Shown here: positions 1 through 64,000 of the stretch, one piece after another
Position numbering within the stretch: the first letter of the stretch is position 1
How the letters are laid out: each line of letters begins with the position of its first letter
Assembly (NCBI RefSeq): GCF_011044255.1
Contig: NZ_CP049107.1
Span: forward strand, 868,001-932,000
DNA from: Rhizorhabdus phycosphaerae
GTDB taxonomy: Bacteria; Pseudomonadota; Alphaproteobacteria; Sphingomonadales; Sphingomonadaceae
Reading direction: 5' to 3'
DNA: 64,000 nt
The notes under the pieces: model-generated
The model's input: only the letters and a program-made list of their open reading frames with translations
What the model was told of the DNA's origin: nothing
Databases searched by the model: none
Made by a program: the position numbers and the translations under genes

Positions 1-726
1 GTGCAGGGTGAAGCCCATCGCCGCAGCAGCCCAGCCCGAATAGCTGTTCAGCATCGACACCACGACCGGCATGTCCGCGCCGCCGATCGGGATGATCAGC
101 AGGAAGCCGATGACGAAGCTGAGCGCAGTGATGGTGAAGAACACCCACTGGGAGTCGTCGGTCAGGAAATAGCCGATCAGGCCCAGGATCGCGGCGAGCG
201 TGCCCAGGTTGATCACATGGCGCGCCGGCAGCATGATCGGCGAGCCCGACATGTTGCCGTTGAGCTTCAGGAAGGCGATGACCGATCCCGAAAAGGTGAT
301 CGCACCGATCGCGACGCCAAGGCCCATCTCGATCCGGCTGACCTGCAGGATGTGCCCAGTCACCTGATCGACGATGCCGAAATCGGCCGGGTTCAGGAAC
401 GCCGCACCTGCGACCAGCACCGCCGCAAGGCCGACCAGCGAGTGGAAGGCGGCAACGAGCTGGGGCATCGCCGTCATGGCGATGCGCTGAGCGGTCACGT
501 AACCGATGACGCCACCGATCGCGATGGCGATTCCGATCTCGACGAGGCCGGTGTTATGCAGGATCAGCGTCGTGGCGACGGCGATCAGCATGCCGATCAT
601 GCCGAAGCGGTTGCCGCGGCGCGAGGTGGCGGGGCTCGAAAGTCCGCGCAGCGCGAGGATGAACAATACCCCCGATATCAGATAGGCGAGCGATGCCCAG
701 GCGGGCGTGGCAGCGAGTTCATGCAT
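1..726 (-). CDS. pntB: NAD(P) transhydrogenase subunit beta (N-terminal part)
   Basis: This is the membrane and NADP(H)-binding subunit of the proton-translocating transhydrogenase, which uses the proton gradient to make NADPH from NADH. The window holds the first 242 residues; the gene runs off the left edge, so the NADP-binding domain is outside. The visible part is a series of hydrophobic helices beginning MHELAATPAW, and it includes the conserved stretch SRIEMGLGVAIGAITFSGS. The start chosen is the ATG at 724-726, 21 bp after the stop of the second alpha gene. It is the last visible member of a minus-strand operon with the two alpha genes. The identification rests on family resemblance and gene order and is very secure. 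Confidence 0.95.
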   Translation of the reverse strand, partial: MHELAATPAWASLAYLISGVLFILALRGLSSPATSRRGNRFGMIGMLIAVATTLILHNTGLVEIGIAIAIGGVIGYVTAQRIAMTAMPQLVAAFHSLVGLAAVLVAGAAFLNPADFGIVDQVTGHILQVSRIEMGLGVAIGAITFSGSVIAFLKLNGNMSGSPIMLPARHVINLGTLAAILGLIGYFLTDDSQWVFFTITALSFVIGFLLIIPIGGADMPVVVSMLNSYSGWAAAAMGFTLH

Positions 727-747
727 GTCTATATCCCCCTGCCCGAC

Positions 748-1038
748 TCAGCCCTTGCGGTCTTTTTTCTTGTACATCGCCAGCATCCGTTCGGTGACTG
801 CGAAGCCGCCGAAGATGTTGATGCTCGCGAAGACTACGGCCACGAGGCCGAGATATTTGCCGAGTGCGCCGCCCGAGGCGGTCGCGCTTGCGATCAGCGC
901 GCCGACGATGATGACCGACGAAATGGCGTTCGTGACCGCCATCAACGGCGTGTGCAGCGCGGGCGTGACCGACCAGACGACATAATAGCCGACGAAGCAG
1001 GCCATGACGAAGATCGACAGGATCGAGATGAAGTCCAT
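748..1038 (-). CDS. pntAb: NAD(P) transhydrogenase subunit alpha, membrane part
   Basis: This 96-residue protein has three predicted membrane helices (about residues 4-24, 37-57 and 62-82) and a basic C-terminal tail ending KKKDRKG. It corresponds to the separate membrane fragment of the alpha subunit found in alphaproteobacteria such as Rhodospirillum, where the alpha chain is split into two genes. It should form part of the proton channel with PntB. It lies 18 bp after the soluble alpha gene and 21 bp before pntB, on the same strand, so co-transcription is very likely. Confidence 0.93.
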   Translation of the reverse strand: MDFISILSIFVMACFVGYYVVWSVTPALHTPLMAVTNAISSVIIVGALIASATASGGALGKYLGLVAVVFASINIFGGFAVTERMLAMYKKKDRKG

Positions 1039-1056
1039 ATGTTCCCCCTTCCCCGA

Positions 1057-2178
1057 TCAGCCGAGCAGCCGGGCGTTGACGACCTTGCCGCCCTGCGTCA
1101 GTCGGATCGCGTCGCCGATCTCCTCGTCGAGGATCGGCTTGTTGGCTTCCTTGTCCCAGAAGGCGCTGAGGAAGTTGAACAGGTTGCGCGAGAAGAGCGC
1201 CGACGAGTCCGCCGCGAGCGTGCCCGCCATGTTCTTTGCGCCGACGATCTTGACGCCGTGGCGCACGACCGTTTCACCCGCGACGCAACCTTCGACATTG
1301 CCGCCGCTTTCGGCGGCGAGGTCGACGATCACCGAGCCAGGCCGCATCGTCGCGATCTGCGCGTCGGAAATCAGGCGCGGCGCGGCACGGCCCGGGATGA
1401 GCGCGGTGGTGATGACGATGTCCTGCTTGGCGATGTGCGCGGAGACCAGTTCGGCCTGGGCCTTCTGATATTCCTCGGACATTTCGGTGGCATAGCCGCC
1501 GGCGCCTTCACCCTCGATACCGGCGACCTTCTCGACGAAGATCGGCTTGGCACCGAGCGACATGATCTGTTCACGGGTCGCGGAGCGGACGTCGGTCGCG
1601 GAGACCTGCGCCCCAAGCCGCCGCGCGGTCGCGATCGCCTGGAGGCCGGCAACGCCGACGCCCATGATGAAGGCGCGCGCGGCGGAAACCGTGCCCGCCG
1701 CCGTCATCATCATCGGGAAGGCGCGGCCATATTCGTTCGCCGCGACGAGCACGGCCTTATAGCCGGCGAGGTTCGACTGTGACGACAGGATATCCATCGA
1801 CTGCGCACGCGTGATGCGCGGCATGAACTCCATCGCCAGCGCCTCGAAGCCCTTGGCGGCGTAGGCGTCGACCCGTGCCCGCTCACCGAAGGGGTTCATC
1901 CCCGCGACGACCCAGGCACCGGGCTTGGCGCCGCCGAGCGAATCCGGGTCCGGCCCCTGTATCCCCAGGACGATGTCCGCACCGGCCAGCGTCGACGGGC
2001 GATCACCGACCACGGCACCGGCCGCGGCATAATCATTGTCGGCGATGGAAGCGGTGACTCCGGCCCCGGCCTCGACTGCGACTTCGGCCCCGAGCGCAAT
2101 GAATTTCTTCACAGTCTCGGGGGTGGCGGATACCCGGGTTTCCCCAGCGGCCGCCTCCTTAAGTACCGCTATCCTCAA
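1057..2178 (-). CDS. pntAa: NAD(P) transhydrogenase subunit alpha, NAD-binding part
   Basis: This 373-residue cytoplasmic subunit binds NAD(H) and passes hydride to NADP bound on PntB. It belongs to the alanine dehydrogenase/PNT family: the N-terminal domain starts MRIAVLKEAAAGETRV, and a Rossmann nucleotide-binding loop GVGVAGLQ sits at residues 173-180. The length matches the soluble half of split transhydrogenases, and the membrane half is the next gene. Only 4 bp separate its start from the stop of the upstream small oxidase subunit, which suggests the two are transcribed together. Confidence 0.95.
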   Translation of the reverse strand: MRIAVLKEAAAGETRVSATPETVKKFIALGAEVAVEAGAGVTASIADNDYAAAGAVVGDRPSTLAGADIVLGIQGPDPDSLGGAKPGAWVVAGMNPFGERARVDAYAAKGFEALAMEFMPRITRAQSMDILSSQSNLAGYKAVLVAANEYGRAFPMMMTAAGTVSAARAFIMGVGVAGLQAIATARRLGAQVSATDVRSATREQIMSLGAKPIFVEKVAGIEGEGAGGYATEMSEEYQKAQAELVSAHIAKQDIVITTALIPGRAAPRLISDAQIATMRPGSVIVDLAAESGGNVEGCVAGETVVRHGVKIVGAKNMAGTLAADSSALFSRNLFNFLSAFWDKEANKPILDEEIGDAIRLTQGGKVVNARLLG

Positions 2179-2182
2179 GGGA

Positions 2183-2326
2183 TCAGCCCTTGGGCGCGAT
2201 CAGGAAGACAACGAACAGTCCGGTGGCCGCGCTGAGGATCGTGCCCCACTTCAGCAGGCCCAGAAAGCCCGAATAGGTGTTGTTGTGAGCCTTGTAGTCC
2301 ATCGGCGCACCATGATCGTCAGACAT
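2183..2326 (-). CDS. aa3-type cytochrome c oxidase subunit IV (small)
   Basis: This is a 47-residue protein with a soluble N-terminus containing MDYKAHNNTYSGF followed by one transmembrane helix (about residues 26-44), ending APKG. That pattern is the bacterial aa3-type cytochrome c oxidase subunit IV family (COX4_pro_2), a small accessory helix of the terminal oxidase. It lies directly upstream of the transhydrogenase genes on the same strand with a 4-bp gap. A GGGTGG stretch just before the ATG may serve as the ribosome binding site. Family assignment is good; the functional link to the transhydrogenase is inferred from position only. Confidence 0.85.
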   Translation of the reverse strand: MSDDHGAPMDYKAHNNTYSGFLGLLKWGTILSAATGLFVVFLIAPKG

Positions 2327-2480
2327 ATTCCACCCCTCGCAAAGACGGTATTTTCCGCGTCCTTCTAGTCCGAGGGCAACAGCGCCTCAAGGAGAAATGC
2401 CGTCGGGGCGCCCGCCATTTGTACCAGTTTAATTTTGCTTAGCTTTTCTTTGCTACGCCCCTGCCCAGAAGGAGTAGCGG

Positions 2481-3956
2481 ATGCGTCGCGACGGTCCCCC
2501 GGGGCTCTTGCTGGTCGATGCCGAGCCTGCCCAGGCCGGCCTGATGAGCGCTGTCGCGCAACGTGCGGGGTGGCGCGTCTTCCGTGCCGTCGATACGGAA
2601 TCCGCCAAGCGATCGGCCGAGAATGCAGCAGCCGGCGGGCATCGGGTCGACGCCATGCTGGTCGATCTCTGGTCGCCGGATGGTGACGCCATGGCCTCCG
2701 TCACCGATCTGCGCCAGGCGCTGCCCTCGCTCCCGCTCATCGTCATCACCGCGCAAGATTCGGCCGATCTCGCTGTGCGCGCCATGCGGGCCGGTGCTCA
2801 TGACGTGCTGATCAAGCCGCTGGCTTCGGCGACCCTGATCGCCGCCCTCGACGGATCGGTGCCAGCCGCGACACGCCAGCAGGGCGAGTTGCGCCCATTG
2901 GCGGAAAAATGGTCCGAACCGCTCGATTTCGACGGCGTCGTCGGGACCGCTGCCGGTTTCCGGCGCGCGCTCGACACCGCGATGCGCGCGGCGGCCACCC
3001 CCGCCGCAATCCTGATCGAAGGCGAGAGCGGCGTAGGCAAAGAGGTCCTGGCGCAGGCGATCCACCGCGCGTCGGCGGTTCGCGACGGCCCGCTCGTAAC
3101 CGTCAATTGTGGAGCAATACCCGCCAATCTCGTCGAATCCGAGCTGTTCGGGCACGAACGGGGGGCCTTCACCGGCGCCTTCGAACGGCGACGCGGCCTG
3201 TTCGCGGCAGCCGATGGCGGCACGATCTTCCTCGACGAGATCGGCGAGTTGCCGGCCGATGCACAGGCGAAGCTGCTGCGCGTGCTCCAGTCCGGCGAGA
3301 TCCGGCCGATCGGTGCCGCCACCGCAACGCGGATCACCGTCCGGGTCGTCGCGGCCACCAATCGGCGCCTGTCCGAGGACGTGGTGGCGGGACGATTCCG
3401 CGAAGACCTGTTCTACCGCTTGGCCGTCGTGCCGGTTCTGCTGCCGCCTCTCCGTGAGCGGCGCGAGGATATCGGTGCACTGGCCGTCCATCTGCTCGAG
3501 AGAATCGCGCGGCAACTCGACCTGCCCTCGCTCTCGCTCGATGGCGAAGCGCTCGCGCTGCTGCGCGACCATGACTGGCCGGGCAATGTCCGGCAGTTAC
3601 ACAACGCCTTGTTCCGGGCGGCAATATTCTGCCAGGACGGGATATTGCGCGAACGGGACTTTCCCCAGATACGGCAGGCACGCGCGGCGCCCCCTGCCCC
3701 GCCCGCCAATGACGACATGCCGGTCGCCGCAGCATCGAACTTCGCGTCCAGCGCACCGGCGCCCGTTCCGACGAGCCTGCCCCTGTTCGGACCGGACGGC
3801 CATGTGCGACCGATCGAGGACATCGAGGCCGACCTGATCCGTCTGGCGATCGGCCATTATCGTGGCCGCATGACCGAGGTGGCCCGGCGCCTGCGCATCG
3901 GGCGATCGACGCTCTACCGCAAGCTGGGCGAACTGGGGATCGAACAGGCCGGCTGA
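2481..3956 (+). CDS. Sigma-54-dependent response regulator (NtrC family)
   Basis: This 491-residue activator has three modules. The receiver (about 8-125) has D62 as likely phosphoacceptor and K112 as the conserved lysine. The AAA+ domain (about 150-380) has Walker A GESGVGKE at 181-188, the sigma-54 contact loop GAFTGA at 228-233 and Walker B GGTIFLDE at 246-253. A Fis-type helix-turn-helix closes the protein (RLRIGRSTLYRKL). It should activate sigma-54 promoters after phosphorylation. No partner histidine kinase lies beside it. An AAGGAG ribosome site at 2469-2474 fixes the start. It lies about 90 bp upstream of the polyketide operon on the same strand and might control it, but that is only inference. 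Confidence 0.93.
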   Translation: MRRDGPPGLLLVDAEPAQAGLMSAVAQRAGWRVFRAVDTESAKRSAENAAAGGHRVDAMLVDLWSPDGDAMASVTDLRQALPSLPLIVITAQDSADLAVRAMRAGAHDVLIKPLASATLIAALDGSVPAATRQQGELRPLAEKWSEPLDFDGVVGTAAGFRRALDTAMRAAATPAAILIEGESGVGKEVLAQAIHRASAVRDGPLVTVNCGAIPANLVESELFGHERGAFTGAFERRRGLFAAADGGTIFLDEIGELPADAQAKLLRVLQSGEIRPIGAATATRITVRVVAATNRRLSEDVVAGRFREDLFYRLAVVPVLLPPLRERREDIGALAVHLLERIARQLDLPSLSLDGEALALLRDHDWPGNVRQLHNALFRAAIFCQDGILRERDFPQIRQARAAPPAPPANDDMPVAAASNFASSAPAPVPTSLPLFGPDGHVRPIEDIEADLIRLAIGHYRGRMTEVARRLRIGRSTLYRKLGELGIEQAG

Positions 3957-4047
3957 CCCGCCCCGGTTCGATCACCGGCCCGCGACTGGCGCTTGTGCCG
4001 CTTCCCATGACGTGGGACAAAGCGCCGATGCCGTGCGTTGCCCTGCC

Positions 4048-5106
4048 ATGACCGCCCATATCCACGCCATCGGCACCGCCGTACCGCCGTACGCCATTCA
4101 CCAGACCTTCGTCGATTGGGCGGCAGGTCGGCTCGAGGGGCGCGATCAGGCGCTTTTCCGGCGGATGGCGGCACGATCCGCGATCGACGAGCGCTACACG
4201 GTGCTGCCCCCCTCGCCCGCTGGCGGATCGCAGGTCGACCCCGGCGGCTTCTACGGCGCTGCGATGCCCTCCACCGCCGAACGCATGGCCTGCTACGCGC
4301 ACGAAGCTCCCGCACTCGCGCTGCGGGCGATCGACGATCTCTCGACACGGGTTCCGCTCGGCGACATCACCCATCTCGTCGTGGCAAGCTGCACCGGCTT
4401 CGTCGCGCCGGGGGTCGACCAGATCATCGCGCGGCGTCTGGGCCTGTCGGGTTCGATCGAACGCACCCTTGTCGGCTTCATGGGCTGCTATGCGGCGGTC
4501 GCCGCGCTGCGCGTCGCGCATCACATCGCCCGCTCAGACGAAAGCGCCCGCATATTGGTCGTCACGGTCGAACTCTGCTCGCTCCACATGCAGGACAGCA
4601 GCGACGTCGGATCGCTGATGGCACAACTGCAATTCGCCGACGGGGCGGCCGCCGCGATCGTTTCGGCCCAACCCGCCGGCATCGCGATCGACCGTTTCTT
4701 TGCGGCGACCCTACCCGAGAGCGGCGAGCTTATCCGCTGGGACATCGGCAATGAGGGCTTCGTCATGCATCTGTCGGGCGAGGTGCCGACGCGCATCGCC
4801 GGCGCGCTCGCCGACCCGCAGCTGCGCCGCGCGATCCTCGGCGACCGGGCACCGGATGCGCCAACCGACTGGGCGGTCCATGCCGGCGGGCGATCGATCC
4901 TCGATGCGGTCCAGTCGGGCTTCGGGCTCGCCCCGGACGCGTTGACTGTCTCGCGGAACATATTGCGTCGCTGGGGCAATATGTCGTCCTCTACATTGAT
5001 GTTCGTCCTCGCCGACATGCTGGCCCAGGAAAGGCCGCTCGATGGCCTGGCCGTCGCTTTCGGGCCCGGCCTCGCCGCCGAGGGTTTTGCGTTGCGCAGC
5101 GCCTGA
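4048..5106 (+). CDS. Type III polyketide synthase
   Basis: This 352-residue enzyme is a chalcone-synthase-like homodimeric ketosynthase that would extend an acyl-CoA starter with malonyl-CoA units. The catalytic triad is visible as C115 (in VVASCTGF), H278 (in WAVHAGGRS) and N311 (in GNMSSSTL). An upstream in-frame start at 4012 exists, but the ATG at 4048 gives the usual family N-terminus MTAHIHAIGTAVPP. Its stop overlaps the start of the methyltransferase gene by one base (TGATG), so the three genes form one operon. The starter unit and product cannot be read from sequence; alkylresorcinols or alkylpyrones are typical of bacterial relatives. Confidence 0.92.
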   Translation: MTAHIHAIGTAVPPYAIHQTFVDWAAGRLEGRDQALFRRMAARSAIDERYTVLPPSPAGGSQVDPGGFYGAAMPSTAERMACYAHEAPALALRAIDDLSTRVPLGDITHLVVASCTGFVAPGVDQIIARRLGLSGSIERTLVGFMGCYAAVAALRVAHHIARSDESARILVVTVELCSLHMQDSSDVGSLMAQLQFADGAAAAIVSAQPAGIAIDRFFAATLPESGELIRWDIGNEGFVMHLSGEVPTRIAGALADPQLRRAILGDRAPDAPTDWAVHAGGRSILDAVQSGFGLAPDALTVSRNILRRWGNMSSSTLMFVLADMLAQERPLDGLAVAFGPGLAAEGFALRSA

Positions 5107-5819
5107 TGCGCTCGCTCGCCAGCCCTGCGCAGGAAAGCGAGCAGATGGATGCCGCCGATCTCGACCCGGCCACCTATGCGCGCGTTCTGACCGATCTGGC
5201 GCGGGTAAACCGCTGGACGCTGGCGGCGCGTCCCACGCTCGACTTCGTGTCCCGCGTGGTCGGCGAGCGCGATCGTTTCACCCTGCTCGACGTGGGCTAT
5301 GGCGATGGCGACCTGCTGCGCAAGATCGCGCGCTGGGCGGAAAAGCGCGGCAAGACCGCGGTGATGACCGGGATCGACCTCAACGCCAAGAGCGCCCGGA
5401 TCGCCTGGAGGGCTACACCCGATCGCTATGACATCGAGTTTCTGACCGGCGACTATCGCGAGCATCTCGACTCCGGCGAAGCGCGCGAAGGCTATGACCT
5501 TATAGTGAGCAGCCTGGTCGCCCACCATATGAGCCACGATCAGCTCGTCGAATTCCTGCGCGCAATGGAGCGCCATGCCCGGCTGGGCTGGCACATCAAC
5601 GACCTCCATCGGCACCGTTTCGCCTATCTCGGCTATCCGCTGCTCGCTCGGGCGATGGGCTGGCACAGGATCGTGCGCGAGGATGGCCAATTGTCGATCG
5701 CGCGCGCCTTTCGGCCTGCCGAATGGCGGCCGATTCTCGACGAAGCCGGGCTTCCGCCGGCAAGTGCCACCGTCCACACCCGCTTCCCGTTCCGGATATG
5801 CTTAGACCGGACGCGCTGA
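5106..5819 (+). CDS. Class I SAM-dependent methyltransferase in the polyketide operon
   Basis: This 237-residue protein carries a class I S-adenosylmethionine-binding motif LLDVGYGDGDLL at about residues 60-71 and an acidic residue at the end of the next strand (GIDLN). It probably methylates the product of the adjacent type III polyketide synthase, either on a ring hydroxyl or on carbon. Its start overlaps the synthase stop, and its last 22 bases overlap the flavoprotein gene. Assignment to the methyltransferase fold is firm; the substrate is inferred from the operon only. Confidence 0.88.
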   Translation: MRSLASPAQESEQMDAADLDPATYARVLTDLARVNRWTLAARPTLDFVSRVVGERDRFTLLDVGYGDGDLLRKIARWAEKRGKTAVMTGIDLNAKSARIAWRATPDRYDIEFLTGDYREHLDSGEAREGYDLIVSSLVAHHMSHDQLVEFLRAMERHARLGWHINDLHRHRFAYLGYPLLARAMGWHRIVREDGQLSIARAFRPAEWRPILDEAGLPPASATVHTRFPFRICLDRTR

Positions 5820-6916
5820 TCGCGGGCGGCGGACCGGCCGGAGCGGCCGTCGCGCTGCAACTCGCCCGGGCGGGTCGGCGCCCGCTGCTCGTCGACCGCC
5901 AGCGCGAGCGGGCCGATCCGGTCTGCGGCGGTTTCATGGGCGGGGACGCGATCGCGTCGCTCGCCGCACTCGGCATCGACGTTCAAGGGCTGGGGGCGCA
6001 TCCGATCACCCGCGCCCGCATCTTTGCCGGACGCCGCGTGGCCGAAGCCCCCCTGCCGTTTCAGGCTGCAGGACTGTCGCGCGCCTGTCTGGACGAGCAT
6101 CTGCTGACGCTTGCCGCCGCGGCCGGTGCCGGGATCGAACGCGGCGTGACCATCCGGCAGGCCTTTCCCGACCGACTGACGGTCGATCTGGCGGACGGCG
6201 CATCGCTTACGGGCGACGCGCTGTTCCTCGCGACGGGCAAGCATGAACTGCGCGGTGCCGCGCGGCCCGTCGCCATGGGGAACGATCCTGCGCTTGGGCT
6301 GCGGACCCGGCTCGAACCCGGCGAAGCGCTTCTCCACGGTCTGACGGGCGTGATCGAACTCCACCTGTTCCGCCACGGCTATGCCGGATTGCTGCTGCAG
6401 GAGGATGGCGGCGCCAATCTCTGCCTGTCGGTCGCGCAGTCACGCCTCAAGGCAGCAGGCGGCGACCCCGCACGTCTGATCGAGGAGATCGCCTGCGAGA
6501 CACCGGTTCTGGGCGACCGCTTCGCGGGTGCAACCTCGGTCGGCCCCTGGGTCAGCATAGCTCGCGTGCCCTATGGCTGGCGGGCGCGACAGACCACGCC
6601 CGGACTGTTCCGGCTGGGCGATCAGGCGGCAGTCATCGCCAGTCTGGCCGGAGACGGGGTGGCCATCGCGCTCGCTAGCGCCGCCCGCGCCGCCCGCGAC
6701 TATCTCCGCGAAGGACCGGCGGGCGCTGTCACTTATCAGCCCGGCTTCGCGCGGCAGACCGCCCGCCCCGTCCTGCTCGCCGAAAGCCTGCGCCGCACGG
6801 GCGAGCGGCCGATGCTGGCGGGTGCACTGCTGGCGCTTCTGGGCCAAGCCCCCGGCCTCATTACCCGCGCTGCCGCGCTTACACGGACCGATAGGGAAGA
6901 GGTCGCATCACCCTGA
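5798..6916 (+). CDS. FAD-dependent oxidoreductase / monooxygenase of the polyketide operon
   Basis: This 372-residue flavoprotein belongs to the geranylgeranyl reductase/aromatic hydroxylase superfamily. The FAD dinucleotide loop GGGPAGAA is at residues 10-17, and the second FAD motif appears near the C-terminus as RLGDQAAVIASLAGDGV. The ATG at 5798 was chosen because it places the FAD motif right at the N-terminus, as in the family; a longer in-frame start at 5723 would add 25 unrelated residues. It probably hydroxylates or otherwise oxidises the methylated polyketide. It ends 8 bp before the convergent LysR-family gene. Confidence 0.88.
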   Translation: MLRPDALIAGGGPAGAAVALQLARAGRRPLLVDRQRERADPVCGGFMGGDAIASLAALGIDVQGLGAHPITRARIFAGRRVAEAPLPFQAAGLSRACLDEHLLTLAAAAGAGIERGVTIRQAFPDRLTVDLADGASLTGDALFLATGKHELRGAARPVAMGNDPALGLRTRLEPGEALLHGLTGVIELHLFRHGYAGLLLQEDGGANLCLSVAQSRLKAAGGDPARLIEEIACETPVLGDRFAGATSVGPWVSIARVPYGWRARQTTPGLFRLGDQAAVIASLAGDGVAIALASAARAARDYLREGPAGAVTYQPGFARQTARPVLLAESLRRTGERPMLAGALLALLGQAPGLITRAAALTRTDREEVASP

Positions 6917-6923
6917 GGACGGC

Positions 6924-7709
6924 TCAGTCGCCGGTCAGCGTGGCGACGAGCGCCTTGACCTTCTTCTGGCGCCATTGCGGCGTAGGGGCGACGAGCCAGT
7001 AGGCGCGCGGCGACGGGATCGGCTCGCCATGGGCGCGGACCCGGCCTTCGATGATGTCCCGCTCGACCAGCAAGGCAGGGACGTGGGCGGTACCGAAGCC
7101 GGCGGCGGCGGCATCGATCGCCAGCCCGGCATCGGCGACAGCCAGCGTCGCGTCGCGATCCTGCGACGGGCAGCCCGGCCAGGCGATCGGCGCGCCCTGG
7201 GCCAGGCCGACGCGCACCAGCGAGCCATCGGCCAGGCGCACGCCCTCATGGTCGCCGGGGCCCTCGGCATAGACGATCGCAAGGTCGAGATTGGCCTGGG
7301 TGAAATCGAGCCCTTCGTCCGCCGACAGCAGGACGAAGCGCAGCTCGGGATCGTCGCGGCCGAAATCGGCGAGGCGCGGCGCGAGCCATTTGGCGGTGAA
7401 GTCGCGCGGCGCAGCGATGGTCAGCGTCTTCGACGACTGGCCCGCCTGCATCGCGCGCACCGCTTCCTCGAACTGAAGGAAGCCTGCCCGCAGCGCGTCA
7501 AGCCCCGCCTCGCCCTCGGGCGTCAGTTCAAGGCCCTTGGCCGTGCGCCGGAACAGCACGACGCCCAGCGTGTCCTCCAGCGCACGAATCTGCTGCCCGA
7601 CCGCCGCCGGCGTCACCGCCAGTTCGTCCGCCGCGCGGGTGAAGGACAGGTGCCGCGCCGCCGCGTCGAGAACGCGCAGACCGTTGAGGGGAAGATGCGT
7701 CCGCTTCAT
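6924..7709 (-). CDS. LysR-family transcriptional regulator (GcvA-like)
   Basis: This 261-residue protein has an N-terminal winged helix-turn-helix (residues 7-66, LRVLDAAARHLSFTRAADEL then VTPAAVGQQIRALE) and a C-terminal ligand-binding domain of periplasmic-binding-protein type. The opening MKRTHLPLNGLRVLDAAARH resembles GcvA-type regulators. It is a little shorter than the usual 300 residues. It starts 13 bp after apaG on the same strand, so it may be the last gene of a metZ-apaG-lysR unit, although LysR genes often have their own promoter. The effector is unknown. Confidence 0.9.
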   Translation of the reverse strand: MKRTHLPLNGLRVLDAAARHLSFTRAADELAVTPAAVGQQIRALEDTLGVVLFRRTAKGLELTPEGEAGLDALRAGFLQFEEAVRAMQAGQSSKTLTIAAPRDFTAKWLAPRLADFGRDDPELRFVLLSADEGLDFTQANLDLAIVYAEGPGDHEGVRLADGSLVRVGLAQGAPIAWPGCPSQDRDATLAVADAGLAIDAAAAGFGTAHVPALLVERDIIEGRVRAHGEPIPSPRAYWLVAPTPQWRQKKVKALVATLTGD

Positions 7710-7722
7710 CGTGCCGTACCCG

Positions 7723-8127
7723 TCAGAGCGCCACCGCCGGGCCGATCAGCGGGAAGCGCGGGATCGCCGCCTCGAAGGTCGATCCATCCTCGGCGACCAT
7801 ATGATAGCTGCCTTCCATCGAGCCCGTCGGCGTCTGCAGCGGACAGCCCGACACATAATCGAACGACTGGCCCGGCTCGATCACGGGCTGTTCGCCGACC
7901 ACGCCCTCGCCGCGCACGTCGTGCTTCACGCCGCGCCCGTCGGTGATAAGCCAGTGGCGCGTGAGCAGCTGTACCGCCTGCGCGCCCTCATTCTCGATGC
8001 GGATATGATAGGACCAGAACCAGCGGCCGCGCCCCGGTTCCGACTGTTCGGGCATGAAAGACACGGCCACCCGCACCACGACGCCACGGGTCTGCGCGAC
8101 ATGCGGGAAGAGCGCCTTCATGATCAT
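7723..8127 (-). CDS. apaG: ApaG protein (fibronectin III-like fold)
   Basis: This 134-residue single-domain protein matches the ApaG family, with the conserved core WFWSYHIRIENEGAQAVQLL, then RHWLITD and the C-terminal G-MEGSYHMV stretch. ApaG has been linked to cobalt/magnesium tolerance in enterobacteria, but its molecular role is not settled. The start codon at 8125-8127 overlaps the stop of metZ (ATGA); an alternative ATG two codons later (8121) is possible. In sphingomonads apaG commonly follows metZ, as here. Confidence 0.93.
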   Translation of the reverse strand: MIMKALFPHVAQTRGVVVRVAVSFMPEQSEPGRGRWFWSYHIRIENEGAQAVQLLTRHWLITDGRGVKHDVRGEGVVGEQPVIEPGQSFDYVSGCPLQTPTGSMEGSYHMVAEDGSTFEAAIPRFPLIGPAVAL

Positions 8128-9332
8128 AGGCCGACGGCCTTCAGCGCGCGGTCGAGATCGTCGATCAGGTCGAGCGGATCTTCCAGTCCGACGTTGAGCC
8201 TCAGCATGCCTTCCTCGACTCCCATGGCCGCCCGCACCTCGGCCGACAGACCGGCATGAGTGGTAGACGACGGATGCGTCATGAGCGAGCGGGAATCACC
8301 GATATTGTTCGAAATGTCGATGAGTTCGAGCGCGTCGAGCAGACCATGCGCCTGCGATCGTCCGCCGTCGAGATAGACCGCGATGATCGTGCCGCCCGCC
8401 GACATCTGCTTCATCGCCAGCGCATGCTGCGGATGGCTGGCAAGGCCCGGATAGAGCGCGCGCGGCACCCGCTTCTCCAGAAACTGTGCCACCTGCAGCG
8501 CATTCTCGCTCTGCCGGCGGATGCGCAGGTCGAGCGTCTCCATCCCCTTGAGCACCACCCAGGCGTTGAACGCGGACAGGGTCGGCCCGGTGTTGCGGGT
8601 GAAGCTCAGCAGCGTATTGTCGATGAACTCCTTGGTGCCGCAGACGGCGCCGGCGAGGACGCGGCCCTGCCCATCCATCATCTTGGTCGCCGAATAGGCG
8701 ACGATGTCGGCGCCATAGTCGAGCGGCCGCTGCAGCAGCGGAGTGGCGAAGGCGTTGTCGACGATCGTCAGCACGCCGGCATCCTTCGCGATCCGGCACA
8801 CCGCCTCCAGATCGACGATGTCGAGCGTGGGATTGGCCGGGGTCTCGAAGAAGAACAACCTGGTGTTCGGGCGGATCGCAGCCTTCCACGCGTCATTGTC
8901 GGTGCCGTCGACAATGGTCGATTCGATCCCGAAACGGGGTAGCAGCGTGTCGGTCAGCCAGCGGCACGAACCGAAGGCGGCGCGTCCGGCGACGACATGG
9001 TCACCCGCCGAAAGCTGGCAAAGCAGCGCAGCGGTCATCGCCGCCATGCCGGACGCCATGCAGCGGGCGGCCTCGGCGCCCTCCATCAGGGCGATGCGTT
9101 CCTCGAGCATCTCCACCGTCGGGTTCTGCAGGCGGGAATAGGTCATCCCCTGCTGCTCGCCCGCGAAGCGCGCGGCGGCATCGCCGGCACAGTCATAGGT
9201 GAAGCCGGAGGTGAGGAAGATCGCCTCGCTCGTTTCGCCGAAATGCGAGCGCGCGGTGCCGCCCCGGACCGCCTGGGTCGCGGGACGCCATGTGGTGGTG
9301 ATCGAGCGGTCCTGGCCGGTGAGCTTCTTCAT
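8124..9332 (-). CDS. metZ: O-succinylhomoserine sulfhydrylase (PLP enzyme of Met synthesis)
   Basis: This 402-residue enzyme belongs to the Cys/Met metabolism PLP family (cystathionine gamma-synthase fold). The PLP lysine is in YSATKMMDGQGR, and the family signatures GMTYSRLQNPTVEMLE and VDNAFATPLLQRPLDYGAD are present. MetZ would replace succinate of O-succinylhomoserine with sulfide to make homocysteine directly. The distinction from cystathionine gamma-synthase rests on overall resemblance and on the metZ-apaG order common in alphaproteobacteria. The gene reads away from the glutathione peroxidase gene, leaving about 145 bp for both promoters. I looked for a SAM-II riboswitch there and did not find a complete one. 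Confidence 0.88.
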   Translation of the reverse strand: MKKLTGQDRSITTTWRPATQAVRGGTARSHFGETSEAIFLTSGFTYDCAGDAAARFAGEQQGMTYSRLQNPTVEMLEERIALMEGAEAARCMASGMAAMTAALLCQLSAGDHVVAGRAAFGSCRWLTDTLLPRFGIESTIVDGTDNDAWKAAIRPNTRLFFFETPANPTLDIVDLEAVCRIAKDAGVLTIVDNAFATPLLQRPLDYGADIVAYSATKMMDGQGRVLAGAVCGTKEFIDNTLLSFTRNTGPTLSAFNAWVVLKGMETLDLRIRRQSENALQVAQFLEKRVPRALYPGLASHPQHALAMKQMSAGGTIIAVYLDGGRSQAHGLLDALELIDISNNIGDSRSLMTHPSSTTHAGLSAEVRAAMGVEEGMLRLNVGLEDPLDLIDDLDRALKAVGL

Positions 9333-9478
9333 GTCGCCGCTTTGCCGCCCCGGCCCCGCCCCGTCAACGGCAGCATTGTCACGGTGGGCCGCAAAAGGAC
9401 GCCGATTTCGGCCACAGGACGCTTGCGTCGGGCCACACCAAAATGGATACCGCTCCGGTTCAAATCGCAGGAGAGTCG

Positions 9479-10030
9479 ATGATGGCGACCGATATCCAGG
9501 AAATCCCGCTGAAGACGATCAAGGGCGACGACGCCAAGCTGGGCGACTATGCCGGCAAGGTGCTGCTCGCGGTCAACGTCGCGTCGAAGTGCGGCCTGAC
9601 CCCGCAATATACCGCGCTCGAGCAACTCTACGCGCAGTATAAGGACAAGGGCCTCGTCGTCCTGGGCTTCCCGGCCAATAATTTCGGCGCGCAGGAGCCG
9701 GGCACCGAGGAGGAGATCCAGGAGTTCTGCACGACCAATTATGGCGTCGACTTCCCGATGTTCTCGAAGATTTCGGTCAAGGGCGACGACCAGCACCCGC
9801 TCTACGCCAAGCTGGTCGAGGCCAAGCCCGACAAGACGTTCAAGGATCAGAGCTTCAAGGAGCGTCTGGCCGGCTATGGCATCGTTCCCGAAAACGACAC
9901 CGACGTGCTGTGGAATTTCGAGAAATTCCTGATCGCCAAGGACGGCACCGTCGCCGGCCGCTTCGCCCCCGACATCGCCCCCGACGACGCGATCATCGTC
10001 GAGGCGATCGAGGCCGAACTCGCGAAGTGA
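9479..10030 (+). CDS. Glutathione peroxidase (cysteine type)
   Basis: This 183-residue peroxidase reduces hydrogen peroxide and organic peroxides using thiols. The peroxidatic site is Cys38 in NVASKCGLTPQY, so it is the cysteine form and probably thioredoxin-dependent. The Gln/Trp partners appear in the usual places (GFPANNFGAQEP and DVLWNFEKFL). The ATG at 9479 follows a clear CAGGAG ribosome site; an upstream in-frame ATG at 9443 lacks one. A strong hairpin follows the stop. It is a monocistronic unit divergent from metZ. Confidence 0.93.
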   Translation: MMATDIQEIPLKTIKGDDAKLGDYAGKVLLAVNVASKCGLTPQYTALEQLYAQYKDKGLVVLGFPANNFGAQEPGTEEEIQEFCTTNYGVDFPMFSKISVKGDDQHPLYAKLVEAKPDKTFKDQSFKERLAGYGIVPENDTDVLWNFEKFLIAKDGTVAGRFAPDIAPDDAIIVEAIEAELAK

Positions 10031-10038
10031 TTGTCGGA

Positions 10039-10069
10039 CGCCTTTCCCGTGCTCCCCACGGGAAAGGCG
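10039..10069 (+). terminator. Hairpin after glutathione peroxidase gene
   Basis: A perfect 13-bp stem (arms 10039-10051 and 10057-10069, arm CGCCTTTCCCGTG) closes a 5-nt loop 8 bp after the stop codon. The T run is poor (CCCCGTTTT a few bases later), so termination is likely but not textbook. Confidence 0.6.
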
Positions 10070-10173
10070 GTGTCCCCGTTTTAGGCGGGTAGTGCCTTAC
10101 CCCCTTAGGACAATCCGCGGCGTGCGCCTTGCATTAGCGCGGTGTAAAGCAGCCTGGGACTAAGGGACGCCTC

Positions 10174-11991
10174 ATGCGCATCGCGACGATCACCAACTGG
10201 GCCTATGGCGCCACGCTGCTGCTCACCTTCGGGTCGGGCGCGGCGTTCATGGTCGCGGCGGACGCGGGCCGGCTCGAGCGGGTCGCGATAGAGGAACGCG
10301 AGAGCTATCGCCACGTCGCCGACCAGTTGCAGATCATCGATGACAGGATGCGCGATGAAGTGCGGCTCTACGCCGTCCGGCGTGCGCCCGAGCACAAGCA
10401 GGCCTGGCTCGACGACCTGCGGGGCGCGGCGGCGATCGATGCCGTGGTCGCGCAATTGCGGCTTCGCGCCATGCCGGCCCCGGCACGCGCGGCGCTCGAA
10501 GAGGCGGAGCGCAATCTCGATCGGATCGAGGCGCTCGAGCGGCAGGCGATAGCGGCGGTCGAGGCCGATCGGCCGGCCGAGGCCCGCGCGCTGCTCTACG
10601 GCACCCGCTATATGGCGCTCGAACGGGGCATAGAGCGCGCCACGGCCGTCTTCATGGCGGCGGTCCGCGCCGATCTCGATGGACAGATCGCGCTCGCCCG
10701 CGCCCGCGCCGACCGGTGGGACGCGGTCGCGCAGGCGCTGCTGCTGCTCACCGCCCTGCTGTTCCTCGGCGTGCTCTATTTCGTCCTGTCACGGCGCGTG
10801 GCACGCCCGCTCACGAAGATGACCGCCGTCGTCAACCGGCTCGCCCGGCGCGACTATGCCGCCGACCTTCCCGACGATCGCCGAAGCGACGAGATCGGCG
10901 AGGTCACGCGGGCCGTCCGCCTGTTCCGTCAGGACAGTATCGAGCGCGAACGGCTGGAACGCGAGCGCGACGAGGACCGCCGGATCAAGGACCTGATCGC
11001 GCGGATGATGCACCGCATGCAGGGTTGCGACAGCGAGGGCGAACTGGCCGAGGTGGTCGCCTGTTTTCTGCCACAGGCCTTTCCCGACCTGTCCGGGCAG
11101 CTGTTCGTGCACGACCAGACTCATGGCCGGCTGCTGTCGATCGGCCGCTGGCAGGAGCCGGTGCTGACCCTGTCCGATTTCGACCCGACCTTTTGCTGGG
11201 CGCTGCGGCGCGGGCATCCACATCGCAGCAACCTGCGCGGCGAGGATGTCTGCTGCCAGCATCTGGACGATCCCGAAGGGTCCGACGCGCTGTGCCTGCC
11301 GCTGACCGCGCAGGGCGGCGTGGTGGGCATGCTCTATCTGGAATCGGTGGAGCCCGACGGCCGCTACGCGGACCGACAGCTCTATCTCGACCTGATCAGC
11401 GAGAATGTCGGCCTGTCGCTCGCCAACATCCAGCTGCGCGCGACGCTGTCGGCGATGGCGACCCGCGACCCGCTGACCGGCCTCGCCAACCGCCGCCATC
11501 TCGACGAGAGCTTCAACCGCGAACGCGCACTGGCCGAAAGCCGCAGGACGCTGCTCGCCGCACTGATGATCGACATCGACCATTTCAAGCGCTTCAACGA
11601 CGACCATGGTCATGATGCGGGCGATCTGGTGATGCAGCATGTCGCCCATGCGCTGATGGCCCATGCGGGCGAGGGCGATCTCGCTTGCCGCTATGGCGGC
11701 GAGGAGTTCACGCTGCTGATGCCCGGCGCCGATGCCGCACAGGCCGCCGCACGGGCCGAGGCGATCCGCCAGACGATCCGCAAGGTCGCACTGGCCCATC
11801 GCGGCCGCTCGCTGCCCCCGGTGACCGTGTCGATCGGGGTCGCCGCCTTTCCCGAACAATCCGACGCGGCCAGCCTGCTGCGCGTCGCCGACGGCGCACT
11901 GCTGACCGCCAAGTCATCCGGCCGCGACCGGGTCGTCGTCGCGGGCGGCGCCCGGCCCTTCGACCCCGACCGCATCGACGCCGCCGCCTGA
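10174..11991 (+). CDS. Membrane-anchored diguanylate cyclase (HAMP-GAF-GGDEF)
   Basis: This 605-residue signalling enzyme makes cyclic di-GMP from two GTP. It has a first membrane helix (about 12-29), a periplasmic helical sensor (30-180), a second helix (188-206), a HAMP linker (207-260), a GAF-like domain (about 275-425) with many cysteines and histidines, and a GGDEF domain (about 428-595). The active site is GGEEF at 508-512. The position where the inhibitory I-site RxxD would lie reads GEGD, so product feedback inhibition is probably absent. The gene stands alone between a hairpin and a palindrome. Confidence 0.92.
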   Translation: MRIATITNWAYGATLLLTFGSGAAFMVAADAGRLERVAIEERESYRHVADQLQIIDDRMRDEVRLYAVRRAPEHKQAWLDDLRGAAAIDAVVAQLRLRAMPAPARAALEEAERNLDRIEALERQAIAAVEADRPAEARALLYGTRYMALERGIERATAVFMAAVRADLDGQIALARARADRWDAVAQALLLLTALLFLGVLYFVLSRRVARPLTKMTAVVNRLARRDYAADLPDDRRSDEIGEVTRAVRLFRQDSIERERLERERDEDRRIKDLIARMMHRMQGCDSEGELAEVVACFLPQAFPDLSGQLFVHDQTHGRLLSIGRWQEPVLTLSDFDPTFCWALRRGHPHRSNLRGEDVCCQHLDDPEGSDALCLPLTAQGGVVGMLYLESVEPDGRYADRQLYLDLISENVGLSLANIQLRATLSAMATRDPLTGLANRRHLDESFNRERALAESRRTLLAALMIDIDHFKRFNDDHGHDAGDLVMQHVAHALMAHAGEGDLACRYGGEEFTLLMPGADAAQAAARAEAIRQTIRKVALAHRGRSLPPVTVSIGVAAFPEQSDAASLLRVADGALLTAKSSGRDRVVVAGGARPFDPDRIDAAA

Positions 11992-12018
11992 CAGGCACGT
12001 CGCAACACCCACCCCCTA

Positions 12019-12040
12019 TTCTTACAGCTAGCTGTAAGAA
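12019..12040. promoter_or_regulatory. Perfect 22-bp palindrome upstream of the MFS gene
   Basis: Two 11-bp arms (TTCTTACAGCT and its exact complement) abut with no spacer. The site ends 2 bp before a TTGACG that could be a -35 element (12043-12048), about 145 bp upstream of the MFS start codon. This is how a dimeric repressor operator of TetR or MarR type usually looks. It has no T run, so a terminator for the upstream cyclase gene is less likely. No regulator gene is adjacent. Confidence 0.6.
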
Positions 12041-12186
12041 GATTGACGACCCCGCCCACATCTGGCTTGCTGCCCCCTCACCGCAGGAACAGGCGGGGCG
12101 AGGATGGGATGCAAGGCCGGCGGTCGATGGACCGCGCGTGCGCCCACGTCGCGGCCGCCTGTCCAGCGCGACGGAGGGGTGAGGCG

Positions 12187-13359
12187 ATGAGCGACGGCAG
12201 GACGATTTCCGACACAGCGCAAGCTTCGGCGCCGCCCGAGGTCGCCTGGTTACCCTTCGTCCTGCTCGGCATCGGCGCGGGGTGCATCTCGGCGCTTCAG
12301 CCGCTGCTGCTCGAACTGCTGCGCGCGGCGGGCAAGCTCGACATCGGGCAGATCGGCCTTGCCGCCACCGCCGAGGCGGCGGGAATGGCGATCGCCAGCA
12401 CGCTCGCGGCGCTGTGCCTGCCGCTTACCCGCCTGCGCGCCAAGGCCGGGCTCGCCATCGCGGCGATGCTGATCGCCAATGGCGGGACCACCGTGACCGA
12501 AGGCGGCGTCATCGTCGCGCTGCGCTTCGTCAACGGCGCGGGCGCGGGCGTGCTGCTTTGGGCTCTGATCGGGGTGTTCTCGCGCGCGGCGCAGCCCGCG
12601 CGTCTCTTCGCCATCTATGTCACCGCGCAGTCTGTGCTGGCCCTCGCCCTGTCGCAAGCGATCGGCGAGGTCGTCGCCCCCGCCTTCGGACATGGTGGTG
12701 CCTATGGACTCCTCGTCGCGATGAACATCGCAATGCTGTTCGCGCTGCCCTGGCTCGCCGATGCGCTGCCCGGCGCGGGCCATGCGGCGCGCGGCCTGCC
12801 CGGCGGTCGAGCGATCGTCGCGCTGTTCGCGATCGCCGCCTTCCTGGCGGGGATCATGTCCCTGTGGGTCTATCTGCTGCCCGTGCTGCGCGGCGCCGGG
12901 TTCGATGCGCGGACGGCGGGCCATGCGGTGTCGGTCGGCATCGCCGCGCAGATCGCGGGCGGGCTGCTCGCCGCGATCCTGGCGCCGCGCCTGGGCGCGA
13001 TGGCCGCCTGGATCGCCGGGATCGCCATTGCGGGCGTTGCGGTGCTGCTGCTGACGCAGGGCGGATCGAGCATCGTCATGCTCGCTGCGGCGGCGGCCTT
13101 CGGCTTCGTCTGGATCTTCGTTCCGCCCTTCCAGATGCCTGCCGTCCTCGCGGTTGATCCGAGCGGGCGCGGCGCGATGCTGGTGGGCACGGCACAGCTT
13201 GGCGGCACGGTGATCGGCCCACTCGGCGCGGCTCCGCTGGTCGAGCGCCATGGCGCGGGCGCTGCGGCGACGGCCGCGCTGGCCTGGCTTGCATTGTCGC
13301 TAGTGCTGCTGGTCGTCTCGCGGCTGGGATCGGTCAGGCCGGTTCCGGCTGCGGCCTGA
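12187..13359 (+). CDS. Major facilitator superfamily transporter
   Basis: This 390-residue protein is almost entirely hydrophobic helices, with about 12 predicted, and fits a small MFS permease. The loop between helices 2 and 3 is short (LPLTRLRAKAG) and lacks a clear canonical GxxxDRxGRR, so the subfamily is unclear; substrate and direction are unknown. The ATG at 12187 follows a GGAGGGG-type ribosome site. Longer in-frame starts back to 12043 would add a soluble, Arg-rich leader and were rejected. The perfect palindrome upstream suggests repressor control. Confidence 0.85.
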   Translation: MSDGRTISDTAQASAPPEVAWLPFVLLGIGAGCISALQPLLLELLRAAGKLDIGQIGLAATAEAAGMAIASTLAALCLPLTRLRAKAGLAIAAMLIANGGTTVTEGGVIVALRFVNGAGAGVLLWALIGVFSRAAQPARLFAIYVTAQSVLALALSQAIGEVVAPAFGHGGAYGLLVAMNIAMLFALPWLADALPGAGHAARGLPGGRAIVALFAIAAFLAGIMSLWVYLLPVLRGAGFDARTAGHAVSVGIAAQIAGGLLAAILAPRLGAMAAWIAGIAIAGVAVLLLTQGGSSIVMLAAAAAFGFVWIFVPPFQMPAVLAVDPSGRGAMLVGTAQLGGTVIGPLGAAPLVERHGAGAAATAALAWLALSLVLLVVSRLGSVRPVPAAA

Positions 13360-13368
13360 CGGTGACGA

Positions 13369-14043
13369 TCATTCGCCGTCGCTGGTCATCGCCATCACGT
13401 CGATGAAGCGGCCCCGCGCATCGAAACGGCAGCGGAAGCGCCTGATGCCTTCGGCGCCCTTGTCGACGCTGCCGTCGATCGCGCTGCCTTCCCCCGGCAC
13501 GACGACGATCGGGCCCGCCTTTACCATCACGCTGCGCACCGCATACATGCCCGACACCTCGCCCCGGCAAAAGGCGGGCCGGACCGCGCGATCGATCGTC
13601 CCGCCCCGGCCCGGCGGCCAAAGCCCGGCGGTCGCGACCGGCGCGGTACCGGCGAGACCGAGGGTGAGCGTGTAGCGGGCCGTCTCGTTGCGGCGGGCGG
13701 CATTGCGCATCAGATAGACGCGCACCGCATATGTCCCGTTCGCCGCCAGCACCGACGAGAAACGGTTGCCCGAGATCGCGCCGTTGAACAGCGCCTCGGG
13801 CGCGCCCTGCACACCGACGTTGAAATAGCTCGACCGGTTGCTGGTACTGAAGCGCACGCTCAGCGTCTGCCCGGCGGCGGCGCGCAGGCTATAGTCGATC
13901 ACGTCATAGCCGCGGATCGTGCCGTGGATCACCTGCCGCGTCGCGCCGCCCGAAAAGATCACCGGCACGGTGCGGATGCCCGGCTCGGCCTGCACCGGCC
14001 CCGCCGCCAGCGCCAGCGCGCCTATCACCGCCTTCGTCACCAT
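13369..14043 (-). CDS. Secreted protein with PliG-like (lysozyme inhibitor) domain
   Basis: This 224-residue protein starts with a signal peptide (MVTKAVIGALALAAGPVQA). Residues about 25-130 form a beta-sandwich pattern with GYDVIDYSLRAAAGQTLSV, then SYFNVGV and YAVRVYLMRNAARRNETA, which recalls the periplasmic inhibitor of g-type lysozyme, PliG, and PPC-type domains. The C-terminal part (about 145-224) has two cysteines (FCRGE and FRCRFD) and no family I recognise. The ATG at 14041-14043 was chosen because it begins the signal peptide. Inhibitor function is inferred from memory of the PliG pattern and would need a profile search. Confidence 0.6.
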   Translation of the reverse strand: MVTKAVIGALALAAGPVQAEPGIRTVPVIFSGGATRQVIHGTIRGYDVIDYSLRAAAGQTLSVRFSTSNRSSYFNVGVQGAPEALFNGAISGNRFSSVLAANGTYAVRVYLMRNAARRNETARYTLTLGLAGTAPVATAGLWPPGRGGTIDRAVRPAFCRGEVSGMYAVRSVMVKAGPIVVVPGEGSAIDGSVDKGAEGIRRFRCRFDARGRFIDVMAMTSDGE

Positions 14044-14144
14044 TGCGCGACCACCTCCAGACACTCGGAACCAGTAGCCCACCGCCGCCAGCATAATCAC
14101 GGACCGGACCGCTTGTCCGCACGATTCTGCACCTGTGCAACGAT

Positions 14145-14162
14145 AGGGCGCCGGAGCGCCCT
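14145..14162. other. GC-rich hairpin in divergent intergenic region
   Basis: A 7-bp perfect stem (AGGGCGC with its complement) around the loop CGGA is followed by TTTC. It sits between two divergent genes, so a terminator role is not obvious; it might be part of a leader or a protein site. Confidence 0.3.
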
Positions 14163-14230
14163 TTCGGGGCTGCTTGCCGACTGTATTATCTTGGTATAGC
14201 AGCAGATCAGTAGATCAAGAGGGTGCCTGA

Positions 14231-16867
<2,637 letters not shown>

Positions 16868-16885
16868 ACGATCGGGCGGCGGCCG

Positions 16886-17740
16886 TCAGGAAAAGACGAC
16901 GGTCGTCGCCCCGTTCATCAGCACCCGGTCTTCGAGAAAGGCGCGGACCGCGCTGGCGAGGACGCGCCGCTCGATGTCGCGGCCCTTGCGAACCAGGTCG
17001 TCGGGCGTGTCGCGGTGGCTGACGCGCTCGGTGTCCTGTTCGATGATCGGCCCCTCGTCGAGGTCGGCCGTCACATAATGGGCGGTCGCCCCGATCAGCT
17101 TCACCCCGCGCGCATGCGCCTGGTGATAGGGCTTGGCGCCCTTGAAGCCAGGCAGGAAGCTGTGGTGGATGTTGATGCAGCGCCCGGTCAGGAAGGCGGC
17201 GAGGTCGTCGCTCAATATCTGCATATAGCGGGCGAGCACCACCAGATCGGCACCCGTCTCCTCGACGATCGCCTTGATGCGCGCTTCCTGCTGCGGCTTG
17301 TCACCCTTGCTAATGGGCAGATGGTGAAAGGGAATCGTCCCGAAATCGAGATGGGCATAGGTCTCGCGCGGGTGGTTCGAGACGATGCCGACCGGCTCCA
17401 TCTCCAGTTCGCCGATTTTCCAGCGGTAGAGCAGGTCGGCGAGACAATGATCGAATTTGCTGGCCAGCAACAGCACGCGCTTGCGGGCCGAAGATGCGCG
17501 GAAACGATAGTCGAGGCCATGGTCTGCACCCACCGGCGCGAAGCCCGCCTCGACCTGGGCGAGATCGGCACCCCCGACCAGCGCGAACTCGACCCGCATG
17601 AAGAAACGACCCGTCATCAGATCGTCGAACTGCTGCGCCTCGATGATGTTGGCGCCATGGCGGGCGAGCGAGGTGGAGACGGCGGCCACTATCCCCGGAT
17701 GATCGACGCAGGACAGGGTCAGGATATAAGTCTCGGACAT
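16886..17740 (-). CDS. purU: Formyltetrahydrofolate deformylase
   Basis: This 284-residue enzyme hydrolyses 10-formyltetrahydrofolate to formate and tetrahydrofolate. An N-terminal ACT domain (residues 1-80, [18 protein letters not shown]) precedes a formyltransferase domain with the active-site run [10 protein letters not shown] and the aspartate in [11 protein letters not shown]. The ATG at 17738-17740 was chosen because it gives the family N-terminus MSETYILTL; a start 16 codons upstream would add an unrelated leader. It ends 18 bp from the convergent aminopeptidase gene. Confidence 0.94.
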
Positions 17741-17800
17741 CAGGGCTTCCCAGCGAAACGGCTTTGCGCGCCTGTCGCTTGGCGGCACCCGTGGCAGCGG

Positions 17801-18433
17801 TCAAGCCTGTGCGAGGTCGATGCCCACCTTGCGAAGGGCCTCCGCCGTGATCGCCCGTGCCGCAGGCCAGAGCCGCGGATCGCGTTGCAGCCCCAGCCAG
17901 GCCGCCGACAGCAACGGGAAGCCGAGCATTCCCGCCATGCCGCCCAGCCGGTGCCCGATCGGCGCCATGTCCGCTCCGCCCTCGATCGCCGCGACGCCCT
18001 CGGCGAGGCCGATGTGGAAGCGAGCGACCATGTCGGCCGCCGCGTCCTTGCCGAGCAGCACGCCGAGACGGTCTATCGCGCCGCCGTCATCTGCGCGCAG
18101 ATGTTCCCCCACTGCCGCAGGAAGCACGCGCCGGAGCGCCGCGAGGTCAAAAGCAAACGGAAGCCGGTGATACCAGCCCTCCTCGCTCCCAGGGTCGCCC
18201 CCCTCCCGTGCTTCATCGATGCGCACAACCGGCACTCCGGTGCCGGCTATGCGGCGAAGCGGCGCGATCCAGCGCTCCGCGAGCCGACCTGCAATTAGTA
18301 TTGCGACACAATCGCAAAAATCCAAATCGTCGGGATCAGGGTCCGCAATCGTTCGCAAGACCGGCGCAGAACTTGCCAGACAAGCCGACAGAAGCGGCGT
18401 TAACAGCTCTTCGGGATCGATTAGGAGAATCAC
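17801..18433 (-). CDS. Hpt-domain phosphotransfer protein
   Basis: This 210-residue protein has an N-terminal region resembling a degenerate receiver (MILLIDPEELLTPLL, residues 1-105) and a C-terminal helical Hpt domain. The likely phospho-histidine is H161 in the motif IGHRLGGMAGMLG. It is divergent from the LuxR-type regulator, hybrid kinase and receiver operon, with about 150 bp between them. The natural inference is that it relays phosphate among those proteins. Confidence 0.8.
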   Translation of the reverse strand: MILLIDPEELLTPLLSACLASSAPVLRTIADPDPDDLDFCDCVAILIAGRLAERWIAPLRRIAGTGVPVVRIDEAREGGDPGSEEGWYHRLPFAFDLAALRRVLPAAVGEHLRADDGGAIDRLGVLLGKDAAADMVARFHIGLAEGVAAIEGGADMAPIGHRLGGMAGMLGFPLLSAAWLGLQRDPRLWPAARAITAEALRKVGIDLAQA

Positions 18434-18468
18434 CTAGATTTGCCTTCTTCCCTGACAGCCTTGATGGT

Positions 18469-18474
18469 TATACT
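18469..18474 (+). promoter_or_regulatory. Possible -10 element (TATACT) of the signalling operon
   Basis: TATACT lies in the divergent region between the Hpt gene and the response-regulator operon, about 110 bp before the preferred start codon. No good -35 stands 17 bp upstream, so this is tentative. Confidence 0.3.
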
Positions 18475-18580
18475 AAAGTCTTAGGAGCTTTTCTCCAGTG
18501 GCGTGGGGCCTGAGAGAAAAGTCAGAGAGGAGTGGATCGCCGGCTCCTTGTTCGGCGGTTATGCGTATCGGGGACGGTCT

Positions 18581-19210
18581 GTGCCTAACGGGCGGATTTT
18601 GGTAGCGGACGATCATCCGCTCATTCGGGAAGCTATTCAGCTTTCGATGAGCGCGCGGCACTCGGGCATGGTCGTGGACACGGCGGGTTCGATCGCGGAA
18701 GCCGAGGAACTGATCCGTGGAAACGGTCATTACCGGCTGCTGATTCTCGATTATGAACTCCCCGATTCCAACGGCTTCGGTGGATTTTTTAGGCTCCAGC
18801 ATCTGCTGGACCGGACGCCGATCGCGATCATCTCCTCGCATGACGGCGAACAGATGGTGTCGACCGCGCAGGCGGTCGGCGCATCGGCATTCCTCTCCAA
18901 ACGGCTGCCGCTGGAACGGACTTTGGCCTCGATCGAAATGATCCTGAATGGCGGCCGGGTATTCCCCCAGAGCGGCTCGGTCGATGCCAGCGTCGACGAT
19001 CTTCGCAAGCGGTTCGAATCGCTTTCGGGTGCGCAGCGGCGCGTGTTGCTGGCGCTGGCGAGCGGCGACCTCAACAAGCAGATTGCTGGTGACCTGGGCG
19101 TGTCAGAAGCGACGATCAAGGCGCATCTGTCCGCGATCTTCCGGAAATTGGGAGTCACCAACCGCACCCAGGCGATCCTGGCGATGCGGCCGCTGCTGCA
19201 GCCTGAATGA
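18581..19210 (+). CDS. LuxR-family response regulator
   Basis: This two-domain regulator (209 residues from the preferred GTG start) has a receiver with the acidic pair D10-D11 (VADDHPL), phosphoacceptor D57 (LLILDYELPD) and the conserved lysine in FLSKRLP. A LuxR-type helix-turn-helix follows (LASGDLNKQIAGDLGVSEATIKAH). The GTG at 18581 follows GGGGA and begins just before the first receiver strand; an open frame extends back to a GTG at 18503, so the start is uncertain. Its stop overlaps the kinase start (ATGA). It probably is the DNA-binding output of this phosphorelay. Confidence 0.88.
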   Translation: MPNGRILVADDHPLIREAIQLSMSARHSGMVVDTAGSIAEAEELIRGNGHYRLLILDYELPDSNGFGGFFRLQHLLDRTPIAIISSHDGEQMVSTAQAVGASAFLSKRLPLERTLASIEMILNGGRVFPQSGSVDASVDDLRKRFESLSGAQRRVLLALASGDLNKQIAGDLGVSEATIKAHLSAIFRKLGVTNRTQAILAMRPLLQPE

Positions 19211-21696
19211 CGCGAGCCCGGGGGCGCCGCTCCGACCTCAAGCCAGGCTGGCTGTCCATCGCCTGTGTCGCGGCGCTCGCCCCGCTGACGCTCGCAGGCT
19301 TCAGCTTTTGGGTCGAACACGAGGCGCGCCACGACATTAGTACGCGGTTGACCATCTACCGGGCCCAGTCCCATCAGCGCGAAGTAACCGAGCTCCTGTC
19401 GCTGCTGAAGGATGCGGAGACCGGGCAACGCGGCTATCTGATCAGCGGCGATCGCGCCTTCCTCGGGCCCTATATCGACGCACGCGCGCGGCTGCCGCGC
19501 CAGATCGAGAAGGTCCGGGCGCTTGCCGCTTCGCCTCGCGAAACCGAAGATATTGCCCTGCTGTCGCAACTCACCACCGCCAAGCTTGGCGAATTGCAGC
19601 GTGTGATCAGCGTGCGAGACCGCGAGGGAATGGCGGCGGCGGCCGAAGCGCTGAAGCGCGGGGAAGGCAAGCGGTTGATGGACCGCATGCGGATGCTCGT
19701 CGAAGCCATGAACCGCCGTACCGACGCAACCCTTGTCCGGAAGATGGACGAGGAGGAGCGGCGCTACGACGAAATCCGGGTTCAGGTTCTCGCCTCGGTG
19801 CTGATCAGCGCCCTGCTCGCCGGCAGCGTCGGCATCTGGATCGGCCGCGACCGGCGGATGCGCCACCTGCTCAACCGCGAGCGCGCCGACATCGCCGCGC
19901 GCCAGCGGGCGATCTTCGAAAGCGCGACCGACGCGATCATCCTGATCAATCCGAGCGGCAGCATCGAAACCATAAATCCGGCCGCAGAGCGCATGTTCCT
20001 CTACAATGCCGCCGAACTGCTGCGCCGCGACATCTCTACGCTGATCGACATCGCGCCGGGCGAAGGCTCGTTCCTGTCGCGGCTGGGCGTGCGCGACGGG
20101 CGGCTGACCAAGACCGAACTGATCGACGTCGTCGGGCGAACCAGCGCGGGCGAGACGATCGCCCTCGACGTCGTCCTCGGGACGATGGAATTGCCCGACG
20201 GCGTCCATATCGTCGCCGCGCTGCGCGATGCGACGAGCCGCAAGGAAGTGGACCAGCTCAAGGACGACTTCATATCCACCGTCAGCCATGAGTTGCGGAC
20301 GCCGCTGACGTCGATCGTCGGCTCGCTCGGGCTGCTGCGCAGCGGTGCCGCCGGGGTGCTGCCCGAAGATGCGCAACGCCTCGCCGAGATCGCGGAGACG
20401 AACAGCCAGCGCCTGATCCGCCTGATCAACGACATTCTCGACATCGACCAGATTCGCAAAGGGCGGATGGCCTTCGACTATGCGGTGGTCGACCTGCGCG
20501 ACGTGATGCACAAGGCGGTCGAGACGATGCAGGGTCTGGCCGGGCGCCGTTCGGTGACGATCGACTGCCGGGCGCCAAGCCATCCTGTCATGGCCTGCGC
20601 CGACCAGGACCGGCTGGTTCAGGTAGCGGGCAACCTCCTGTCGAATGCGATCAAATTCTCGCCCGAAGGCTCGACCGTGAAGTTCGAGCTTTTTCCCGGC
20701 GACGAGGACCATGTTATCCAGGTTACGGACAGCGGCCCGGGCATCGCGCCGGACTTCGCCGGGTCGATCTTCAACCGCTTTGCCCGCGCCGACCGTCCGG
20801 CCAACCGAAAGGTGGGCGGCACCGGACTCGGCCTCGCCATCTCGCGCGAGATCGTGCGGAGCCATGGCGGCGACATATCCTTCGAGAATCGCGCCGAGGG
20901 GGGGGCGATCTTCGCCTTCAGCATACCCCGGGATACCGCCAGCCTGACCGAGTCCGACAATGCCGTCCGGCTGCTGGTGTGCGAGCAGGAGCCCGAGCAT
21001 GGGCGATCGATCCAGTCGATGCTCAACGCCCAGGGCTATGCGAGCGATCTGGTGATGACGGTGCGCGACGGCATCGCCCACGCCCGGTCGCAGCCCTATG
21101 AGGCGGTCATCCTCAACCCGGCTATGGGCGAGATCGAGGGCATCGATGCAGTGCGGCGCTTCGGTCTCGCGCGAACACGGGCCAAGCATCCGACCCCCAT
21201 CATCGTCATCACCGATCGGCCGCCGCCGATGGATGGCAGCGACCGCCCGATCGCGGCCTGGCTGCAGCGGCCGGTCGATCCACGAAGGATGGTGCAGATC
21301 GTGCAGCGGGCCATCCGTCGCGCCGACCACCGCAAGGCGGTCATCCTCCACGTCGACGACGACGACGACACGCGCGAGTTGTTCGCCACAGCTCTGGCCG
21401 GGCGCGGCCTGCTGCTCAACGCGACCAGCCTGCGCTCTGCCGACAAGATCCTGGCGGAACGCCTGCCCGACGCGATCGTGCTCGACCTGGGTCTCCCCGA
21501 CGGATCGGGCAAGCGCCTGCTCACCGACGTCAAGCGCTGGAAGAGACCGCTGCCGATCATCGTCTATTCCGCCCAGGAGATTGACGAGGAGACGCGCAGG
21601 CTCGCCGATGCGGTGATCGTAAAGTCCCGCCGTGCCCTGTCTCGCCTCGCCACGACCGTCCTCGACATCGTCGACCGCCATGGAGGTCCGCAATGA
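19207..21696 (+). CDS. Hybrid histidine kinase: CHASE3-PAS-HisKA-HATPase-pseudoreceiver-receiver
   Basis: This 829-residue kinase has a first membrane helix (about 15-35), a CHASE3-type periplasmic domain (about 40-190, DAETGQRGYLISGD), a second helix (194-213), a PAS domain (230-345), and HisKA with H361 in VSHELRTPL. The ATPase domain has N box NLLSNAIKF and G boxes DSGPGIAPDF and GGTGLGLAI. Two receiver modules follow. The first (about 587-705) has Asn637 where the phosphoacceptor Asp should be and Arg688 for the conserved Lys, so it is probably inactive. The second (about 711-829) is intact, with D760 and K806. The gene overlaps both neighbours by 4 bp (ATGA). Confidence 0.93.
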   Translation: MTRARGRRSDLKPGWLSIACVAALAPLTLAGFSFWVEHEARHDISTRLTIYRAQSHQREVTELLSLLKDAETGQRGYLISGDRAFLGPYIDARARLPRQIEKVRALAASPRETEDIALLSQLTTAKLGELQRVISVRDREGMAAAAEALKRGEGKRLMDRMRMLVEAMNRRTDATLVRKMDEEERRYDEIRVQVLASVLISALLAGSVGIWIGRDRRMRHLLNRERADIAARQRAIFESATDAIILINPSGSIETINPAAERMFLYNAAELLRRDISTLIDIAPGEGSFLSRLGVRDGRLTKTELIDVVGRTSAGETIALDVVLGTMELPDGVHIVAALRDATSRKEVDQLKDDFISTVSHELRTPLTSIVGSLGLLRSGAAGVLPEDAQRLAEIAETNSQRLIRLINDILDIDQIRKGRMAFDYAVVDLRDVMHKAVETMQGLAGRRSVTIDCRAPSHPVMACADQDRLVQVAGNLLSNAIKFSPEGSTVKFELFPGDEDHVIQVTDSGPGIAPDFAGSIFNRFARADRPANRKVGGTGLGLAISREIVRSHGGDISFENRAEGGAIFAFSIPRDTASLTESDNAVRLLVCEQEPEHGRSIQSMLNAQGYASDLVMTVRDGIAHARSQPYEAVILNPAMGEIEGIDAVRRFGLARTRAKHPTPIIVITDRPPPMDGSDRPIAAWLQRPVDPRRMVQIVQRAIRRADHRKAVILHVDDDDDTRELFATALAGRGLLLNATSLRSADKILAERLPDAIVLDLGLPDGSGKRLLTDVKRWKRPLPIIVYSAQEIDEETRRLADAVIVKSRRALSRLATTVLDIVDRHGGPQ

Positions 21697-22076
21697 ATGA
21701 CACGACCCGCATTCTCTATGTGGACGACGAAAGCGACATTCGGTTGATCGTGCAGATGGCGCTCCGGATCGACCCCAGTTTCGAAGTGCGCGCGGCGGAG
21801 TCCGGAGATGAGGCCCTGAGCCAGCTCGCCTCGGACGACTGGCGGCCCGACCTTGCCATGATCGACGTCATGATGCCGGGAATGAGCGGCCCGGATCTTC
21901 TCCGCGCGATGCGGCAGGATGAGCGAACCGCATCGATTCCGGTCGTGTTCGTCACGGCCAGAGCGCGGCCCGAGGACGTCGACGATTATCTGGCGGCGGG
22001 AGCGCTCGGGGTGATCACCAAGCCCTTCGACCCGCTCCAGCTCGCCCCGCAGGTGCATGAGCTGCTGAACGACTGA
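21693..22076 (+). CDS. Single-domain response regulator (CheY-like)
   Basis: This 127-residue receiver has no output domain. The phosphoacceptor is D58 (LAMIDVMMPG), the acidic pair is D11-D12 (YVDDES) and the conserved lysine is K110 (VITKPFDP). It starts inside the stop of the hybrid kinase (ATGA overlap), so it is translated with it. It may act as a phosphate shuttle or sink between the kinase and the divergent Hpt protein. Confidence 0.92.
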   Translation: MNDTTRILYVDDESDIRLIVQMALRIDPSFEVRAAESGDEALSQLASDDWRPDLAMIDVMMPGMSGPDLLRAMRQDERTASIPVVFVTARARPEDVDDYLAAGALGVITKPFDPLQLAPQVHELLND

Positions 22077-22279
22077 TCCAGAAAACGGCATAAAATTGCA
22101 CGATCCGGCGCCCGCACGCGAAAAAGCGCGCAGGCTATCCCAGGCTCCGCATGGAGATTGCATTTTCCGTAACAATCGCAACCATGTCTTGAGACTGTTC
22201 GGCTAGGAGACCATATCCGGGAGAGTTTTCCCGTTCGTGATCCGGCCAAGACCGGACGCGGCGAGCAGGAGCGGACTAA

Positions 22280-25200
22280 ATGGACATCGAAGCGGCTGAT
22301 CTTTCCAACCGGGACAGCCAGGATTTCCCCGCAATCTTCGCCAAGGTCCTGACCAGCGGCGCTCTGCCGGGCGAACTCGCCGGCATGGACGAGGACCAGC
22401 TCGATGCCGCTGCCCGCTTCGTCGCGGAGACAGCGCATAAGCGTCAGCCCGGGCACCCCGCCATCCTCGTGCAGAGCATTGGCGGAACCAGCGACGGCCG
22501 GCGGTTGATGCGGGTCGCGATCGTTAATGACGACATGCCATTCCTCGTGGATTCCGTTTCGGCCGCCATGGCCAACCACAATGTCGAAGTGAGGCGACTG
22601 CTCCACCCGGTCACGGCCGTCCGTCGCGACGAAGACGGGATACTGACCGCGCTGCTGCCGAATGGAACCGTGGGCGAGCGCCGGGAATCCCTCATCTATC
22701 TCGAAGCCGACCGCGTCGACGCACGCGAGCGCCAGGCGCTGGCCCAGACAATCCGGTCGGTCCTCGCCGATGTCCGTGCAGCGGTGCGCGACTGGCAGGC
22801 GATGCAGGTCGCGATGCGCGACGACGCCGAACTGCTGCCCGACGGGGAAGGTGCCGCGCTGCTGCGCTGGCTCCTCGATGGCAACCTGACGCTGCTGGGC
22901 CATCGCGTCGAAACCGGCGAGGACGGCGCCAGCCGGCCGCTCGGCATCATGCGGGTCGGCGAGCCCCGACTTTGGCGCGAGAATACGGCGAAAGCCGCGC
23001 TCGCCTGGTTCGAGGAAGGCGGCAGTGCCCCGCTGGTGCTGAAGTCCGATTGCCGTTCGACCGTTCACCGCCGGGCGCCGCTCGACCTGATCATCTGCCC
23101 GGTCAGAGAGGGCAAGACGATCAAGGGGCTTTCGGTCCACGCGGGGCTGTGGACCAGCGCTGCGTTGCGCACGCCGGTCGACGAGATCCCCGTGCTGCGG
23201 ACGCGCCTGGCCGCGCTTGAAGAGAAGCTGGGCTTCGACCCGCGTGGCCATGCCGGCAAGGCGCTGCACCACGCGCTGTCCGAACTGCCGCCCGATCTCG
23301 TCCTGGCCCTGCCCGCCGATGCGCTGGAGCGCGTCGTCCTCAGCGCCATGTCGCTGGTCGATCGTCCCCGCCCGCGCCTCGAACTGGTGCGGACGACGCT
23401 CGGCGAGCATCTCGTCGCCATCGTCTGGCTGCCCCGCGAACTGCTGACCACCGGCAGCCGCACCGCCATAGCCGACATGCTCGGCGAGGCGACCGGCGCG
23501 ACGCTGGCCAACTGGTCGTTGCAGCTCGGCGAAGGCGATATCGCGCAGATCCGCTACATGTTCGACCTTCCGCCCCATGCGGAGGTTCCCGATGGCGAGC
23601 CGCTCGACCGCCGCCTGACCGAGATGTTGCGCGGCTGGGAGCCCGCGGTCGAAGCGCAGCTTGCCGAGGTCGAGCCCGCCAACCGGGCGGCCCGGCTGGC
23701 GATCGACTATGCGGCGGCCTTTCCGGGCACCTATCGCACCCATTCGACGCCGGCAGACGCGGCGATCGACATTCTGCGCCTCAATGCGCTGCCCGACGGA
23801 CAGGCCCGCGGATGCCGCCTTTATCGAAAGGAGCGCGATCCGGCCGGCCGCCTGCGGCTGAAGATCTATCGCAAGGGCGCGCTGATACCTCTGTCCGAAG
23901 CGGTCCCCGTGCTGGAGAATTTCGGCTTTCGGGTACTCGAGGAAATCCCGACGCCGCTCAACGGCGGCGAAATCGGCTATATCCATGACTTCCTGCTCGA
24001 CGTCGCCGATGCCGACGGAACCGGGCCGTTGCTCGAGCGGGCCGAGATTGCCGAAGGGGCGATCGCCGCGACGCTTGAGGGCCGCGCCGAAAACGACCTG
24101 TTCAACGAACTGATCGTGACCGTCGGCCTCCAGCCCGAAGAGACCGTGCTGTTCCGCGCCTGGTTCCGCTATCTGCGCCAGACCGGCTTTTCCTACGGCC
24201 TCGGCACCGCCGTGGAGGCTTTGAAGAAGGCGCCGGGGGTTGCGCGCGACATCATCGCCTATTTCCGCGCGCTCCACCAACCCGGCCAGCGCGACGACAA
24301 GCAGGCCGAACGACTGCACGCCGCGATCGAAACCGGCCTGAAGCAGGTCAGCGCGATCGACGACGATCGCATGCTGCGTCGCTTCAGGGCGGTCGTTCGC
24401 GCCACGCTGCGGACCAACGCCTTCTCCCCCGCCGCTCAGGAAGCACTCGCCTTCAAGATCGATTCCAGCGGCATTCCCGGCCTGCCTGCGCCGGTTCCGT
24501 GGCGCGAGATCTGGGTCTACAGCCCTCGTGTCGAGGGCATCCACCTGCGCGGCGGCCCGATTGCTCGCGGCGGACTGCGTTGGTCCGACCGGCGTGACGA
24601 TTTCCGTACCGAGATCCTCGGGCTGATGAAGGCGCAGGTCGTCAAGAATGCTGTCATCGTGCCGACCGGCGCGAAGGGCGGCTTCTATGCGAAGCAATTG
24701 CCGGCGCCCTCCGATCGCGACGCCTGGCTGGCCGAAGGTACCGAAAGTTACCGCATCTTCATCCGCTCACTGCTGTCGGTCACCGACAATATCGTCGATG
24801 GCAAGGTCGTCCATCCAGCCAAGGTCGTGATCCGCGACGGCGAGGATCCCTATTTCGTCGTCGCGGCGGACAAGGGCACCGCGACTTTCTCCGACGTCGC
24901 CAATGCGATCGCGGTAGAGCGCGGCTTCTGGCTGGGGGACGCCTTCGCGAGCGGCGGCAGCCATGGCTATGACCACAAGGCGATGGGCATCACCGCGCGC
25001 GGCGCCTGGGTATCGGTCCAGCGTCACTTCGCCGAAATGGGCATCGACGTGCAGAAAGACCCCGTTCGCGTCGTGGGTTGCGGCGACATGTCGGGCGACG
25101 TCTTCGGCAACGGCATGTTGTTGTCGGAGTCGATCCGCCTTGTTGCCGCGTTCGACCACCGTCACATCTTCCTCGATCCCAATCCCGACGCGGCGCAGTC

Positions 25201-26941
25201 TTTCGCGGAGCGCCAGCGCCTGTTCGCCCTGCCCCGCTCGAGCTGGATGGATTATGATGCGAAGCTGATTTCGAAGGGCGGCGGCATATTCCCGCGCGAC
25301 CAGAAGGAGATTCCGATCTCCGCCGAGGTCAAGGCCGCCCTGGATATCCAGGACGACGTGCTCGACCCTTCTGCGCTGATCGCAGCGATATTGAAGAGCC
25401 CGGTCGATCTTCTGTGGTTCGGCGGCATCGGCACCTATGTGAAGGCCCGCTCGGAAACCAATGCCGAAGTGGGTGACCGTTCGAACGAGGCGCATCGCGT
25501 CAATGGCGAGGACATCCGCGCACGCGTCATCGGCGAAGGCGCCAACCTCGGCGTGACCCAGGCGGGCCGCATCGGCTTTGCGCTGAAGGGCGGCCGGATC
25601 AACACCGACTTCATCGACAATTCGGCGGGCGTCGACTGCTCGGACAATGAGGTCAACATCAAGATTGCGCTCAACCGCGAGATGAATGAGGGGCGCCTCC
25701 CCTTCGACGCGCGCAACGCCTTGCTCGGCCGCATGACCGACGACGTCGCGCGGATCGTGCTGGAGGACAATCGCCTTCAGACGCTGGCCCTGTCGCTTGC
25801 CGAGCGCGGCGGCGCTGACGCCCTCCCCTCGCAACTCCGCGTGATCGAGATCCTCGAAGATGCGGGCCGCATCAACCGCGCCGTCGACGGGCTTGACGGA
25901 AACGACATGCTGCTCCGCCGCGCTCAGGATGCCCAGGGTCTGACCCGCTCCGAGCTGGCGATCCTCCTGTCGCACGGCAAGCTGGCGCTGCAGGATGCGA
26001 TCGAGGCGAGCGACGCCACCGACGATCCGGCGCTGGAACCGCTGCTGCTCGCGAGCTTCCCCGAGGCGATGCGCTCGGATTTCGCCGACGCGATCCGCGC
26101 GCACCGCCTCCGTCCGCAGATTTTGGCGACGAAGATGTCCAACCGCGTGATCAACCGGCTCGGCATCGTCGCTCCGTTCGAGATCGCCGAGGAGGAAGGC
26201 GTAGCCCTGTCGCAGGTCGCAACCGCCTATTTCACCGCCGATGCGCTGTTCGGGCTGGAAGCGATTTTCGAGAGTATCGAGACGGCTGAGGTCGAAGAGC
26301 AGCTTCGCCTGACCCTTCTGACGACCCTCGCCGATGCCGCCCGTTCGCATGTCGCCGATCTGTTGCGCAGCGTCGCGTCCGGAACCGATATCGGGACCGT
26401 CGTGGCGATGTTGCAGCCGGGGCTTCAGCGCCTCGATGCATCGCGCGGCGAACTGCTCAAAGCGGAAGCGCGCCAGCAGTCCGACCAGTTGCGCCAGCGG
26501 ATCGACGCCGACAGGGTGGAGCCGGCCGTCATCGACGGGCTGATGCGCGTCGCCGAGATGGACGGCGCGATTGGAACCGCTGCGCTCGCGAGCACATTGT
26601 CCGCCGATGAGGTCGAGGTGACCCGCGCCTATGTCCAGTTGGGCGAGCAGTTGGGGCTCGACTGGGCGAAGGTCGCCTCCGCCCGCTTCCGCAGTGCGGA
26701 TCCATGGGAGCGTCTGCTTGTCGCGGGCCTTACGCGCGAGTTCGGCCAGATCCGGCTCGACTTCCTGTCGCGCCACGGTAGCCGCGGTCCAGCCGAGGCC
26801 GTGTCGCAATGGCTCGCCAGCCATGGCGCGCGTGTCGACCAATTCCGCCGGACGATCGCCCGGGCGCGCGTGGCGGCGGCTCCGAGCGCGGCGATGCTCG
26901 CCCAGCTGGCGACCCAGGCTCGCGCCCTGCTCGCGAGATGA
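22280..26941 (+). CDS. NAD-specific glutamate dehydrogenase (large, 180-kDa type)
   Basis: This 1553-residue enzyme converts glutamate to 2-oxoglutarate and ammonia with NAD. It belongs to the large GDH family of proteobacteria and actinomycetes. The central catalytic domain (about residues 740-1280) includes RGGLRWSDRRDDFRTEILGL, the lysine-rich GAKGGFYAKQLP and the nucleotide-binding stretch RVVGCGDMSGDVFGNGM. Long N- and C-terminal regulatory regions flank it. The start at 22280 follows AGGAGCGG. About 200 bp upstream holds no gene. The gene stands alone and is followed by a strong hairpin. Confidence 0.95.
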   Translation: MDIEAADLSNRDSQDFPAIFAKVLTSGALPGELAGMDEDQLDAAARFVAETAHKRQPGHPAILVQSIGGTSDGRRLMRVAIVNDDMPFLVDSVSAAMANHNVEVRRLLHPVTAVRRDEDGILTALLPNGTVGERRESLIYLEADRVDARERQALAQTIRSVLADVRAAVRDWQAMQVAMRDDAELLPDGEGAALLRWLLDGNLTLLGHRVETGEDGASRPLGIMRVGEPRLWRENTAKAALAWFEEGGSAPLVLKSDCRSTVHRRAPLDLIICPVREGKTIKGLSVHAGLWTSAALRTPVDEIPVLRTRLAALEEKLGFDPRGHAGKALHHALSELPPDLVLALPADALERVVLSAMSLVDRPRPRLELVRTTLGEHLVAIVWLPRELLTTGSRTAIADMLGEATGATLANWSLQLGEGDIAQIRYMFDLPPHAEVPDGEPLDRRLTEMLRGWEPAVEAQLAEVEPANRAARLAIDYAAAFPGTYRTHSTPADAAIDILRLNALPDGQARGCRLYRKERDPAGRLRLKIYRKGALIPLSEAVPVLENFGFRVLEEIPTPLNGGEIGYIHDFLLDVADADGTGPLLERAEIAEGAIAATLEGRAENDLFNELIVTVGLQPEETVLFRAWFRYLRQTGFSYGLGTAVEALKKAPGVARDIIAYFRALHQPGQRDDKQAERLHAAIETGLKQVSAIDDDRMLRRFRAVVRATLRTNAFSPAAQEALAFKIDSSGIPGLPAPVPWREIWVYSPRVEGIHLRGGPIARGGLRWSDRRDDFRTEILGLMKAQVVKNAVIVPTGAKGGFYAKQLPAPSDRDAWLAEGTESYRIFIRSLLSVTDNIVDGKVVHPAKVVIRDGEDPYFVVAADKGTATFSDVANAIAVERGFWLGDAFASGGSHGYDHKAMGITARGAWVSVQRHFAEMGIDVQKDPVRVVGCGDMSGDVFGNGMLLSESIRLVAAFDHRHIFLDPNPDAAQSFAERQRLFALPRSSWMDYDAKLISKGGGIFPRDQKEIPISAEVKAALDIQDDVLDPSALIAAILKSPVDLLWFGGIGTYVKARSETNAEVGDRSNEAHRVNGEDIRARVIGEGANLGVTQAGRIGFALKGGRINTDFIDNSAGVDCSDNEVNIKIALNREMNEGRLPFDARNALLGRMTDDVARIVLEDNRLQTLALSLAERGGADALPSQLRVIEILEDAGRINRAVDGLDGNDMLLRRAQDAQGLTRSELAILLSHGKLALQDAIEASDATDDPALEPLLLASFPEAMRSDFADAIRAHRLRPQILATKMSNRVINRLGIVAPFEIAEEEGVALSQVATAYFTADALFGLEAIFESIETAEVEEQLRLTLLTTLADAARSHVADLLRSVASGTDIGTVVAMLQPGLQRLDASRGELLKAEARQQSDQLRQRIDADRVEPAVIDGLMRVAEMDGAIGTAALASTLSADEVEVTRAYVQLGEQLGLDWAKVASARFRSADPWERLLVAGLTREFGQIRLDFLSRHGSRGPAEAVSQWLASHGARVDQFRRTIARARVAAAPSAAMLAQLATQARALLAR

Positions 26942-26969
26942 CGCTGGCCGCCTCTCGCGGCGGCCAGCG
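26942..26969 (+). terminator. Hairpin directly after the glutamate dehydrogenase stop
   Basis: An 11-bp perfect stem (CGCTGGCCGCC and its complement) closes a 6-nt loop immediately after the stop. No T tract follows, so it is either an atypical terminator or an RNA-stabilising 3' end. Confidence 0.5.
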
Positions 26970-27072
26970 ATAATCCCGATGCAGGATGCTTGCACCCCGC
27001 TTCGCCTGTCCCTACGGTTTAGGCGAATGTCGCGGGGCGCAGCCCTGTCTTTCCCTTCGAGCAGAGAGCACG

Positions 27073-28044
27073 TTGACCGGTTTCAATCTGATCCTGCTGA
27101 TACCGGCGGCCCTTGCGGTCCTTCTGTTCGCGTTCATCACCTTCGCCGTGCTGAAACGCACGCATGGTTCGGGGCTCGAACCTCCCGATCCGCGGCCTGC
27201 GGCCGACGGCGGCAAGCCAGCCGAACGTGGCCTCGACAACGTCCGCGCACAACCGCTTCTGGACAGGGACGCCTTTCACTCATGGCGGCTCACCGAGCGA
27301 CTGCTTGCGAACCCGGATTCGGCCGGCGGCCCTCTATATCGGCTGCGGTTCACGCAGGATGCGCCTAGTTCCTCCTGGCGCGCCGGCGCCGTGGCCCGCG
27401 TCTATTGTGGCCCCGCCGGCAATCTTGACGACCCTGACTCTCCGGCCGACGCGCCGGTCGGGAGCTACATGATCGGCTCCCCGGCAGAGGACGGTATGCT
27501 CGAACTGGTCGTGCGACTTGTTCCCCTCCAGGCACCTCAGGGCGGGCGACGGTCGCGCTGGCTGTGCGAGTCGATCCAGCCTGGCGACGAGGTCCGGATC
27601 GCGATCAGCGACAGCGCCGACTTTCTGCCACCGCCCGCCGATGTCCCGCTGATCCTGATCGGCAACGCGACCGGGATCGCCGGCCTCCATGCCCAGATCA
27701 AGGCTCGCCCGGCCGGCTCGCGCAACTGGCTGATTTTCGGCGACCGCAACAGTGCCGACGACCAGGTGCTCGCGGCAGAGATCACCCAATGGGTTTCGAC
27801 CGGCCATCTCGAGCGGTGCGACCTCGTCTTCCCCGGAGATGGCGAGGAGCAGAGGCTCGTCACCGACCAGATCGAGGATGCGCGGATGACCGTGATAGAC
27901 TGGGCGCTGGCGGGATGCGCCATCTACGTCTGCGGCAGCAGCCTTATGGGCGATGACGTGCACGCGACCCTGACGGCCATCCTCGGCGGAGACGTCCTCG
28001 ACGCGATGGCCGAAGCCGGCCTGTACAAGCAGTCGGTCTACTAA
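27073..28044 (+). CDS. Membrane-anchored ferredoxin reductase-like flavoprotein
   Basis: About 323 residues. An N-terminal membrane helix (FNLILLIPAALAVLLFAFITFAV) is followed by a short linker and a ferredoxin-NADP-reductase-type module like that of sulfite reductase flavoprotein and cytochrome P450 reductase. GSYMIGSP matches the FAD-binding arginine/tyrosine motif only loosely. LILIGNATGIAGLHAQIK and WLIFGDRN match the NADP-binding run, and IYVCGSSLMGDDVHATL the C-terminal helix. The flavodoxin domain of those enzymes is absent. The start is uncertain: the TTG at 27073 gives a clean anchor, and an upstream ATG at 26986 is in frame. The electron acceptor is unknown. Confidence 0.7.
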   Translation: MTGFNLILLIPAALAVLLFAFITFAVLKRTHGSGLEPPDPRPAADGGKPAERGLDNVRAQPLLDRDAFHSWRLTERLLANPDSAGGPLYRLRFTQDAPSSSWRAGAVARVYCGPAGNLDDPDSPADAPVGSYMIGSPAEDGMLELVVRLVPLQAPQGGRRSRWLCESIQPGDEVRIAISDSADFLPPPADVPLILIGNATGIAGLHAQIKARPAGSRNWLIFGDRNSADDQVLAAEITQWVSTGHLERCDLVFPGDGEEQRLVTDQIEDARMTVIDWALAGCAIYVCGSSLMGDDVHATLTAILGGDVLDAMAEAGLYKQSVY

Positions 28045-28088
28045 TGGCTGGCGGACGGCCGCCCCCCTGTGCCGCCGCCGCCCTATGA

Positions 28089-28958
28089 TCAGAACTGCGC
28101 GACGATCGCGTCTGCGAAGCGTCGCATATCGTCCAGCTTGTCCTGTAGCGGCTGGCTGTCTTCCTCGACCGCGTAGAGATTGCGGAAAGCCACGGCGAGG
28201 TCGGTCACACCCAGATCCTGGTAGCGCTTTATGGTGTCGATCGTGACACTGCCCATGTCGGTGGCGAATATCTTGTGGGGCGCGTCGGCCCGACCCGCCT
28301 GCTCGCGAAAGGCGTGATATTTTTCGATCAGCGGGATCAGGGCATCGATGCCGCCCCCCGCATACATCCAGCCGTCGTTCCTGGCGGCACGCTTGAGCGC
28401 CGCATCGCTATGCCCGCCGATCAGAACCTCTATCGGTTGCGTCGGTATGGGGTTCAACTTGATCGGCGGCAGATCGTAATGCTGGCCGTGAAACTCGAAA
28501 TATCCGCCGGCAGTCAGCCCCCGGAAGATGGCGATGCACTCGTCGAAGCGCTCGCCCCGCTTCTCCCAGGGAACGCCCATCACGGCATAGTCCTCGGGCC
28601 ATACGCTCAGGCCCGCGCCCAGCGAGAAGCGATTGCGCGTGACCGCCGCGATCGACGAGGCAAGCTTTGCCGAATAGACCGGCGGCCGCACCGGCAGCTT
28701 CAACACATTGGTGGTAAAGTGCAGCGTCTCCGTTGCCGCCCCCATCGCCGTGGCGGCGATGAACGATTCGAGGAAGGGCTTGTTTTCGAGAAACTCCCGC
28801 CCGCCGTCCGAGGTATAGGCGTAGGCCGTATCCGAAGCCTTGGGGTAGATGAGACTGTCCGGGATGACGAAGCCGAAATAGCCGGCCTCCTCGGCAGCGC
28901 GGGCCAGCGGAATATAATATTCCGGATTGGTCATGGACTCCGCAAAATGGAAACGCAT
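28089..28958 (-). CDS. LLM-class flavin-dependent oxidoreductase
   Basis: This 289-residue protein has the bacterial-luciferase-like TIM barrel fold, seen in the opening MRFHFAESMTNPEYYIPLARAAEEAGYFG pattern, the RFSLGAGLSVWPEDYAVMG stretch and IEVLIGGHSDAALKRAAR. Such enzymes use FMN or F420. Its true substrate is unknown. It is convergent with the flavin reductase-like gene 44 bp away and stands alone. Confidence 0.85.
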   Translation of the reverse strand: MRFHFAESMTNPEYYIPLARAAEEAGYFGFVIPDSLIYPKASDTAYAYTSDGGREFLENKPFLESFIAATAMGAATETLHFTTNVLKLPVRPPVYSAKLASSIAAVTRNRFSLGAGLSVWPEDYAVMGVPWEKRGERFDECIAIFRGLTAGGYFEFHGQHYDLPPIKLNPIPTQPIEVLIGGHSDAALKRAARNDGWMYAGGGIDALIPLIEKYHAFREQAGRADAPHKIFATDMGSVTIDTIKRYQDLGVTDLAVAFRNLYAVEEDSQPLQDKLDDMRRFADAIVAQF

Positions 28959-29101
28959 CTCACCGCTCTCCCGTTCGCTCGATGGCCCTATGCGACCCCT
29001 CGGCTCTTCCCGTTTACGCGTTTGTCGAGGGCGCCCGGCGCCTAGTCAAGACCGGCATCCGGCCATTGCCGACAAGGGTCAGCGGAGCGAGCGCCCGGGT
29101 A

Positions 29102-29335
29102 TCAGCCGGCGATGCCGGCGGTCGCGCGGCGGAACAGCCAGACGCGGATGGCGCTGGCGAGATTGGGGAGATCGTCATCCTGGACGCGTTCAGCATCGAT
29201 GCGTGCGACCAGGGCATTGAGGGGAAGCCCGTCTTCCCGGGCCGCTGCGAGCAGCGCTTCCCAGAAGATCGGCTCCAAGGTGATCGAAGTGGCGTGTCCG
29301 GCGATGTTGACCGAACGCTTTACCGGACCCGCCAC
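29102..29335 (-). CDS. Ribbon-helix-helix domain protein
   Basis: This 77-residue protein has the pattern VKRSVNIAGHATSITLEPIFW followed by ALVARIDAERVQDDDLPNLASAIRVWLF, which is the alphaproteobacterial RHH_4 family of putative DNA-binding proteins. The preferred start is the GTG at 29333-29335, 10 bp after the phaB stop on the same strand; a longer frame upstream overlaps phaB and was rejected. It may be cotranscribed with phaB. What it regulates is unknown. Confidence 0.75.
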   Translation of the reverse strand: MAGPVKRSVNIAGHATSITLEPIFWEALLAAAREDGLPLNALVARIDAERVQDDDLPNLASAIRVWLFRRATAGIAG

Positions 29336-29345
29336 CCTGTTTCGA

Positions 29346-30068
29346 TCAATACATGTGCTGGCCACCGTTGATCGACAGCGTCGACCCGGTGACGAAGCCG
29401 GCATCCTCGGCGCAGAGGAAAGCGACGCCGCGCGCGATTTCCTCGGCATGGCCGAGACGGCCGACCGGAATCTTGGTGACGATCTTGGCGAGCACGTCCT
29501 GCGGCACGGCGGCGACCATGTCGGTGTCGATATAGCCGGGGGCGATCGCGTTCACGGTCACGCCCGACTTCGCACCTTCCTGCGCCAGCGCCTTGGTGAA
29601 GCCGTGGATGCCCGACTTGGCGGCGGCATAGTTGACCTGGCCATATTGGCCGGCCTGACCGTTGATCGAGCCGATGTTCACGATCCGCCCCCAGCCGCGG
29701 GCGCGCATTCCGGGGAAGGTCGCCTTGGCCATGTTGAAGCAGCCGCCGAGATTGGTGTCCATGACCTCTTTCCAATCCTGGTAGGTCATCTTCAGCAGCG
29801 TGCCGTCGCGGGTGATGCCGGCATTGTTGACGACGATGTCGACCGGGCCGAGTTCCGCTTCGACCTGCTCGACACCGCGATGGCAGGCGTCATAATCGGC
29901 GACGTCCCACTTGTAGCTGTTTATGCCGGTACGCTCGGTGAAGGCGCGCGCACGCTCGTCATTGCCGGCATAATTGGCGGCGACGACGACGCCCGCGTCC
30001 CTGAGCGCGAGGCTGATCGCCTCGCCGATGCCCCTGGTTCCTCCGGTAACGATCGCAACACGCGCCAT
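29346..30068 (-). CDS. phaB: Acetoacetyl-CoA reductase (polyhydroxyalkanoate synthesis)
   Basis: This 240-residue short-chain dehydrogenase reduces acetoacetyl-CoA to 3-hydroxybutyryl-CoA with NADPH, the second step of polyhydroxybutyrate synthesis. The cofactor loop is TGGTRGIG at residues 8-15. The catalytic Ser-Tyr-Lys set lies in NIGSINGQAGQYGQVNYAAAKSG, a typical PhaB block, together with NNAGITRDGTLLKM and SINGGQHMY. No phaA or phaC gene is nearby. Confidence 0.93.
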   Translation of the reverse strand: MARVAIVTGGTRGIGEAISLALRDAGVVVAANYAGNDERARAFTERTGINSYKWDVADYDACHRGVEQVEAELGPVDIVVNNAGITRDGTLLKMTYQDWKEVMDTNLGGCFNMAKATFPGMRARGWGRIVNIGSINGQAGQYGQVNYAAAKSGIHGFTKALAQEGAKSGVTVNAIAPGYIDTDMVAAVPQDVLAKIVTKIPVGRLGHAEEIARGVAFLCAEDAGFVTGSTLSINGGQHMY

Positions 30069-30147
30069 ATAGCTTCTCCCAACAGATTCGAAGGCGATGC
30101 TAGAGCGTGAAGATGACGAGCGGAAGCGCGCAACGACAAGAAAATTA

Positions 30148-30162
30148 ACCCCTTTCAGGGGT
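30148..30162 (-). terminator. Rho-independent terminator of the hemH transcript
   Basis: On the minus strand a 6-bp stem (ACCCCT with AGGGGT, loop GAA) begins 3 bp after the hemH stop and is followed by TTAATTTTCTT. Short stem but a good U-rich tail. Confidence 0.6.
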
Positions 30163-30165
30163 AAA

Positions 30166-31182
30166 TCAAATTACCGGCGAGGCCACCCACCCTTGCAGTT
30201 CATCGCGCACCAGGCGCTCGAGCATCGTCATCCCGATCGGCGTGTCGTTCAGGCAGGGCAGAAAGGCAAAACGCTCGCCGCCGGCCGCCTCGAACTGCTC
30301 CTTGCCGCGAATGGCCAGTTCCTCGAGCGTCTCGAGACAATCCGCCGCAAAGCCGGGCGCGATCAGGGCGATTTTGCGCTTTCCGTCCTGGGCCAAGCGC
30401 GCGAGCATGTCCTCGGTCGAGGGTTCCAGCCATTTGCCGCCCCCAAAGCGTGACTGAAAGGATACGACCAGTTCGCGGCCCAGCGCACCGCCCAAAAGCC
30501 GCGCCGTCTTCTGGCACTGACAGTGATAGGGGTCGCCGAGGTGCAGCGTCCGCTCCGGCATGCCGTGGAAGGTCGCAAGGATGGCGTCGGGCTCGAAATC
30601 GAGCGCGGCGATGCCGTCCCGCGCCGAGGCGGCCAGCGCCTCGATATGAACGGACTTGTCGTAATAGGGCGGCAGCGTCCGGATCGCCGGCTGCCAGCGC
30701 ATCGTACCAAGCGCTTCGAACGCCTTGTCGGCAACGCTGCCTGTCGTGGCCCCACTATATTGAGGATAGAGCGGCGCGAGCAAAATCCGGTCGCAGCCTT
30801 GCGCCTTCAGCCCCTCGAGGCGCGATGCGATCGAGGGATTGCCGTAGCGCATCGCATAATCGACCAGCACCTCGTTGCCCAATCGGGCCGCGAGGGCTTC
30901 GGCCTGGCGGCGGGTGATCGACGCGAGCGGCGAGCCATCCTCGGTCCACACCTGGGAATAGGCATGCGCGGACTTGCGCGGCCGGACGTTCAGGACGATC
31001 CCGCGAAGAATCGGCTGCCAGATAACCGGCGGTATCTCCACCACCCGGCGGTCCGACAGGAACTCCAGCAGATAGCGCTTCACGGCCGCCGGTGTCGGCG
31101 CGTCCGGCGTTCCCAGATTGACGAGAAGGACACCGACGCGGCGGGCCGGCACGGGGGGATGGTCTGAAGGAAGATGGCTCAT
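30166..31182 (-). CDS. hemH: Ferrochelatase
   Basis: This 338-residue enzyme inserts ferrous iron into protoporphyrin IX, the last step of heme b synthesis. The family signatures VGVLLVNLGTPDAPTP and the active-site run ATFHGMPERTLHLGDPYHCQCQ are present. The cysteines CQC and the later C in GFAADCLETLEEL may bind an iron-sulfur cluster, as reported for some ferrochelatases. Its start overlaps by 4 bp the stop of the molybdopterin oxidoreductase gene upstream, so both share a transcript. Heme A synthase lies about 2.4 kb away on the other strand. Confidence 0.95.
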   Translation of the reverse strand: MSHLPSDHPPVPARRVGVLLVNLGTPDAPTPAAVKRYLLEFLSDRRVVEIPPVIWQPILRGIVLNVRPRKSAHAYSQVWTEDGSPLASITRRQAEALAARLGNEVLVDYAMRYGNPSIASRLEGLKAQGCDRILLAPLYPQYSGATTGSVADKAFEALGTMRWQPAIRTLPPYYDKSVHIEALAASARDGIAALDFEPDAILATFHGMPERTLHLGDPYHCQCQKTARLLGGALGRELVVSFQSRFGGGKWLEPSTEDMLARLAQDGKRKIALIAPGFAADCLETLEELAIRGKEQFEAAGGERFAFLPCLNDTPIGMTMLERLVRDELQGWVASPVI

Positions 31183-33437
31183 GCGTCGGACAGGCTCAAT
31201 GGAAGGTGGCGAAGTCGCTTGCCGGTGGCAGCGAAGACGGCATTGGCGATAGCGGGCGCGACGGGTGGGACCGATATCTCACCGGCACCGCCGACGCGCT
31301 CCTCCGAAGGGATGATTTCGACCCGCATCTCGGGCGTGGTGGCGAGCGTGGGCAGGTTGAGGCCGTCGAAATTCTGCGCCGTAGCCATCCCTTCGGCCAG
31401 CGAAACCGGCGCGCCGAATGCGTTGGCCAAGCCCCAGGTCGCACCGCCCTCCAACTGCTGACGGACGATGTCGGGGTGGATCACCTTGCCCACATCGGCG
31501 ACGATGGTCAGGCTGGTGACGCGGATGTCGCCCCCCTCGGCGCGCACCTCGGCCATCACCGCCACATGGCTTCCAAAGCAGCTGTGCAGCGCGAATCCCT
31601 GACCCGTTCCGGCTTCCCCGCCCTGCCAGCCGCCGAGCGCGGCAGCGGTCTGCAAGCAGCGTGCGAGCCGGGGCTGTTTCGTCAGGGCCTGCATGCGGAA
31701 AGACAGCGGATCCAGTCCGGCCGACAGCGCGAGTTCGTCGATGAAACTTTCGGTGAAAAAGGCCGTGTAGCTGTTAGCGACCGAACGCCAGGCGCCGGTC
31801 CCGACGCCGATATCGACGGGTGCATGCTCGACCGCCAGCGCCGCGATCGCATAGGCCGGCACGGCACCCTCGACCGCGCCCTGATCCGGATCGAACGACG
31901 CCGCGCGCGGCTTACCGCCGAGACGGTCCATCATCTCCATATTGGACGAGGGCGTCGCGATCGTCGCCGACCAGCCGGCGATCGACGCCGCCGGCCCCAA
32001 TTTGGCGCGGAGCCGTCCGAGCGCAGGCGGTCGGAAGCGGCTGTGCTGGATATCTTCGCGCCGGGGCCAAACGAGTTGCACCGGCTTGCGCAGTTTCGAT
32101 GCGATGATCGCGGCCTCGACCGCCGCATCGACCTCGATCTTCCGACCGAAGCCACCGCCGACGAGCGTCGGATAGACGGTCACGCTGGCCTCGTCGCGGC
32201 CGAGCGCCTTGGCCACCGCCGCGCGGGTGAAGGGAAGCGACTGGGTCGGGACCCACACTTCCACCCCGCTTTCGCCGACACGCGCTGTCGCGGTCAGCGT
32301 TTCCAGCGGCGCCTGCGGGATCATGGGCACCGAATAGGTGGCTGTCACCACCCCGGCACCGGCCAGGACGTCATCGGGCTTCTCGCGCTCGGCGAAGCGC
32401 TTGCGCTCCTTGCCGTCGAGCGCGGCGGCCAGCGCCTTGCGGATCGAGGCGTCGTCGGGCTTCGGCCCGGCAGCCTCCCATTCTATCGCAAGTGCCTGGA
32501 GACCACGGTCCGCCGCCCACCAGTTGTTTGCGACCACCGCGACCCAGCCCGGATTGGTGAGCACCGCAGAAACACCGGGCACCGCGTCGGCATCGCCGGT
32601 AATCATTTTCGCCGGACGCACGGCGCCATAGGGGCCATGCGCGATCGAGGCATAGAGCATTCCGGGCAGGCGGATGTCCGCCCCCATCTGCGCGCTGCCA
32701 TCGACCTTGGACGGCAGATCGAGACGGGGAACGTCCTTGCCGACCAGCGTCCGTTCATCCGGCTCCCGCAGCCGGAGTTCCTTCGGCAGTTCGAGCAGCG
32801 CAGCGGCAGCCGCTAGCTCGCCGAAGCGCAGCCGGTCGTTGCCGCGGACCACGAAGCCCGCTTCCGTATCGCAGGCCTTCCAGTCGATCTTCCATCGTTC
32901 GGCGGCCGCCTTACACAACAGGCTGCGCGCCGCCGCCCCCGCTTCGCGCAGCCGCGGCTCGAAGCTGCGGATCGACGAGGATCCGGCCGTCATCGTCAGA
33001 TTGGCGCGCATCGCGATCTCGCGCGCCGCAAAGGCGGTTACGCCGTGCAACCACCCCGGCAGGGCCTGCTCCATGCCTTCGCGAACGACACCGATATTGG
33101 CGTAGATCGGATTGATCGGCGCCGGCTCGACCGCCACCGTACGCCAGTCGGCTCCCAGTTCGTCGGCTAGGATCTGGGGCAGCGACGTATAGACGCCCTG
33201 CCCCATCTCAGCCTGCGGCACGACGACCGTCACGCGGCCGTCGGCCCCGATCTTCAGAAAGGCGTCGAAGATCGTCTCGCCGGGCGCCGCACGCAGATTG
33301 GGAGCATAGTTGCGCGGCCAGATCGCCCAGCCGACCACCAGCCCCGCCGCGACGCCGCCGCCGATCAGAAGCTTCCGGCGGGTTATCCCCGGTCGCGCTT
33401 TTACCGCTTCGCCTTCGCGGTCCGTCCTTCCATGCAT
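31179..33437 (-). CDS. Molybdopterin-binding aldehyde/isoquinoline oxidoreductase-like large subunit
   Basis: This 752-residue protein belongs to the xanthine dehydrogenase family, isoquinoline 1-oxidoreductase beta subunit type. It begins with a Tat signal (RRKLLIGGGVAAGLVVGW), so it should be exported folded with its cofactor. Cofactor regions include PQAEMGQGVYTSLPQILADE, VGGGFGRKIEVDA and the C-terminal GAGEISVPPVAPAIANAVF holding the likely catalytic Glu. The iron-sulfur partner normally encoded next to it is missing here. The ATG at 33437 was chosen because it sits just before the Tat motif. The substrate is unknown. Confidence 0.85.
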   Translation of the reverse strand: MHGRTDREGEAVKARPGITRRKLLIGGGVAAGLVVGWAIWPRNYAPNLRAAPGETIFDAFLKIGADGRVTVVVPQAEMGQGVYTSLPQILADELGADWRTVAVEPAPINPIYANIGVVREGMEQALPGWLHGVTAFAAREIAMRANLTMTAGSSSIRSFEPRLREAGAAARSLLCKAAAERWKIDWKACDTEAGFVVRGNDRLRFGELAAAAALLELPKELRLREPDERTLVGKDVPRLDLPSKVDGSAQMGADIRLPGMLYASIAHGPYGAVRPAKMITGDADAVPGVSAVLTNPGWVAVVANNWWAADRGLQALAIEWEAAGPKPDDASIRKALAAALDGKERKRFAEREKPDDVLAGAGVVTATYSVPMIPQAPLETLTATARVGESGVEVWVPTQSLPFTRAAVAKALGRDEASVTVYPTLVGGGFGRKIEVDAAVEAAIIASKLRKPVQLVWPRREDIQHSRFRPPALGRLRAKLGPAASIAGWSATIATPSSNMEMMDRLGGKPRAASFDPDQGAVEGAVPAYAIAALAVEHAPVDIGVGTGAWRSVANSYTAFFTESFIDELALSAGLDPLSFRMQALTKQPRLARCLQTAAALGGWQGGEAGTGQGFALHSCFGSHVAVMAEVRAEGGDIRVTSLTIVADVGKVIHPDIVRQQLEGGATWGLANAFGAPVSLAEGMATAQNFDGLNLPTLATTPEMRVEIIPSEERVGGAGEISVPPVAPAIANAVFAATGKRLRHLPLSLSDA

Positions 33438-33560
33438 CGACCCACGATAGGCGGGCCGCCGTCGCGATGCCAGCTTCATGAAGGGGCAGGCAGCCTGCCC
33501 CGCATGCTTTTCCCCTTGGGACTGCTTGATCCGGCGATGACGCTGGCGCATGGGGCGCGC

Positions 33561-34604
33561 ATGTCGATGCTTTCGCGCCCCGCCTCCTCCAACCCGCAGC
33601 CGCGCGCCCTGGGCGCCTGGCTTCTCGTCGTGGCGACCCTCGTCTTCATGATCGTGGTCGTCGGCGGGATCACGCGCATCACCGAATCCGGTCTATCGAT
33701 CACCGAATGGAAGCCGATCAGCGGCATATTGCCCCCGCTCAACGACGCGGAGTGGGCAGCCGAGTTCGATAACTACAAGCAAATCCCCCAATATACCGCC
33801 TTCAACCTCCACATGACGCTGGACGGCTTCAAGGAGATATTCTTCTGGGAATATGTCCACCGGCTGCTCGCGCGCGGCATCGGCGCGGTGCTCGCGGTGG
33901 TTATTCTGGTCGCCTGGTGGCGGCGCGCCATCCCTGCCGGCTATGGCTGGCGCATGGTCGGCATTTTCGCGCTGGGCGGCATGCAGGGCGCGATCGGCTG
34001 GTGGATGGTCTATTCGGGCCTGTCCGAACGGACCGAGGTCAGCCATCTGCGTCTGGCGGTCCACCTCCTGGCCGCACTCACCATCTTCTCGGCGCTTGTG
34101 TGGACCGCGCTCGATCTGTTCCGGCTGGCGCGCAATCCCGCCGCCCGTCCCGCGCGACCGGCGGCGATCGGCCTCTTCGCGATCGGCATCCTCGCGACGC
34201 AGATCATGCTCGGCGCCTTCGTAGCGGGCCTGCGCGCCGGCTATGCCTTCTCGACCTGGCCCAAAATGGGGGACGACTGGTTCCCGCAGGGCGGTTGGAA
34301 CTCCGTGCTCGGCCTTGCCAATCTCTGGGACAATCCGATCGTCGTCCAGTTCATCCACCGCTGGTGGGCCTGGGTCGCCGCACTCGCCGCACTGCTGCTC
34401 GCCCGACAAGCCAAGGCAGCGGGCGCCAAGGGCGCGGTCCATGCCATCGCCACCTTCCTTGTCCTCCAGATCCTGCTGGGCATCGCCACGCTGATGACCG
34501 GCGTCGATATCGTCGTCGCTGTCGCCCATCAGGGGGTCGCGGTGCTGCTGCTGGCCAGCCTGCTGTGGGCCACGCATGGCCTGGACCGCCTGAAGGTATC
34601 ATAA
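33561..34604 (+). CDS. ctaA: Heme A synthase (COX15/CtaA)
   Basis: This membrane protein of about 347 residues oxidises the methyl group of heme O to make heme A for the aa3 oxidase. The alphaproteobacterial type-2 signatures are visible: GGITRITESGLSITEWKPISG near the N-terminus, WEYVHRLLARGIGAV, SHLRLAVHLLAALTI and later VQFIHRWWAWVAAL and VVAVAHQGVAVLL. The histidines in these runs are the heme ligands. Eight membrane helices are expected. ATGs at 33504, 33537 and 33561 are all possible starts; the last gives the usual short cytoplasmic leader. Confidence 0.93.
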   Translation: MSMLSRPASSNPQPRALGAWLLVVATLVFMIVVVGGITRITESGLSITEWKPISGILPPLNDAEWAAEFDNYKQIPQYTAFNLHMTLDGFKEIFFWEYVHRLLARGIGAVLAVVILVAWWRRAIPAGYGWRMVGIFALGGMQGAIGWWMVYSGLSERTEVSHLRLAVHLLAALTIFSALVWTALDLFRLARNPAARPARPAAIGLFAIGILATQIMLGAFVAGLRAGYAFSTWPKMGDDWFPQGGWNSVLGLANLWDNPIVVQFIHRWWAWVAALAALLLARQAKAAGAKGAVHAIATFLVLQILLGIATLMTGVDIVVAVAHQGVAVLLLASLLWATHGLDRLKVS

Positions 34605-34631
34605 TACCACATTAATTCAGGCCCAATTTAC

Positions 34632-34660
34632 TTGACTCAATTGGCCTCTCCGCGCATTAG
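34632..34660 (+). promoter_or_regulatory. Probable sigma-70 promoter of rplM-rpsI
   Basis: TTGACT (34632-34637) and CATTAG (34655-34660) are 17 bp apart in the gap between ctaA and rplM, about 75 bp before the rplM start. The -35 is close to consensus and the -10 is fair. Confidence 0.5.
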
Positions 34661-34670
34661 CGCGCCGTCA

Positions 34671-34695
34671 ACGCCGTCTCTTCGCGGGGCGGCGT
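34671..34695 (+). promoter_or_regulatory. Hairpin in the rplM 5' leader
   Basis: An 8-bp stem (ACGCCGTC with GGCGGCGT, one G-U pair) closes a 9-nt loop within the expected leader, about 40 bp before the L13 start codon. Such leaders are sometimes bound by their own ribosomal protein; no established motif was recognised. Confidence 0.35.
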
Positions 34696-34736
34696 CGTTC
34701 ATTTTCAGAACGAAAGAAACAGAAGGTCCCAGGCCC

Positions 34737-35216
34737 ATGAAGGCGCTCATGAAGACCACCAAGATGGCGACTCCCGCCACGGTGGAAAAGAAGTGGCATC
34801 TGATCGATGCGGAAGGGCTGGTCGTCGGCCGCGTCGCCTCGATCATCGCCAACATCCTGCGCGGCAAGCACAAGCCGAGCTACACCCCGTTCATCGACTG
34901 CGGCGACAATGTCGTCGTGATCAACGCGGACAAGGTCCGCTTCACGGGCCGCAAGCTGACGCAGAAGGTCTATTATCGCCACACCGGCTATGCCGGCGGC
35001 ATCAAGGAAGCCCGCGCGGACAAGATCCTCGGCGGCCGCTTCCCCGAGCGCGTCCTTGAGAAGGCCGTCGAGCGGATGATCCCGCGCGGTCCCCTCGGTC
35101 GCCAGCAGATGCGCAACCTGCGCATCTTCAAGGGCGGTGAGCACCCGCATGCCGCACAGAATCCCGAGGTTCTCGACATTGCTTCGCTGAACCGCAAGAA
35201 CAAGGTGGGCGCATAA
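34737..35216 (+). CDS. rplM: 50S ribosomal protein L13 (uL13)
   Basis: This 159-residue ribosomal protein carries the family signatures [48 protein letters not shown] and [25 protein letters not shown]. An AGAAGG ribosome site at 34721-34726 supports the ATG at 34737; a second ATG at 34749 is also in frame. Its stop overlaps the rpsI start (TAATG), the usual rplM-rpsI pair. Confidence 0.97.
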
Positions 35217-35779
35217 TGTCCGATAACCGCCAGTCGCTTTCCGACCTCGCCGCGCTGACCGGCGCGGCCGCCGCTCCGGCTGCTCCGGCCGCTGCCGCAG
35301 GCACCGAGGCTCCCGCCGCCGAGACCGGCGAAGCCGCCGCTCCGGTCGTCGTCCAGTCGAACACCCCGCTTCGTGCGCAGGAACTCGACGCCTATGGCCG
35401 CGCTTATGCGACCGGCCGCCGCAAGGACGCCGTTGCCCGCGTTTGGCTGAAGCCGGGCACCGGCAAGGTCACCGTCAACGGTCGCGACCAGGAAGTCTAT
35501 TTCGCTCGCCCGACGCTGCGTCTCGTCATCAACCAGCCTTTCTCGGTCGCCGGCCGCGAAGGTCAGTATGATGTCATCGCCACCGTCAAGGGCGGCGGCC
35601 TCTCCGGCCAGGCCGGTGCGGTCAAGCATGGCATCAGCCAGGCGCTCACCAAGTATGAGCCGGTCCTGCGCGCGCCCGTCAAGGCAGCCGGCTTCCTCAC
35701 CCGCGACAGCCGCGCGGTCGAGCGTAAGAAGTACGGTAAGGCGAAGGCCCGCCGCAGCTTCCAGTTCTCGAAGCGCTGA
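35216..35779 (+). CDS. rpsI: 30S ribosomal protein S9 (uS9) with Ala-rich extension
   Basis: This 187-residue protein has a normal S9 core from about residue 58 ([21 protein letters not shown]) to the C-terminal [11 protein letters not shown] tail that reaches the P site. The first 55 or so residues are an extra segment rich in Ala, Pro and Glu, not found in Escherichia coli S9 (130 residues). Such an extension is common in sphingomonads as far as I recall. It overlaps rplM by one base and is followed by a strong terminator. Confidence 0.96.
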
Positions 35780-35804
35780 TCCGGTCTTTCCGGAACCGAA
35801 TATG

Positions 35805-35833
35805 GGGGTCGCCGGCAACGGCGGCCCCTTTTT
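35805..35833 (+). terminator. Rho-independent terminator of rplM-rpsI
   Basis: A 10-bp GC-rich stem (one G-U pair) with a GCAA tetraloop is followed directly by five T residues, 25 bp after the rpsI stop. Confidence 0.9.
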
Positions 35834-35851
35834 CGTTCAGCCCCTTCTCGT

Positions 35852-37621
35852 TCAGCCGAGCGCCCTTCTCAATCTGGGATCCGACCGAAGATGCCGGGCA
35901 AGATAGCGTGCGCCGGCCCGGGTGAGATGCGTTGTGTCCGCAGACAGCAGCCGGCCGTGCTCATCGGTGAAAGGCACCTTGGCGCCGATCATGATCGGCC
36001 GCATCAGGCTGACGAAATAGGCTGGCGGGACGAGCGCCTCCGAGCGAACATCGTTGAGCATGACCACCGGGTCGGGCGTGTTGAGCAACAATGACCGTCG
36101 CTCTTGCGGAACTGTCGCCAACCAATTGATGTTCGTCCCGAAACTCTTGGTCCCGACATAGAAAAGCTGCTTGCCGTGCAGTCGGGCCCAGCCGATACTC
36201 TGGGTCACGCACGCCTCGCCTTCGCGACGGCCAACACCATTGAACAGCAGCACATCGGCGCTGGCTACAAGCTTTCTGGCCCAGGCATCGCCATCGCGAA
36301 AGCTGCAGACGTCCAGGTCGTCTCGATAGACGATCTCGATCCGTTTCTCTCCCCAGCCCTCGCGCACGATATTCACGATGTCGCGACCAAAGCTGTTGCC
36401 GACGACCAGCAGCCGCACGGGTCGACCGCCGTCGAAACGCGCCTTGCGATAGCGGAACGCCTGCCGGTTATATTCGATATAGGTGTCGGCAATGATGCCC
36501 GGCTCGGGCGGAAAAATTCGCGTCGGATAGCCGCGTCCGACATGCAGAGCCACGCCGACGCCGAGCAGCAGGAGGCTCGTGCCGCCGAACGCCCACAGCA
36601 GCGTCCGCGTTGCCACCCTGTCCGCCGCACGAAAGGGCCGCTCGATCCAGCGCCAGCTTGCATAGGAGAGCAGGAGGATGCCCGGCATCATAGCCGAAAG
36701 CAGCGCCGGCGAGGGCGGCTCGCGCACTATCATCCGGGTGAAGGCGAAGACCGGCTGGTGCCACAGATAGGCGCTGTAGCTGATCAGGCCGAGCAGAGCG
36801 ACCGGGCGCCACGCCAGCAGCCTGCCCGCGCCCCGGTGCGCGGAGGCCTCGCACAGGAAGAGCGCCGTGCCGGCCACCGCCAGGACCATCCACAGCAGTT
36901 GAAAAGCCATGTTGCGCGCCGCCCCAGCCATGGCTGCCGCGATCAGCATCAGGCCGAGAATGGCGGCGAGGTCGCTTCTGGCCGAGGACGGCACACGTCC
37001 ACGCCAGGCGCAGAGCGATCCCGCCAGGATCTCCCAGAAGCGCAGCGGAGACAGATAGAAGGCAGCCACCGTAAAATGACGTGAGAGGACAAGGGCGAGC
37101 AGCAGGCTCGCCAGCGCGAGCGTGATCAGCCAGGCCAGTATCGCGCCGCGCCGCCGGACCAGCACGAACAGCCATGGCAGCAGCAGGTAGAACTGCTCCT
37201 CGACCCCGAGCGACCAGCTGTGGACGAGCGGCTTGAGCGTGATCGAGATATCCCAATAGCCCGTCGTCGCCGCGAGCAGAAGATTGTTCGAGAACAATGT
37301 CGTGGCGACCAGCGACTGGCCCAAATTCTCCAGCTGGTCGGGCAGCATGAGAAACCATCCCCCGATCGCGCAGAGCAGCATGACCAGATAGAGCATCGGC
37401 ACGATCCGTCGGATGCGCCGTTCATAGAAATGGCGCAGCGACAGCGCGTCGCGGCGGCTCTCGTCGGTGAGCAGCGATGTGATCAGATAGCCGCTGATGA
37501 CGAAGAAGACGTCGACGCCGAGAAAGCCCCCGGCAAAGGCTTTCTGCCCCGCGTGGAAGAACATCACCGGCAGGAGGGCGACCGCGCGAAGCCCGTCTAT
37601 CTCACCGCGATGATCCAACAT
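35852..37621 (-). CDS. Membrane acyltransferase with C-terminal SGNH domain (OafA/YrhL type)
   Basis: This 589-residue envelope protein transfers acyl groups, usually acetyl, to surface polysaccharide or lipopolysaccharide. Residues 1-350 form the ten-helix acyltransferase-3 domain, with the opening HRGEIDGLRAVALLPVMFFH and RRIRRIVPMLYLV, then SWSLGVEEQFYLLLPW. Residues about 380-589 form an SGNH hydrolase-like domain with LLVVGNSFGRDIV (nucleophile Ser) and the Asp/His run DTTHLT near the end. It stands alone, tail to tail with rpsI. The target glycan is unknown. Confidence 0.9.
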   Translation of the reverse strand: MLDHRGEIDGLRAVALLPVMFFHAGQKAFAGGFLGVDVFFVISGYLITSLLTDESRRDALSLRHFYERRIRRIVPMLYLVMLLCAIGGWFLMLPDQLENLGQSLVATTLFSNNLLLAATTGYWDISITLKPLVHSWSLGVEEQFYLLLPWLFVLVRRRGAILAWLITLALASLLLALVLSRHFTVAAFYLSPLRFWEILAGSLCAWRGRVPSSARSDLAAILGLMLIAAAMAGAARNMAFQLLWMVLAVAGTALFLCEASAHRGAGRLLAWRPVALLGLISYSAYLWHQPVFAFTRMIVREPPSPALLSAMMPGILLLSYASWRWIERPFRAADRVATRTLLWAFGGTSLLLLGVGVALHVGRGYPTRIFPPEPGIIADTYIEYNRQAFRYRKARFDGGRPVRLLVVGNSFGRDIVNIVREGWGEKRIEIVYRDDLDVCSFRDGDAWARKLVASADVLLFNGVGRREGEACVTQSIGWARLHGKQLFYVGTKSFGTNINWLATVPQERRSLLLNTPDPVVMLNDVRSEALVPPAYFVSLMRPIMIGAKVPFTDEHGRLLSADTTHLTRAGARYLARHLRSDPRLRRALG

Positions 37622-37821
37622 GCCCCCCGCTCAGGTCCGGCCGGGCCGAACTGCGGTTAGACGAATAGCGGTCGTGCCCGCCGAACGCCAATCTGCCATG
37701 GGATTCGTCAACAGTTGTTAAATCGATCAGTGTAAGAGCATTTCGTCATTTCCCCGATGACAAGCCCTGCACTATCGGGAGGCAGCACCGGGTGTTCGCG
37801 GTGCCGGTACGGAGTGAGTCG

Positions 37822-38076
37822 ATGAAGCGGGTTGTGCTGTTCCTGATTGCGGCGTCTACAGCGACGGCCGCCTTCGCGCAGGGTGAGAGCCCGGTGTCCG
37901 CAATCGACGCCCCTCCCGCATCGGCCGAGAGCGCGGCGCCCCGCCAAATGAAAGGCCCGGTCCACATCCGCTTTCGCAAGGCGAGCGACATCAATCTCGT
38001 CGCTGGGTCCGACATGGCCGAGGTGCAGCGCGAGGTCGCCTATCACGCCGCGACGCGGACCGAGCACGCCGACTAA
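37822..38076 (+). CDS. Small secreted protein of unknown function
   Basis: This 84-residue protein begins with a signal peptide (MKRVVLFLIAASTATAAFAQ). The mature part has no cysteine and no recognisable domain, with a central basic run HIRFRKASDINLVAGSDMAEV. A GGAGTGAG ribosome site supports the ATG at 37822. The signal peptide and ribosome site argue that it is real; the function is unknown. Confidence 0.6.
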   Translation: MKRVVLFLIAASTATAAFAQGESPVSAIDAPPASAESAAPRQMKGPVHIRFRKASDINLVAGSDMAEVQREVAYHAATRTEHAD

Positions 38077-38234
38077 AGCGGTTTTCGATCCGATTGCATC
38101 AGGTTGAGCGCTCAATCTTGTTGAGCTGCGCGGCTTTCTGAACTGTCAGCCGATGTCACCTGGCAGATAAAGGCGCGACGCCGCTGCGGCGACGGTGCAG
38201 GCCCGGACGCTGCCCAGGCCCTGCCGTCTTCCGA

Positions 38235-38627
38235 TCAGGACTTCGGCTTGCTGTAGGGCACGAAATTGCCTAGCCCGACCGTACCGCTCTGGAAACGCGT
38301 GCCGGGATCGAGCAGGCGTACGATATCCACATTGCACAGGTCGGGACTGCGCGTGTCGGTCACCAGCACATCGTTGCGATCGAGGAAATTGGCGCCGTTC
38401 ACAGGCCGGTTGACGTACCAGGTGCGGCCCATCTTGTAGACGATCGCGGTCCGCTCGAAGATCTCGGTCGACTGGATCTGCCGCTGCGGGATGCAGGTGA
38501 CGGGCTTGCCCGCCACGCGGCCCTCGAGGGTCTTCGCCAGCCTCGCCTCGGGTGAGGGCCGCGCCGCCTGCACGGGGAGGGCCGAAGCCATCAGCACGAC
38601 GCCGATAAGACACAGTTTAGCGCGCAT
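38235..38627 (-). CDS. Secreted protein of unknown function
   Basis: This 130-residue protein has a signal peptide (MRAKLCLIGVVLMASALPVQA). The mature part contains two cysteines (PVTCIPQRQIQ and SPDLCNVDIV), likely to form a disulfide, and the runs YKMGRTWYVNRPVNGANFLDRNDVLVTDT and FQSGTVGLGNFVPYSKP. I recall similar small periplasmic proteins in sphingomonads without assigned role. A TGGAGG ribosome site precedes the ATG at 38625-38627. It is divergent from the stress-promoter gene at 38784. Confidence 0.75.
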   Translation of the reverse strand: MRAKLCLIGVVLMASALPVQAARPSPEARLAKTLEGRVAGKPVTCIPQRQIQSTEIFERTAIVYKMGRTWYVNRPVNGANFLDRNDVLVTDTRSPDLCNVDIVRLLDPGTRFQSGTVGLGNFVPYSKPKS

Positions 38628-38728
38628 CGAAATACCTCCATGACTGCGGTCAATATGCGGTTCAGCAAATGAACCTTCAATGAGCAGACGCACCGGACGT
38701 GCTCTTTCCTTGCCCCTAGATGAACGGG

Positions 38729-38753
38729 GGAACCGGTCAGTAATTCGTCCGTT
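38729..38753 (+). promoter_or_regulatory. EcfG (general stress sigma factor) promoter
   Basis: GGAAC at 38729-38733 and CGTT at 38750-38753 are separated by exactly 16 bp, the consensus for the alphaproteobacterial EcfG sigma factor. It ends 30 bp before the start codon of the glycine-zipper gene. The paralogous gene at 52098 has the same arrangement. Confidence 0.8.
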
Positions 38754-38783
38754 GGCGGTGGAAATGGAAGAAGGAGTACTGCC

Positions 38784-39113
38784 ATGAACAGGTTCGCACT
38801 TATTGGCAGCGCCGCTTTGCTCTCGCTTGGCGTCGCTGCTGCCCCCGCCTCGGCACAGAGCGCCAACCACATCCTGCGCGGCGCCGGCATCGGCGCGGCG
38901 GGCGGCGTGATCGCCGGCGCGGTCATCCCCGGTCTTTCGGTCGGCGAAGGCGCGCTTGTCGGCGGTGCCGGCGGCGTGCTTTATAACACGCTGATAAACA
39001 AGGAGCGCCGGACCTATCGCAGCCGCAGCTACCGTTCGCCGCGCAGCAGCACGAGCCGGGCCTACAGCGCGGCTCCGGCGGCCCCCGCCTACCGGTCGTA
39101 CCGCGCCAACTGA
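38784..39113 (+). CDS. Glycine-zipper envelope protein, stress-promoter paralogue 1
   Basis: This 109-residue protein has a signal peptide (to ASAQ, about residue 24), then a glycine-zipper region HILRGAGIGAAGGVIAGAVI followed by GLSVGEGALVGGAGG, and a basic Tyr/Arg/Ser-rich tail. Glycine zippers usually form packed transmembrane helices or outer-membrane-associated oligomers. The central 50 residues are nearly identical to the protein at 52098-52388. An AAGAAGGAG ribosome site precedes the ATG. The perfect EcfG promoter upstream suggests induction by general stress. Confidence 0.8.
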   Translation: MNRFALIGSAALLSLGVAAAPASAQSANHILRGAGIGAAGGVIAGAVIPGLSVGEGALVGGAGGVLYNTLINKERRTYRSRSYRSPRSSTSRAYSAAPAAPAYRSYRAN

Positions 39114-39126
39114 CGCAAAGTCGGGC

Positions 39127-40065
39127 ATGATGCCGCTTGCTGCTGCCGCATTTATCGCGGTTGCGGCGGCGGCCATTCCCCTCCGGCCGGCCGATGCGGC
39201 CCAGAAGTTGCCGCTGTCTGGCGAACTGCGGCTCGACATGGATGCGCCGATCATCACTCTCGCCGTCGGAGACGTACCCCTCAGGCTGCGCGTGTCGCTT
39301 AACCAGAAGCGGCTGATCGAGCTCAATCCCGACGCCGTTCGCCGCATCGAAGCAGACCCGCCGAGCCGCGGGTTCGCGTTCGAGAGCGGTTTCGATGCGC
39401 TGGTCGGCAGGGAAAGGCTGCGCGGGCTTCAGGCGGCCGCAAAGATTCGGATCAACGGCCGCAAGATGATCGTCACCCTCGCCTCGCATGGCCGGGAGTG
39501 CTGCAAAGACGTTGATGGTGAGATCGGCCTGGGCCTCCTGCCTTATGAAAGCATCGTGATGGAAAGAGGCAGCCGCCACAGCGACGCGACGCTGGTGACC
39601 GACTATACGCTGGACGACAATATGATCCATGGTCCCCAGGCGCGTCAGACAGTGGGCGCCGATGCGATCTTCGTTCAATTTTCGCTGGAGAAGGAACGGA
39701 CGGTTGCCACCGGCTCGGCCGGCGCGATCCTCGCGCGCGCACATGGCGGTCGGCTCGACGATGCCGGCGAGATCGAGGCCGCATTCGGCATCAAGCGCCC
39801 CGCCTCGACCTTGCGGTTCGACAGTCCGGCCAATGTCGGGGGCTTCGTATATCAAGATATGATCGTACGAACCGCCGACTTCGGCGGCGGCGAAGAATAT
39901 CCGCGCGACCCGGACAAGGCCGGCGACATCATGGTCAAGCGCCGCGTGCCACAGCAGGAAGCGTGGCCGGCCGTCCTGATTGGGCGCGACCGGCTCGACC
40001 GCTGCGACCGCGCGGAGATCGACCGCCGCACCAACCGCCTCAGCCTGCGCTGCGCGGCGAACTGA
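39127..40065 (+). CDS. Secreted protein, possible degenerate retropepsin-like fold
   Basis: This 312-residue protein starts with a signal peptide (MMPLAAAAFIAVAAAAIPLRPADA). The repeated beta pattern (PIITLAVGDVPLRLRVSLNQKRLIELN, then GEIGLGLLPYESIV) recalls retroviral-type aspartic proteases, but the catalytic DTG is not present at the expected place (SLNQ instead). I do not recognise a specific family. It lies 14 bp after the glycine-zipper gene and 5 bp before the S41 peptidase gene, so the three may form one stress-linked transcript. Confidence 0.6.
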   Translation: MMPLAAAAFIAVAAAAIPLRPADAAQKLPLSGELRLDMDAPIITLAVGDVPLRLRVSLNQKRLIELNPDAVRRIEADPPSRGFAFESGFDALVGRERLRGLQAAAKIRINGRKMIVTLASHGRECCKDVDGEIGLGLLPYESIVMERGSRHSDATLVTDYTLDDNMIHGPQARQTVGADAIFVQFSLEKERTVATGSAGAILARAHGGRLDDAGEIEAAFGIKRPASTLRFDSPANVGGFVYQDMIVRTADFGGGEEYPRDPDKAGDIMVKRRVPQQEAWPAVLIGRDRLDRCDRAEIDRRTNRLSLRCAAN

Positions 40066-40069
40066 CACG

Positions 40070-40993
40070 ATGAAGAGCCGCCTGTCCCGCCTCGTCCTGG
40101 CGCTCTGCTGCCTCGCCAGCGCTTCGACGCCCGTGCTTGGCCGTGGAGACGATCTCAACGCCCGGGTCTTCGACCGCGCCTGGTCGATCGTCGCCGACCG
40201 CTATTGGGATCGTTCGATGGGCGGCAACGACTGGGACGCGATCCGGGACCGCTTCTACCCGCAGGCGCTGGCGGCTAAGGACGAGCAGCAGCTCTACGCC
40301 GTCGTAAACCGCATGCTCGACCAGCTCGAGGACAGCCATGTCTATGCGACCAGCCCCGGCCAGATCCGCTGGGAGAAGGAGCCGCCCGAGGAGCGCGACC
40401 TGCCCCCTGCGCGCGCGGCGGCCATGCTCGACGGCGGGATATTGCTGGTCACGCTCAACCAGTTCGACGGCGGCGACGACAAATGGCTGCGCGACCAGAT
40501 CGAGCGTGCCCCGGCCCTGCGCGGCGTCATCCTCGACCTGCGCGACAATCTGGGCGGGCGGGACGACATTCTCGACAAGATCGCCGGCCTGTTCACCGAC
40601 CGCAAGCAGCTGCTGATCCGGCTCAATGGCCGCCGCGAGATCGAGGAATATACGCGCGGCGCCGGTCCCCGCGCCTATCGCGGCCCGCTCGCCGTGATCG
40701 TCGGCCCCGACACCGCGAGCGCCGCCGAGATCCTGGCCTATTTTCTAGCCGAAAGCGGGCGCGCCGTCTCGATCGGGCAGAAGACGGCGGGCGCAGTCAC
40801 GGGCGGGGTCGAGCATGGCCTCCCCGGCGGCGGCATGCTGACGGTCGCCGAATATGACATCCGCACCGCGAACGGCACCCGGCTGGAGGGGCGCGGCTTC
40901 ACCCCGCGCCACATCGTCCCCGTCGACCGCAAGCCGGTCGACGCCGCGCTGAAGAAGGCCAAAGCCCTGCTGGCGGCGACCCCACCGCGCTGA
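40070..40993 (+). CDS. S41 family (C-terminal processing-like) peptidase, secreted
   Basis: This 307-residue protein has a signal peptide (MKSRLSRLVLALCCLASASTPVLG). The S41 fold shows in ALRGVILDLRDNLGGRDD and in the catalytic serine region GPDTASAAEILAYFL, with the general-base Lys in SIGQKTAGAVTGG. No obvious PDZ domain lies between the N-terminal helical region and the protease core, which is shorter than CtpA. The ATG at 40070 begins the signal peptide, 5 bp after the previous stop. Confidence 0.85.
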   Translation: MKSRLSRLVLALCCLASASTPVLGRGDDLNARVFDRAWSIVADRYWDRSMGGNDWDAIRDRFYPQALAAKDEQQLYAVVNRMLDQLEDSHVYATSPGQIRWEKEPPEERDLPPARAAAMLDGGILLVTLNQFDGGDDKWLRDQIERAPALRGVILDLRDNLGGRDDILDKIAGLFTDRKQLLIRLNGRREIEEYTRGAGPRAYRGPLAVIVGPDTASAAEILAYFLAESGRAVSIGQKTAGAVTGGVEHGLPGGGMLTVAEYDIRTANGTRLEGRGFTPRHIVPVDRKPVDAALKKAKALLAATPPR

Positions 40994-41055
40994 GCCTGGC
41001 CCCCGCGCGGCGCAACGGGACTTGAACCGGCCGCACGCCCGTGCTTGTGCGGGCC

Positions 41056-41655
41056 ATGGCCATCCGATCGCTGTTCGTCACCCGCATCTATGACGCCCTT
41101 GTCGAGGACGAGACCCTGCTCGCCGAGCTCGACCATTCCGTGCGCTCGTTCGCCGCCGAGGACCGCGCCGGCAAGGCCTGGTCGAAGGAGAAGGGCTATC
41201 GCGGCTATACCTCCTATGCCTCGCTCAACGATCTGCCCGCACGCGACCCGGCCTTCGCCGACCTCGCCAAGATATTGAACCGCCACGTCGCGCGCTTTGC
41301 CGAGGATCTGCACCTCGATCTCGGCCGCAAGCTCCGGCTCGACAGCCTGTGGGTCAACCTGATGAAGCCGGGCGGCACCCATTCGGGGCATATCCACCCG
41401 CACAGCACCATCTCCGGCACCTTCTACGTCGCCGTGCCCGAGGGCTCGGGCGGGCTGAAGTTCGAGGATCCGCGGCTGCCGCTGATGATGGCCGCCCCGC
41501 CCCGCCGCCCCGACGCGCCCGAGGAGGACCGCGCCTTCGTCTATGCCGAGCCGAAGCCGGGCATGATCCTGCTGTGGGAAAGCTGGCTGCGCCACGAGGT
41601 GCCCCCCAATGGCGCCAAGGGCGACCGGATCAGCATCAGCTTCAACTATAGCTGA
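41056..41655 (+). CDS. 2OG-Fe(II) oxygenase-like protein (TIGR02466 type)
   Basis: This 199-residue protein has the jelly-roll dioxygenase pattern: LWVNLMKPGGTHSGHIHPHSTISGTFYV contains a likely iron ligand pair, and MILLWESWLRHEVPPNGAKGDRISISFNYS holds the second histidine and the Arg that would bind 2-oxoglutarate. This matches the TIGR02466 family of uncharacterised oxygenases. The ATG at 41056 is preferred to a GTG at 41041. It lies 13 bp upstream of the next gene on the same strand. Confidence 0.78.
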   Translation: MAIRSLFVTRIYDALVEDETLLAELDHSVRSFAAEDRAGKAWSKEKGYRGYTSYASLNDLPARDPAFADLAKILNRHVARFAEDLHLDLGRKLRLDSLWVNLMKPGGTHSGHIHPHSTISGTFYVAVPEGSGGLKFEDPRLPLMMAAPPRRPDAPEEDRAFVYAEPKPGMILLWESWLRHEVPPNGAKGDRISISFNYS

Positions 41656-41668
41656 CGGCCCGCCGCCG

Positions 41669-42424
41669 ATGTCCAGCGGACGCCACATCGTCTATTTCGG
41701 CTATCTCGGTGACGAGGCGAGCGAGGACGCCATCGTCGCTGAGCGGCTCGCCTATATGGACGGGCAGATGCGCTGGCTGGAACAGCTGGTGGCGCGCCTG
41801 GCCGATGGCGCCCGCGTGCTGGTCCCCTATGTCGCCCCCCGAAAATGGGACGAGGCGGTCCATGCGCGCATCGCCGCGCACGGCTTCGCGGTCGATCCGC
41901 TGTCGGTCGAGGCCGACCGGCACAACCGCTTCGAATATCCGGGCTTCCGCGCGCTCAAGGCGCTGGCCGAAACGCTGCCGCCCGACGAGCCGATCTTCTA
42001 CTGCCACAGCAAGGGTATAGGCGACCTCTCCCAGACCAAGAACGGGCTGTTCCGCCTGCACAGCCATGTTGCCCTCGCCGCCGATCTCGACGCCTTCCTC
42101 CGCGATCCCGCGCTGACCCGCGCCGGCCTCTTTCCCTCACGCTATGGCTGGTGCTGGTATAATCTCTTCTGGATCAAGGCGGGCCATATGGCCCGGCTGA
42201 CGGTCGAGGAGCGTGAGGACCGCTACGCCTTCGAGGAACTGATCGGCGACCGCAGCGAGACGCAGGCCTTTCGCGGCGTCCTGCCCCTGATCGATCGGCT
42301 GCCGGCCGAAGTGACGGCGATCGAGCCGACGCGCTGGTACCGCCCACCGGAAACGGTGAGCCCCGCCCTGCTCGCGCTCTACCGCGACTATGCCGCGATC
42401 GACGCACCGCCCGCCTCTCTTTGA
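41669..42424 (+). CDS. Uncharacterised protein, possibly glycosyltransferase-like
   Basis: This 251-residue protein has no signal peptide. The run PIFYCHSKGIGDLSQTKNGLF and later RAGLFPSRYGWCWYNLFWIKAGHM recall a class of polysaccharide-related proteins in which an HSKG motif follows a beta strand, but I cannot name the family. It may be cotranscribed with the oxygenase-like gene 13 bp upstream. The open frame starts farther upstream; the ATG at 41669 avoids overlap with that gene. Confidence 0.6.
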   Translation: MSSGRHIVYFGYLGDEASEDAIVAERLAYMDGQMRWLEQLVARLADGARVLVPYVAPRKWDEAVHARIAAHGFAVDPLSVEADRHNRFEYPGFRALKALAETLPPDEPIFYCHSKGIGDLSQTKNGLFRLHSHVALAADLDAFLRDPALTRAGLFPSRYGWCWYNLFWIKAGHMARLTVEEREDRYAFEELIGDRSETQAFRGVLPLIDRLPAEVTAIEPTRWYRPPETVSPALLALYRDYAAIDAPPASL

Positions 42425-42511
42425 AGGGCGCCACCCGGTCGATACCCTCGACAGTCTCGCCCTTTTCGGCTTCGCTGCGCGCTGACGGAACAGCGCAGCG
42501 GGGGCGCCCTG

Positions 42512-43411
42512 ATGGATTTCGATCGACGGACGATGCTCGGCGGCGGGCTGGCCCTGTCGCTGGCGGGCTGCACCCACCACCGGCCGCGCGGCGAAGGCAG
42601 AGCAACAAGCGAGGCGCTGGCCGCGATCGAGCGCCGCGCGGGCGGACGGCTGGGCGCCTATATCCTCGATCCGACCACGGGGCGCGGCACCGGCTGGCGC
42701 GCCGACGACTATTTCGCGCAGTGCAGCGCGTTCAAGCTGTCGCTCGCCGCGATGATCCTGGCGGGCGCCGAGCGCGGGCTGATCGATCTGAACGAGACGC
42801 TACACTGGACCGAAGCCGACCTCCTCTCCCACAGCCCCGTCACCCGCCCCGCCACGAAGACGGGCCTGACCGTCGAGGCACTGGCGCGCGGCACGCTCGT
42901 CACCAGCGACAATCCCGCCGCCAACATCCTGCTCCGCCGCTTCGGCGGTCCCGAGGCGCTGACCCGCTTCTGGCGCTCGATCGGCGACAGGATGAGCCGC
43001 CTCGACCGCACCGAACCCGCGCTCAACGACGTGCCCCCCGGCAGCCGACTCGACAGCACCACCCCGCGCGCGATGGCGCAGACGGCGGCGACCCTGCTGC
43101 TCGGCCCCGCACTCAGCCCCGCCAGCCGCGAGACGCTGAAAAGCTGGATGCGCGAAAGCGCCACCGGCCTGGACCGCCTCCGCGCCGGCTTCCCCGCCGG
43201 ATGGGACGCCGGCGACAAGACCGGCACATGGACCAGCCCCGAGCGGCGCATCTATGTCGACGTGGCGTTCGGGGGACCGGCGGGCGCGGTGCCGCTGATC
43301 GTCGCCGCCTATCATGAGACGCGGGCGCCCTTCGCGGGGGAGAGTGGTGCGTCTGCGGGGGTGTTGGCGGAGGTTGGGCGATTGGCTGCGCGAACTGTCG
43401 ATCGAAGATGA
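42512..43411 (+). CDS. Class A beta-lactamase (serine), lipoprotein or Tat type
   Basis: This 299-residue enzyme has all class A motifs: S72-x-x-K75 in CSAFKLSL, S132-D133-N134, E168-x-x-L-N in TEPALND, and K236-T-G. C71 just before the active serine is also seen in carbapenemase-type class A enzymes, but a second cysteine to pair with it is not evident. The leader contains a twin arginine and a lipobox (DRRTMLGGG then LAGC, Cys20), so it could be exported by Tat and lipid-anchored. It should hydrolyse beta-lactams; the spectrum cannot be read from sequence. No ampR-like regulator is adjacent. Confidence 0.92.
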   Translation: MDFDRRTMLGGGLALSLAGCTHHRPRGEGRATSEALAAIERRAGGRLGAYILDPTTGRGTGWRADDYFAQCSAFKLSLAAMILAGAERGLIDLNETLHWTEADLLSHSPVTRPATKTGLTVEALARGTLVTSDNPAANILLRRFGGPEALTRFWRSIGDRMSRLDRTEPALNDVPPGSRLDSTTPRAMAQTAATLLLGPALSPASRETLKSWMRESATGLDRLRAGFPAGWDAGDKTGTWTSPERRIYVDVAFGGPAGAVPLIVAAYHETRAPFAGESGASAGVLAEVGRLAARTVDRR

Positions 43412-43426
43412 CCGGCAGCGAGCGTC

Positions 43427-43747
43427 TCAGTTCCCGTCGGCGTCGACCATGAACACCACCGGCCGGCCGCGCGATTCCGGCTCCCAACCGGCCGACAGAG
43501 CGGCGCGCACGCAGCGCGAGATGGTGGCGTCGTCGAGCTGGAGGCGACCGCGCGGCAGCCCTTTCAAAAGCCGCTTGGGCGGCGGAAATTCGACCAGCGC
43601 CTCGCGCCTGGCGTCCTGCTGGAGCAGCGAGATCGTCATCCCCCGCCAGCCTTCGTCGTCCGACAGACCGGGTTCGCGCTGGAGCCGCCAGTCATAGGAC
43701 AGGCCATCGACGACCACGGTACCGGCATTGTTTCGGGAGTTCGACAT
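43427..43747 (-). CDS. Conserved small protein of unknown function
   Basis: This 106-residue soluble protein starts MSNSRNNAGTVVVDGLSYDW, with the runs LQREPGLSDDEGWRGMTISL and REALVEFPPPKRLLKGLPRG, and ends RPVVFMVDADGN. I do not recognise a domain. It is convergent with the beta-lactamase gene (15 bp apart) and divergent from the pseudouridine synthase gene. The ATG at 43745-43747 begins the conserved-looking part; an upstream in-frame start would add 12 residues. Confidence 0.65.
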   Translation of the reverse strand: MSNSRNNAGTVVVDGLSYDWRLQREPGLSDDEGWRGMTISLLQQDARREALVEFPPPKRLLKGLPRGRLQLDDATISRCVRAALSAGWEPESRGRPVVFMVDADGN

Positions 43748-43899
43748 GGCGGCGGCCCTAGCATGGCAAGCGCGCCCAAGCACAGATGCCTGTTCATGCC
43801 ATAGCCGCAGGCCGATGCCCGCACCGGCCGACCGCGCCGCCCGTCCCGCTGCGGCATGGGCGTGAAGACAGGGACGCCGTCGCAGGATATGGACCCGGC

Positions 43900-44481
43900 A
43901 TGGCCCGGCTGCTCCTGTTCAACAAACCCTTTGGGGTCCTGTCGCAATTCACCGATCGCGGATCGCCGACGACGCGATCGACCTTGTCCGACTTCATCAC
44001 GGTAAAGGGCGTCTATCCCGCCGGGCGGCTCGACCGCGACAGCGAGGGGCTGCTGCTGCTCTGCGACGACGGGCGGCTGCAGGCGCGCATCGCCGATCCG
44101 CGCTTCAAGATGCCGAAGACCTATCTCGTCCAGGTCGAAGGCGATCCGCAGGAGCCCGATCTGGAGCCCCTGCGGCGCGGCGTCCGCCTCAACGACGGCA
44201 TGACCCTGCCGGCCGAGGTCGCCCGCATCGACGCGCCGGACCTGTGGCTGCGCGATCCGCCGATACGCCAGCGCAAGCTGATCCCCGACAGCTGGCTGAA
44301 GATCACCATCCGCGAAGGGCGCAACCGGCAGGTGCGCCGGATGACGGCGGCGGTCGGCCTGCCCACGCTGCGGCTGGTGCGCTGGTCGATCGGCGACTGG
44401 ACCGTCGCGGGGATCGCGCCGGGCGCGTTCAAGGAGGTCTCTGCTCTGGGCGAGGCCGGCAGCGGCGGCTATGGCCGGTGA
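43900..44481 (+). CDS. rluE: 23S rRNA pseudouridine synthase (RluE-like)
   Basis: This 193-residue enzyme isomerises a specific uridine in 23S rRNA. It has the RsuA/RluE family catalytic motif [18 protein letters not shown] (Asp in RLDRD), plus the RNA-binding run [29 protein letters not shown]. It lacks an S4 domain, as is usual for RluE. The ATG at 43900 gives the family start [17 protein letters not shown]. The exact target position is inferred from similarity to RluE of Escherichia coli. Confidence 0.88.
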
Positions 44482-44545
44482 CAGCCTGGGTGCCGACGGC
44501 ACATGGAATGACAGGCTTCGCGCAGAAGGGTTTTGACGCTTTCCG

Positions 44546-45376
44546 ATGAATTATCGCCATTCCTTCCATGCCGGCAACAGCGCCGATGTCGTGAAGCACA
44601 GCCTGTTGATCGCACTTGTCCGCGCCTTGCAGCTCAAGGATGGCGGGCTGACCCTGATCGACACCCATGCCGGCTGCGGGATCTATGACCTCGAGGGCGA
44701 TCAAGCCCAGCGCACCGGTGAGGCGATGCAGGGCGTGGTGCGCGCCTTTGCCGATGCGAACCCCTTGCTCGACGATTATCGCGCCGCCGTACAGGCGGTG
44801 AACGACGGGGCCGAGCCGCGCCTCTACCCCGGCTCACCGCGCATCCTGGCGCAGCTGCTGCGCCCGCAGGACCTGCTGATCCTCAACGAAAAGCACCCCG
44901 AGGACGCCTATGCCCTGCGCGGCGCGATGCGCGGCACCGCCGCCGCCGTGCATGAGCGCGACGCCTATGAGCTGTGGCTGGCGATGGTCCCGACCCGCAC
45001 CAGCCGCGGCGTGGTGGTGGTCGATCCGCCCTATGAACAGACCGACGAACGCGCCCGCATCACCACCACCCTCGCCGCCGCCCACCGCAAATGGGCGCAT
45101 GGCGTGACGGTGATCTGGTACCCGCTGAAGGACCATGAGACGCACTTCCAGTGGAAGAAGCAGCTGCGCCGGCTCGGCATCCCCAAGGTCATGAACGTGG
45201 AGCATTGGCTCTACGACAGCGTCCAGCCCGGCCTCTACAACGGCGCCGGCCTGTTCATCGTCAACCCGCCCTACGCCTTCACCCAGGCCCTCCCGCCGCT
45301 GCTGGAAGCGCTGCGCGCCACGCTGGCGCCGGAGGGGCATAGGGGGGAGATGACGGCGGAGTGGTTGGGCGGGTGA
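44546..45376 (+). CDS. rlmJ: 23S rRNA (adenine-N6)-methyltransferase RlmJ
   Basis: This 276-residue enzyme methylates an adenine in 23S rRNA (A2030 in Escherichia coli). The conserved start MNYRHSFHAGNSADVVKHSLL, the SAM loop LIDTHAGCGIYDL and the catalytic DPPY in VVVVDPPYEQTDERA are present, with the C-terminal IVNPPYAFTQALPPLL. It is the last core gene before the inserted transposase region, and its sequence is intact. Confidence 0.94.
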   Translation: MNYRHSFHAGNSADVVKHSLLIALVRALQLKDGGLTLIDTHAGCGIYDLEGDQAQRTGEAMQGVVRAFADANPLLDDYRAAVQAVNDGAEPRLYPGSPRILAQLLRPQDLLILNEKHPEDAYALRGAMRGTAAAVHERDAYELWLAMVPTRTSRGVVVVDPPYEQTDERARITTTLAAAHRKWAHGVTVIWYPLKDHETHFQWKKQLRRLGIPKVMNVEHWLYDSVQPGLYNGAGLFIVNPPYAFTQALPPLLEALRATLAPEGHRGEMTAEWLGG

Positions 45377-45402
45377 GATGGGGTTGGATTGGCGCGTTGG
45401 CC

Positions 45403-45429
45403 GGCAGGAGGGATTAGCGCGGTCCTGCC
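45403..45429 (+). terminator. Weak hairpin after rlmJ
   Basis: A 7-bp stem (GGCAGGA with TCCTGCC) closes a 13-nt loop about 25 bp after the rlmJ stop, followed by only TTAG. A weak candidate terminator. Confidence 0.3.
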
Positions 45430-45575
45430 TTAGACGAGGCCGGCCGGCACTCATCTCAATATTACCACCAGCGGCGAGGCAGATTGCAGACTGACGAATA
45501 TTGCTCCAATAAAAATCAATGTTGCCAAATTTTCGTTTTATATACTTGATTGACCCAATCTGATTTCCTTACCAT

Positions 45576-46514
45576 ATGGGGGGCATGGAACGCCCAGCCC
45601 CCGCAAAGCAGCACTTCAACAGCCTCATCCAGATGATGAAGGCGATTCCCGACGAGCAAGCCGCCGTCGAGCACTTCGCTGCAATCCGCTGGAAGCATGG
45701 CGCGTTCTGCCCGCATTGCGGCTCGACCAAGGTTTACAGATTTTCCGACCGTCGCACCCACAAGTGCGGCGATTGCCGTAAGCGGTTCTCAATCAAGGTC
45801 GGCACAATCTTTGAGGATAGTAAGATCGGCTTGCGCGAATGGATGCTCGCCGTTTGGCTTGTGACCAGCCACAATGAGGGCATCGCCAGCACCCAGCTCG
45901 CCAAGGATATCGGCGTCACCCAAAAAACCGCTTGGTCTATGCTGCACCGGATGCGCTATGCCGCGCAAACGAAGTCCTTCAATCGCCCGCTGGAAGGCGA
46001 GGTTGAGGCCGATGAGACGTTCATCGGCGGCAAGAAAAAGAAGAAGCATAGCAAGCGCACGGGCGGCAAGCAGGGTGGCAAGGGCAAAGCCATTATCATG
46101 GGCATCCTTGAGCGGGGCGGCGAACTTGTCACCGGCACGTTGCCCAACCTGCGCGCGAAGAACGTCCAAGGCGCGATCAACAGCGTTGTCGCGCCGGGTG
46201 CCAGCGTGATGACGGATGAGCATGTCAGTTTCGACGGGCTTTCAGGCCGCTACACGCATCATCGCGTCAACCACAGTGCGAGCGAGTATGTCCGGCATTT
46301 CTGCCTGCGTAGCAACGGTATTGAGAGTGTTTTGGCGCTGTTCAAGCGGCAGGTGATCGGGACCCACCATTGGCTCTCCCCAAAGCACTTGAGCCGCTAT
46401 CTCTGCGAGATGACGTGGCGTTTTAATCGGCGTGAGGCCGAGGAAGGCGATCGGGTCAATGCGCTGCTGGATCAGGTCTCCGGTCGCCTCACCTACAAGG
46501 AACTGATCGCATGA
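45576..46514 (+). CDS. IS1595 family transposase
   Basis: This 312-residue transposase has an N-terminal zinc ribbon (C45, C48, C64, C67 in FCPHCGSTKVYRF and HKCGDCRKRF), a helix-turn-helix (about 95-130) and a DDE-type catalytic domain. Likely catalytic residues are D146 in EVEADETFIGG, D214 in VMTDEHVSFD and E250 in NGIESVLALFK. The Lys-rich loop KKKKKHSKR after the first Asp is typical of the family. The reading frame is complete, so it may be active. The start could be the ATG at 45576 or 45585. Its stop overlaps the next start by four bases. Confidence 0.93.
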   Translation: MGGMERPAPAKQHFNSLIQMMKAIPDEQAAVEHFAAIRWKHGAFCPHCGSTKVYRFSDRRTHKCGDCRKRFSIKVGTIFEDSKIGLREWMLAVWLVTSHNEGIASTQLAKDIGVTQKTAWSMLHRMRYAAQTKSFNRPLEGEVEADETFIGGKKKKKHSKRTGGKQGGKGKAIIMGILERGGELVTGTLPNLRAKNVQGAINSVVAPGASVMTDEHVSFDGLSGRYTHHRVNHSASEYVRHFCLRSNGIESVLALFKRQVIGTHHWLSPKHLSRYLCEMTWRFNRREAEEGDRVNALLDQVSGRLTYKELIA

Positions 46515-47839
46515 CAGACAATCGCAAACTGGATGGCCCGGTGAAGTTTGATTTCGACTTTGATGAGGCCATGCAGCGTGTTGCGCAAACCAATCCCCGC
46601 GAAGTCACGGAATTAGTCGAAAACGCGGCTGAAGTGGACAGCATCGACGCATTGATCGATCGATTCGAGGCAGCCGGAGAAGACGTCGAAGGCGGGGATA
46701 AAGTCTGGTTTGCCAGAGATTTGGCGACGCTTCTTGGCTACGGGAAATGGGACAACTTTCTCGCCGTCATCACCAAGGCCAAGGCGGCTTGCGAGCAATC
46801 CGGCCATAACGCTGCCGACCATTTTGCCGACGTCGGCAAAATGGTCACGGTTGGAAGCGGGGCCGGGCGTGAGATCGCCGATATCCGCTTGGATCGCTAT
46901 GCGTGCTATCTCGTCGCGCAAAACGGTGATGGCCGGAAACGCCCTGTCGCATTCGCCCAGACCTATTTCGCCATCCAAACCCGCCGCCAGGAACTCACCG
47001 ACCGAGACGGTATAGATTTCGGCAAGCTGTCAGAAAACCACCAGCGGCTATATCTGCGTGAGCAGGTCGTATCAGAGATCAAGAAACTCAACGGGGCGGC
47101 GAAAGCCGCTGGTGTCGAAACCGGGAAGGATTTCGCGAAATTCCACAACAAGGGCTATCAGGGGTTATATGGTGGCCGTGGGGTCGATGAGATAAAGCGA
47201 TATAAGAACCTTCCAGCGAAGGCGAACGTCCTTGATCACATGGGGAGCACCGAACTTGCTGCGAACCTCTTTCGCATCACGCAAACCGAGGAAAAACTTC
47301 GCAGGGAAGACATCCGAGGCAAGGAAGCTGCATGCACTGCTCACTATGAGGTCGGCGTAAAGGTCCGCCAGACCATTGAGCAGCTTAGCGGCATCATGCC
47401 TGAAAACCTGCCCGTGGCAGAGAATGTGAAGAAGATTGCAGCACAGGAACGCAAGCAGCAGCGAATGCGAGCGATCCCTGCACAGACACGTATCGAGCAG
47501 CCACTGGCTGCCCCCAAGGCCGCTGATCCGGTTGAAATCGACCTCAGCAAAGACCTCTGGAAATATGCGCTACTCATCATGTCGGTCAGGCCGAATGGGG
47601 AAATCACCACCAGCGATTTGATTGATGCGATGCCGGGTTATGTAAAGCTGTCAGACGACCATATGGCGACGAATGAAAGCCGAAAGGACTCCAAATTTTC
47701 GCAGATTGTCCGCAACCTCAAGTCACACAAGGCGAGCAAGTCGAACTTCATCTACCAAGGGTATGCCGAGGACGTGCGGGGAGGATTCAAGATTACCGAC
47801 AAGGGCATGGAGTTCGTATGGAGCTACTTCAAAGAGTAG
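46511..47839 (+). CDS. DinD-like (DNA-damage-inducible D) protein with C-terminal winged helix
   Basis: This 442-residue protein has three parts. Residues 12-34 form a short segment (FDFDEAMQRVAQTNPREV). Residues 60-312 match DinD: a BRO-N-like module (WFARDLATLLGYGKWDNFL, YACYLVAQNGD) and the diagnostic run TELAANLFRITQTEEKLRR followed by VRQTIEQLSGIMPENLP. Residues about 345-442 form a winged-helix-like domain (FSQIVRNLKSHKASKSNFIY, then GFKITDKGMEF) similar to the N-terminal part of Mrr-type restriction proteins. DinD of Escherichia coli is SOS-induced and inhibits RecA strand exchange; the added domain is not part of it. The gene is coupled to the transposase. No LexA box was seen at its start. 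Confidence 0.78.
   Translation: MTDNRKLDGPVKFDFDFDEAMQRVAQTNPREVTELVENAAEVDSIDALIDRFEAAGEDVEGGDKVWFARDLATLLGYGKWDNFLAVITKAKAACEQSGHNAADHFADVGKMVTVGSGAGREIADIRLDRYACYLVAQNGDGRKRPVAFAQTYFAIQTRRQELTDRDGIDFGKLSENHQRLYLREQVVSEIKKLNGAAKAAGVETGKDFAKFHNKGYQGLYGGRGVDEIKRYKNLPAKANVLDHMGSTELAANLFRITQTEEKLRREDIRGKEAACTAHYEVGVKVRQTIEQLSGIMPENLPVAENVKKIAAQERKQQRMRAIPAQTRIEQPLAAPKAADPVEIDLSKDLWKYALLIMSVRPNGEITTSDLIDAMPGYVKLSDDHMATNESRKDSKFSQIVRNLKSHKASKSNFIYQGYAEDVRGGFKITDKGMEFVWSYFKE
46817..46846. repeat. Perfect 30-bp palindrome inside the DinD-like gene
   Basis: Arms 46817-46831 (GACCATTTTGCCGAC) and 46832-46846 are exact complements with no spacer. The palindrome begins on a codon boundary and spans ten codons (residues 103-112), so both strands encode the same ten residues, DHFADVGKMV. 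Such a length is very unlikely by chance. Confidence 0.85.
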
Positions 47840-47863
47840 ATCAAATTCCGCCTTGGGTCACGA

Positions 47864-49705
47864 ATGTATATAGCTCCCAAAAATTTGGCATTGCTCGGTG
47901 ATCCGCTTGAACGAGGTCTAAGGTATATGGATAACTTGGATCACTTCGTAGGCATTGAATTCCATCGCTTCAAAGCCTTTCGTAGTTTCAGCATTGCGAT
48001 CCGAAAGCTCAATATACTCGTTGGGCCAAACAACGCCGGAAAGTCGACCGTTCTAGCTTCTTTTAGAATTCTGGCTGCTGCCCTACGTCGCGCAAACTTG
48101 CGCAAGCCTGAAATCGTGCAAGGTCCATCAGGCGGAGTGCTCGGACACAAGATCAACCTAGCCGCTTTGTCGGTAGCCGAAGAAAATATCTTCTTCGACT
48201 ACGAGCGTGACGAACCTGCTTGGGTACGGTTCAAGCTTTCAAACGGCAACACATTAACATTGTATTTTCCTGAGCCACAGGTCTGTTATCTTATCCCAGA
48301 TGCTCAGGGTCGCAGCTACGGGTCACCTGCCAGCTTCAAAAAGCTGTTTCGATGCCCCATCGGCTTTGTGCCGATCCTCGCGCCGGTTGACCACCGAGAG
48401 TTTCTTTACGAGCCGGAGGCCGCCAAACGGGCGCTCTCTAATTACGGGGCAGCTCGAAATTTCCGAAATATCTGGCACCACTTCCCTGACGCGTTTGGTG
48501 AATTCCGAGAGCTATTGAAGCGGACTTGGCCTGGCATGGACGTCACCCCACCCGAGTTGGATTACTCCCATGAGCGCACGGTTCTACATATGTGGTGCCC
48601 GGAGGGACGGATACCTAGAGAGATTTTCTGGGCAGGCTTTGGCTTTCAGGTCTGGTGCCAGATGCTGACATACTTGCTCCATGCAAAGAATGTGTCCCTA
48701 TTCCTGATCGACGAGCCAGACATCTACCTCCACGCAGACCTGCAGCGGCAGTTGCTTGGCATTCTTCGCAAGCTTGGTCCTGATATTCTCGTGGCAACGC
48801 ACTCCACAGAGATTCTTACCGAAGCCGATGCAGATGAGGTTGTTCTCGTCGATAAGGGAAGAACGCGCGCAAAACGCTTAAAAAATACTATGCAGCTTGA
48901 ATCTGTCTTCCGCAGCTTGGGTTCAGCGATCAATCCAATTCTGACGCAGCTAGCTAAAACCCGAAAGGTCGTCTTTGTGGAGGGCACTGATTTTCATCTG
49001 CTAGGCCGCTTCGCACGCCGGATGGAACGGCAGCGACTAGCCAATCGATCGGACTTCGCTGTCGTTCCCCTAGAGGGATTCAATCCAGACCGCATCCGCA
49101 CATTACGCCGTGGTATCGAGGCAACACTTGGCGTTGACGTATCAGCGGCTGCCATTCTCGATCGCGACTACCGGCCAGCGGAAGAACGCGCTTCAGTCAT
49201 CGACCTCTGTGGGAATTTCTGCAAGTTCGCGACGGTCCACGAATGCAAAGAGCTTGAGAATTTTGTACTCGTCCCTGAGGCGATCGACCGGGCTGTTCGC
49301 GCAAAGCTCGCAGACCGCAAACGCCGAGGACTCCAAGTTACCGACTATAGGAATGAAGCAGCTGAATTACTCGATGCATTCGCCAAGGAGAAATTCGAGT
49401 ACGTGGTTGACCAACATTTGCGCTCGCGAAAGAGTTATGAGCGGAACAGCGGTCGGAAAGTCGACGAGAGCGAGCTAGCGAAATCTGTCAGAGCGGAGCT
49501 TGTCGAACTTTGGAGGGATCCGGCTACACGGCTCCGCCTGATACCTGGCAAAGATGCACTGACATATGTGAATAACTGTATTCAAGATCGCTACGGTGTA
49601 AACGTAACAGCTAGCGCAGTAATAGAAGCCATGCATATTGCGGAAATACCAGAAGAGATGGTGATACTGATCAATAATCTTGAGAAATTTGCGCTCGACG
49701 TGTGA
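47864..49705 (+). CDS. OLD-family ATPase/TOPRIM nuclease
   Basis: This 613-residue protein has an ABC-type ATPase with Walker A GPNNAGKST at 54-62, an AGFGFQVW signature-like run near 257, Walker B SLFLIDEPDIYLH around 278-290 and the switch His313 in VATHSTEIL. A TOPRIM nuclease domain follows, with E373 in VVFVEGTDF, D433 and D435 in ILDRDYRP, and E465 in KELENF. This is the OLD (overcoming lysogenisation defect) architecture; family members act in phage defence (P2 Old, GajA of Gabija). No UvrD-like partner follows, so it is a stand-alone class. Codon use differs from host genes. A start at 47927, after AAGG, is also plausible. Confidence 0.85.
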   Translation: MYIAPKNLALLGDPLERGLRYMDNLDHFVGIEFHRFKAFRSFSIAIRKLNILVGPNNAGKSTVLASFRILAAALRRANLRKPEIVQGPSGGVLGHKINLAALSVAEENIFFDYERDEPAWVRFKLSNGNTLTLYFPEPQVCYLIPDAQGRSYGSPASFKKLFRCPIGFVPILAPVDHREFLYEPEAAKRALSNYGAARNFRNIWHHFPDAFGEFRELLKRTWPGMDVTPPELDYSHERTVLHMWCPEGRIPREIFWAGFGFQVWCQMLTYLLHAKNVSLFLIDEPDIYLHADLQRQLLGILRKLGPDILVATHSTEILTEADADEVVLVDKGRTRAKRLKNTMQLESVFRSLGSAINPILTQLAKTRKVVFVEGTDFHLLGRFARRMERQRLANRSDFAVVPLEGFNPDRIRTLRRGIEATLGVDVSAAAILDRDYRPAEERASVIDLCGNFCKFATVHECKELENFVLVPEAIDRAVRAKLADRKRRGLQVTDYRNEAAELLDAFAKEKFEYVVDQHLRSRKSYERNSGRKVDESELAKSVRAELVELWRDPATRLRLIPGKDALTYVNNCIQDRYGVNVTASAVIEAMHIAEIPEEMVILINNLEKFALDV

Positions 49706-49735
49706 TAGGGGTGTACAGCGCAATAGCCCACGCTT

Positions 49736-49752
49736 GCCCCATACAAAGGGGC
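49736..49752 (+). terminator. Small hairpin after the OLD gene
   Basis: A 5-bp GCCCC/GGGGC stem with a 7-nt loop lies 30 bp after the stop, without a T tract. Weak candidate. Confidence 0.25.
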
Positions 49753-49859
49753 GGTTGAGCGATTTGGTCAGCCGTATTGAGTGATTACCGGGACTTCTGG
49801 GTGTTCATGCAAGAATAAAACCAAACCAAACTCCCGCTCGGCGAATCGTTAGTCATCCC

Positions 49860-50393
49860 TCACCCCACACTCACCACCCGCCGCAGCTTCAACACTGCCT
49901 TCCCCTTATACTCCGCATTGCCGAACGCGCGGAAACCCAGCTTCTCGGCCACGCGCAGCGACGCGGCGTTGTGCGGGTCGATGATGCAGACGATCCGCTC
50001 GGGTGCGAAGGCGGTTTCCATCCAGCGAAGCATCGCGGTGGCGGCTTCGGTGGCGTAGCCGCGGCCGTGGACGTCGCTCGCCATCATCCAGGCCATTTCG
50101 GGGAAGGGGTCGAAATCGGGGCCGAGGCCACGGTGGAAATCGGCGATGCCGACCTCGCCCACCACCTGGCCCGTGCTCTTCTCCTCGACCAGCAGCAGGC
50201 CATAGCCGAGCAGCGCCCAATGGCCGACGAAGCGCAGCATGCGGTGCCAGCTTTCCTCCGCCGTCAGCGGGTTCTGGAAGATCATCCGCACCGCCGCCGG
50301 GTCGCTCGTCAGGAAGCAGCAGGCCTCATAATCGTCGAGCCGGTGGGGGCGCAGGATCAGGCGCGGGGTTTCGAGGCGCGGGCCGAGATTCAC
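49860..50393 (-). CDS. GNAT family N-acetyltransferase (RimJ-like)
   Basis: This 177-residue acetyltransferase uses acetyl-CoA to acetylate an amine. The opening LGPRLETPRLILRPHRLDDYEACCFLTSD and the acetyl-CoA loop ASDVHGRGYATEAATAML followed by VCIIDPHNAASLRVAEKLGF are typical of the RimJ/RimL branch. The GTG start at 50391-50393 overlaps the stop of the SH3 gene (GTGA) and is preceded by GAGGAGG. The substrate is unknown. Confidence 0.88.
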   Translation of the reverse strand: MNLGPRLETPRLILRPHRLDDYEACCFLTSDPAAVRMIFQNPLTAEESWHRMLRFVGHWALLGYGLLLVEEKSTGQVVGEVGIADFHRGLGPDFDPFPEMAWMMASDVHGRGYATEAATAMLRWMETAFAPERIVCIIDPHNAASLRVAEKLGFRAFGNAEYKGKAVLKLRRVVSVG

Positions 50394-50866
50394 TCCACCT
50401 CCTCGCCCGGGTCGACGCCCCAGATATGGTCGGTCTGGATATAGCCCTTCTTGCCGGCGACATCGAACAGGCACCAGCCATCCTCGCACTGGCTGATCTG
50501 GCCGACCACGCCCGGCTCGGCGCGCCAGGCGATGCGCGCGCCGGCGTCGGGGTCGGCGTGCATCTCGGCCGGGGTGTCGCCGGTGACGATCGCGGTGCGC
50601 TTGGCGCTCAGCAGCGTCGCCAGCATCCAGCCCTCGGTGCCGTCCTGCTCCTTGATCCGGCGCCAATTGCCATAGACCTTGATCACCTGCACCGGCAGGT
50701 CGCGGCGGCGATAGCGCCAGGTGGCGGGATAGGTGCGCTCCGGCCCCGTGCGCAGCAGCGCGTTGCCGGTGGCGATCGAGGCCCAATAGGGCGTCTTGCG
50801 CTCCTGCGCCTCCGCGCCGCCCGCGACGACCATGCCCGCCAGCAACAACCAGTGCAGCCTTTTCAC
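50390..50866 (-). CDS. Secreted bacterial SH3-domain protein
   Basis: This 158-residue periplasmic protein has a signal peptide (KRLHWLLLAGMVVAGGAEAQ) and two SH3-like repeats: TGNALLRTGPERTYPATWRYRRRDLPVQVIK with WRRIKEQDGTEGWML, and GARIAWRAEPGVVGQISQCEDGWCLFDVAGKKGYIQTDHIWG. This matches the bacterial SH3_4 family, which may bind peptidoglycan peptides. A GTG start at 50866 follows AAGGGGG. It overlaps the acetyltransferase gene by 4 bp. Confidence 0.85.
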   Translation of the reverse strand: MKRLHWLLLAGMVVAGGAEAQERKTPYWASIATGNALLRTGPERTYPATWRYRRRDLPVQVIKVYGNWRRIKEQDGTEGWMLATLLSAKRTAIVTGDTPAEMHADPDAGARIAWRAEPGVVGQISQCEDGWCLFDVAGKKGYIQTDHIWGVDPGEEVE

Positions 50867-50969
50867 CTGTTCCCCCTTTTGTCCGAGCGCCCTTAGTATA
50901 GCCCCGCCGACAGGGTTCAAGCGCCGTGACGCGCTTGCGCTCGCCAGCCTGCGGGACTAGCGACGGAGC

Positions 50970-51962
50970 ATGGCGGACCGTCCTCACAATCCCAAGCTGA
51001 TCGTCACCCGGCGCCTGCCCGCGCAGGTCGAGGCGCGGATGCGCGAATTGTTCGACGTCGAGCTGAACGAGAGCGACCGCCCTATGACGCAGGCCGAACT
51101 GGCCGCCGCCGCCGCGCGCTGCGACGTGCTGGTGCCGACGATCACCGACGCGATCGATGCGGAGGTGATCGCGGCCGGCAACGGCCGGCTGGGCCTGATC
51201 GCCAATTTCGGCAATGGCGTCGATCATATCGACCTGAAGGCGGCGCGCGCGGCGCGGGTGATCGTCACCAACACGCCGGGCGTGCTGACCGCCGATACCG
51301 CCGACATGACGATGGCGCTGATCCTGTCGGTGCCGCGCCGGCTGGCCGAGGGCGAGAAGCTGGTCCGCTCGGGCAATTGGACGGGGTGGAGCCCCGCCGC
51401 GATGCTGGGCCACCGGATCGACGGCAAGACGCTGGGCATCGTCGGCATGGGCCGGATCGGCCGCGCGGTGGCGCGCCGGGCCCGCGCCTTCGACCTGTCG
51501 ATCGTCTACCACAACCGGCACCGCCTGCCCGAAGCGGTCGAGGAGGAGCTGGACGCGCGGTTCGAGCCCGATCTGGACCGGCTGCTACAGGACAGCGACA
51601 TCGTCTCGATCCACTGCCCGCACACGCCCGAGACCGAGAATCTGATCGACGCGCGGCGGATCGGGCTGCTCGCGCGCCATGTGTATCTGATCAACACCGC
51701 GCGCGGATCGATCGTCGACGAGGCGGCCTTGATCGACCGGTTGGAGCGCGGCGAGATTGCGGGCGCGGGCCTGGACGTGTTCACGCACGAGCCGGCCGTG
51801 GATCCCCGGCTGCTCGCGCTCGATAATGTGGTGCTGCTGCCGCATATGGGCTCGGCCACCTATGAGGGGCGGATGGAGACGGGCGAGCGCGTGATCGCGA
51901 ATATCCGCCACTGGGCCGACGGCCATCGCCCACGCGATCAGGTGTTCGAGGGCTGGATTTAG
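50970..51962 (+). CDS. D-isomer-specific 2-hydroxyacid dehydrogenase (glyoxylate reductase-like)
   Basis: This 330-residue NAD(P)-dependent enzyme reduces 2-oxoacids to D-2-hydroxyacids. The NAD loop is GIVGMGRIGRAVARRA. The catalytic residues are in NTARGSIVDEAAL (Arg), DVFTHEPAVD (Glu) and LLPHMGSAT (His). The subfamily is close to glyoxylate/hydroxypyruvate reductases, but the exact substrate cannot be read. It is divergent from the SH3 gene, with about 100 bp between them. Confidence 0.9.
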   Translation: MADRPHNPKLIVTRRLPAQVEARMRELFDVELNESDRPMTQAELAAAAARCDVLVPTITDAIDAEVIAAGNGRLGLIANFGNGVDHIDLKAARAARVIVTNTPGVLTADTADMTMALILSVPRRLAEGEKLVRSGNWTGWSPAAMLGHRIDGKTLGIVGMGRIGRAVARRARAFDLSIVYHNRHRLPEAVEEELDARFEPDLDRLLQDSDIVSIHCPHTPETENLIDARRIGLLARHVYLINTARGSIVDEAALIDRLERGEIAGAGLDVFTHEPAVDPRLLALDNVVLLPHMGSATYEGRMETGERVIANIRHWADGHRPRDQVFEGWI

Positions 51963-52037
51963 ATTGTCCCAAGATGAACGGCGGCTTCACACCCCGTTCA
52001 GTCAGGTTTTTCTAGAAGATTCGGACAGGACGACGAG

Positions 52038-52062
52038 GGAACCCGCAGACGGGAGCCGCGTT
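52038..52062 (+). promoter_or_regulatory. EcfG (general stress sigma factor) promoter
   Basis: GGAAC at 52038-52042 and CGTT at 52059-52062 with exactly 16 bp between, matching the EcfG consensus. It ends 35 bp before the start codon of the second glycine-zipper gene. Confidence 0.8.
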
Positions 52063-52097
52063 TTTCCGACACGAGTTTTCGAGGAAGGGACCTAGTC

Positions 52098-52388
52098 ATG
52101 AAGATGGTCAAGATCATTGCTGCGGCGACCGCGCTGTCGGTTGCCGGTGCCGGCGCCCCCGCTTTCGCGCAGAGCGCCGAACATATTCTCCGCGGTGCCG
52201 GTATCGGCGCTGCCGGCGGCGTCGTCGCCGGTGCGGTGATCCCGGGCCTATCGGTCGGCGAAGGTGCGCTGATCGGTGGCGCCGGCGGTGCGCTGCTCAA
52301 CACGCTCAACAAGGAGCGCCGCTATTATCGCGATAGCTATGGCCGGAAATATTACATCGATAAGAACGGCCGCCGCCGCTACAAGTAA
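52098..52388 (+). CDS. Glycine-zipper envelope protein, stress-promoter paralogue 2
   Basis: This 96-residue protein has a signal peptide (to AFAQ, about residue 25), a glycine-zipper run HILRGAGIGAAGGVVAGAVI followed by GLSVGEGALIGGAGG, and a Tyr/Lys/Arg-rich tail (YYRDSYGRKYYIDKNGRRR). Its core is nearly identical to the protein at 38784-39113, but the tails differ. A GGAAGGGAC ribosome site precedes the ATG. Promoter and terminator fit a single-gene unit induced by the general stress response. Confidence 0.82.
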   Translation: MKMVKIIAAATALSVAGAGAPAFAQSAEHILRGAGIGAAGGVVAGAVIPGLSVGEGALIGGAGGALLNTLNKERRYYRDSYGRKYYIDKNGRRRYK

Positions 52389-52417
52389 GTCAGCTTAAGG
52401 GCGCAAGCCCGAGTACA

Positions 52418-52451
52418 GGGCCGTCCCGGCGTATCAGGGGCGGCCCTTTTT
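52418..52451 (+). terminator. Rho-independent terminator after glycine-zipper gene 2
   Basis: A 10-bp stem (GGGCCGTCCC with GGGGCGGCCC, one G-U pair) around a 9-nt loop is followed by five T residues, 30 bp after the stop. Confidence 0.9.
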
Positions 52452-52481
52452 CTTTGCCCGCGCCGCGCGACTCTATGCAGC

Positions 52482-53309
52482 TCAGCTCTTGATCTTCCAG
52501 CCGCGATCGAGCGCGACGTAATTGGCCCAGCCCAGCACCAGGTTCAGCACCAGCAGCGCGATCGCCCCGACGAGCACCGGCGAGTCCGAGCGTTCGAGGA
52601 AGCCATAGCGGAACCCCGAAATCACGTAGAAGAACGGGTTGGCGTGGCTGATCGTCTGGAAGGTCGGGTGCAGCACCTCGACCGAATAGAAGGTGCCCGA
52701 CAGCAGCGACAGCGGCCCCACCACGAAATTCTGGACGGCGGCCGCATGATCGAACTTGTCCGCCCAGATCGAGGTCAGAACGCCGACCAGGCTGAGCAAT
52801 ATCGCGCCCATCAGGCCGAACCAGATCACCGCCGGCAGATGGCGCGGCATCACCTCGACCCCCGGCCAGAAGGCCATCGCGACCCACAAAGCCAGACCGA
52901 CGAGGATCGCGCGGGTGACCGAAGCGCCGATCAGCGCGACCAGCGTTTCGGCGGTCGACAGCGGCGGCATCAGATAATCGATGATCGTCCCCTGCATCTT
53001 GCCGACCAGCAGCGAGAAGCTCGAATTGGCGAAGGCCGCGTTCATCATCCCCATGACGATCAGGCCGGGGGCGACGAAAGTGGCGAAGGGATAGCCCATC
53101 ACCATCCGGTCCTTGCCGCCCAGCGCGAGGGTGAAGATCAGCAGATAGAGCAGCGTCGTGAAGGCGGGGGCCCAGATAGTCTGAAGCTGGACCTTGAAGA
53201 AACGCTTCACCTCCTTCACATAGAGGGCAAGCATTCCCCCCCAGTTGACGAACGGGATCACCGGCTCGCCGGGCGGGGGCATCATGATGTTTTTGGGCTG
53301 GTCGCTCAT
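52482..53309 (-). CDS. ABC-2 type transporter permease
   Basis: This 275-residue membrane protein has about six predicted helices and the ABC-2 family features FTTLLYLLIFTLALG, GLIVMGMMNAAFANSSFSLL and the C-terminal LSGTFYSVEVLHPTFQTISHANPFFYVISGFRYGF. It resembles multidrug or polysaccharide exporters such as the YadH type. The ATP-binding partner is not adjacent in this window, so it must be encoded elsewhere. The ATG at 53307-53309 is preferred over a TTG two codons upstream. Confidence 0.85.
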   Translation of the reverse strand: MSDQPKNIMMPPPGEPVIPFVNWGGMLALYVKEVKRFFKVQLQTIWAPAFTTLLYLLIFTLALGGKDRMVMGYPFATFVAPGLIVMGMMNAAFANSSFSLLVGKMQGTIIDYLMPPLSTAETLVALIGASVTRAILVGLALWVAMAFWPGVEVMPRHLPAVIWFGLMGAILLSLVGVLTSIWADKFDHAAAVQNFVVGPLSLLSGTFYSVEVLHPTFQTISHANPFFYVISGFRYGFLERSDSPVLVGAIALLVLNLVLGWANYVALDRGWKIKS

Positions 53310-53388
53310 GGGCAATTCGCCTATCGGCTCACCGCCCCGCCCGCAAGAGCCGGAGACGTCCGGCAGCGGGGGCAGACGAGGTAAAGAG

Positions 53389-54090
53389 ATGTCCTGGACG
53401 GAAGAACGGATCGATCAACTCAAGCGCCTCTGGGGTCAGGGGATGACCGCCAGCCAGATCGCCGAGGAGCTTGGCGGCGTGAGCCGCAACGCGGTGATCG
53501 GCAAGGCACACCGCCTGGGCCTCGAAGCGCGCCCGTCCCCGGTCAAGGGTGGCGGCGGCGACTCCGCCGCAGCGTCCGAGAAGTCTTCGGCGGCGCCTGC
53601 CGCGGAGAAACCGGCCCCCGCGCCCAAGGCCGCACCCGCCGCACCGGCGGTCGCTGCAGAACCGGCTCCCGCGCCGAAGCCCGCGCCCGCACCCGCCCCG
53701 GTGGCTGCCGCACCTGCAGCCCCGGCCGCTGCCGCGCCGACTCCGGCCCCGATGCCGCTCGTCCGCTCGATCGGCCCCGGCGGTTTCCAGCGCCAGGCGC
53801 CCGGCGAACAGAGCGCGCCGATCCCGCCCGCCCCGCCCCGCCGCCTGGTTCCGGCCAAGCCGTCGGCCGAGATCGCCGGCAAGACGAGCCTGCTCGAACT
53901 CAACGACCGCGTCTGCAAATGGCCGATCGGCCATCCGGGCGAGCCCGACTTCCATTTCTGCGGCGATCCGATCAATCCCGGCTTCCCCTATTGCCTCGAT
54001 CATTGCTCGATCGCCTATCAGGCGCAGCTGCCGCGCCGCGACCGCCGTCCGCCGCCGCCGCTGCCCTTCGGCGGTCCGCGCGTCCGCTGA
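53389..54090 (+). CDS. gcrA: GcrA cell-cycle transcriptional regulator
   Basis: This 233-residue regulator binds sigma-70 RNA polymerase and activates promoters carrying methylated GANTC sites. The N-terminal helix-turn-helix (MSWTEERIDQLKRLWGQGMT, then ASQIAEELGGVSRNAVIGKAHRLGL) is the GcrA hallmark. A long Ala/Pro-rich linker (about residues 50-145) precedes the conserved C-terminal block CKWPIGHPGEPDFHFCGDPI with PYCLDHCSIAYQ. The linker is longer than in Caulobacter GcrA. The ATG at 53389 follows GAGGTAAAGAG. The methylase that makes its signal, CcrM, is encoded 3.6 kb away. Confidence 0.94.
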   Translation: MSWTEERIDQLKRLWGQGMTASQIAEELGGVSRNAVIGKAHRLGLEARPSPVKGGGGDSAAASEKSSAAPAAEKPAPAPKAAPAAPAVAAEPAPAPKPAPAPAPVAAAPAAPAAAAPTPAPMPLVRSIGPGGFQRQAPGEQSAPIPPAPPRRLVPAKPSAEIAGKTSLLELNDRVCKWPIGHPGEPDFHFCGDPINPGFPYCLDHCSIAYQAQLPRRDRRPPPPLPFGGPRVR

Positions 54091-54094
54091 TCCC

Positions 54095-54388
54095 ATGCGC
54101 GTGAAGCATGCGGCGCTGATGCTGGCCCTGTCGGCCGGCCTCGCCGCATGCGCCACGACGAAATCGCCTTCATCTCCGCCGGCTGAAGCAGGCGCCTGCA
54201 ATGCAGATGCCGCCCAGTCCCTGGTCGGCAAGCCCGCTTCGTCAGCAGAAGAGGCGCGCGCTGCGTCGGGCGCCAGGGCGATGCGGGTCGTCCGCCCCGG
54301 CCAGGCGGTGACGATGGAGTATCGCCCCGACCGGCTGAACGTCGAACTCGACGCATCCGACATCATCGTCAGGATCAGCTGCGGCTGA
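54095..54388 (+). CDS. I78 family peptidase inhibitor-like lipoprotein
   Basis: This 97-residue protein has a lipoprotein signal (ALSAGLAAC, lipid Cys19). The mature part starts CNADAAQSLVGKPASSAEEA and ends VTMEYRPDRLNVELDASDIIVRISCG, the pattern of the I78 (Aspergillus elastase inhibitor-like) family, with two cysteines to form one disulfide. It would inhibit serine proteases in the periplasm. It starts 4 bp after the gcrA stop and may be cotranscribed. Confidence 0.85.
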   Translation: MRVKHAALMLALSAGLAACATTKSPSSPPAEAGACNADAAQSLVGKPASSAEEARAASGARAMRVVRPGQAVTMEYRPDRLNVELDASDIIVRISCG

Positions 54389-54472
54389 GCCGATTGCGGG
54401 CGCCCATTGCAGTCAGTCGACAGCGTCACGCCCCTTCCCTTCGCACCCTCGTCGGCCCTATAGTCGCAGCCG

Positions 54473-56455
54473 ATGTCAGACGACCTTTTCGCTTCGGCGC
54501 CTTCCACCAGTTCCGGCAACTACGACGCGTCGGCGATCGAGGTTCTGGAGGGGCTTGAGCCCGTCCGGCGCCGGCCCGGCATGTATATCGGCGGCACCGA
54601 CGAGCGCGCCTATCATCACCTCGCGGCCGAAGTGCTCGACAATGCGATGGACGAGGCGGTCGCCGGCCATGCCAGCCGGATCGAAATGTCGCTGCAGCCC
54701 GGCAATCGCCTGACCGTCATCGACAACGGGCGCGGCATTCCCGTCGACCCGCACCCGAAATTCCCGGGCAAGTCGGCGCTGGAGGTGATCCTCTCGACGC
54801 TCCACTCGGGCGGCAAGTTCAGCGACAAGGCCTATGCCACCAGCGGCGGCCTCCACGGCGTCGGCGTCTCCGTCGTCAACGCCCTGTCGACCGAAACGAT
54901 CGTCGAGGTCGCCCGCAACAAGGAGTTGTACCGCCAGCGCTTCTCGCGTGGCGAAACGCTCGGCCCGATCGAAAAGCTCGGCGCGGCCCCCAACCGGCGC
55001 GGAACCAGCGTCACCTTCACCCCCGATCCCGAGATTTTCGGCCCCGGTGCGCATTTCCGCCCCGCCCGGCTGATGCGCCTGGCCCGCTCCAAGGCCTATC
55101 TGTTCGCCGGGGTCGAGATACGCTGGAAATGCGACCCCTCGCTGATCGGCGACGACACGCCGTCGGAAGCGGTCTTCCAGTTCCCCGGCGGCCTGTCGGA
55201 CCATCTGCGCGACCAGATCGGCGACCGCGAATGCGCTACCGCACAGTTCTTCGCCGGCAAGCAGAGCTTCCCCGACAGCCAGGGATCGGTCGAATGGGCG
55301 GTCGCCTGGCCGCTCTGGTCGGAAGGCTCGTACAGCTATTATTGCAACACCATCCCGACGCCCGATGGCGGCACCCATGAAAATGGCCTGCGCGCCGCAC
55401 TGGTAAAAGGGATCCGCGCCTTTGCCGATCTGGTCGGCAACAAGAAGGCCAAGGACATTACCGCCGACGACATCGTCACCGGGTCCGAACAGATGTTGTC
55501 GGTGTTCATCCGCGACCCGCAGTTCCAGAGCCAGACCAAGGACCGGCTGACCTCGCCCGACGCCGCCCGCCTCGTCGAAAACGCTGTGCGCGACCATTTC
55601 GACCATTTCCTCGCCGACAATATGGAGCGCGGCAAGGCGCTGCTCGCTTTCGTCCTCGACCGGATGGACGACCGTCTGCGCCGCAAGGCCGAGCGTGAGG
55701 TCAAGCGCAAGACCGCGACCGCCGGCCGCAAGCTGCGCCTGCCGGGCAAGCTCACCGACTGCGCCAATGACGCGCCCGAGGGAACCGAGATCTTCATCGT
55801 CGAGGGCGACAGCGCCGGCGGCTCGGCCAAGCAGGCGCGCGACCGCAAGACACAGGCGATCCTGCCGATCCGCGGCAAGATCCTCAACGTCGCTTCGGCG
55901 AACAGCGCCAAGATTGGCGCCAATCAGGAGATTGCCGATCTCGGCCAGGCGCTCGGCTGCGGCACGCGCGAACGGTGCAATGTCGACCTGCTGCGTTACG
56001 AACGCGTGGTGATCATGACCGACGCCGACGTCGACGGCGCCCATATCGCGACGCTGTTGATGACCTATTTCTTCCAGGAAATGCCCGACCTCGTGCGTGC
56101 GGGGCATCTCTACCTTGCCCAGCCGCCGCTCTATCGCCTGACCGCCGGCGCGAAGAGCGTCTATGCCCGCGACGACGAGCATCGCCGCGAGATCGAGGCG
56201 AAGGAGTTCAAGGGCAAGAAGGTCGAGGTCTCGCGCTTCAAGGGCCTGGGCGAGATGAACCCGCAGCAGCTGCGCGAAACGACGATGGACCCGAAGACCC
56301 GCACATTGCTGCGCGTCACCTTGCCCCAGGAATATGAGGAGCGCGCCGGAATCCGCGACCTCGTCGACCGACTGATGGGCAAGAACCCCGAGCACCGCTT
56401 CGCCTTCATCCAGGCGAACGCCGCCAGCGTCGACGAAGAGGTGATCGACGCCTGA
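54473..56455 (+). CDS. parE: DNA topoisomerase IV subunit B
   Basis: This 660-residue ATPase subunit works with ParC to separate daughter chromosomes. The GHKL ATP site shows as EVLDNAMDEAVAGHA and VIDNGRGIPVD with GGLHGVGVSVVNALS. The TOPRIM region has EIFIVEGDSAGGSAKQARDR and MTDADVDGAHI, and the C-terminus has RFKGLGEMNPQQLRETTMDP, where PQQL and the short length favour ParE over GyrB. It is convergent with folP, 17 bp apart. Confidence 0.95.
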   Translation: MSDDLFASAPSTSSGNYDASAIEVLEGLEPVRRRPGMYIGGTDERAYHHLAAEVLDNAMDEAVAGHASRIEMSLQPGNRLTVIDNGRGIPVDPHPKFPGKSALEVILSTLHSGGKFSDKAYATSGGLHGVGVSVVNALSTETIVEVARNKELYRQRFSRGETLGPIEKLGAAPNRRGTSVTFTPDPEIFGPGAHFRPARLMRLARSKAYLFAGVEIRWKCDPSLIGDDTPSEAVFQFPGGLSDHLRDQIGDRECATAQFFAGKQSFPDSQGSVEWAVAWPLWSEGSYSYYCNTIPTPDGGTHENGLRAALVKGIRAFADLVGNKKAKDITADDIVTGSEQMLSVFIRDPQFQSQTKDRLTSPDAARLVENAVRDHFDHFLADNMERGKALLAFVLDRMDDRLRRKAEREVKRKTATAGRKLRLPGKLTDCANDAPEGTEIFIVEGDSAGGSAKQARDRKTQAILPIRGKILNVASANSAKIGANQEIADLGQALGCGTRERCNVDLLRYERVVIMTDADVDGAHIATLLMTYFFQEMPDLVRAGHLYLAQPPLYRLTAGAKSVYARDDEHRREIEAKEFKGKKVEVSRFKGLGEMNPQQLRETTMDPKTRTLLRVTLPQEYEERAGIRDLVDRLMGKNPEHRFAFIQANAASVDEEVIDA

Positions 56456-56458
56456 GCG

Positions 56459-56486
56459 TCAGGGACGCGGCATCAGGGACGCGGCA
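56459..56486. repeat. 14-bp tandem duplication at the folP stop
   Basis: The unit TCAGGGACGCGGCA occurs twice in tandem (56459-56472 and 56473-56486). It duplicates the folP stop codon and last codons into the short gap before parE. The effect is neutral for the protein. Confidence 0.8.
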
Positions 56487-57594
56487 TCAACGCCTCGTCG
56501 CGCAGGCCGCGCCAGATGCGGATCGCCTGAACCGTCTCGGGCACATCATGCACCCGCAGCAGCTGAACCCCGGCCTGTGCCCCGTGCAGTGCCAGCGCGA
56601 TCGATCCGCCGAGGCGCTGGTCGGTCGGCGCCTCGTTCGACAGCGCGCCGATGATCCGCTTGCGGCTCGCCCCCAGCAATATCGGGCAGCCGAGACCGTG
56701 GAACAGCGCAAGGCCGTTGAGCAGCTGGAGATTGTGCCGCAGCGCCTTGCCGAAGCCGATGCCGGGATCGACGACGATGCGGTCGCGCGCGATCCCAGCC
56801 GCCTCGGCAAAGGCGATGCGTTCGGCGAGCCAGTCATAGACCTCGATCAACGCATCCTCATAAGCGGGGCGCTGCTGCATCGTCGCGGGGTCGCCCTGAT
56901 GGTGCATCAGGATGACGGGGCAATCGCGGCCGGCGAGCAACGCAACCGAGTCCGGGTCATGACAGAGCGCCGACACATCGTTGACGATCGCCGCCCCTGC
57001 CTCGAGCGCCGCCGCCATCACGCCCGCCTTGCGCGTGTCGATCGATACGAGGATGCCCTGCCCGGCCAGCGCGCGGACGACCGGCTCGATCCGGGCGATC
57101 TCCTCTCGCTCCGCCACGGTTTCGGCACCGGGTCGCGTCGACTCCCCGCCGACATCGACGATCGCAGCACCGGCGGCAACCATCGCCGCCGCCGAGGCCG
57201 CGGCGGCCGTCGGATCGTTCAGATGCCGCCCGCCATCGGAGAAGCTGTCGGGGGTCATGTTGAGTATGGCCATGACCTGCGGCTGATCGAGCGGAACGGT
57301 GCCGCCGGCCAGCTGCAATGCGGGGCGCGGCGCCATGATATGGGCGATCGTCCGGTCCGCCGCGTCCGCCTGCTCGCCTGACAAGCTTGCGAGAAAGGCG
57401 TCTGTTTCGGCCAGGGGCACCCAGCGAACATCCGCCCTAGCCCCGCCATCGACGACGATCACCTCATAGCCGGTGAACCATTGCAGCCCTCCCGCCAGAC
57501 GGGCCACGCCGCCCTCATGACCAAAGGGCGAGGCGATGAACCCGCCCGGCTGAAAATAGAGGCGGGCGTAGCGGGAGATGCTCTTGGTCGTCAT
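56473..57594 (-). CDS. folP: Dihydropteroate synthase
   Basis: This 373-residue enzyme joins p-aminobenzoate to the pterin diphosphate in folate synthesis and is the sulfonamide target. The TIM-barrel signatures are VMAILNMTPDSFSDGG, VDVGGESTRPGA and VDPGIGFGKALRHN, with the C-terminal LRVHDV. The first 100 residues before the barrel are an extra segment (SRYARLYFQPGGFIASPFGHEGG) common in sphingomonads as I recall. The stop lies in a 14-bp tandem duplication. Confidence 0.93.
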   Translation of the reverse strand: MTTKSISRYARLYFQPGGFIASPFGHEGGVARLAGGLQWFTGYEVIVVDGGARADVRWVPLAETDAFLASLSGEQADAADRTIAHIMAPRPALQLAGGTVPLDQPQVMAILNMTPDSFSDGGRHLNDPTAAAASAAAMVAAGAAIVDVGGESTRPGAETVAEREEIARIEPVVRALAGQGILVSIDTRKAGVMAAALEAGAAIVNDVSALCHDPDSVALLAGRDCPVILMHHQGDPATMQQRPAYEDALIEVYDWLAERIAFAEAAGIARDRIVVDPGIGFGKALRHNLQLLNGLALFHGLGCPILLGASRKRIIGALSNEAPTDQRLGGSIALALHGAQAGVQLLRVHDVPETVQAIRIWRGLRDEALMPRP

Positions 57595-57695
57595 AGCCTC
57601 TCGCTACCGCCGGTGCCGCCGGCTGACCAGCGCGATCAAGGGGAAGGCGAAGGCGGCAACAGCGCTTCCGAGAACGACCGGCCCGTGCCGCGCCC

Positions 57696-59022
<1,327 letters not shown>

Positions 59023-59050
59023 ACCCCGTCGCCATTCGTCGATTTTTTTC

Positions 59051-59075
59051 GGAACGGCTGCTCCGTATCGCAGTT
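59051..59075 (+). promoter_or_regulatory. Near-consensus EcfG promoter
   Basis: GGAAC at 59051-59055, then 16 bp, then AGTT at 59072-59075, one base off the EcfG consensus CGTT, 9 bp before the start codon at 59084. The short distance would give an almost leaderless message, so confidence is low. Confidence 0.25.
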
Positions 59076-59083
59076 TAACGGTC

Positions 59084-59422
59084 ATGCTGTGGTCAAAGTG
59101 GCGATTTCCTCCGGCTCTGGCTGTGACAGCGGTCGCCGCCGTGCTGGGCGGCACCCTGGCAGGGCTGGCGACGGTCGACGGGCTCACGCAGCGAACTTAC
59201 GGTCCTGTCGGCGACGTATCCCTCTTCTCCCGCGCCGAAGCCTCGACCATCGACGACAGGGTTCCAAGCGACGCCCGATCTCCCTCCGACTGTTTCGACT
59301 GCTCCGAGCGGGACCGTGGTTATCGCTGGGCGGTCCTCGCATCGGTCCGCTATCCGGATCAGTGCCCCGCCGACAGTTGGGGATTCCGGCGTGGCTGCCT
59401 CGACTTCATCGGCGGGATCTGA
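59084..59422 (+). CDS. Small membrane-anchored or secreted protein, unknown function
   Basis: This 112-residue protein has one hydrophobic segment near its N-terminus (FPPALAVTAVAAVLGGTLAG, about residues 7-26). The rest contains four cysteines in DCFDCSERDRGYRW, PDQCPADSWGF and RRGCLDFIGGI, which may form disulfides in the periplasm. No domain is recognised. It lies between ccrM and rnhB on the opposite strand, splitting a pair that is often adjacent in alphaproteobacteria. It is convergent with rnhB, 3 bp apart. Confidence 0.65.
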   Translation: MLWSKWRFPPALAVTAVAAVLGGTLAGLATVDGLTQRTYGPVGDVSLFSRAEASTIDDRVPSDARSPSDCFDCSERDRGYRWAVLASVRYPDQCPADSWGFRRGCLDFIGGI

Positions 59423-59425
59423 GGA

Positions 59426-60079
59426 TCAAGCTGCGCTTTCGACCCGGAACATCGAAAACTGCGCGATGGGAGCGAAGCTGCGGCGATGATGGGGCGTCGG
59501 GCCCATACGATCCAGCGCTGCCATGTGCGCGGCCGTGCCATAGCCCTTGTTGCTCGCCCAGTCATAGCCGGGATGCGCCTGGTCGAGCTCTACCATCAGC
59601 CGGTCACGCTCTTCCTTGGCGATGATCGAGGCGGCCGCGATCGACAGACAGCGGGCATCGCCCCCGACCACCGCCAACGAAGGACGCGACCATTTCGGGC
59701 AGCGATTTCCGTCGACCAGCACCATCGCCGGCTCGACGCTGAGCGCGGCAACCGCGCGCTCCATCGCCAGCATCGACGCCCACAATATGTTCAGGCTGTC
59801 GATTTCTTCGACGGTCGCGATGCCGACGCCGACCTGCGCGACCTTTCGCAGTTCCAGGCATAGGGCCGCCCGCGCGCCGGCCTTGAGCTTCTTGGAGTCG
59901 TCGATGCCCGTCGGCACCCGCTCGCGATCGAGGATTACCGCCGCCGCAACCACCGGGCCAGCCAGCGGCCCCCGGCCCGCCTCGTCGACGCCGGCCAGCG
60001 GCAAGGGATGGGGCAGTTCGAGCGAAAAACAGGGTCCGGCCATGGCCCGTGCATAGCGCGCCATCAGCGCGAATCCCAT
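59426..60079 (-). CDS. rnhB: Ribonuclease HII
   Basis: This enzyme removes ribonucleotides from DNA duplexes. The catalytic acidic residues are in LAGVDEAGRGPLAGPVVAAA (Asp and Glu), IDDSKKL, and the VDGNRCPKW region. The C-terminal SIAAASIIAKEERDRLM and HHRRSFAP are typical of type II. ATG at 60079 gives 217 residues; ATGs at 60064 and 60043 would give 212 and 205, closer to the usual start relative to the DEAGRG motif. It follows the EgtD-like gene on the same strand with almost no gap. Confidence 0.94.
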   Translation of the reverse strand: MGFALMARYARAMAGPCFSLELPHPLPLAGVDEAGRGPLAGPVVAAAVILDRERVPTGIDDSKKLKAGARAALCLELRKVAQVGVGIATVEEIDSLNILWASMLAMERAVAALSVEPAMVLVDGNRCPKWSRPSLAVVGGDARCLSIAAASIIAKEERDRLMVELDQAHPGYDWASNKGYGTAAHMAALDRMGPTPHHRRSFAPIAQFSMFRVESAA

Positions 60080-60082
60080 GCC

Positions 60083-61081
60083 TCAGTCGGACGGCGCAAC
60101 TTCGAGGAGGAAGGAGCCGACATAGCCGCGAGCGTCCTGCCAGAGGTCGACCGGGCGCAGGCCGGCGCCCCGGGCCAGAGCCCGAAAATCCTCGACGCCA
60201 TATTTCCAGCTCCGGTCAATCGACAGAGGCTCGCCCTGCGCGAAGCGGAACAGCGTGTCTCCGATCCGCACATCCTGCGGGCCCAAGCTGATGAGATCTG
60301 CCGATATGCAGCCCCGGTCGGAATCATAGTGCACGCGATGCTCGAACAGGCGCCCGTCGAAATTGGCACCGAGCTGACGGTTGAGCCGGTCGAGCACGCC
60401 GAGGATCAACGCACGATTATAGCCGTGGGGATCGTCATAGGCGGACGACACGATCAACGGACTCTTGCGCAGATCGACGGTCACGAGGATCAGGCCGCCC
60501 GATCCGACCGCGCGCCCCAGCTGTGCGAGCAGGCCAATGGCGCTGGCGGGGTCGAAATTGCCGATGACATTGCCTGGCATGAAGGCGATCCTGCGTCCTC
60601 CACCCGCATTGGGAGGCAGGGTCATGGACGCGTGCAGATCGGCCCGCACGGCCTCCACCCACAAGCGCGGCCATTGTTGCTGGACCAGGCGGGCGTCCGC
60701 AAGCAGGCCTTCGCGCTCGTCGTCGACCGGGACATAAGCCCAGGGGGCGGCTAACAGCGAGATCAGCAGACGGATCTGGTCGAGGCATCCGCCACCGATC
60801 CCGATCAGCTGGGCCGCCGGCCCCACCACCTCGGCGATCGCACTGCCATGGGTGCGGAGTATCTCGATCTCGCACCGCTGGAGATAATATTCGGGCAAAG
60901 CACAAAGCTGCCGAAGCGCCGGCGAGTGGCGATCGATCAGCGCCAGTCCTGCGAGACTTTTCGGCTCCCGTCCCAGTGCATCGAGCACGACGCGCGCCAG
61001 TTCGGGCGTCGGCGACCCATGATCGTGGAAGGCGACGATGTCGCGCGCGGGCCGCCCCTGCCTCGATCCGTCGCCCGTCAC
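60083..61081 (-). CDS. EgtD-like histidine/amine N-methyltransferase
   Basis: This 332-residue protein belongs to the EgtD family of SAM-dependent methyltransferases. Family features are LCALPEYYLQRCEIEILRTHG, RRIAFMPGNVIGNFDPASA and YDDPHGYNRALILGVLDRLNRQLGANF. EgtD itself trimethylates histidine for ergothioneine. No egtB partner is adjacent, and the SAM loop LIGIGGGCLDQIRLLI departs from the usual form, so the substrate is uncertain. It precedes rnhB by 3 bp. Confidence 0.8.
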   Translation of the reverse strand: MTGDGSRQGRPARDIVAFHDHGSPTPELARVVLDALGREPKSLAGLALIDRHSPALRQLCALPEYYLQRCEIEILRTHGSAIAEVVGPAAQLIGIGGGCLDQIRLLISLLAAPWAYVPVDDEREGLLADARLVQQQWPRLWVEAVRADLHASMTLPPNAGGGRRIAFMPGNVIGNFDPASAIGLLAQLGRAVGSGGLILVTVDLRKSPLIVSSAYDDPHGYNRALILGVLDRLNRQLGANFDGRLFEHRVHYDSDRGCISADLISLGPQDVRIGDTLFRFAQGEPLSIDRSWKYGVEDFRALARGAGLRPVDLWQDARGYVGSFLLEVAPSD

Positions 61082-61264
61082 CCTGTACTCCTAAAGCCCG
61101 TCGATGCCGGATCGATCAGTCGCTCTGAAGAGACAATGTCACGAGATATTCAACGATGTAAATAGAAGAGCGAACGGAGGCTTCACGAACGGCGCCTGAC
61201 CAGCAAGATTCGCGGTCGACACAGTTCAAGACGGCCTGGGCAGGACAGGTAGGTCCTCTGCCGC

Positions 61265-62917
61265 TCAATGGTTCGGCAGATGCGTCCCCAGATGCTTGCC
61301 GGCGATGTAGCCGAAGGTCATGCCTGGGCCGAGCGTGCCACCCGCGCCGCCATAGACATCGCCCAACACGGCCGCCATCGCATTACCCGCGGCATAGAGA
61401 CCGGGGATCGCATTGCCCTGCCAGTCGACCACCTGCGCATCGGCATTGGTCTTGGGGCCGCCCGCCGTTCCCAGCGCCCCCGCCTCCATCTTCACCGCAT
61501 AGAAAGGCGGTTTGTCGATCACGCCCAGCGTGCGGAAGGGCGGCTCGAACTCCATGTCGCCCCACATGTAGAAATTGTCATAGCTGTTGTCGCCACGGTG
61601 GAACTCGTCGTCATGGCCGTTACGGACCATCGCATTGAAGCGTTCGATCTGCGCGCGCAGCCCGTCGCCGTCGATGCCCGCGATCCGCGCCAGTTCCTCG
61701 AGCGTATCGGCCTTCATCGCGAAGGCAGGCGCCGGCGCGCCGGGTGCGGCATTGAACAGGTGATATTTGTCCTTGTAGCGCTGGTCGACGATCAACCAGT
61801 AAGGCAGGTTCGCATAGCTGTGCGTCCCGGCATCGAAGGCGTGCAGCGACTTGCCGAGCGCGTTGTAATTGGCGGCCTCGTTGACGAAGCGCTGCCCTTT
61901 GCGGTTGACGAGAATGGCGCCCGGCCGCGCGCGCTCGTCGGAGCCCAGGAGATAATTGGGCTTGGCGGCACGGTGCTGCGGCTTGAACTCCAGCGTGCTC
62001 TGCATCCAGTAAGCGTTCTGCATATTGGCGATCTGCGCACCGGCCTCGATCGCCATCAGCAGCCCGTCGCCCTCATTCTCGGGAACGCTGACAGGCCCCG
62101 TCAAAGGGCCGCGCAGGAAGGCCTTCACCAGCGTCTCGTTCCACTCGAAACCGCCCGTTGCGATGACCACGCCCCGCCGCGCCCGGACATGGACAGTCCG
62201 GCCGCTCGCATCCTCGGCGATCACGCCCACGACCCGGTCGCCATCCTTGACCAGGCGGCGGGCGCGTGTTTCGAACTCCACGGGGATATTCCGCTCGATC
62301 ACCGCCAGGAACAGCGAGCCCGCGAGCGCCTGGCCCAATCCGCGATAGTCGCCAGCCTCACGCTCGGCGAGGGTCTGCTCGTCCAGTGTTCCGCGCGTCG
62401 CTTCCATCAGGCTGCCGCGCAACGGATAGGCCATCTTGCTGGGGTTCACCCGCGACGCCCATTTGCCCAGCCGCGCGAAGGAGAAAGCGGCATTGTCGAG
62501 CGACCGCCCGCCATCGGGCTTCGCACCGGGAGCATAGGGCTGATAGTCCGGAAAGTCGGCGAAGGCATGGAGGCGCACCGGCGTCTTCTCGTCAAAGTAG
62601 CGCAGCATCTCGGGGCCGTTCTGCATGAACGCCCAGAGCGTCTCGGGATCGAGCGCCCCCGGCGCGAGCGAGTCGAGATAGGTGACGATATCCTCATCCG
62701 AATCCGCGATCCCGGCTGCCTGCTGGTGATGGTTGTTGGGTATCCAGAGCATGCCGCCCGACATTGCAGTGGTTCCACCCACCATGCCCGAGCGTTCGAG
62801 GATCACGACATCCTTCGCCCCGAAATCATGGGCCGTAATCGCTGCAGTCATCGCCGCCCCGCCCGACCCCAGGACGACGACGTCCGCTTCCCGGTCCCAC
62901 ACAACCGCTCCAGCCAC
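61265..62917 (-). CDS. FAD-dependent 3-ketosteroid dehydrogenase-like oxidoreductase
   Basis: This 550-residue flavoprotein belongs to the fumarate reductase/3-ketosteroid delta-1-dehydrogenase (KstD) family. The FAD loop is DVVVLGSGGAAMTAAI at 13-28, followed by ERSGMVGGTTAMSGGMLWIP. The C-terminal FAD contact is GLYAAGNAMAAVLGDVYGGAGGTLGPGMTFG, typical of KstD. It would introduce a double bond into a steroid or other alicyclic ketone. The substrate cannot be read. About 180 bp upstream of rnhB/EgtD and 90 bp downstream of the cytochrome gene hold no other gene. Confidence 0.88.
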   Translation of the reverse strand: MAGAVVWDREADVVVLGSGGAAMTAAITAHDFGAKDVVILERSGMVGGTTAMSGGMLWIPNNHHQQAAGIADSDEDIVTYLDSLAPGALDPETLWAFMQNGPEMLRYFDEKTPVRLHAFADFPDYQPYAPGAKPDGGRSLDNAAFSFARLGKWASRVNPSKMAYPLRGSLMEATRGTLDEQTLAEREAGDYRGLGQALAGSLFLAVIERNIPVEFETRARRLVKDGDRVVGVIAEDASGRTVHVRARRGVVIATGGFEWNETLVKAFLRGPLTGPVSVPENEGDGLLMAIEAGAQIANMQNAYWMQSTLEFKPQHRAAKPNYLLGSDERARPGAILVNRKGQRFVNEAANYNALGKSLHAFDAGTHSYANLPYWLIVDQRYKDKYHLFNAAPGAPAPAFAMKADTLEELARIAGIDGDGLRAQIERFNAMVRNGHDDEFHRGDNSYDNFYMWGDMEFEPPFRTLGVIDKPPFYAVKMEAGALGTAGGPKTNADAQVVDWQGNAIPGLYAAGNAMAAVLGDVYGGAGGTLGPGMTFGYIAGKHLGTHLPNH

Positions 62918-63015
62918 GATTCTCTCCTCATCGATATCGTCGAAGAGAATTTTAATGTGACAGCGGTTTTATAAAACTATGACCTATGTCAGGTAAGGTT
63001 GCCCTGGGCGCGGGC

Positions 63016-63444
63016 TCAGCGGAGCGCCTTCACCTCTTCGGCGGTGACTGCATCACCATAATTATTGCCGAAGTGCGTTCTGACATAGTTGACCACCTCG
63101 GCCACCTGCTGGTCGGTCATCATGCGCCCAAGAGCAGGCATGCCGTTCATACCGTTGAGCAATATATAGACGGGATAGCCCCCTGCCTCCAGCTTGGGAT
63201 TGGCCGCCAGCGCCGGGTAGAAGCCGGCCCCGTTGGAAACCCCCTCGCCCTTCGGCATATGACAACCGGCACAGACCCGCCGGTACATAGCTTCTCCGGT
63301 CGGTTCACTGAACTTCGCGGCGGTCACGAAGGCGCCGTCGGCATCACCGGCGGGGCCGCTCTGCGCGACCGCAGCCACGGCGCCGCCCGCCGCGAGCGCC
63401 AGCCCGGCGAGACAGAGGGCAGAAATGCTCTTACTCTTGCTCAT
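63016..63444 (-). CDS. Periplasmic cytochrome c
   Basis: This 142-residue protein has a signal peptide (KSISALCLAGLALAAGGAVAAVAQ) and one heme c site, VCAGCHMPKGEG (CAGCH). The sixth ligand is probably a methionine in ILLNGMNGMPALGRMM. It resembles class I electron carriers paired with flavin or quinone dehydrogenases. It starts 12 bp after the amine oxidase gene on the same strand and should accept its electrons. Confidence 0.9.
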   Translation of the reverse strand: MSKSKSISALCLAGLALAAGGAVAAVAQSGPAGDADGAFVTAAKFSEPTGEAMYRRVCAGCHMPKGEGVSNGAGFYPALAANPKLEAGGYPVYILLNGMNGMPALGRMMTDQQVAEVVNYVRTHFGNNYGDAVTAEEVKALR

Positions 63445-63455
63445 GCAGTGTCCCT

Positions 63456-64000
63456 TCACGCCGCCTGAACCCGCTGATGCAGCCGCCCGATCGCGTCGAG
63501 CGCAGAAGTTATGCCGCCCTCCTGCCAGCCGCCGACATAGGAGGCATGTTCGCCGGCCAGCACGATGCGCCCGTCGAGCTGGCACAGATTCTTGTAATGC
63601 TGCGCCCGGCTCTCCTCGGTCCAGATGCCGAAGCAACCTTGCGTCCACGGCACGCGGTGCCAGCCTACCGACACGCCGCTGACGAACTCCTCGCGATATT
63701 GCGGGTGGATCTGCGCGCCCCAATCGAGGGTCAGGCGCACCCGTTCCTCGGGCGACAGGCTCGTGAATTCATAGGCATAGGCGCCATAGGCATAAGCGGC
63801 GAGCAGCGTCCCCGGCCCCTTCGAACCGTAATTGTAACTGGGATAGCTGATCTGCCCGATCGGAAGGTCGGTCGTGGTAATGCCGCCGTAGATCTGCTCG
63901 TCCTGTTCCCAGAAGCGTCGTTTGAACTCGATGCCGGTCTTGACGCTCGGCATATAGGGCACCGCGTGGATCGCGGCGTTCAGTTCAGGTCCGACGTTCA
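63456..64000 (-). CDS. Flavin-containing amine oxidase (C-terminal part)
   Basis: The window holds the last 181 or so residues; the gene continues past the right edge. The end region GRIVLAGEHASYVGGWQEGGITSALDAIGRLHQRV is the FAD-binding C-terminus of the monoamine oxidase family. The run SYPSYNYGSKGPGTLLAAYAYG before it fits the same family. The cytochrome c gene follows directly, so electrons probably pass to the respiratory chain and not to oxygen. Substrate unknown. Confidence 0.88.
   Translation of the reverse strand, partial: NVGPELNAAIHAVPYMPSVKTGIEFKRRFWEQDEQIYGGITTTDLPIGQISYPSYNYGSKGPGTLLAAYAYGAYAYEFTSLSPEERVRLTLDWGAQIHPQYREEFVSGVSVGWHRVPWTQGCFGIWTEESRAQHYKNLCQLDGRIVLAGEHASYVGGWQEGGITSALDAIGRLHQRVQAA

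Follow-up and report, generated by a model that had tools for sequence, protein, structure and literature searches.

Within the 64,000 nucleotides of Rhizorhabdus phycosphaerae DNA analysed here (the window), a transposase gene is followed by a gene for a DinD-like protein and then by one for an OLD-type ATPase. Do the two downstream genes travel as joint cargo of the transposon, making up one mobile defence or DNA-damage unit, as the initial annotation proposed, or does the element end before it reaches the last of them? ORFs and profile matches bear out the order of the three genes on a single strand. The region also stands out in base composition, as had been noted, with a GC content of 0.49-0.59 at 45.5-50 kb versus 0.62-0.76 in the flanking windows between 40 and 56 kb (500-base windows).

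Ends of a two-gene transposon

The transposase (312 aa; 45576..46514, forward strand) combines a zinc ribbon with a DDE domain and is assigned to the IS1595 family by NCBIfam and Pfam profiles (NF033547 IS1595 transposase, 5.3e-54; DDE_Tnp_IS1595, 1.2e-39; Zn_ribbon_IS1595, 1.3e-13). Residues D146, D214 and E250, which we take to be the catalytic triad, are invariant in A1, and a PDB sequence search with the transposase returned no credible relative (best E 0.52).

An inverted-repeat search of the window sequence alone did not reveal the ends of the element, and an automatic repeat and duplication search lacking a motif guide produced chance pairs at many loci, the window included. Repeat ends were instead defined by aligning relatives, and duplications by a motif-guided search. 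The right terminal inverted repeat, at the end of the element (47854..47878, reverse strand), agrees with the relatives' consensus at 22 of 25 positions and is the best match on both strands of the window, where 30 single-strand shuffles reach at most 18. The left repeat (45533..45557, forward strand) is decayed, agreeing at 17 of 25 positions with its terminal GGG replaced by TCG; it is the second-best match on both strands, and shuffles are expected to give about 0.17 matches per strand at an equal score. We call it from its place rather than its score, since its distance to the transposase start, 43 bases, is shared by several DinD-type relatives. The best two matches in 64 kb therefore form an inverted pair around the transposase and ORF2, the gene for the DinD-like protein. 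Terminal inverted repeats of the IS1595 family begin with GG; the right terminus here reads GGGAGC, and many relatives have GGG or GGT. The part of PMC8101967 that deals with Merlin gives a GG start for its terminal inverted repeats as well.

Next to the repeats lie putative target-site duplications, ccaaattt on the left (45525..45532) and aaaaattt on the right (47879..47886), which match at 6/8 positions, a weak agreement when taken alone, since mismatched pairing of left and right flanks from other elements attains it in 4.6% of cases. An exact 8-bp duplication adjoins such repeats at 40 of 88 unique transposase loci (the window, at 6/8, is counted among the 88), and a control that swapped flanks among 42 confident elements gave 0/1722 exact matches. 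By its sequence, then, 45533-47878 is an IS1595-family transposon of 2,346 bp with two genes, the transposase and ORF2. The element had been thought to extend to 49859; its right end is at 47878. A comparison with the genus yielded no empty site: 8 of its 14 genomes have an rlmJ match, the window's own among them, and, with the sequence of L202 stopping after rlmJ, the six usable genus-mates of the other seven have no GNAT match (E<=1e-3) in the ~1.5 kb after rlmJ.

An OLD gene beside the element

The solo OLD-type ATPase gene (AAA_21, 7.9e-20) lies outside these ends. Its ORF as listed spans 47864-49705, with a start inside the right terminal repeat, and the ATG at 47927 is consequently the likelier start (47927..49705, forward strand; 592 aa). 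With 48 bp between the end of the transposon and this ATG, OLD is a neighbour and not cargo, even though ORF2 and OLD are 87 bp apart on the same strand. The ATPase part is clear and the Pfam OLD-like_TOPRIM match is weak (0.089); PADLOC profiles match in the order NsnB (7e-21), AriA (7.8e-19), Old (1.6e-18, residues 274-439) and GajA (1.2e-16), and close homologues retain its FVEG and LDRDY motifs. The initial annotation described this OLD as lacking a UvrD partner; no UvrD-type ORF adjoins it, and no helicase-like ORF was recognised by eye among the ORFs listed for 43-52.5 kb. The ORF after OLD lies on the other strand and ends in GNAT-like sequence, likewise recognised by eye.

The grouping does not recur among the loci examined. 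A search at E<=1e-8 detected no OLD in the examined flanks of the 87 other unique transposase loci (16 of them with <3 kb downstream), and both transposase and DinD are absent from the examined flanks of four OLD homologues, including those at 52%, 43% and 26% identity. At E<=1e-3, two partial OLD matches appear among the transposase loci. One, at L090, covers 100 residues at 28%; it precedes the transposase and has the opposite orientation. The other is at L035, on an Entomospira plasmid, where a 39%-identical transposase is followed after 0.3 kb by an annotated AAA ATPase (PADLOC AriA 3.7e-21, Old 7.1e-14); OLD/AriA-like genes can thus stand behind IS1595 transposases, and this OLD with this transposase was found at none of the other loci examined. 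Of the proposed element with two cargo genes, the DinD half stands, given the inverted repeats, the overlap of ORF2 with the transposase gene and the tagged DinD of relatives, whereas the OLD half is not supported, given the position of the right repeat; the three-gene order expected in other genomes was not seen in this sample, and mobile defence by a DinD-OLD pair is likewise not supported.

A tagged DinD protein

ORF2 (442 aa; 46511..47839, forward strand) starts in an ATGA overlap with the transposase stop and joins a peptide tag, a DinD domain and a C-terminal winged helix. The tag region, approximately residues 1-45 with the core FDFDEAMQRVAQTNPREV (46511..46645, forward strand), is matched by the tag HMM at 9.4e-22, the window sequence being one of its 12 seeds, and by the A2 profile at 3.4e-9. 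The DinD domain, residues 46-318 (46646..47464, forward strand), matches NF008573 at 4e-108, scoring 361 bits against a curated cut-off of 242. Inside it lies a Bro-N match (residues 61-143, 1.7e-7), and PADLOC's PDC-S13, a defence candidate family, matches residues 45-318 at 2.1e-109; a PDB sequence search with DinD gave no credible relative (best E 0.81). The extra winged-helix domain that had been noticed at the outset agrees with the AlphaFold model (mean pLDDT 74), in which the order of elements in residues 345-442 (47543..47836, forward strand) is winged-helix-like, and with an Mrr_N match that at 0.014 is weak and below the Pfam cut-off. It is possible that the DinD-like protein has a role in damage or defence.

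At the level of sequence, the first ~40-45 residues of ORF2 are a peptide tag that recurs beside this transposase clade, either alone (~60 aa) or before DinD, Bro-N, P63C, RhuM or KilA-N proteins. Stand-alone tags match no NCBIfam model, and Pfam gives a weak match only. Among 51 transposase loci at >=50% identity, the tag HMM matches in 46 at E<=1e-7 (12 of them seeds); the tags of L097 and L100 were found by a six-frame search, and the tag is absent from L104, L126 and L130, the first of which has repeats and an exact duplication yet no tag. In 298 same-family genomes the tag profile gave 18 matches, each following immediately on this transposase or on what remains of it: 15 directly behind a transposase match (truncated in G132 and G193) and three behind C-terminal remnants. 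IS1595 transposase matches occur in 119 of these genomes versus 18 for the N-terminal tag, so the tag marks a clade and not the whole family.

The pairing of transposase and tagged DinD is also present in relatives of the element. DinD matches in 12 of the 298 genomes comprise five full-length copies, all directly behind this transposase (truncated in two cases), and seven partial ones. Among viral contigs, 3 of 14 loci from a DinD-profile search carry the tag, all three with transposase remnants, and the remaining 11 have neither tag nor transposase in the DNA examined, L231 being almost devoid of upstream DNA (3/3 versus 0/11, Fisher p 0.003). Where the transposase is shortened, as in L065, L079, L123, L129, the Zymomonas plasmid copy and viral L221 and L222, ORF2 is open (423-442 codons), and may therefore be useful in the absence of a working transposase. 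Of 88 loci, with the start nearest -4 taken by script, 43 have an ORF start at -4 relative to the transposase stop and 16 have one at -8.

Both tag and DinD are under protein-level constraint, with a median pN/pS of 0.28 and 0.27, respectively, over 45 pairs whose synonymous sites are near saturation. Tag and transposase divergence correlate over all pairs (Mantel r 0.35, 0/2000) and not over pairs with different bodies (r 0.10, 196/2000), so that their co-evolution is not established.

Varied passengers

Passenger families were taken from Pfam; the automatic ORF2 class table was set aside because the tag itself mislabels short ORFs (L101type for stand-alone tags, R185 for L111, RhuM for L151, KilA-N for L158). 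Among Pfam-confirmed bodies, the tag stands in front of Bro-N (L073, L119, L121), P63C (L124), RhuM (L098) and KilA-N (L222) proteins. A tag-like motif also ends proteins of the same four families, mainly in Bacteroidota and Firmicutes: Bro-N (L140), P63C (L137, L142, L149), RhuM (L148, L155) and KilA-N (L135, L141), their bodies again confirmed by Pfam. Some tags are joined to a 185-aa protein that has no Pfam match. A search for the C-terminal motif in 15 genomes placed it downstream of 15 of 27 transposase matches, some of them partial, and in many distant elements it lies 0.8-1.7 kb from the transposase stop. When the N- and C-terminal tag profiles are compared, the motif aligns in register at a level that is not significant (probability 1.5%, P 0.034), so the two tags may be convergent.

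Some related elements carry N6/N4 methyltransferase, PemK, SocA_Panacea or Peptidase_M78 genes, which keeps mobile defence a possibility for the class. In our literature search, no paper turned up on an IS1595 element or a transposase accompanied by DinD, KilA-N, Bro-N, P63C or an antirepressor; the tag is unsearchable by name, and Siguier 2009 may describe some passengers.

What the tag may do

We consider it reasonably probable that this is a tagged two-gene transposon with OLD as its neighbour, in which the tag docks ORF2 and DinD acts on DNA ends or RecA. Overlapping translation would give transposase and ORF2 together; the tag would dock ORF2 to its partner; and DNA ends or RecA filaments would be the substrate of the DinD part, either while the element transposes or when host DNA is damaged. 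OLD would have been present at the site before the element landed in front of it. We infer the docking, the action on DNA ends or RecA, the earlier presence of OLD and any co-expression with it. A wider proposal is more tentative, and we would give it roughly one chance in three: a clade of IS1595-type transposons might serve as a modular platform, on which a portable peptide of ~15-40 residues, encoded beside the transposase gene, sits at one or the other end of proteins that can be exchanged (DinD, Bro-N, KilA-N, P63C, RhuM and unknowns) and tethers them to the transposase; in at least three phyla, transposition could thereby be coupled to the sensing of DNA damage, to regulation of the phage type or to defence.

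A rather unlikely alternative is that ORF2 is cargo of benefit to host or phage, serving phage defence or the DNA-damage response, and that the tag is a relic of an original small accessory ORF, kept for translation or solubility and not for docking. The open ORF2s behind shortened transposases would fit, as would the PADLOC listing of DinD as a defence candidate and the methyltransferase, PemK, Panacea and M78 genes of some related elements, but one would expect a relic to be less constrained than the domain that follows it, and would not expect a like motif to recur in other phyla at the other end of related bodies. ORF2 could instead be a regulator of the element: as a DNA-binding protein of the antirepressor type (DinD, Bro-N, KilA-N, P63C, RhuM), it would make the expression or activity of the transposase depend on the state of a prophage or of the SOS response. 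Many long ORF2 bodies do come from families known in phages, and the ORF starts cluster at -4 or -8 from the transposase stop; this reading is nonetheless improbable, as many ORF2s are ~60-aa tags that have no DNA-binding domain and others carry the 185-aa body.

The earlier reading of DinD and OLD as two cargo genes of one element, forming one defence unit, now seems very improbable. The short same-strand spacing, the low-GC DNA that holds both genes and the Entomospira plasmid, where the element ends are undefined and the transposase is a distant one, speak for it; against it stand the right terminal repeat, which separates DinD from OLD, the examined flanks of the 87 other transposase loci, free of OLD at E<=1e-8, and those of four OLD homologues, free of both partners. 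That the tag acts at the nucleotide level, signalling coupled translation with no role as protein, is scarcely credible: the ATGA overlap would suit such a signal, but the constraint is on amino acids with synonymous sites near saturation, and the motif of many distant elements is far from the transposase stop. Passengers of small transposons are usually seen as freight, and a conserved tag on unrelated passengers, apparently at either end, would suggest that they work with the transposase. The tag also offers a sequence handle for finding passengers of the same class, and poses a testable question: is the target of transposon-borne DinD, P63C, RhuM, Bro-N and KilA-N proteins the transposase, RecA or DNA ends, or phages? 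The locus also warns against inferring a joint defence unit from the proximity of an OLD gene to a transposon and a DinD gene.

Comparison with known systems

With the Class 1 OLD nucleases and Gabija GajA, the OLD protein shares Walker A, DEPDxYLH, FVEG and LDxDY motifs, which extend across four homologues. On the side of differences, no helicase ORF was recognised by eye beside this OLD, the profile matches are distant with NsnB the best, and the gene is not in the element.

The passages of PMC4849656 and PMC4457935 that cite Uranga et al. 2011 present E. coli DinD as a RecA filament modulator. ORF2 shares with it a full DinD domain (NF008573) and differs in its N-terminal tag of ~45 residues, its C-terminal winged-helix-like domain and its transposon location. 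When the ORF2 model was compared with the PDB by Foldseek, DdrC of Deinococcus radiodurans, described in PMC5436757, came out best and alone fell below 0.001 (E 9.5e-4, probability 1.00, TM 0.47 on target, and 17% identity, TM 0.24 on query and an rmsd of 17.8 over the whole alignment).

The element as a whole resembles the IS1595 family, and within it the ISNwi1 and ISNha5 passenger subgroups, in its DDE domain, zinc ribbon, inverted repeats, 8-bp duplications in relatives, and passenger genes. Siguier et al. 2009 are said to have described passenger genes in those two subgroups. Members of the family usually have a single transposase gene, according to the section of PMC8101967 that treats them. 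What distinguishes the present element from the passenger subgroups is a second ORF in which a conserved tag is joined to varied proteins.

Anatomy of the element

The three genes that the initial annotation had joined into one mobile module are present in the window: an IS1595 transposase, matching IS1595 models (45576-46514); a DinD with extra N- and C-terminal parts, the next ORF and termed ORF2 here (46511-47839); and an OLD-type ATPase, whose ORF is listed from 47864 and whose homologues start close to the ATG at 47927. The atypical base composition is likewise borne out, with GC of 0.49-0.59 in the three-gene region versus 0.62-0.76 in flanking windows. ORF2 extends beyond DinD by ~45 N-terminal and ~120 C-terminal residues, and the additional winged-helix domain claimed for it finds support in an AlphaFold model (12-sequence alignment; mean pLDDT 74), where residues 345-439 are predicted to follow the winged-helix order helix-strand-helix-helix-helix-strand-strand-helix. 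The N-terminal stretch is modelled with low confidence, with a short helix at 17-25. A Foldseek search of the PDB with this model ranked Deinococcus DdrC first (E 9.5e-4), a protein that binds, protects and circularises DNA (PMC5436757). For E. coli DinD, PMC4849656 cites a part in the removal of RecA filaments and PMC4457935 a role as RecA regulator. Within the dinD coding sequence lies a perfect, spacerless 30-bp palindrome (46817-46846) encoding DHFADVGKMV on both strands; aligned relatives' proteins differ in residues here, with L102 close (DHFAGVGKMI).

No clear repeats were found in the window sequence taken alone. Alignment of the DNA upstream in 18 relatives and the window revealed a common block starting near GGGACCTATATAC, the reverse complement of which was found downstream in most of the relatives. 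The top two matches in the 64 kb, both strands searched, were at 47854-47878 (22/25, inverted) and 45533-45557 (17/25, direct). In 30 single-strand shuffles the maximum score was 18, with 0.17 matches of at least 17 per strand, so that score alone identifies the right end, whereas the case for the left end depends on where it lies. This repeat pair delimits an element of 2,346 bp (45533-47878), which contains the transposase and DinD only; the listed OLD start falls within the right repeat. Target duplication is weak in the window (6/8) and strong in relatives: 42 of the 88 unique transposase loci (window included) combine repeats of at least 12/20 with a duplication of at least 7/8, and 40 have an 8/8 duplication. 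Since this confident set was selected partly by duplication, flanks were swapped as a control, yielding an 8/8 duplication in 0 of 1722 mismatched pairs. Among the remaining 46, some run into contig ends, some are shortened or decayed, and some have ends that the search motif did not fit.

Position of OLD relative to the element

An element ending at 47878 does not accommodate OLD as its cargo, and the proposed three-gene order did not recur. By tblastn, OLD had no match at E ≤ 1e-8 in the searched flanks of the 87 other transposase loci (often ~5 kb per side; <3 kb downstream in 16), and neither transposase nor DinD occurred in the stretches around four OLD homologues (26-52% identity). Judged by these neighbourhoods, OLD is separate from the element. 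Across 298 same-family genomes, nearly full-length OLD homologues numbered one at 52% and one at 26%, others being partial. Solo homologues (~41-43% identity) also occur on two Cupriavidus replicons of 2.5-2.8 Mb (L032, L033), at sites with no entry in the PLSDB gene table.

Relaxing the threshold to E ≤ 1e-3 gave two partial matches. One, at L090, is upstream on the opposite strand (28% over 100 residues); the other is an AAA ATPase on an Entomospira plasmid (L035), scored by PADLOC as AriA (3.7e-21) and Old (7.1e-14). It starts 0.3 kb past a transposase of 39% identity, which has a Bro-N gene 1.1 kb on its upstream side; element repeats were not definable around this transposase. L035 is evidence that the family may carry OLD/AriA-like genes, and none for the window's DinD-OLD pair. 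Its positions 5001-7991 hold the transposase, a 68-aa ORF at the transposase stop and then the ATPase.

A conserved tag on the second ORF

The stretch of ORF2 preceding the DinD model constitutes a tag. Second ORFs in the relatives commonly overlap the transposase stop, starting at -4 relative to it in 43/88 loci and at -8 in 16/88, as counted by a script choosing the start nearest -4. In the clade near the window the tag consensus is MTxxKREPPLxLDMxFxEALERFxxTDPxEL, the same whatever follows: either a short, often Lys/Pro-rich tail, giving a stand-alone tag of ~60 aa in all, or a larger body, namely DinD, Bro-N, P63C, RhuM, an unknown ~350-aa protein, or a 185-aa protein without a Pfam match that adjoins an N6/N4 methyltransferase. 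A tag model built from 12 seeds matched 46 of the 51 loci whose transposase is at least 50% identical (E ≤ 1e-7), and six-frame search added two; the tag is absent from L104 (repeats and exact duplication present), L126 (shortened) and L130 (contig end). For 14 stand-alone tags NCBIfam had no model, and Pfam gave a weak GIP1_N match in two (best 0.0051). At the protein level the tag is as constrained as DinD (median pN/pS 0.28 and 0.27; 45 pairs of 10 sequences, with synonymous sites near saturation).

The tag is a clade marker and does not extend to the IS1595 family as a whole. Its stand-alone profile gave 18 matches in 18 of the 298 genomes, 15 directly downstream of a window-type transposase (two copies shortened) and three downstream of a transposase C-terminal remnant; 119 genomes have an IS1595 transposase match of some kind. 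DinD matched in 12 genomes, and the five full-length copies all sit directly behind a window-type transposase, two of these shortened. Among 14 viral loci found by the DinD profile, three (L220, on the same contig as L065; L221; and L222, which Pfam assigns to KilA-N and whose C-terminus is DinD-like) have the tag and upstream transposase remnants, and the other 11 have neither in the DNA searched (almost none upstream in L231).

A tag-like motif in other phyla

The 37 loci whose transposases are <50% identical come mostly from Bacteroidota and Streptococcus; in these a tag-like motif, consensus LSDFNKKLKKGLxxNPK, usually ends a downstream ORF. A model built from 14 of these matched 24 (i-E ≤ 1e-3), including 10 non-seeds, five of them streptococci like seed L143. 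The motif lies at the N-terminus in L131 and inside the ORF in L158, and L156 gave an extra match 1.9 kb ahead of its transposase stop. Of the 13 loci without a match, some carry looser versions by eye (for instance L136, L157, L161, L163, and, with the motif at the front, L146, L147 and L083). Applied to 15 whole genomes picked for holding such elements, the model gave 16 matches in 13 genomes. Of these, 15 follow an IS1595 transposase on its own strand at a distance of at most 1.8 kb, and one lies 0.9 kb upstream of such a transposase; of the transposase matches in these genomes (27, some partial), 15 had the motif downstream. By Pfam, the bodies preceding it are P63C (L137, L142, L149), RhuM (L148, L155), Bro-N (L140) and KilA-N (L135; L141, from a Cycloclasticus bin), and those following the tag are P63C (L124), RhuM (L098), Bro-N (L073, L119, L121) and KilA-N (L222). 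The N-terminal tag and C-terminal motif may be homologous or convergent. In L133 and L134 another gene separates the transposase from a more distant tag-bearing ORF. Downstream of the L133 transposase is a 265-aa passenger without a Pfam match that by eye resembles a proteasome-type N-terminal nucleophile hydrolase; the short tagged ORF after it has 66 aa, counted from its ATG.

Role of ORF2 and comparison with known elements

ORF2 is retained without a full transposase, since it still spans 423-442 codons where the transposase is shortened (L065, L079, L123, L129, a Zymomonas plasmid copy and viral L221 and L222), which fits a benefit to host or phage; ORF2 itself is cut in L102 (257 aa). The tag, however, counts against pure cargo, and docking to the transposase is its likeliest role, a proposal we hold tentatively. 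Because the anatomy is well supported, the combined reading—a two-gene IS1595 element with OLD outside, whose tag docks ORF2 to the transposase—seems to us reasonably probable. The 36-kb Zymomonas plasmid pZM36, which also features in a phage collection, carries a tag-DinD (L164) preceded by no more of the transposase than a C-terminal remnant and followed, by eye, by an apparent right repeat.

Other Pfam-supported passengers in such elements (N6_N4_Mtase, SocA_Panacea, PemK, Peptidase_M78 and a ClpP-like protease) indicate a capacity of the class for defence- and addiction-type cargo. Between the repeats of L087 and L127, the tagged 185-aa protein (no Pfam match in L087) accompanies an N6/N4 DNA methyltransferase on the opposite strand (by Pfam for L127), possibly a restriction-modification-like pair. 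A ~300-aa passenger with, by eye, a YPSMSLxxAI-like stretch recurs in L090, L095, L111, L116, L117 and L147 (no Pfam match for L147), and the 4.6-kb tagged element L106 appears by eye to hold a second IS1595-like transposase. We found no description of tagged partners beside IS1595 transposases in a literature search that covered mostly non-subscription papers; IS1595 transposons with passenger genes are already known.
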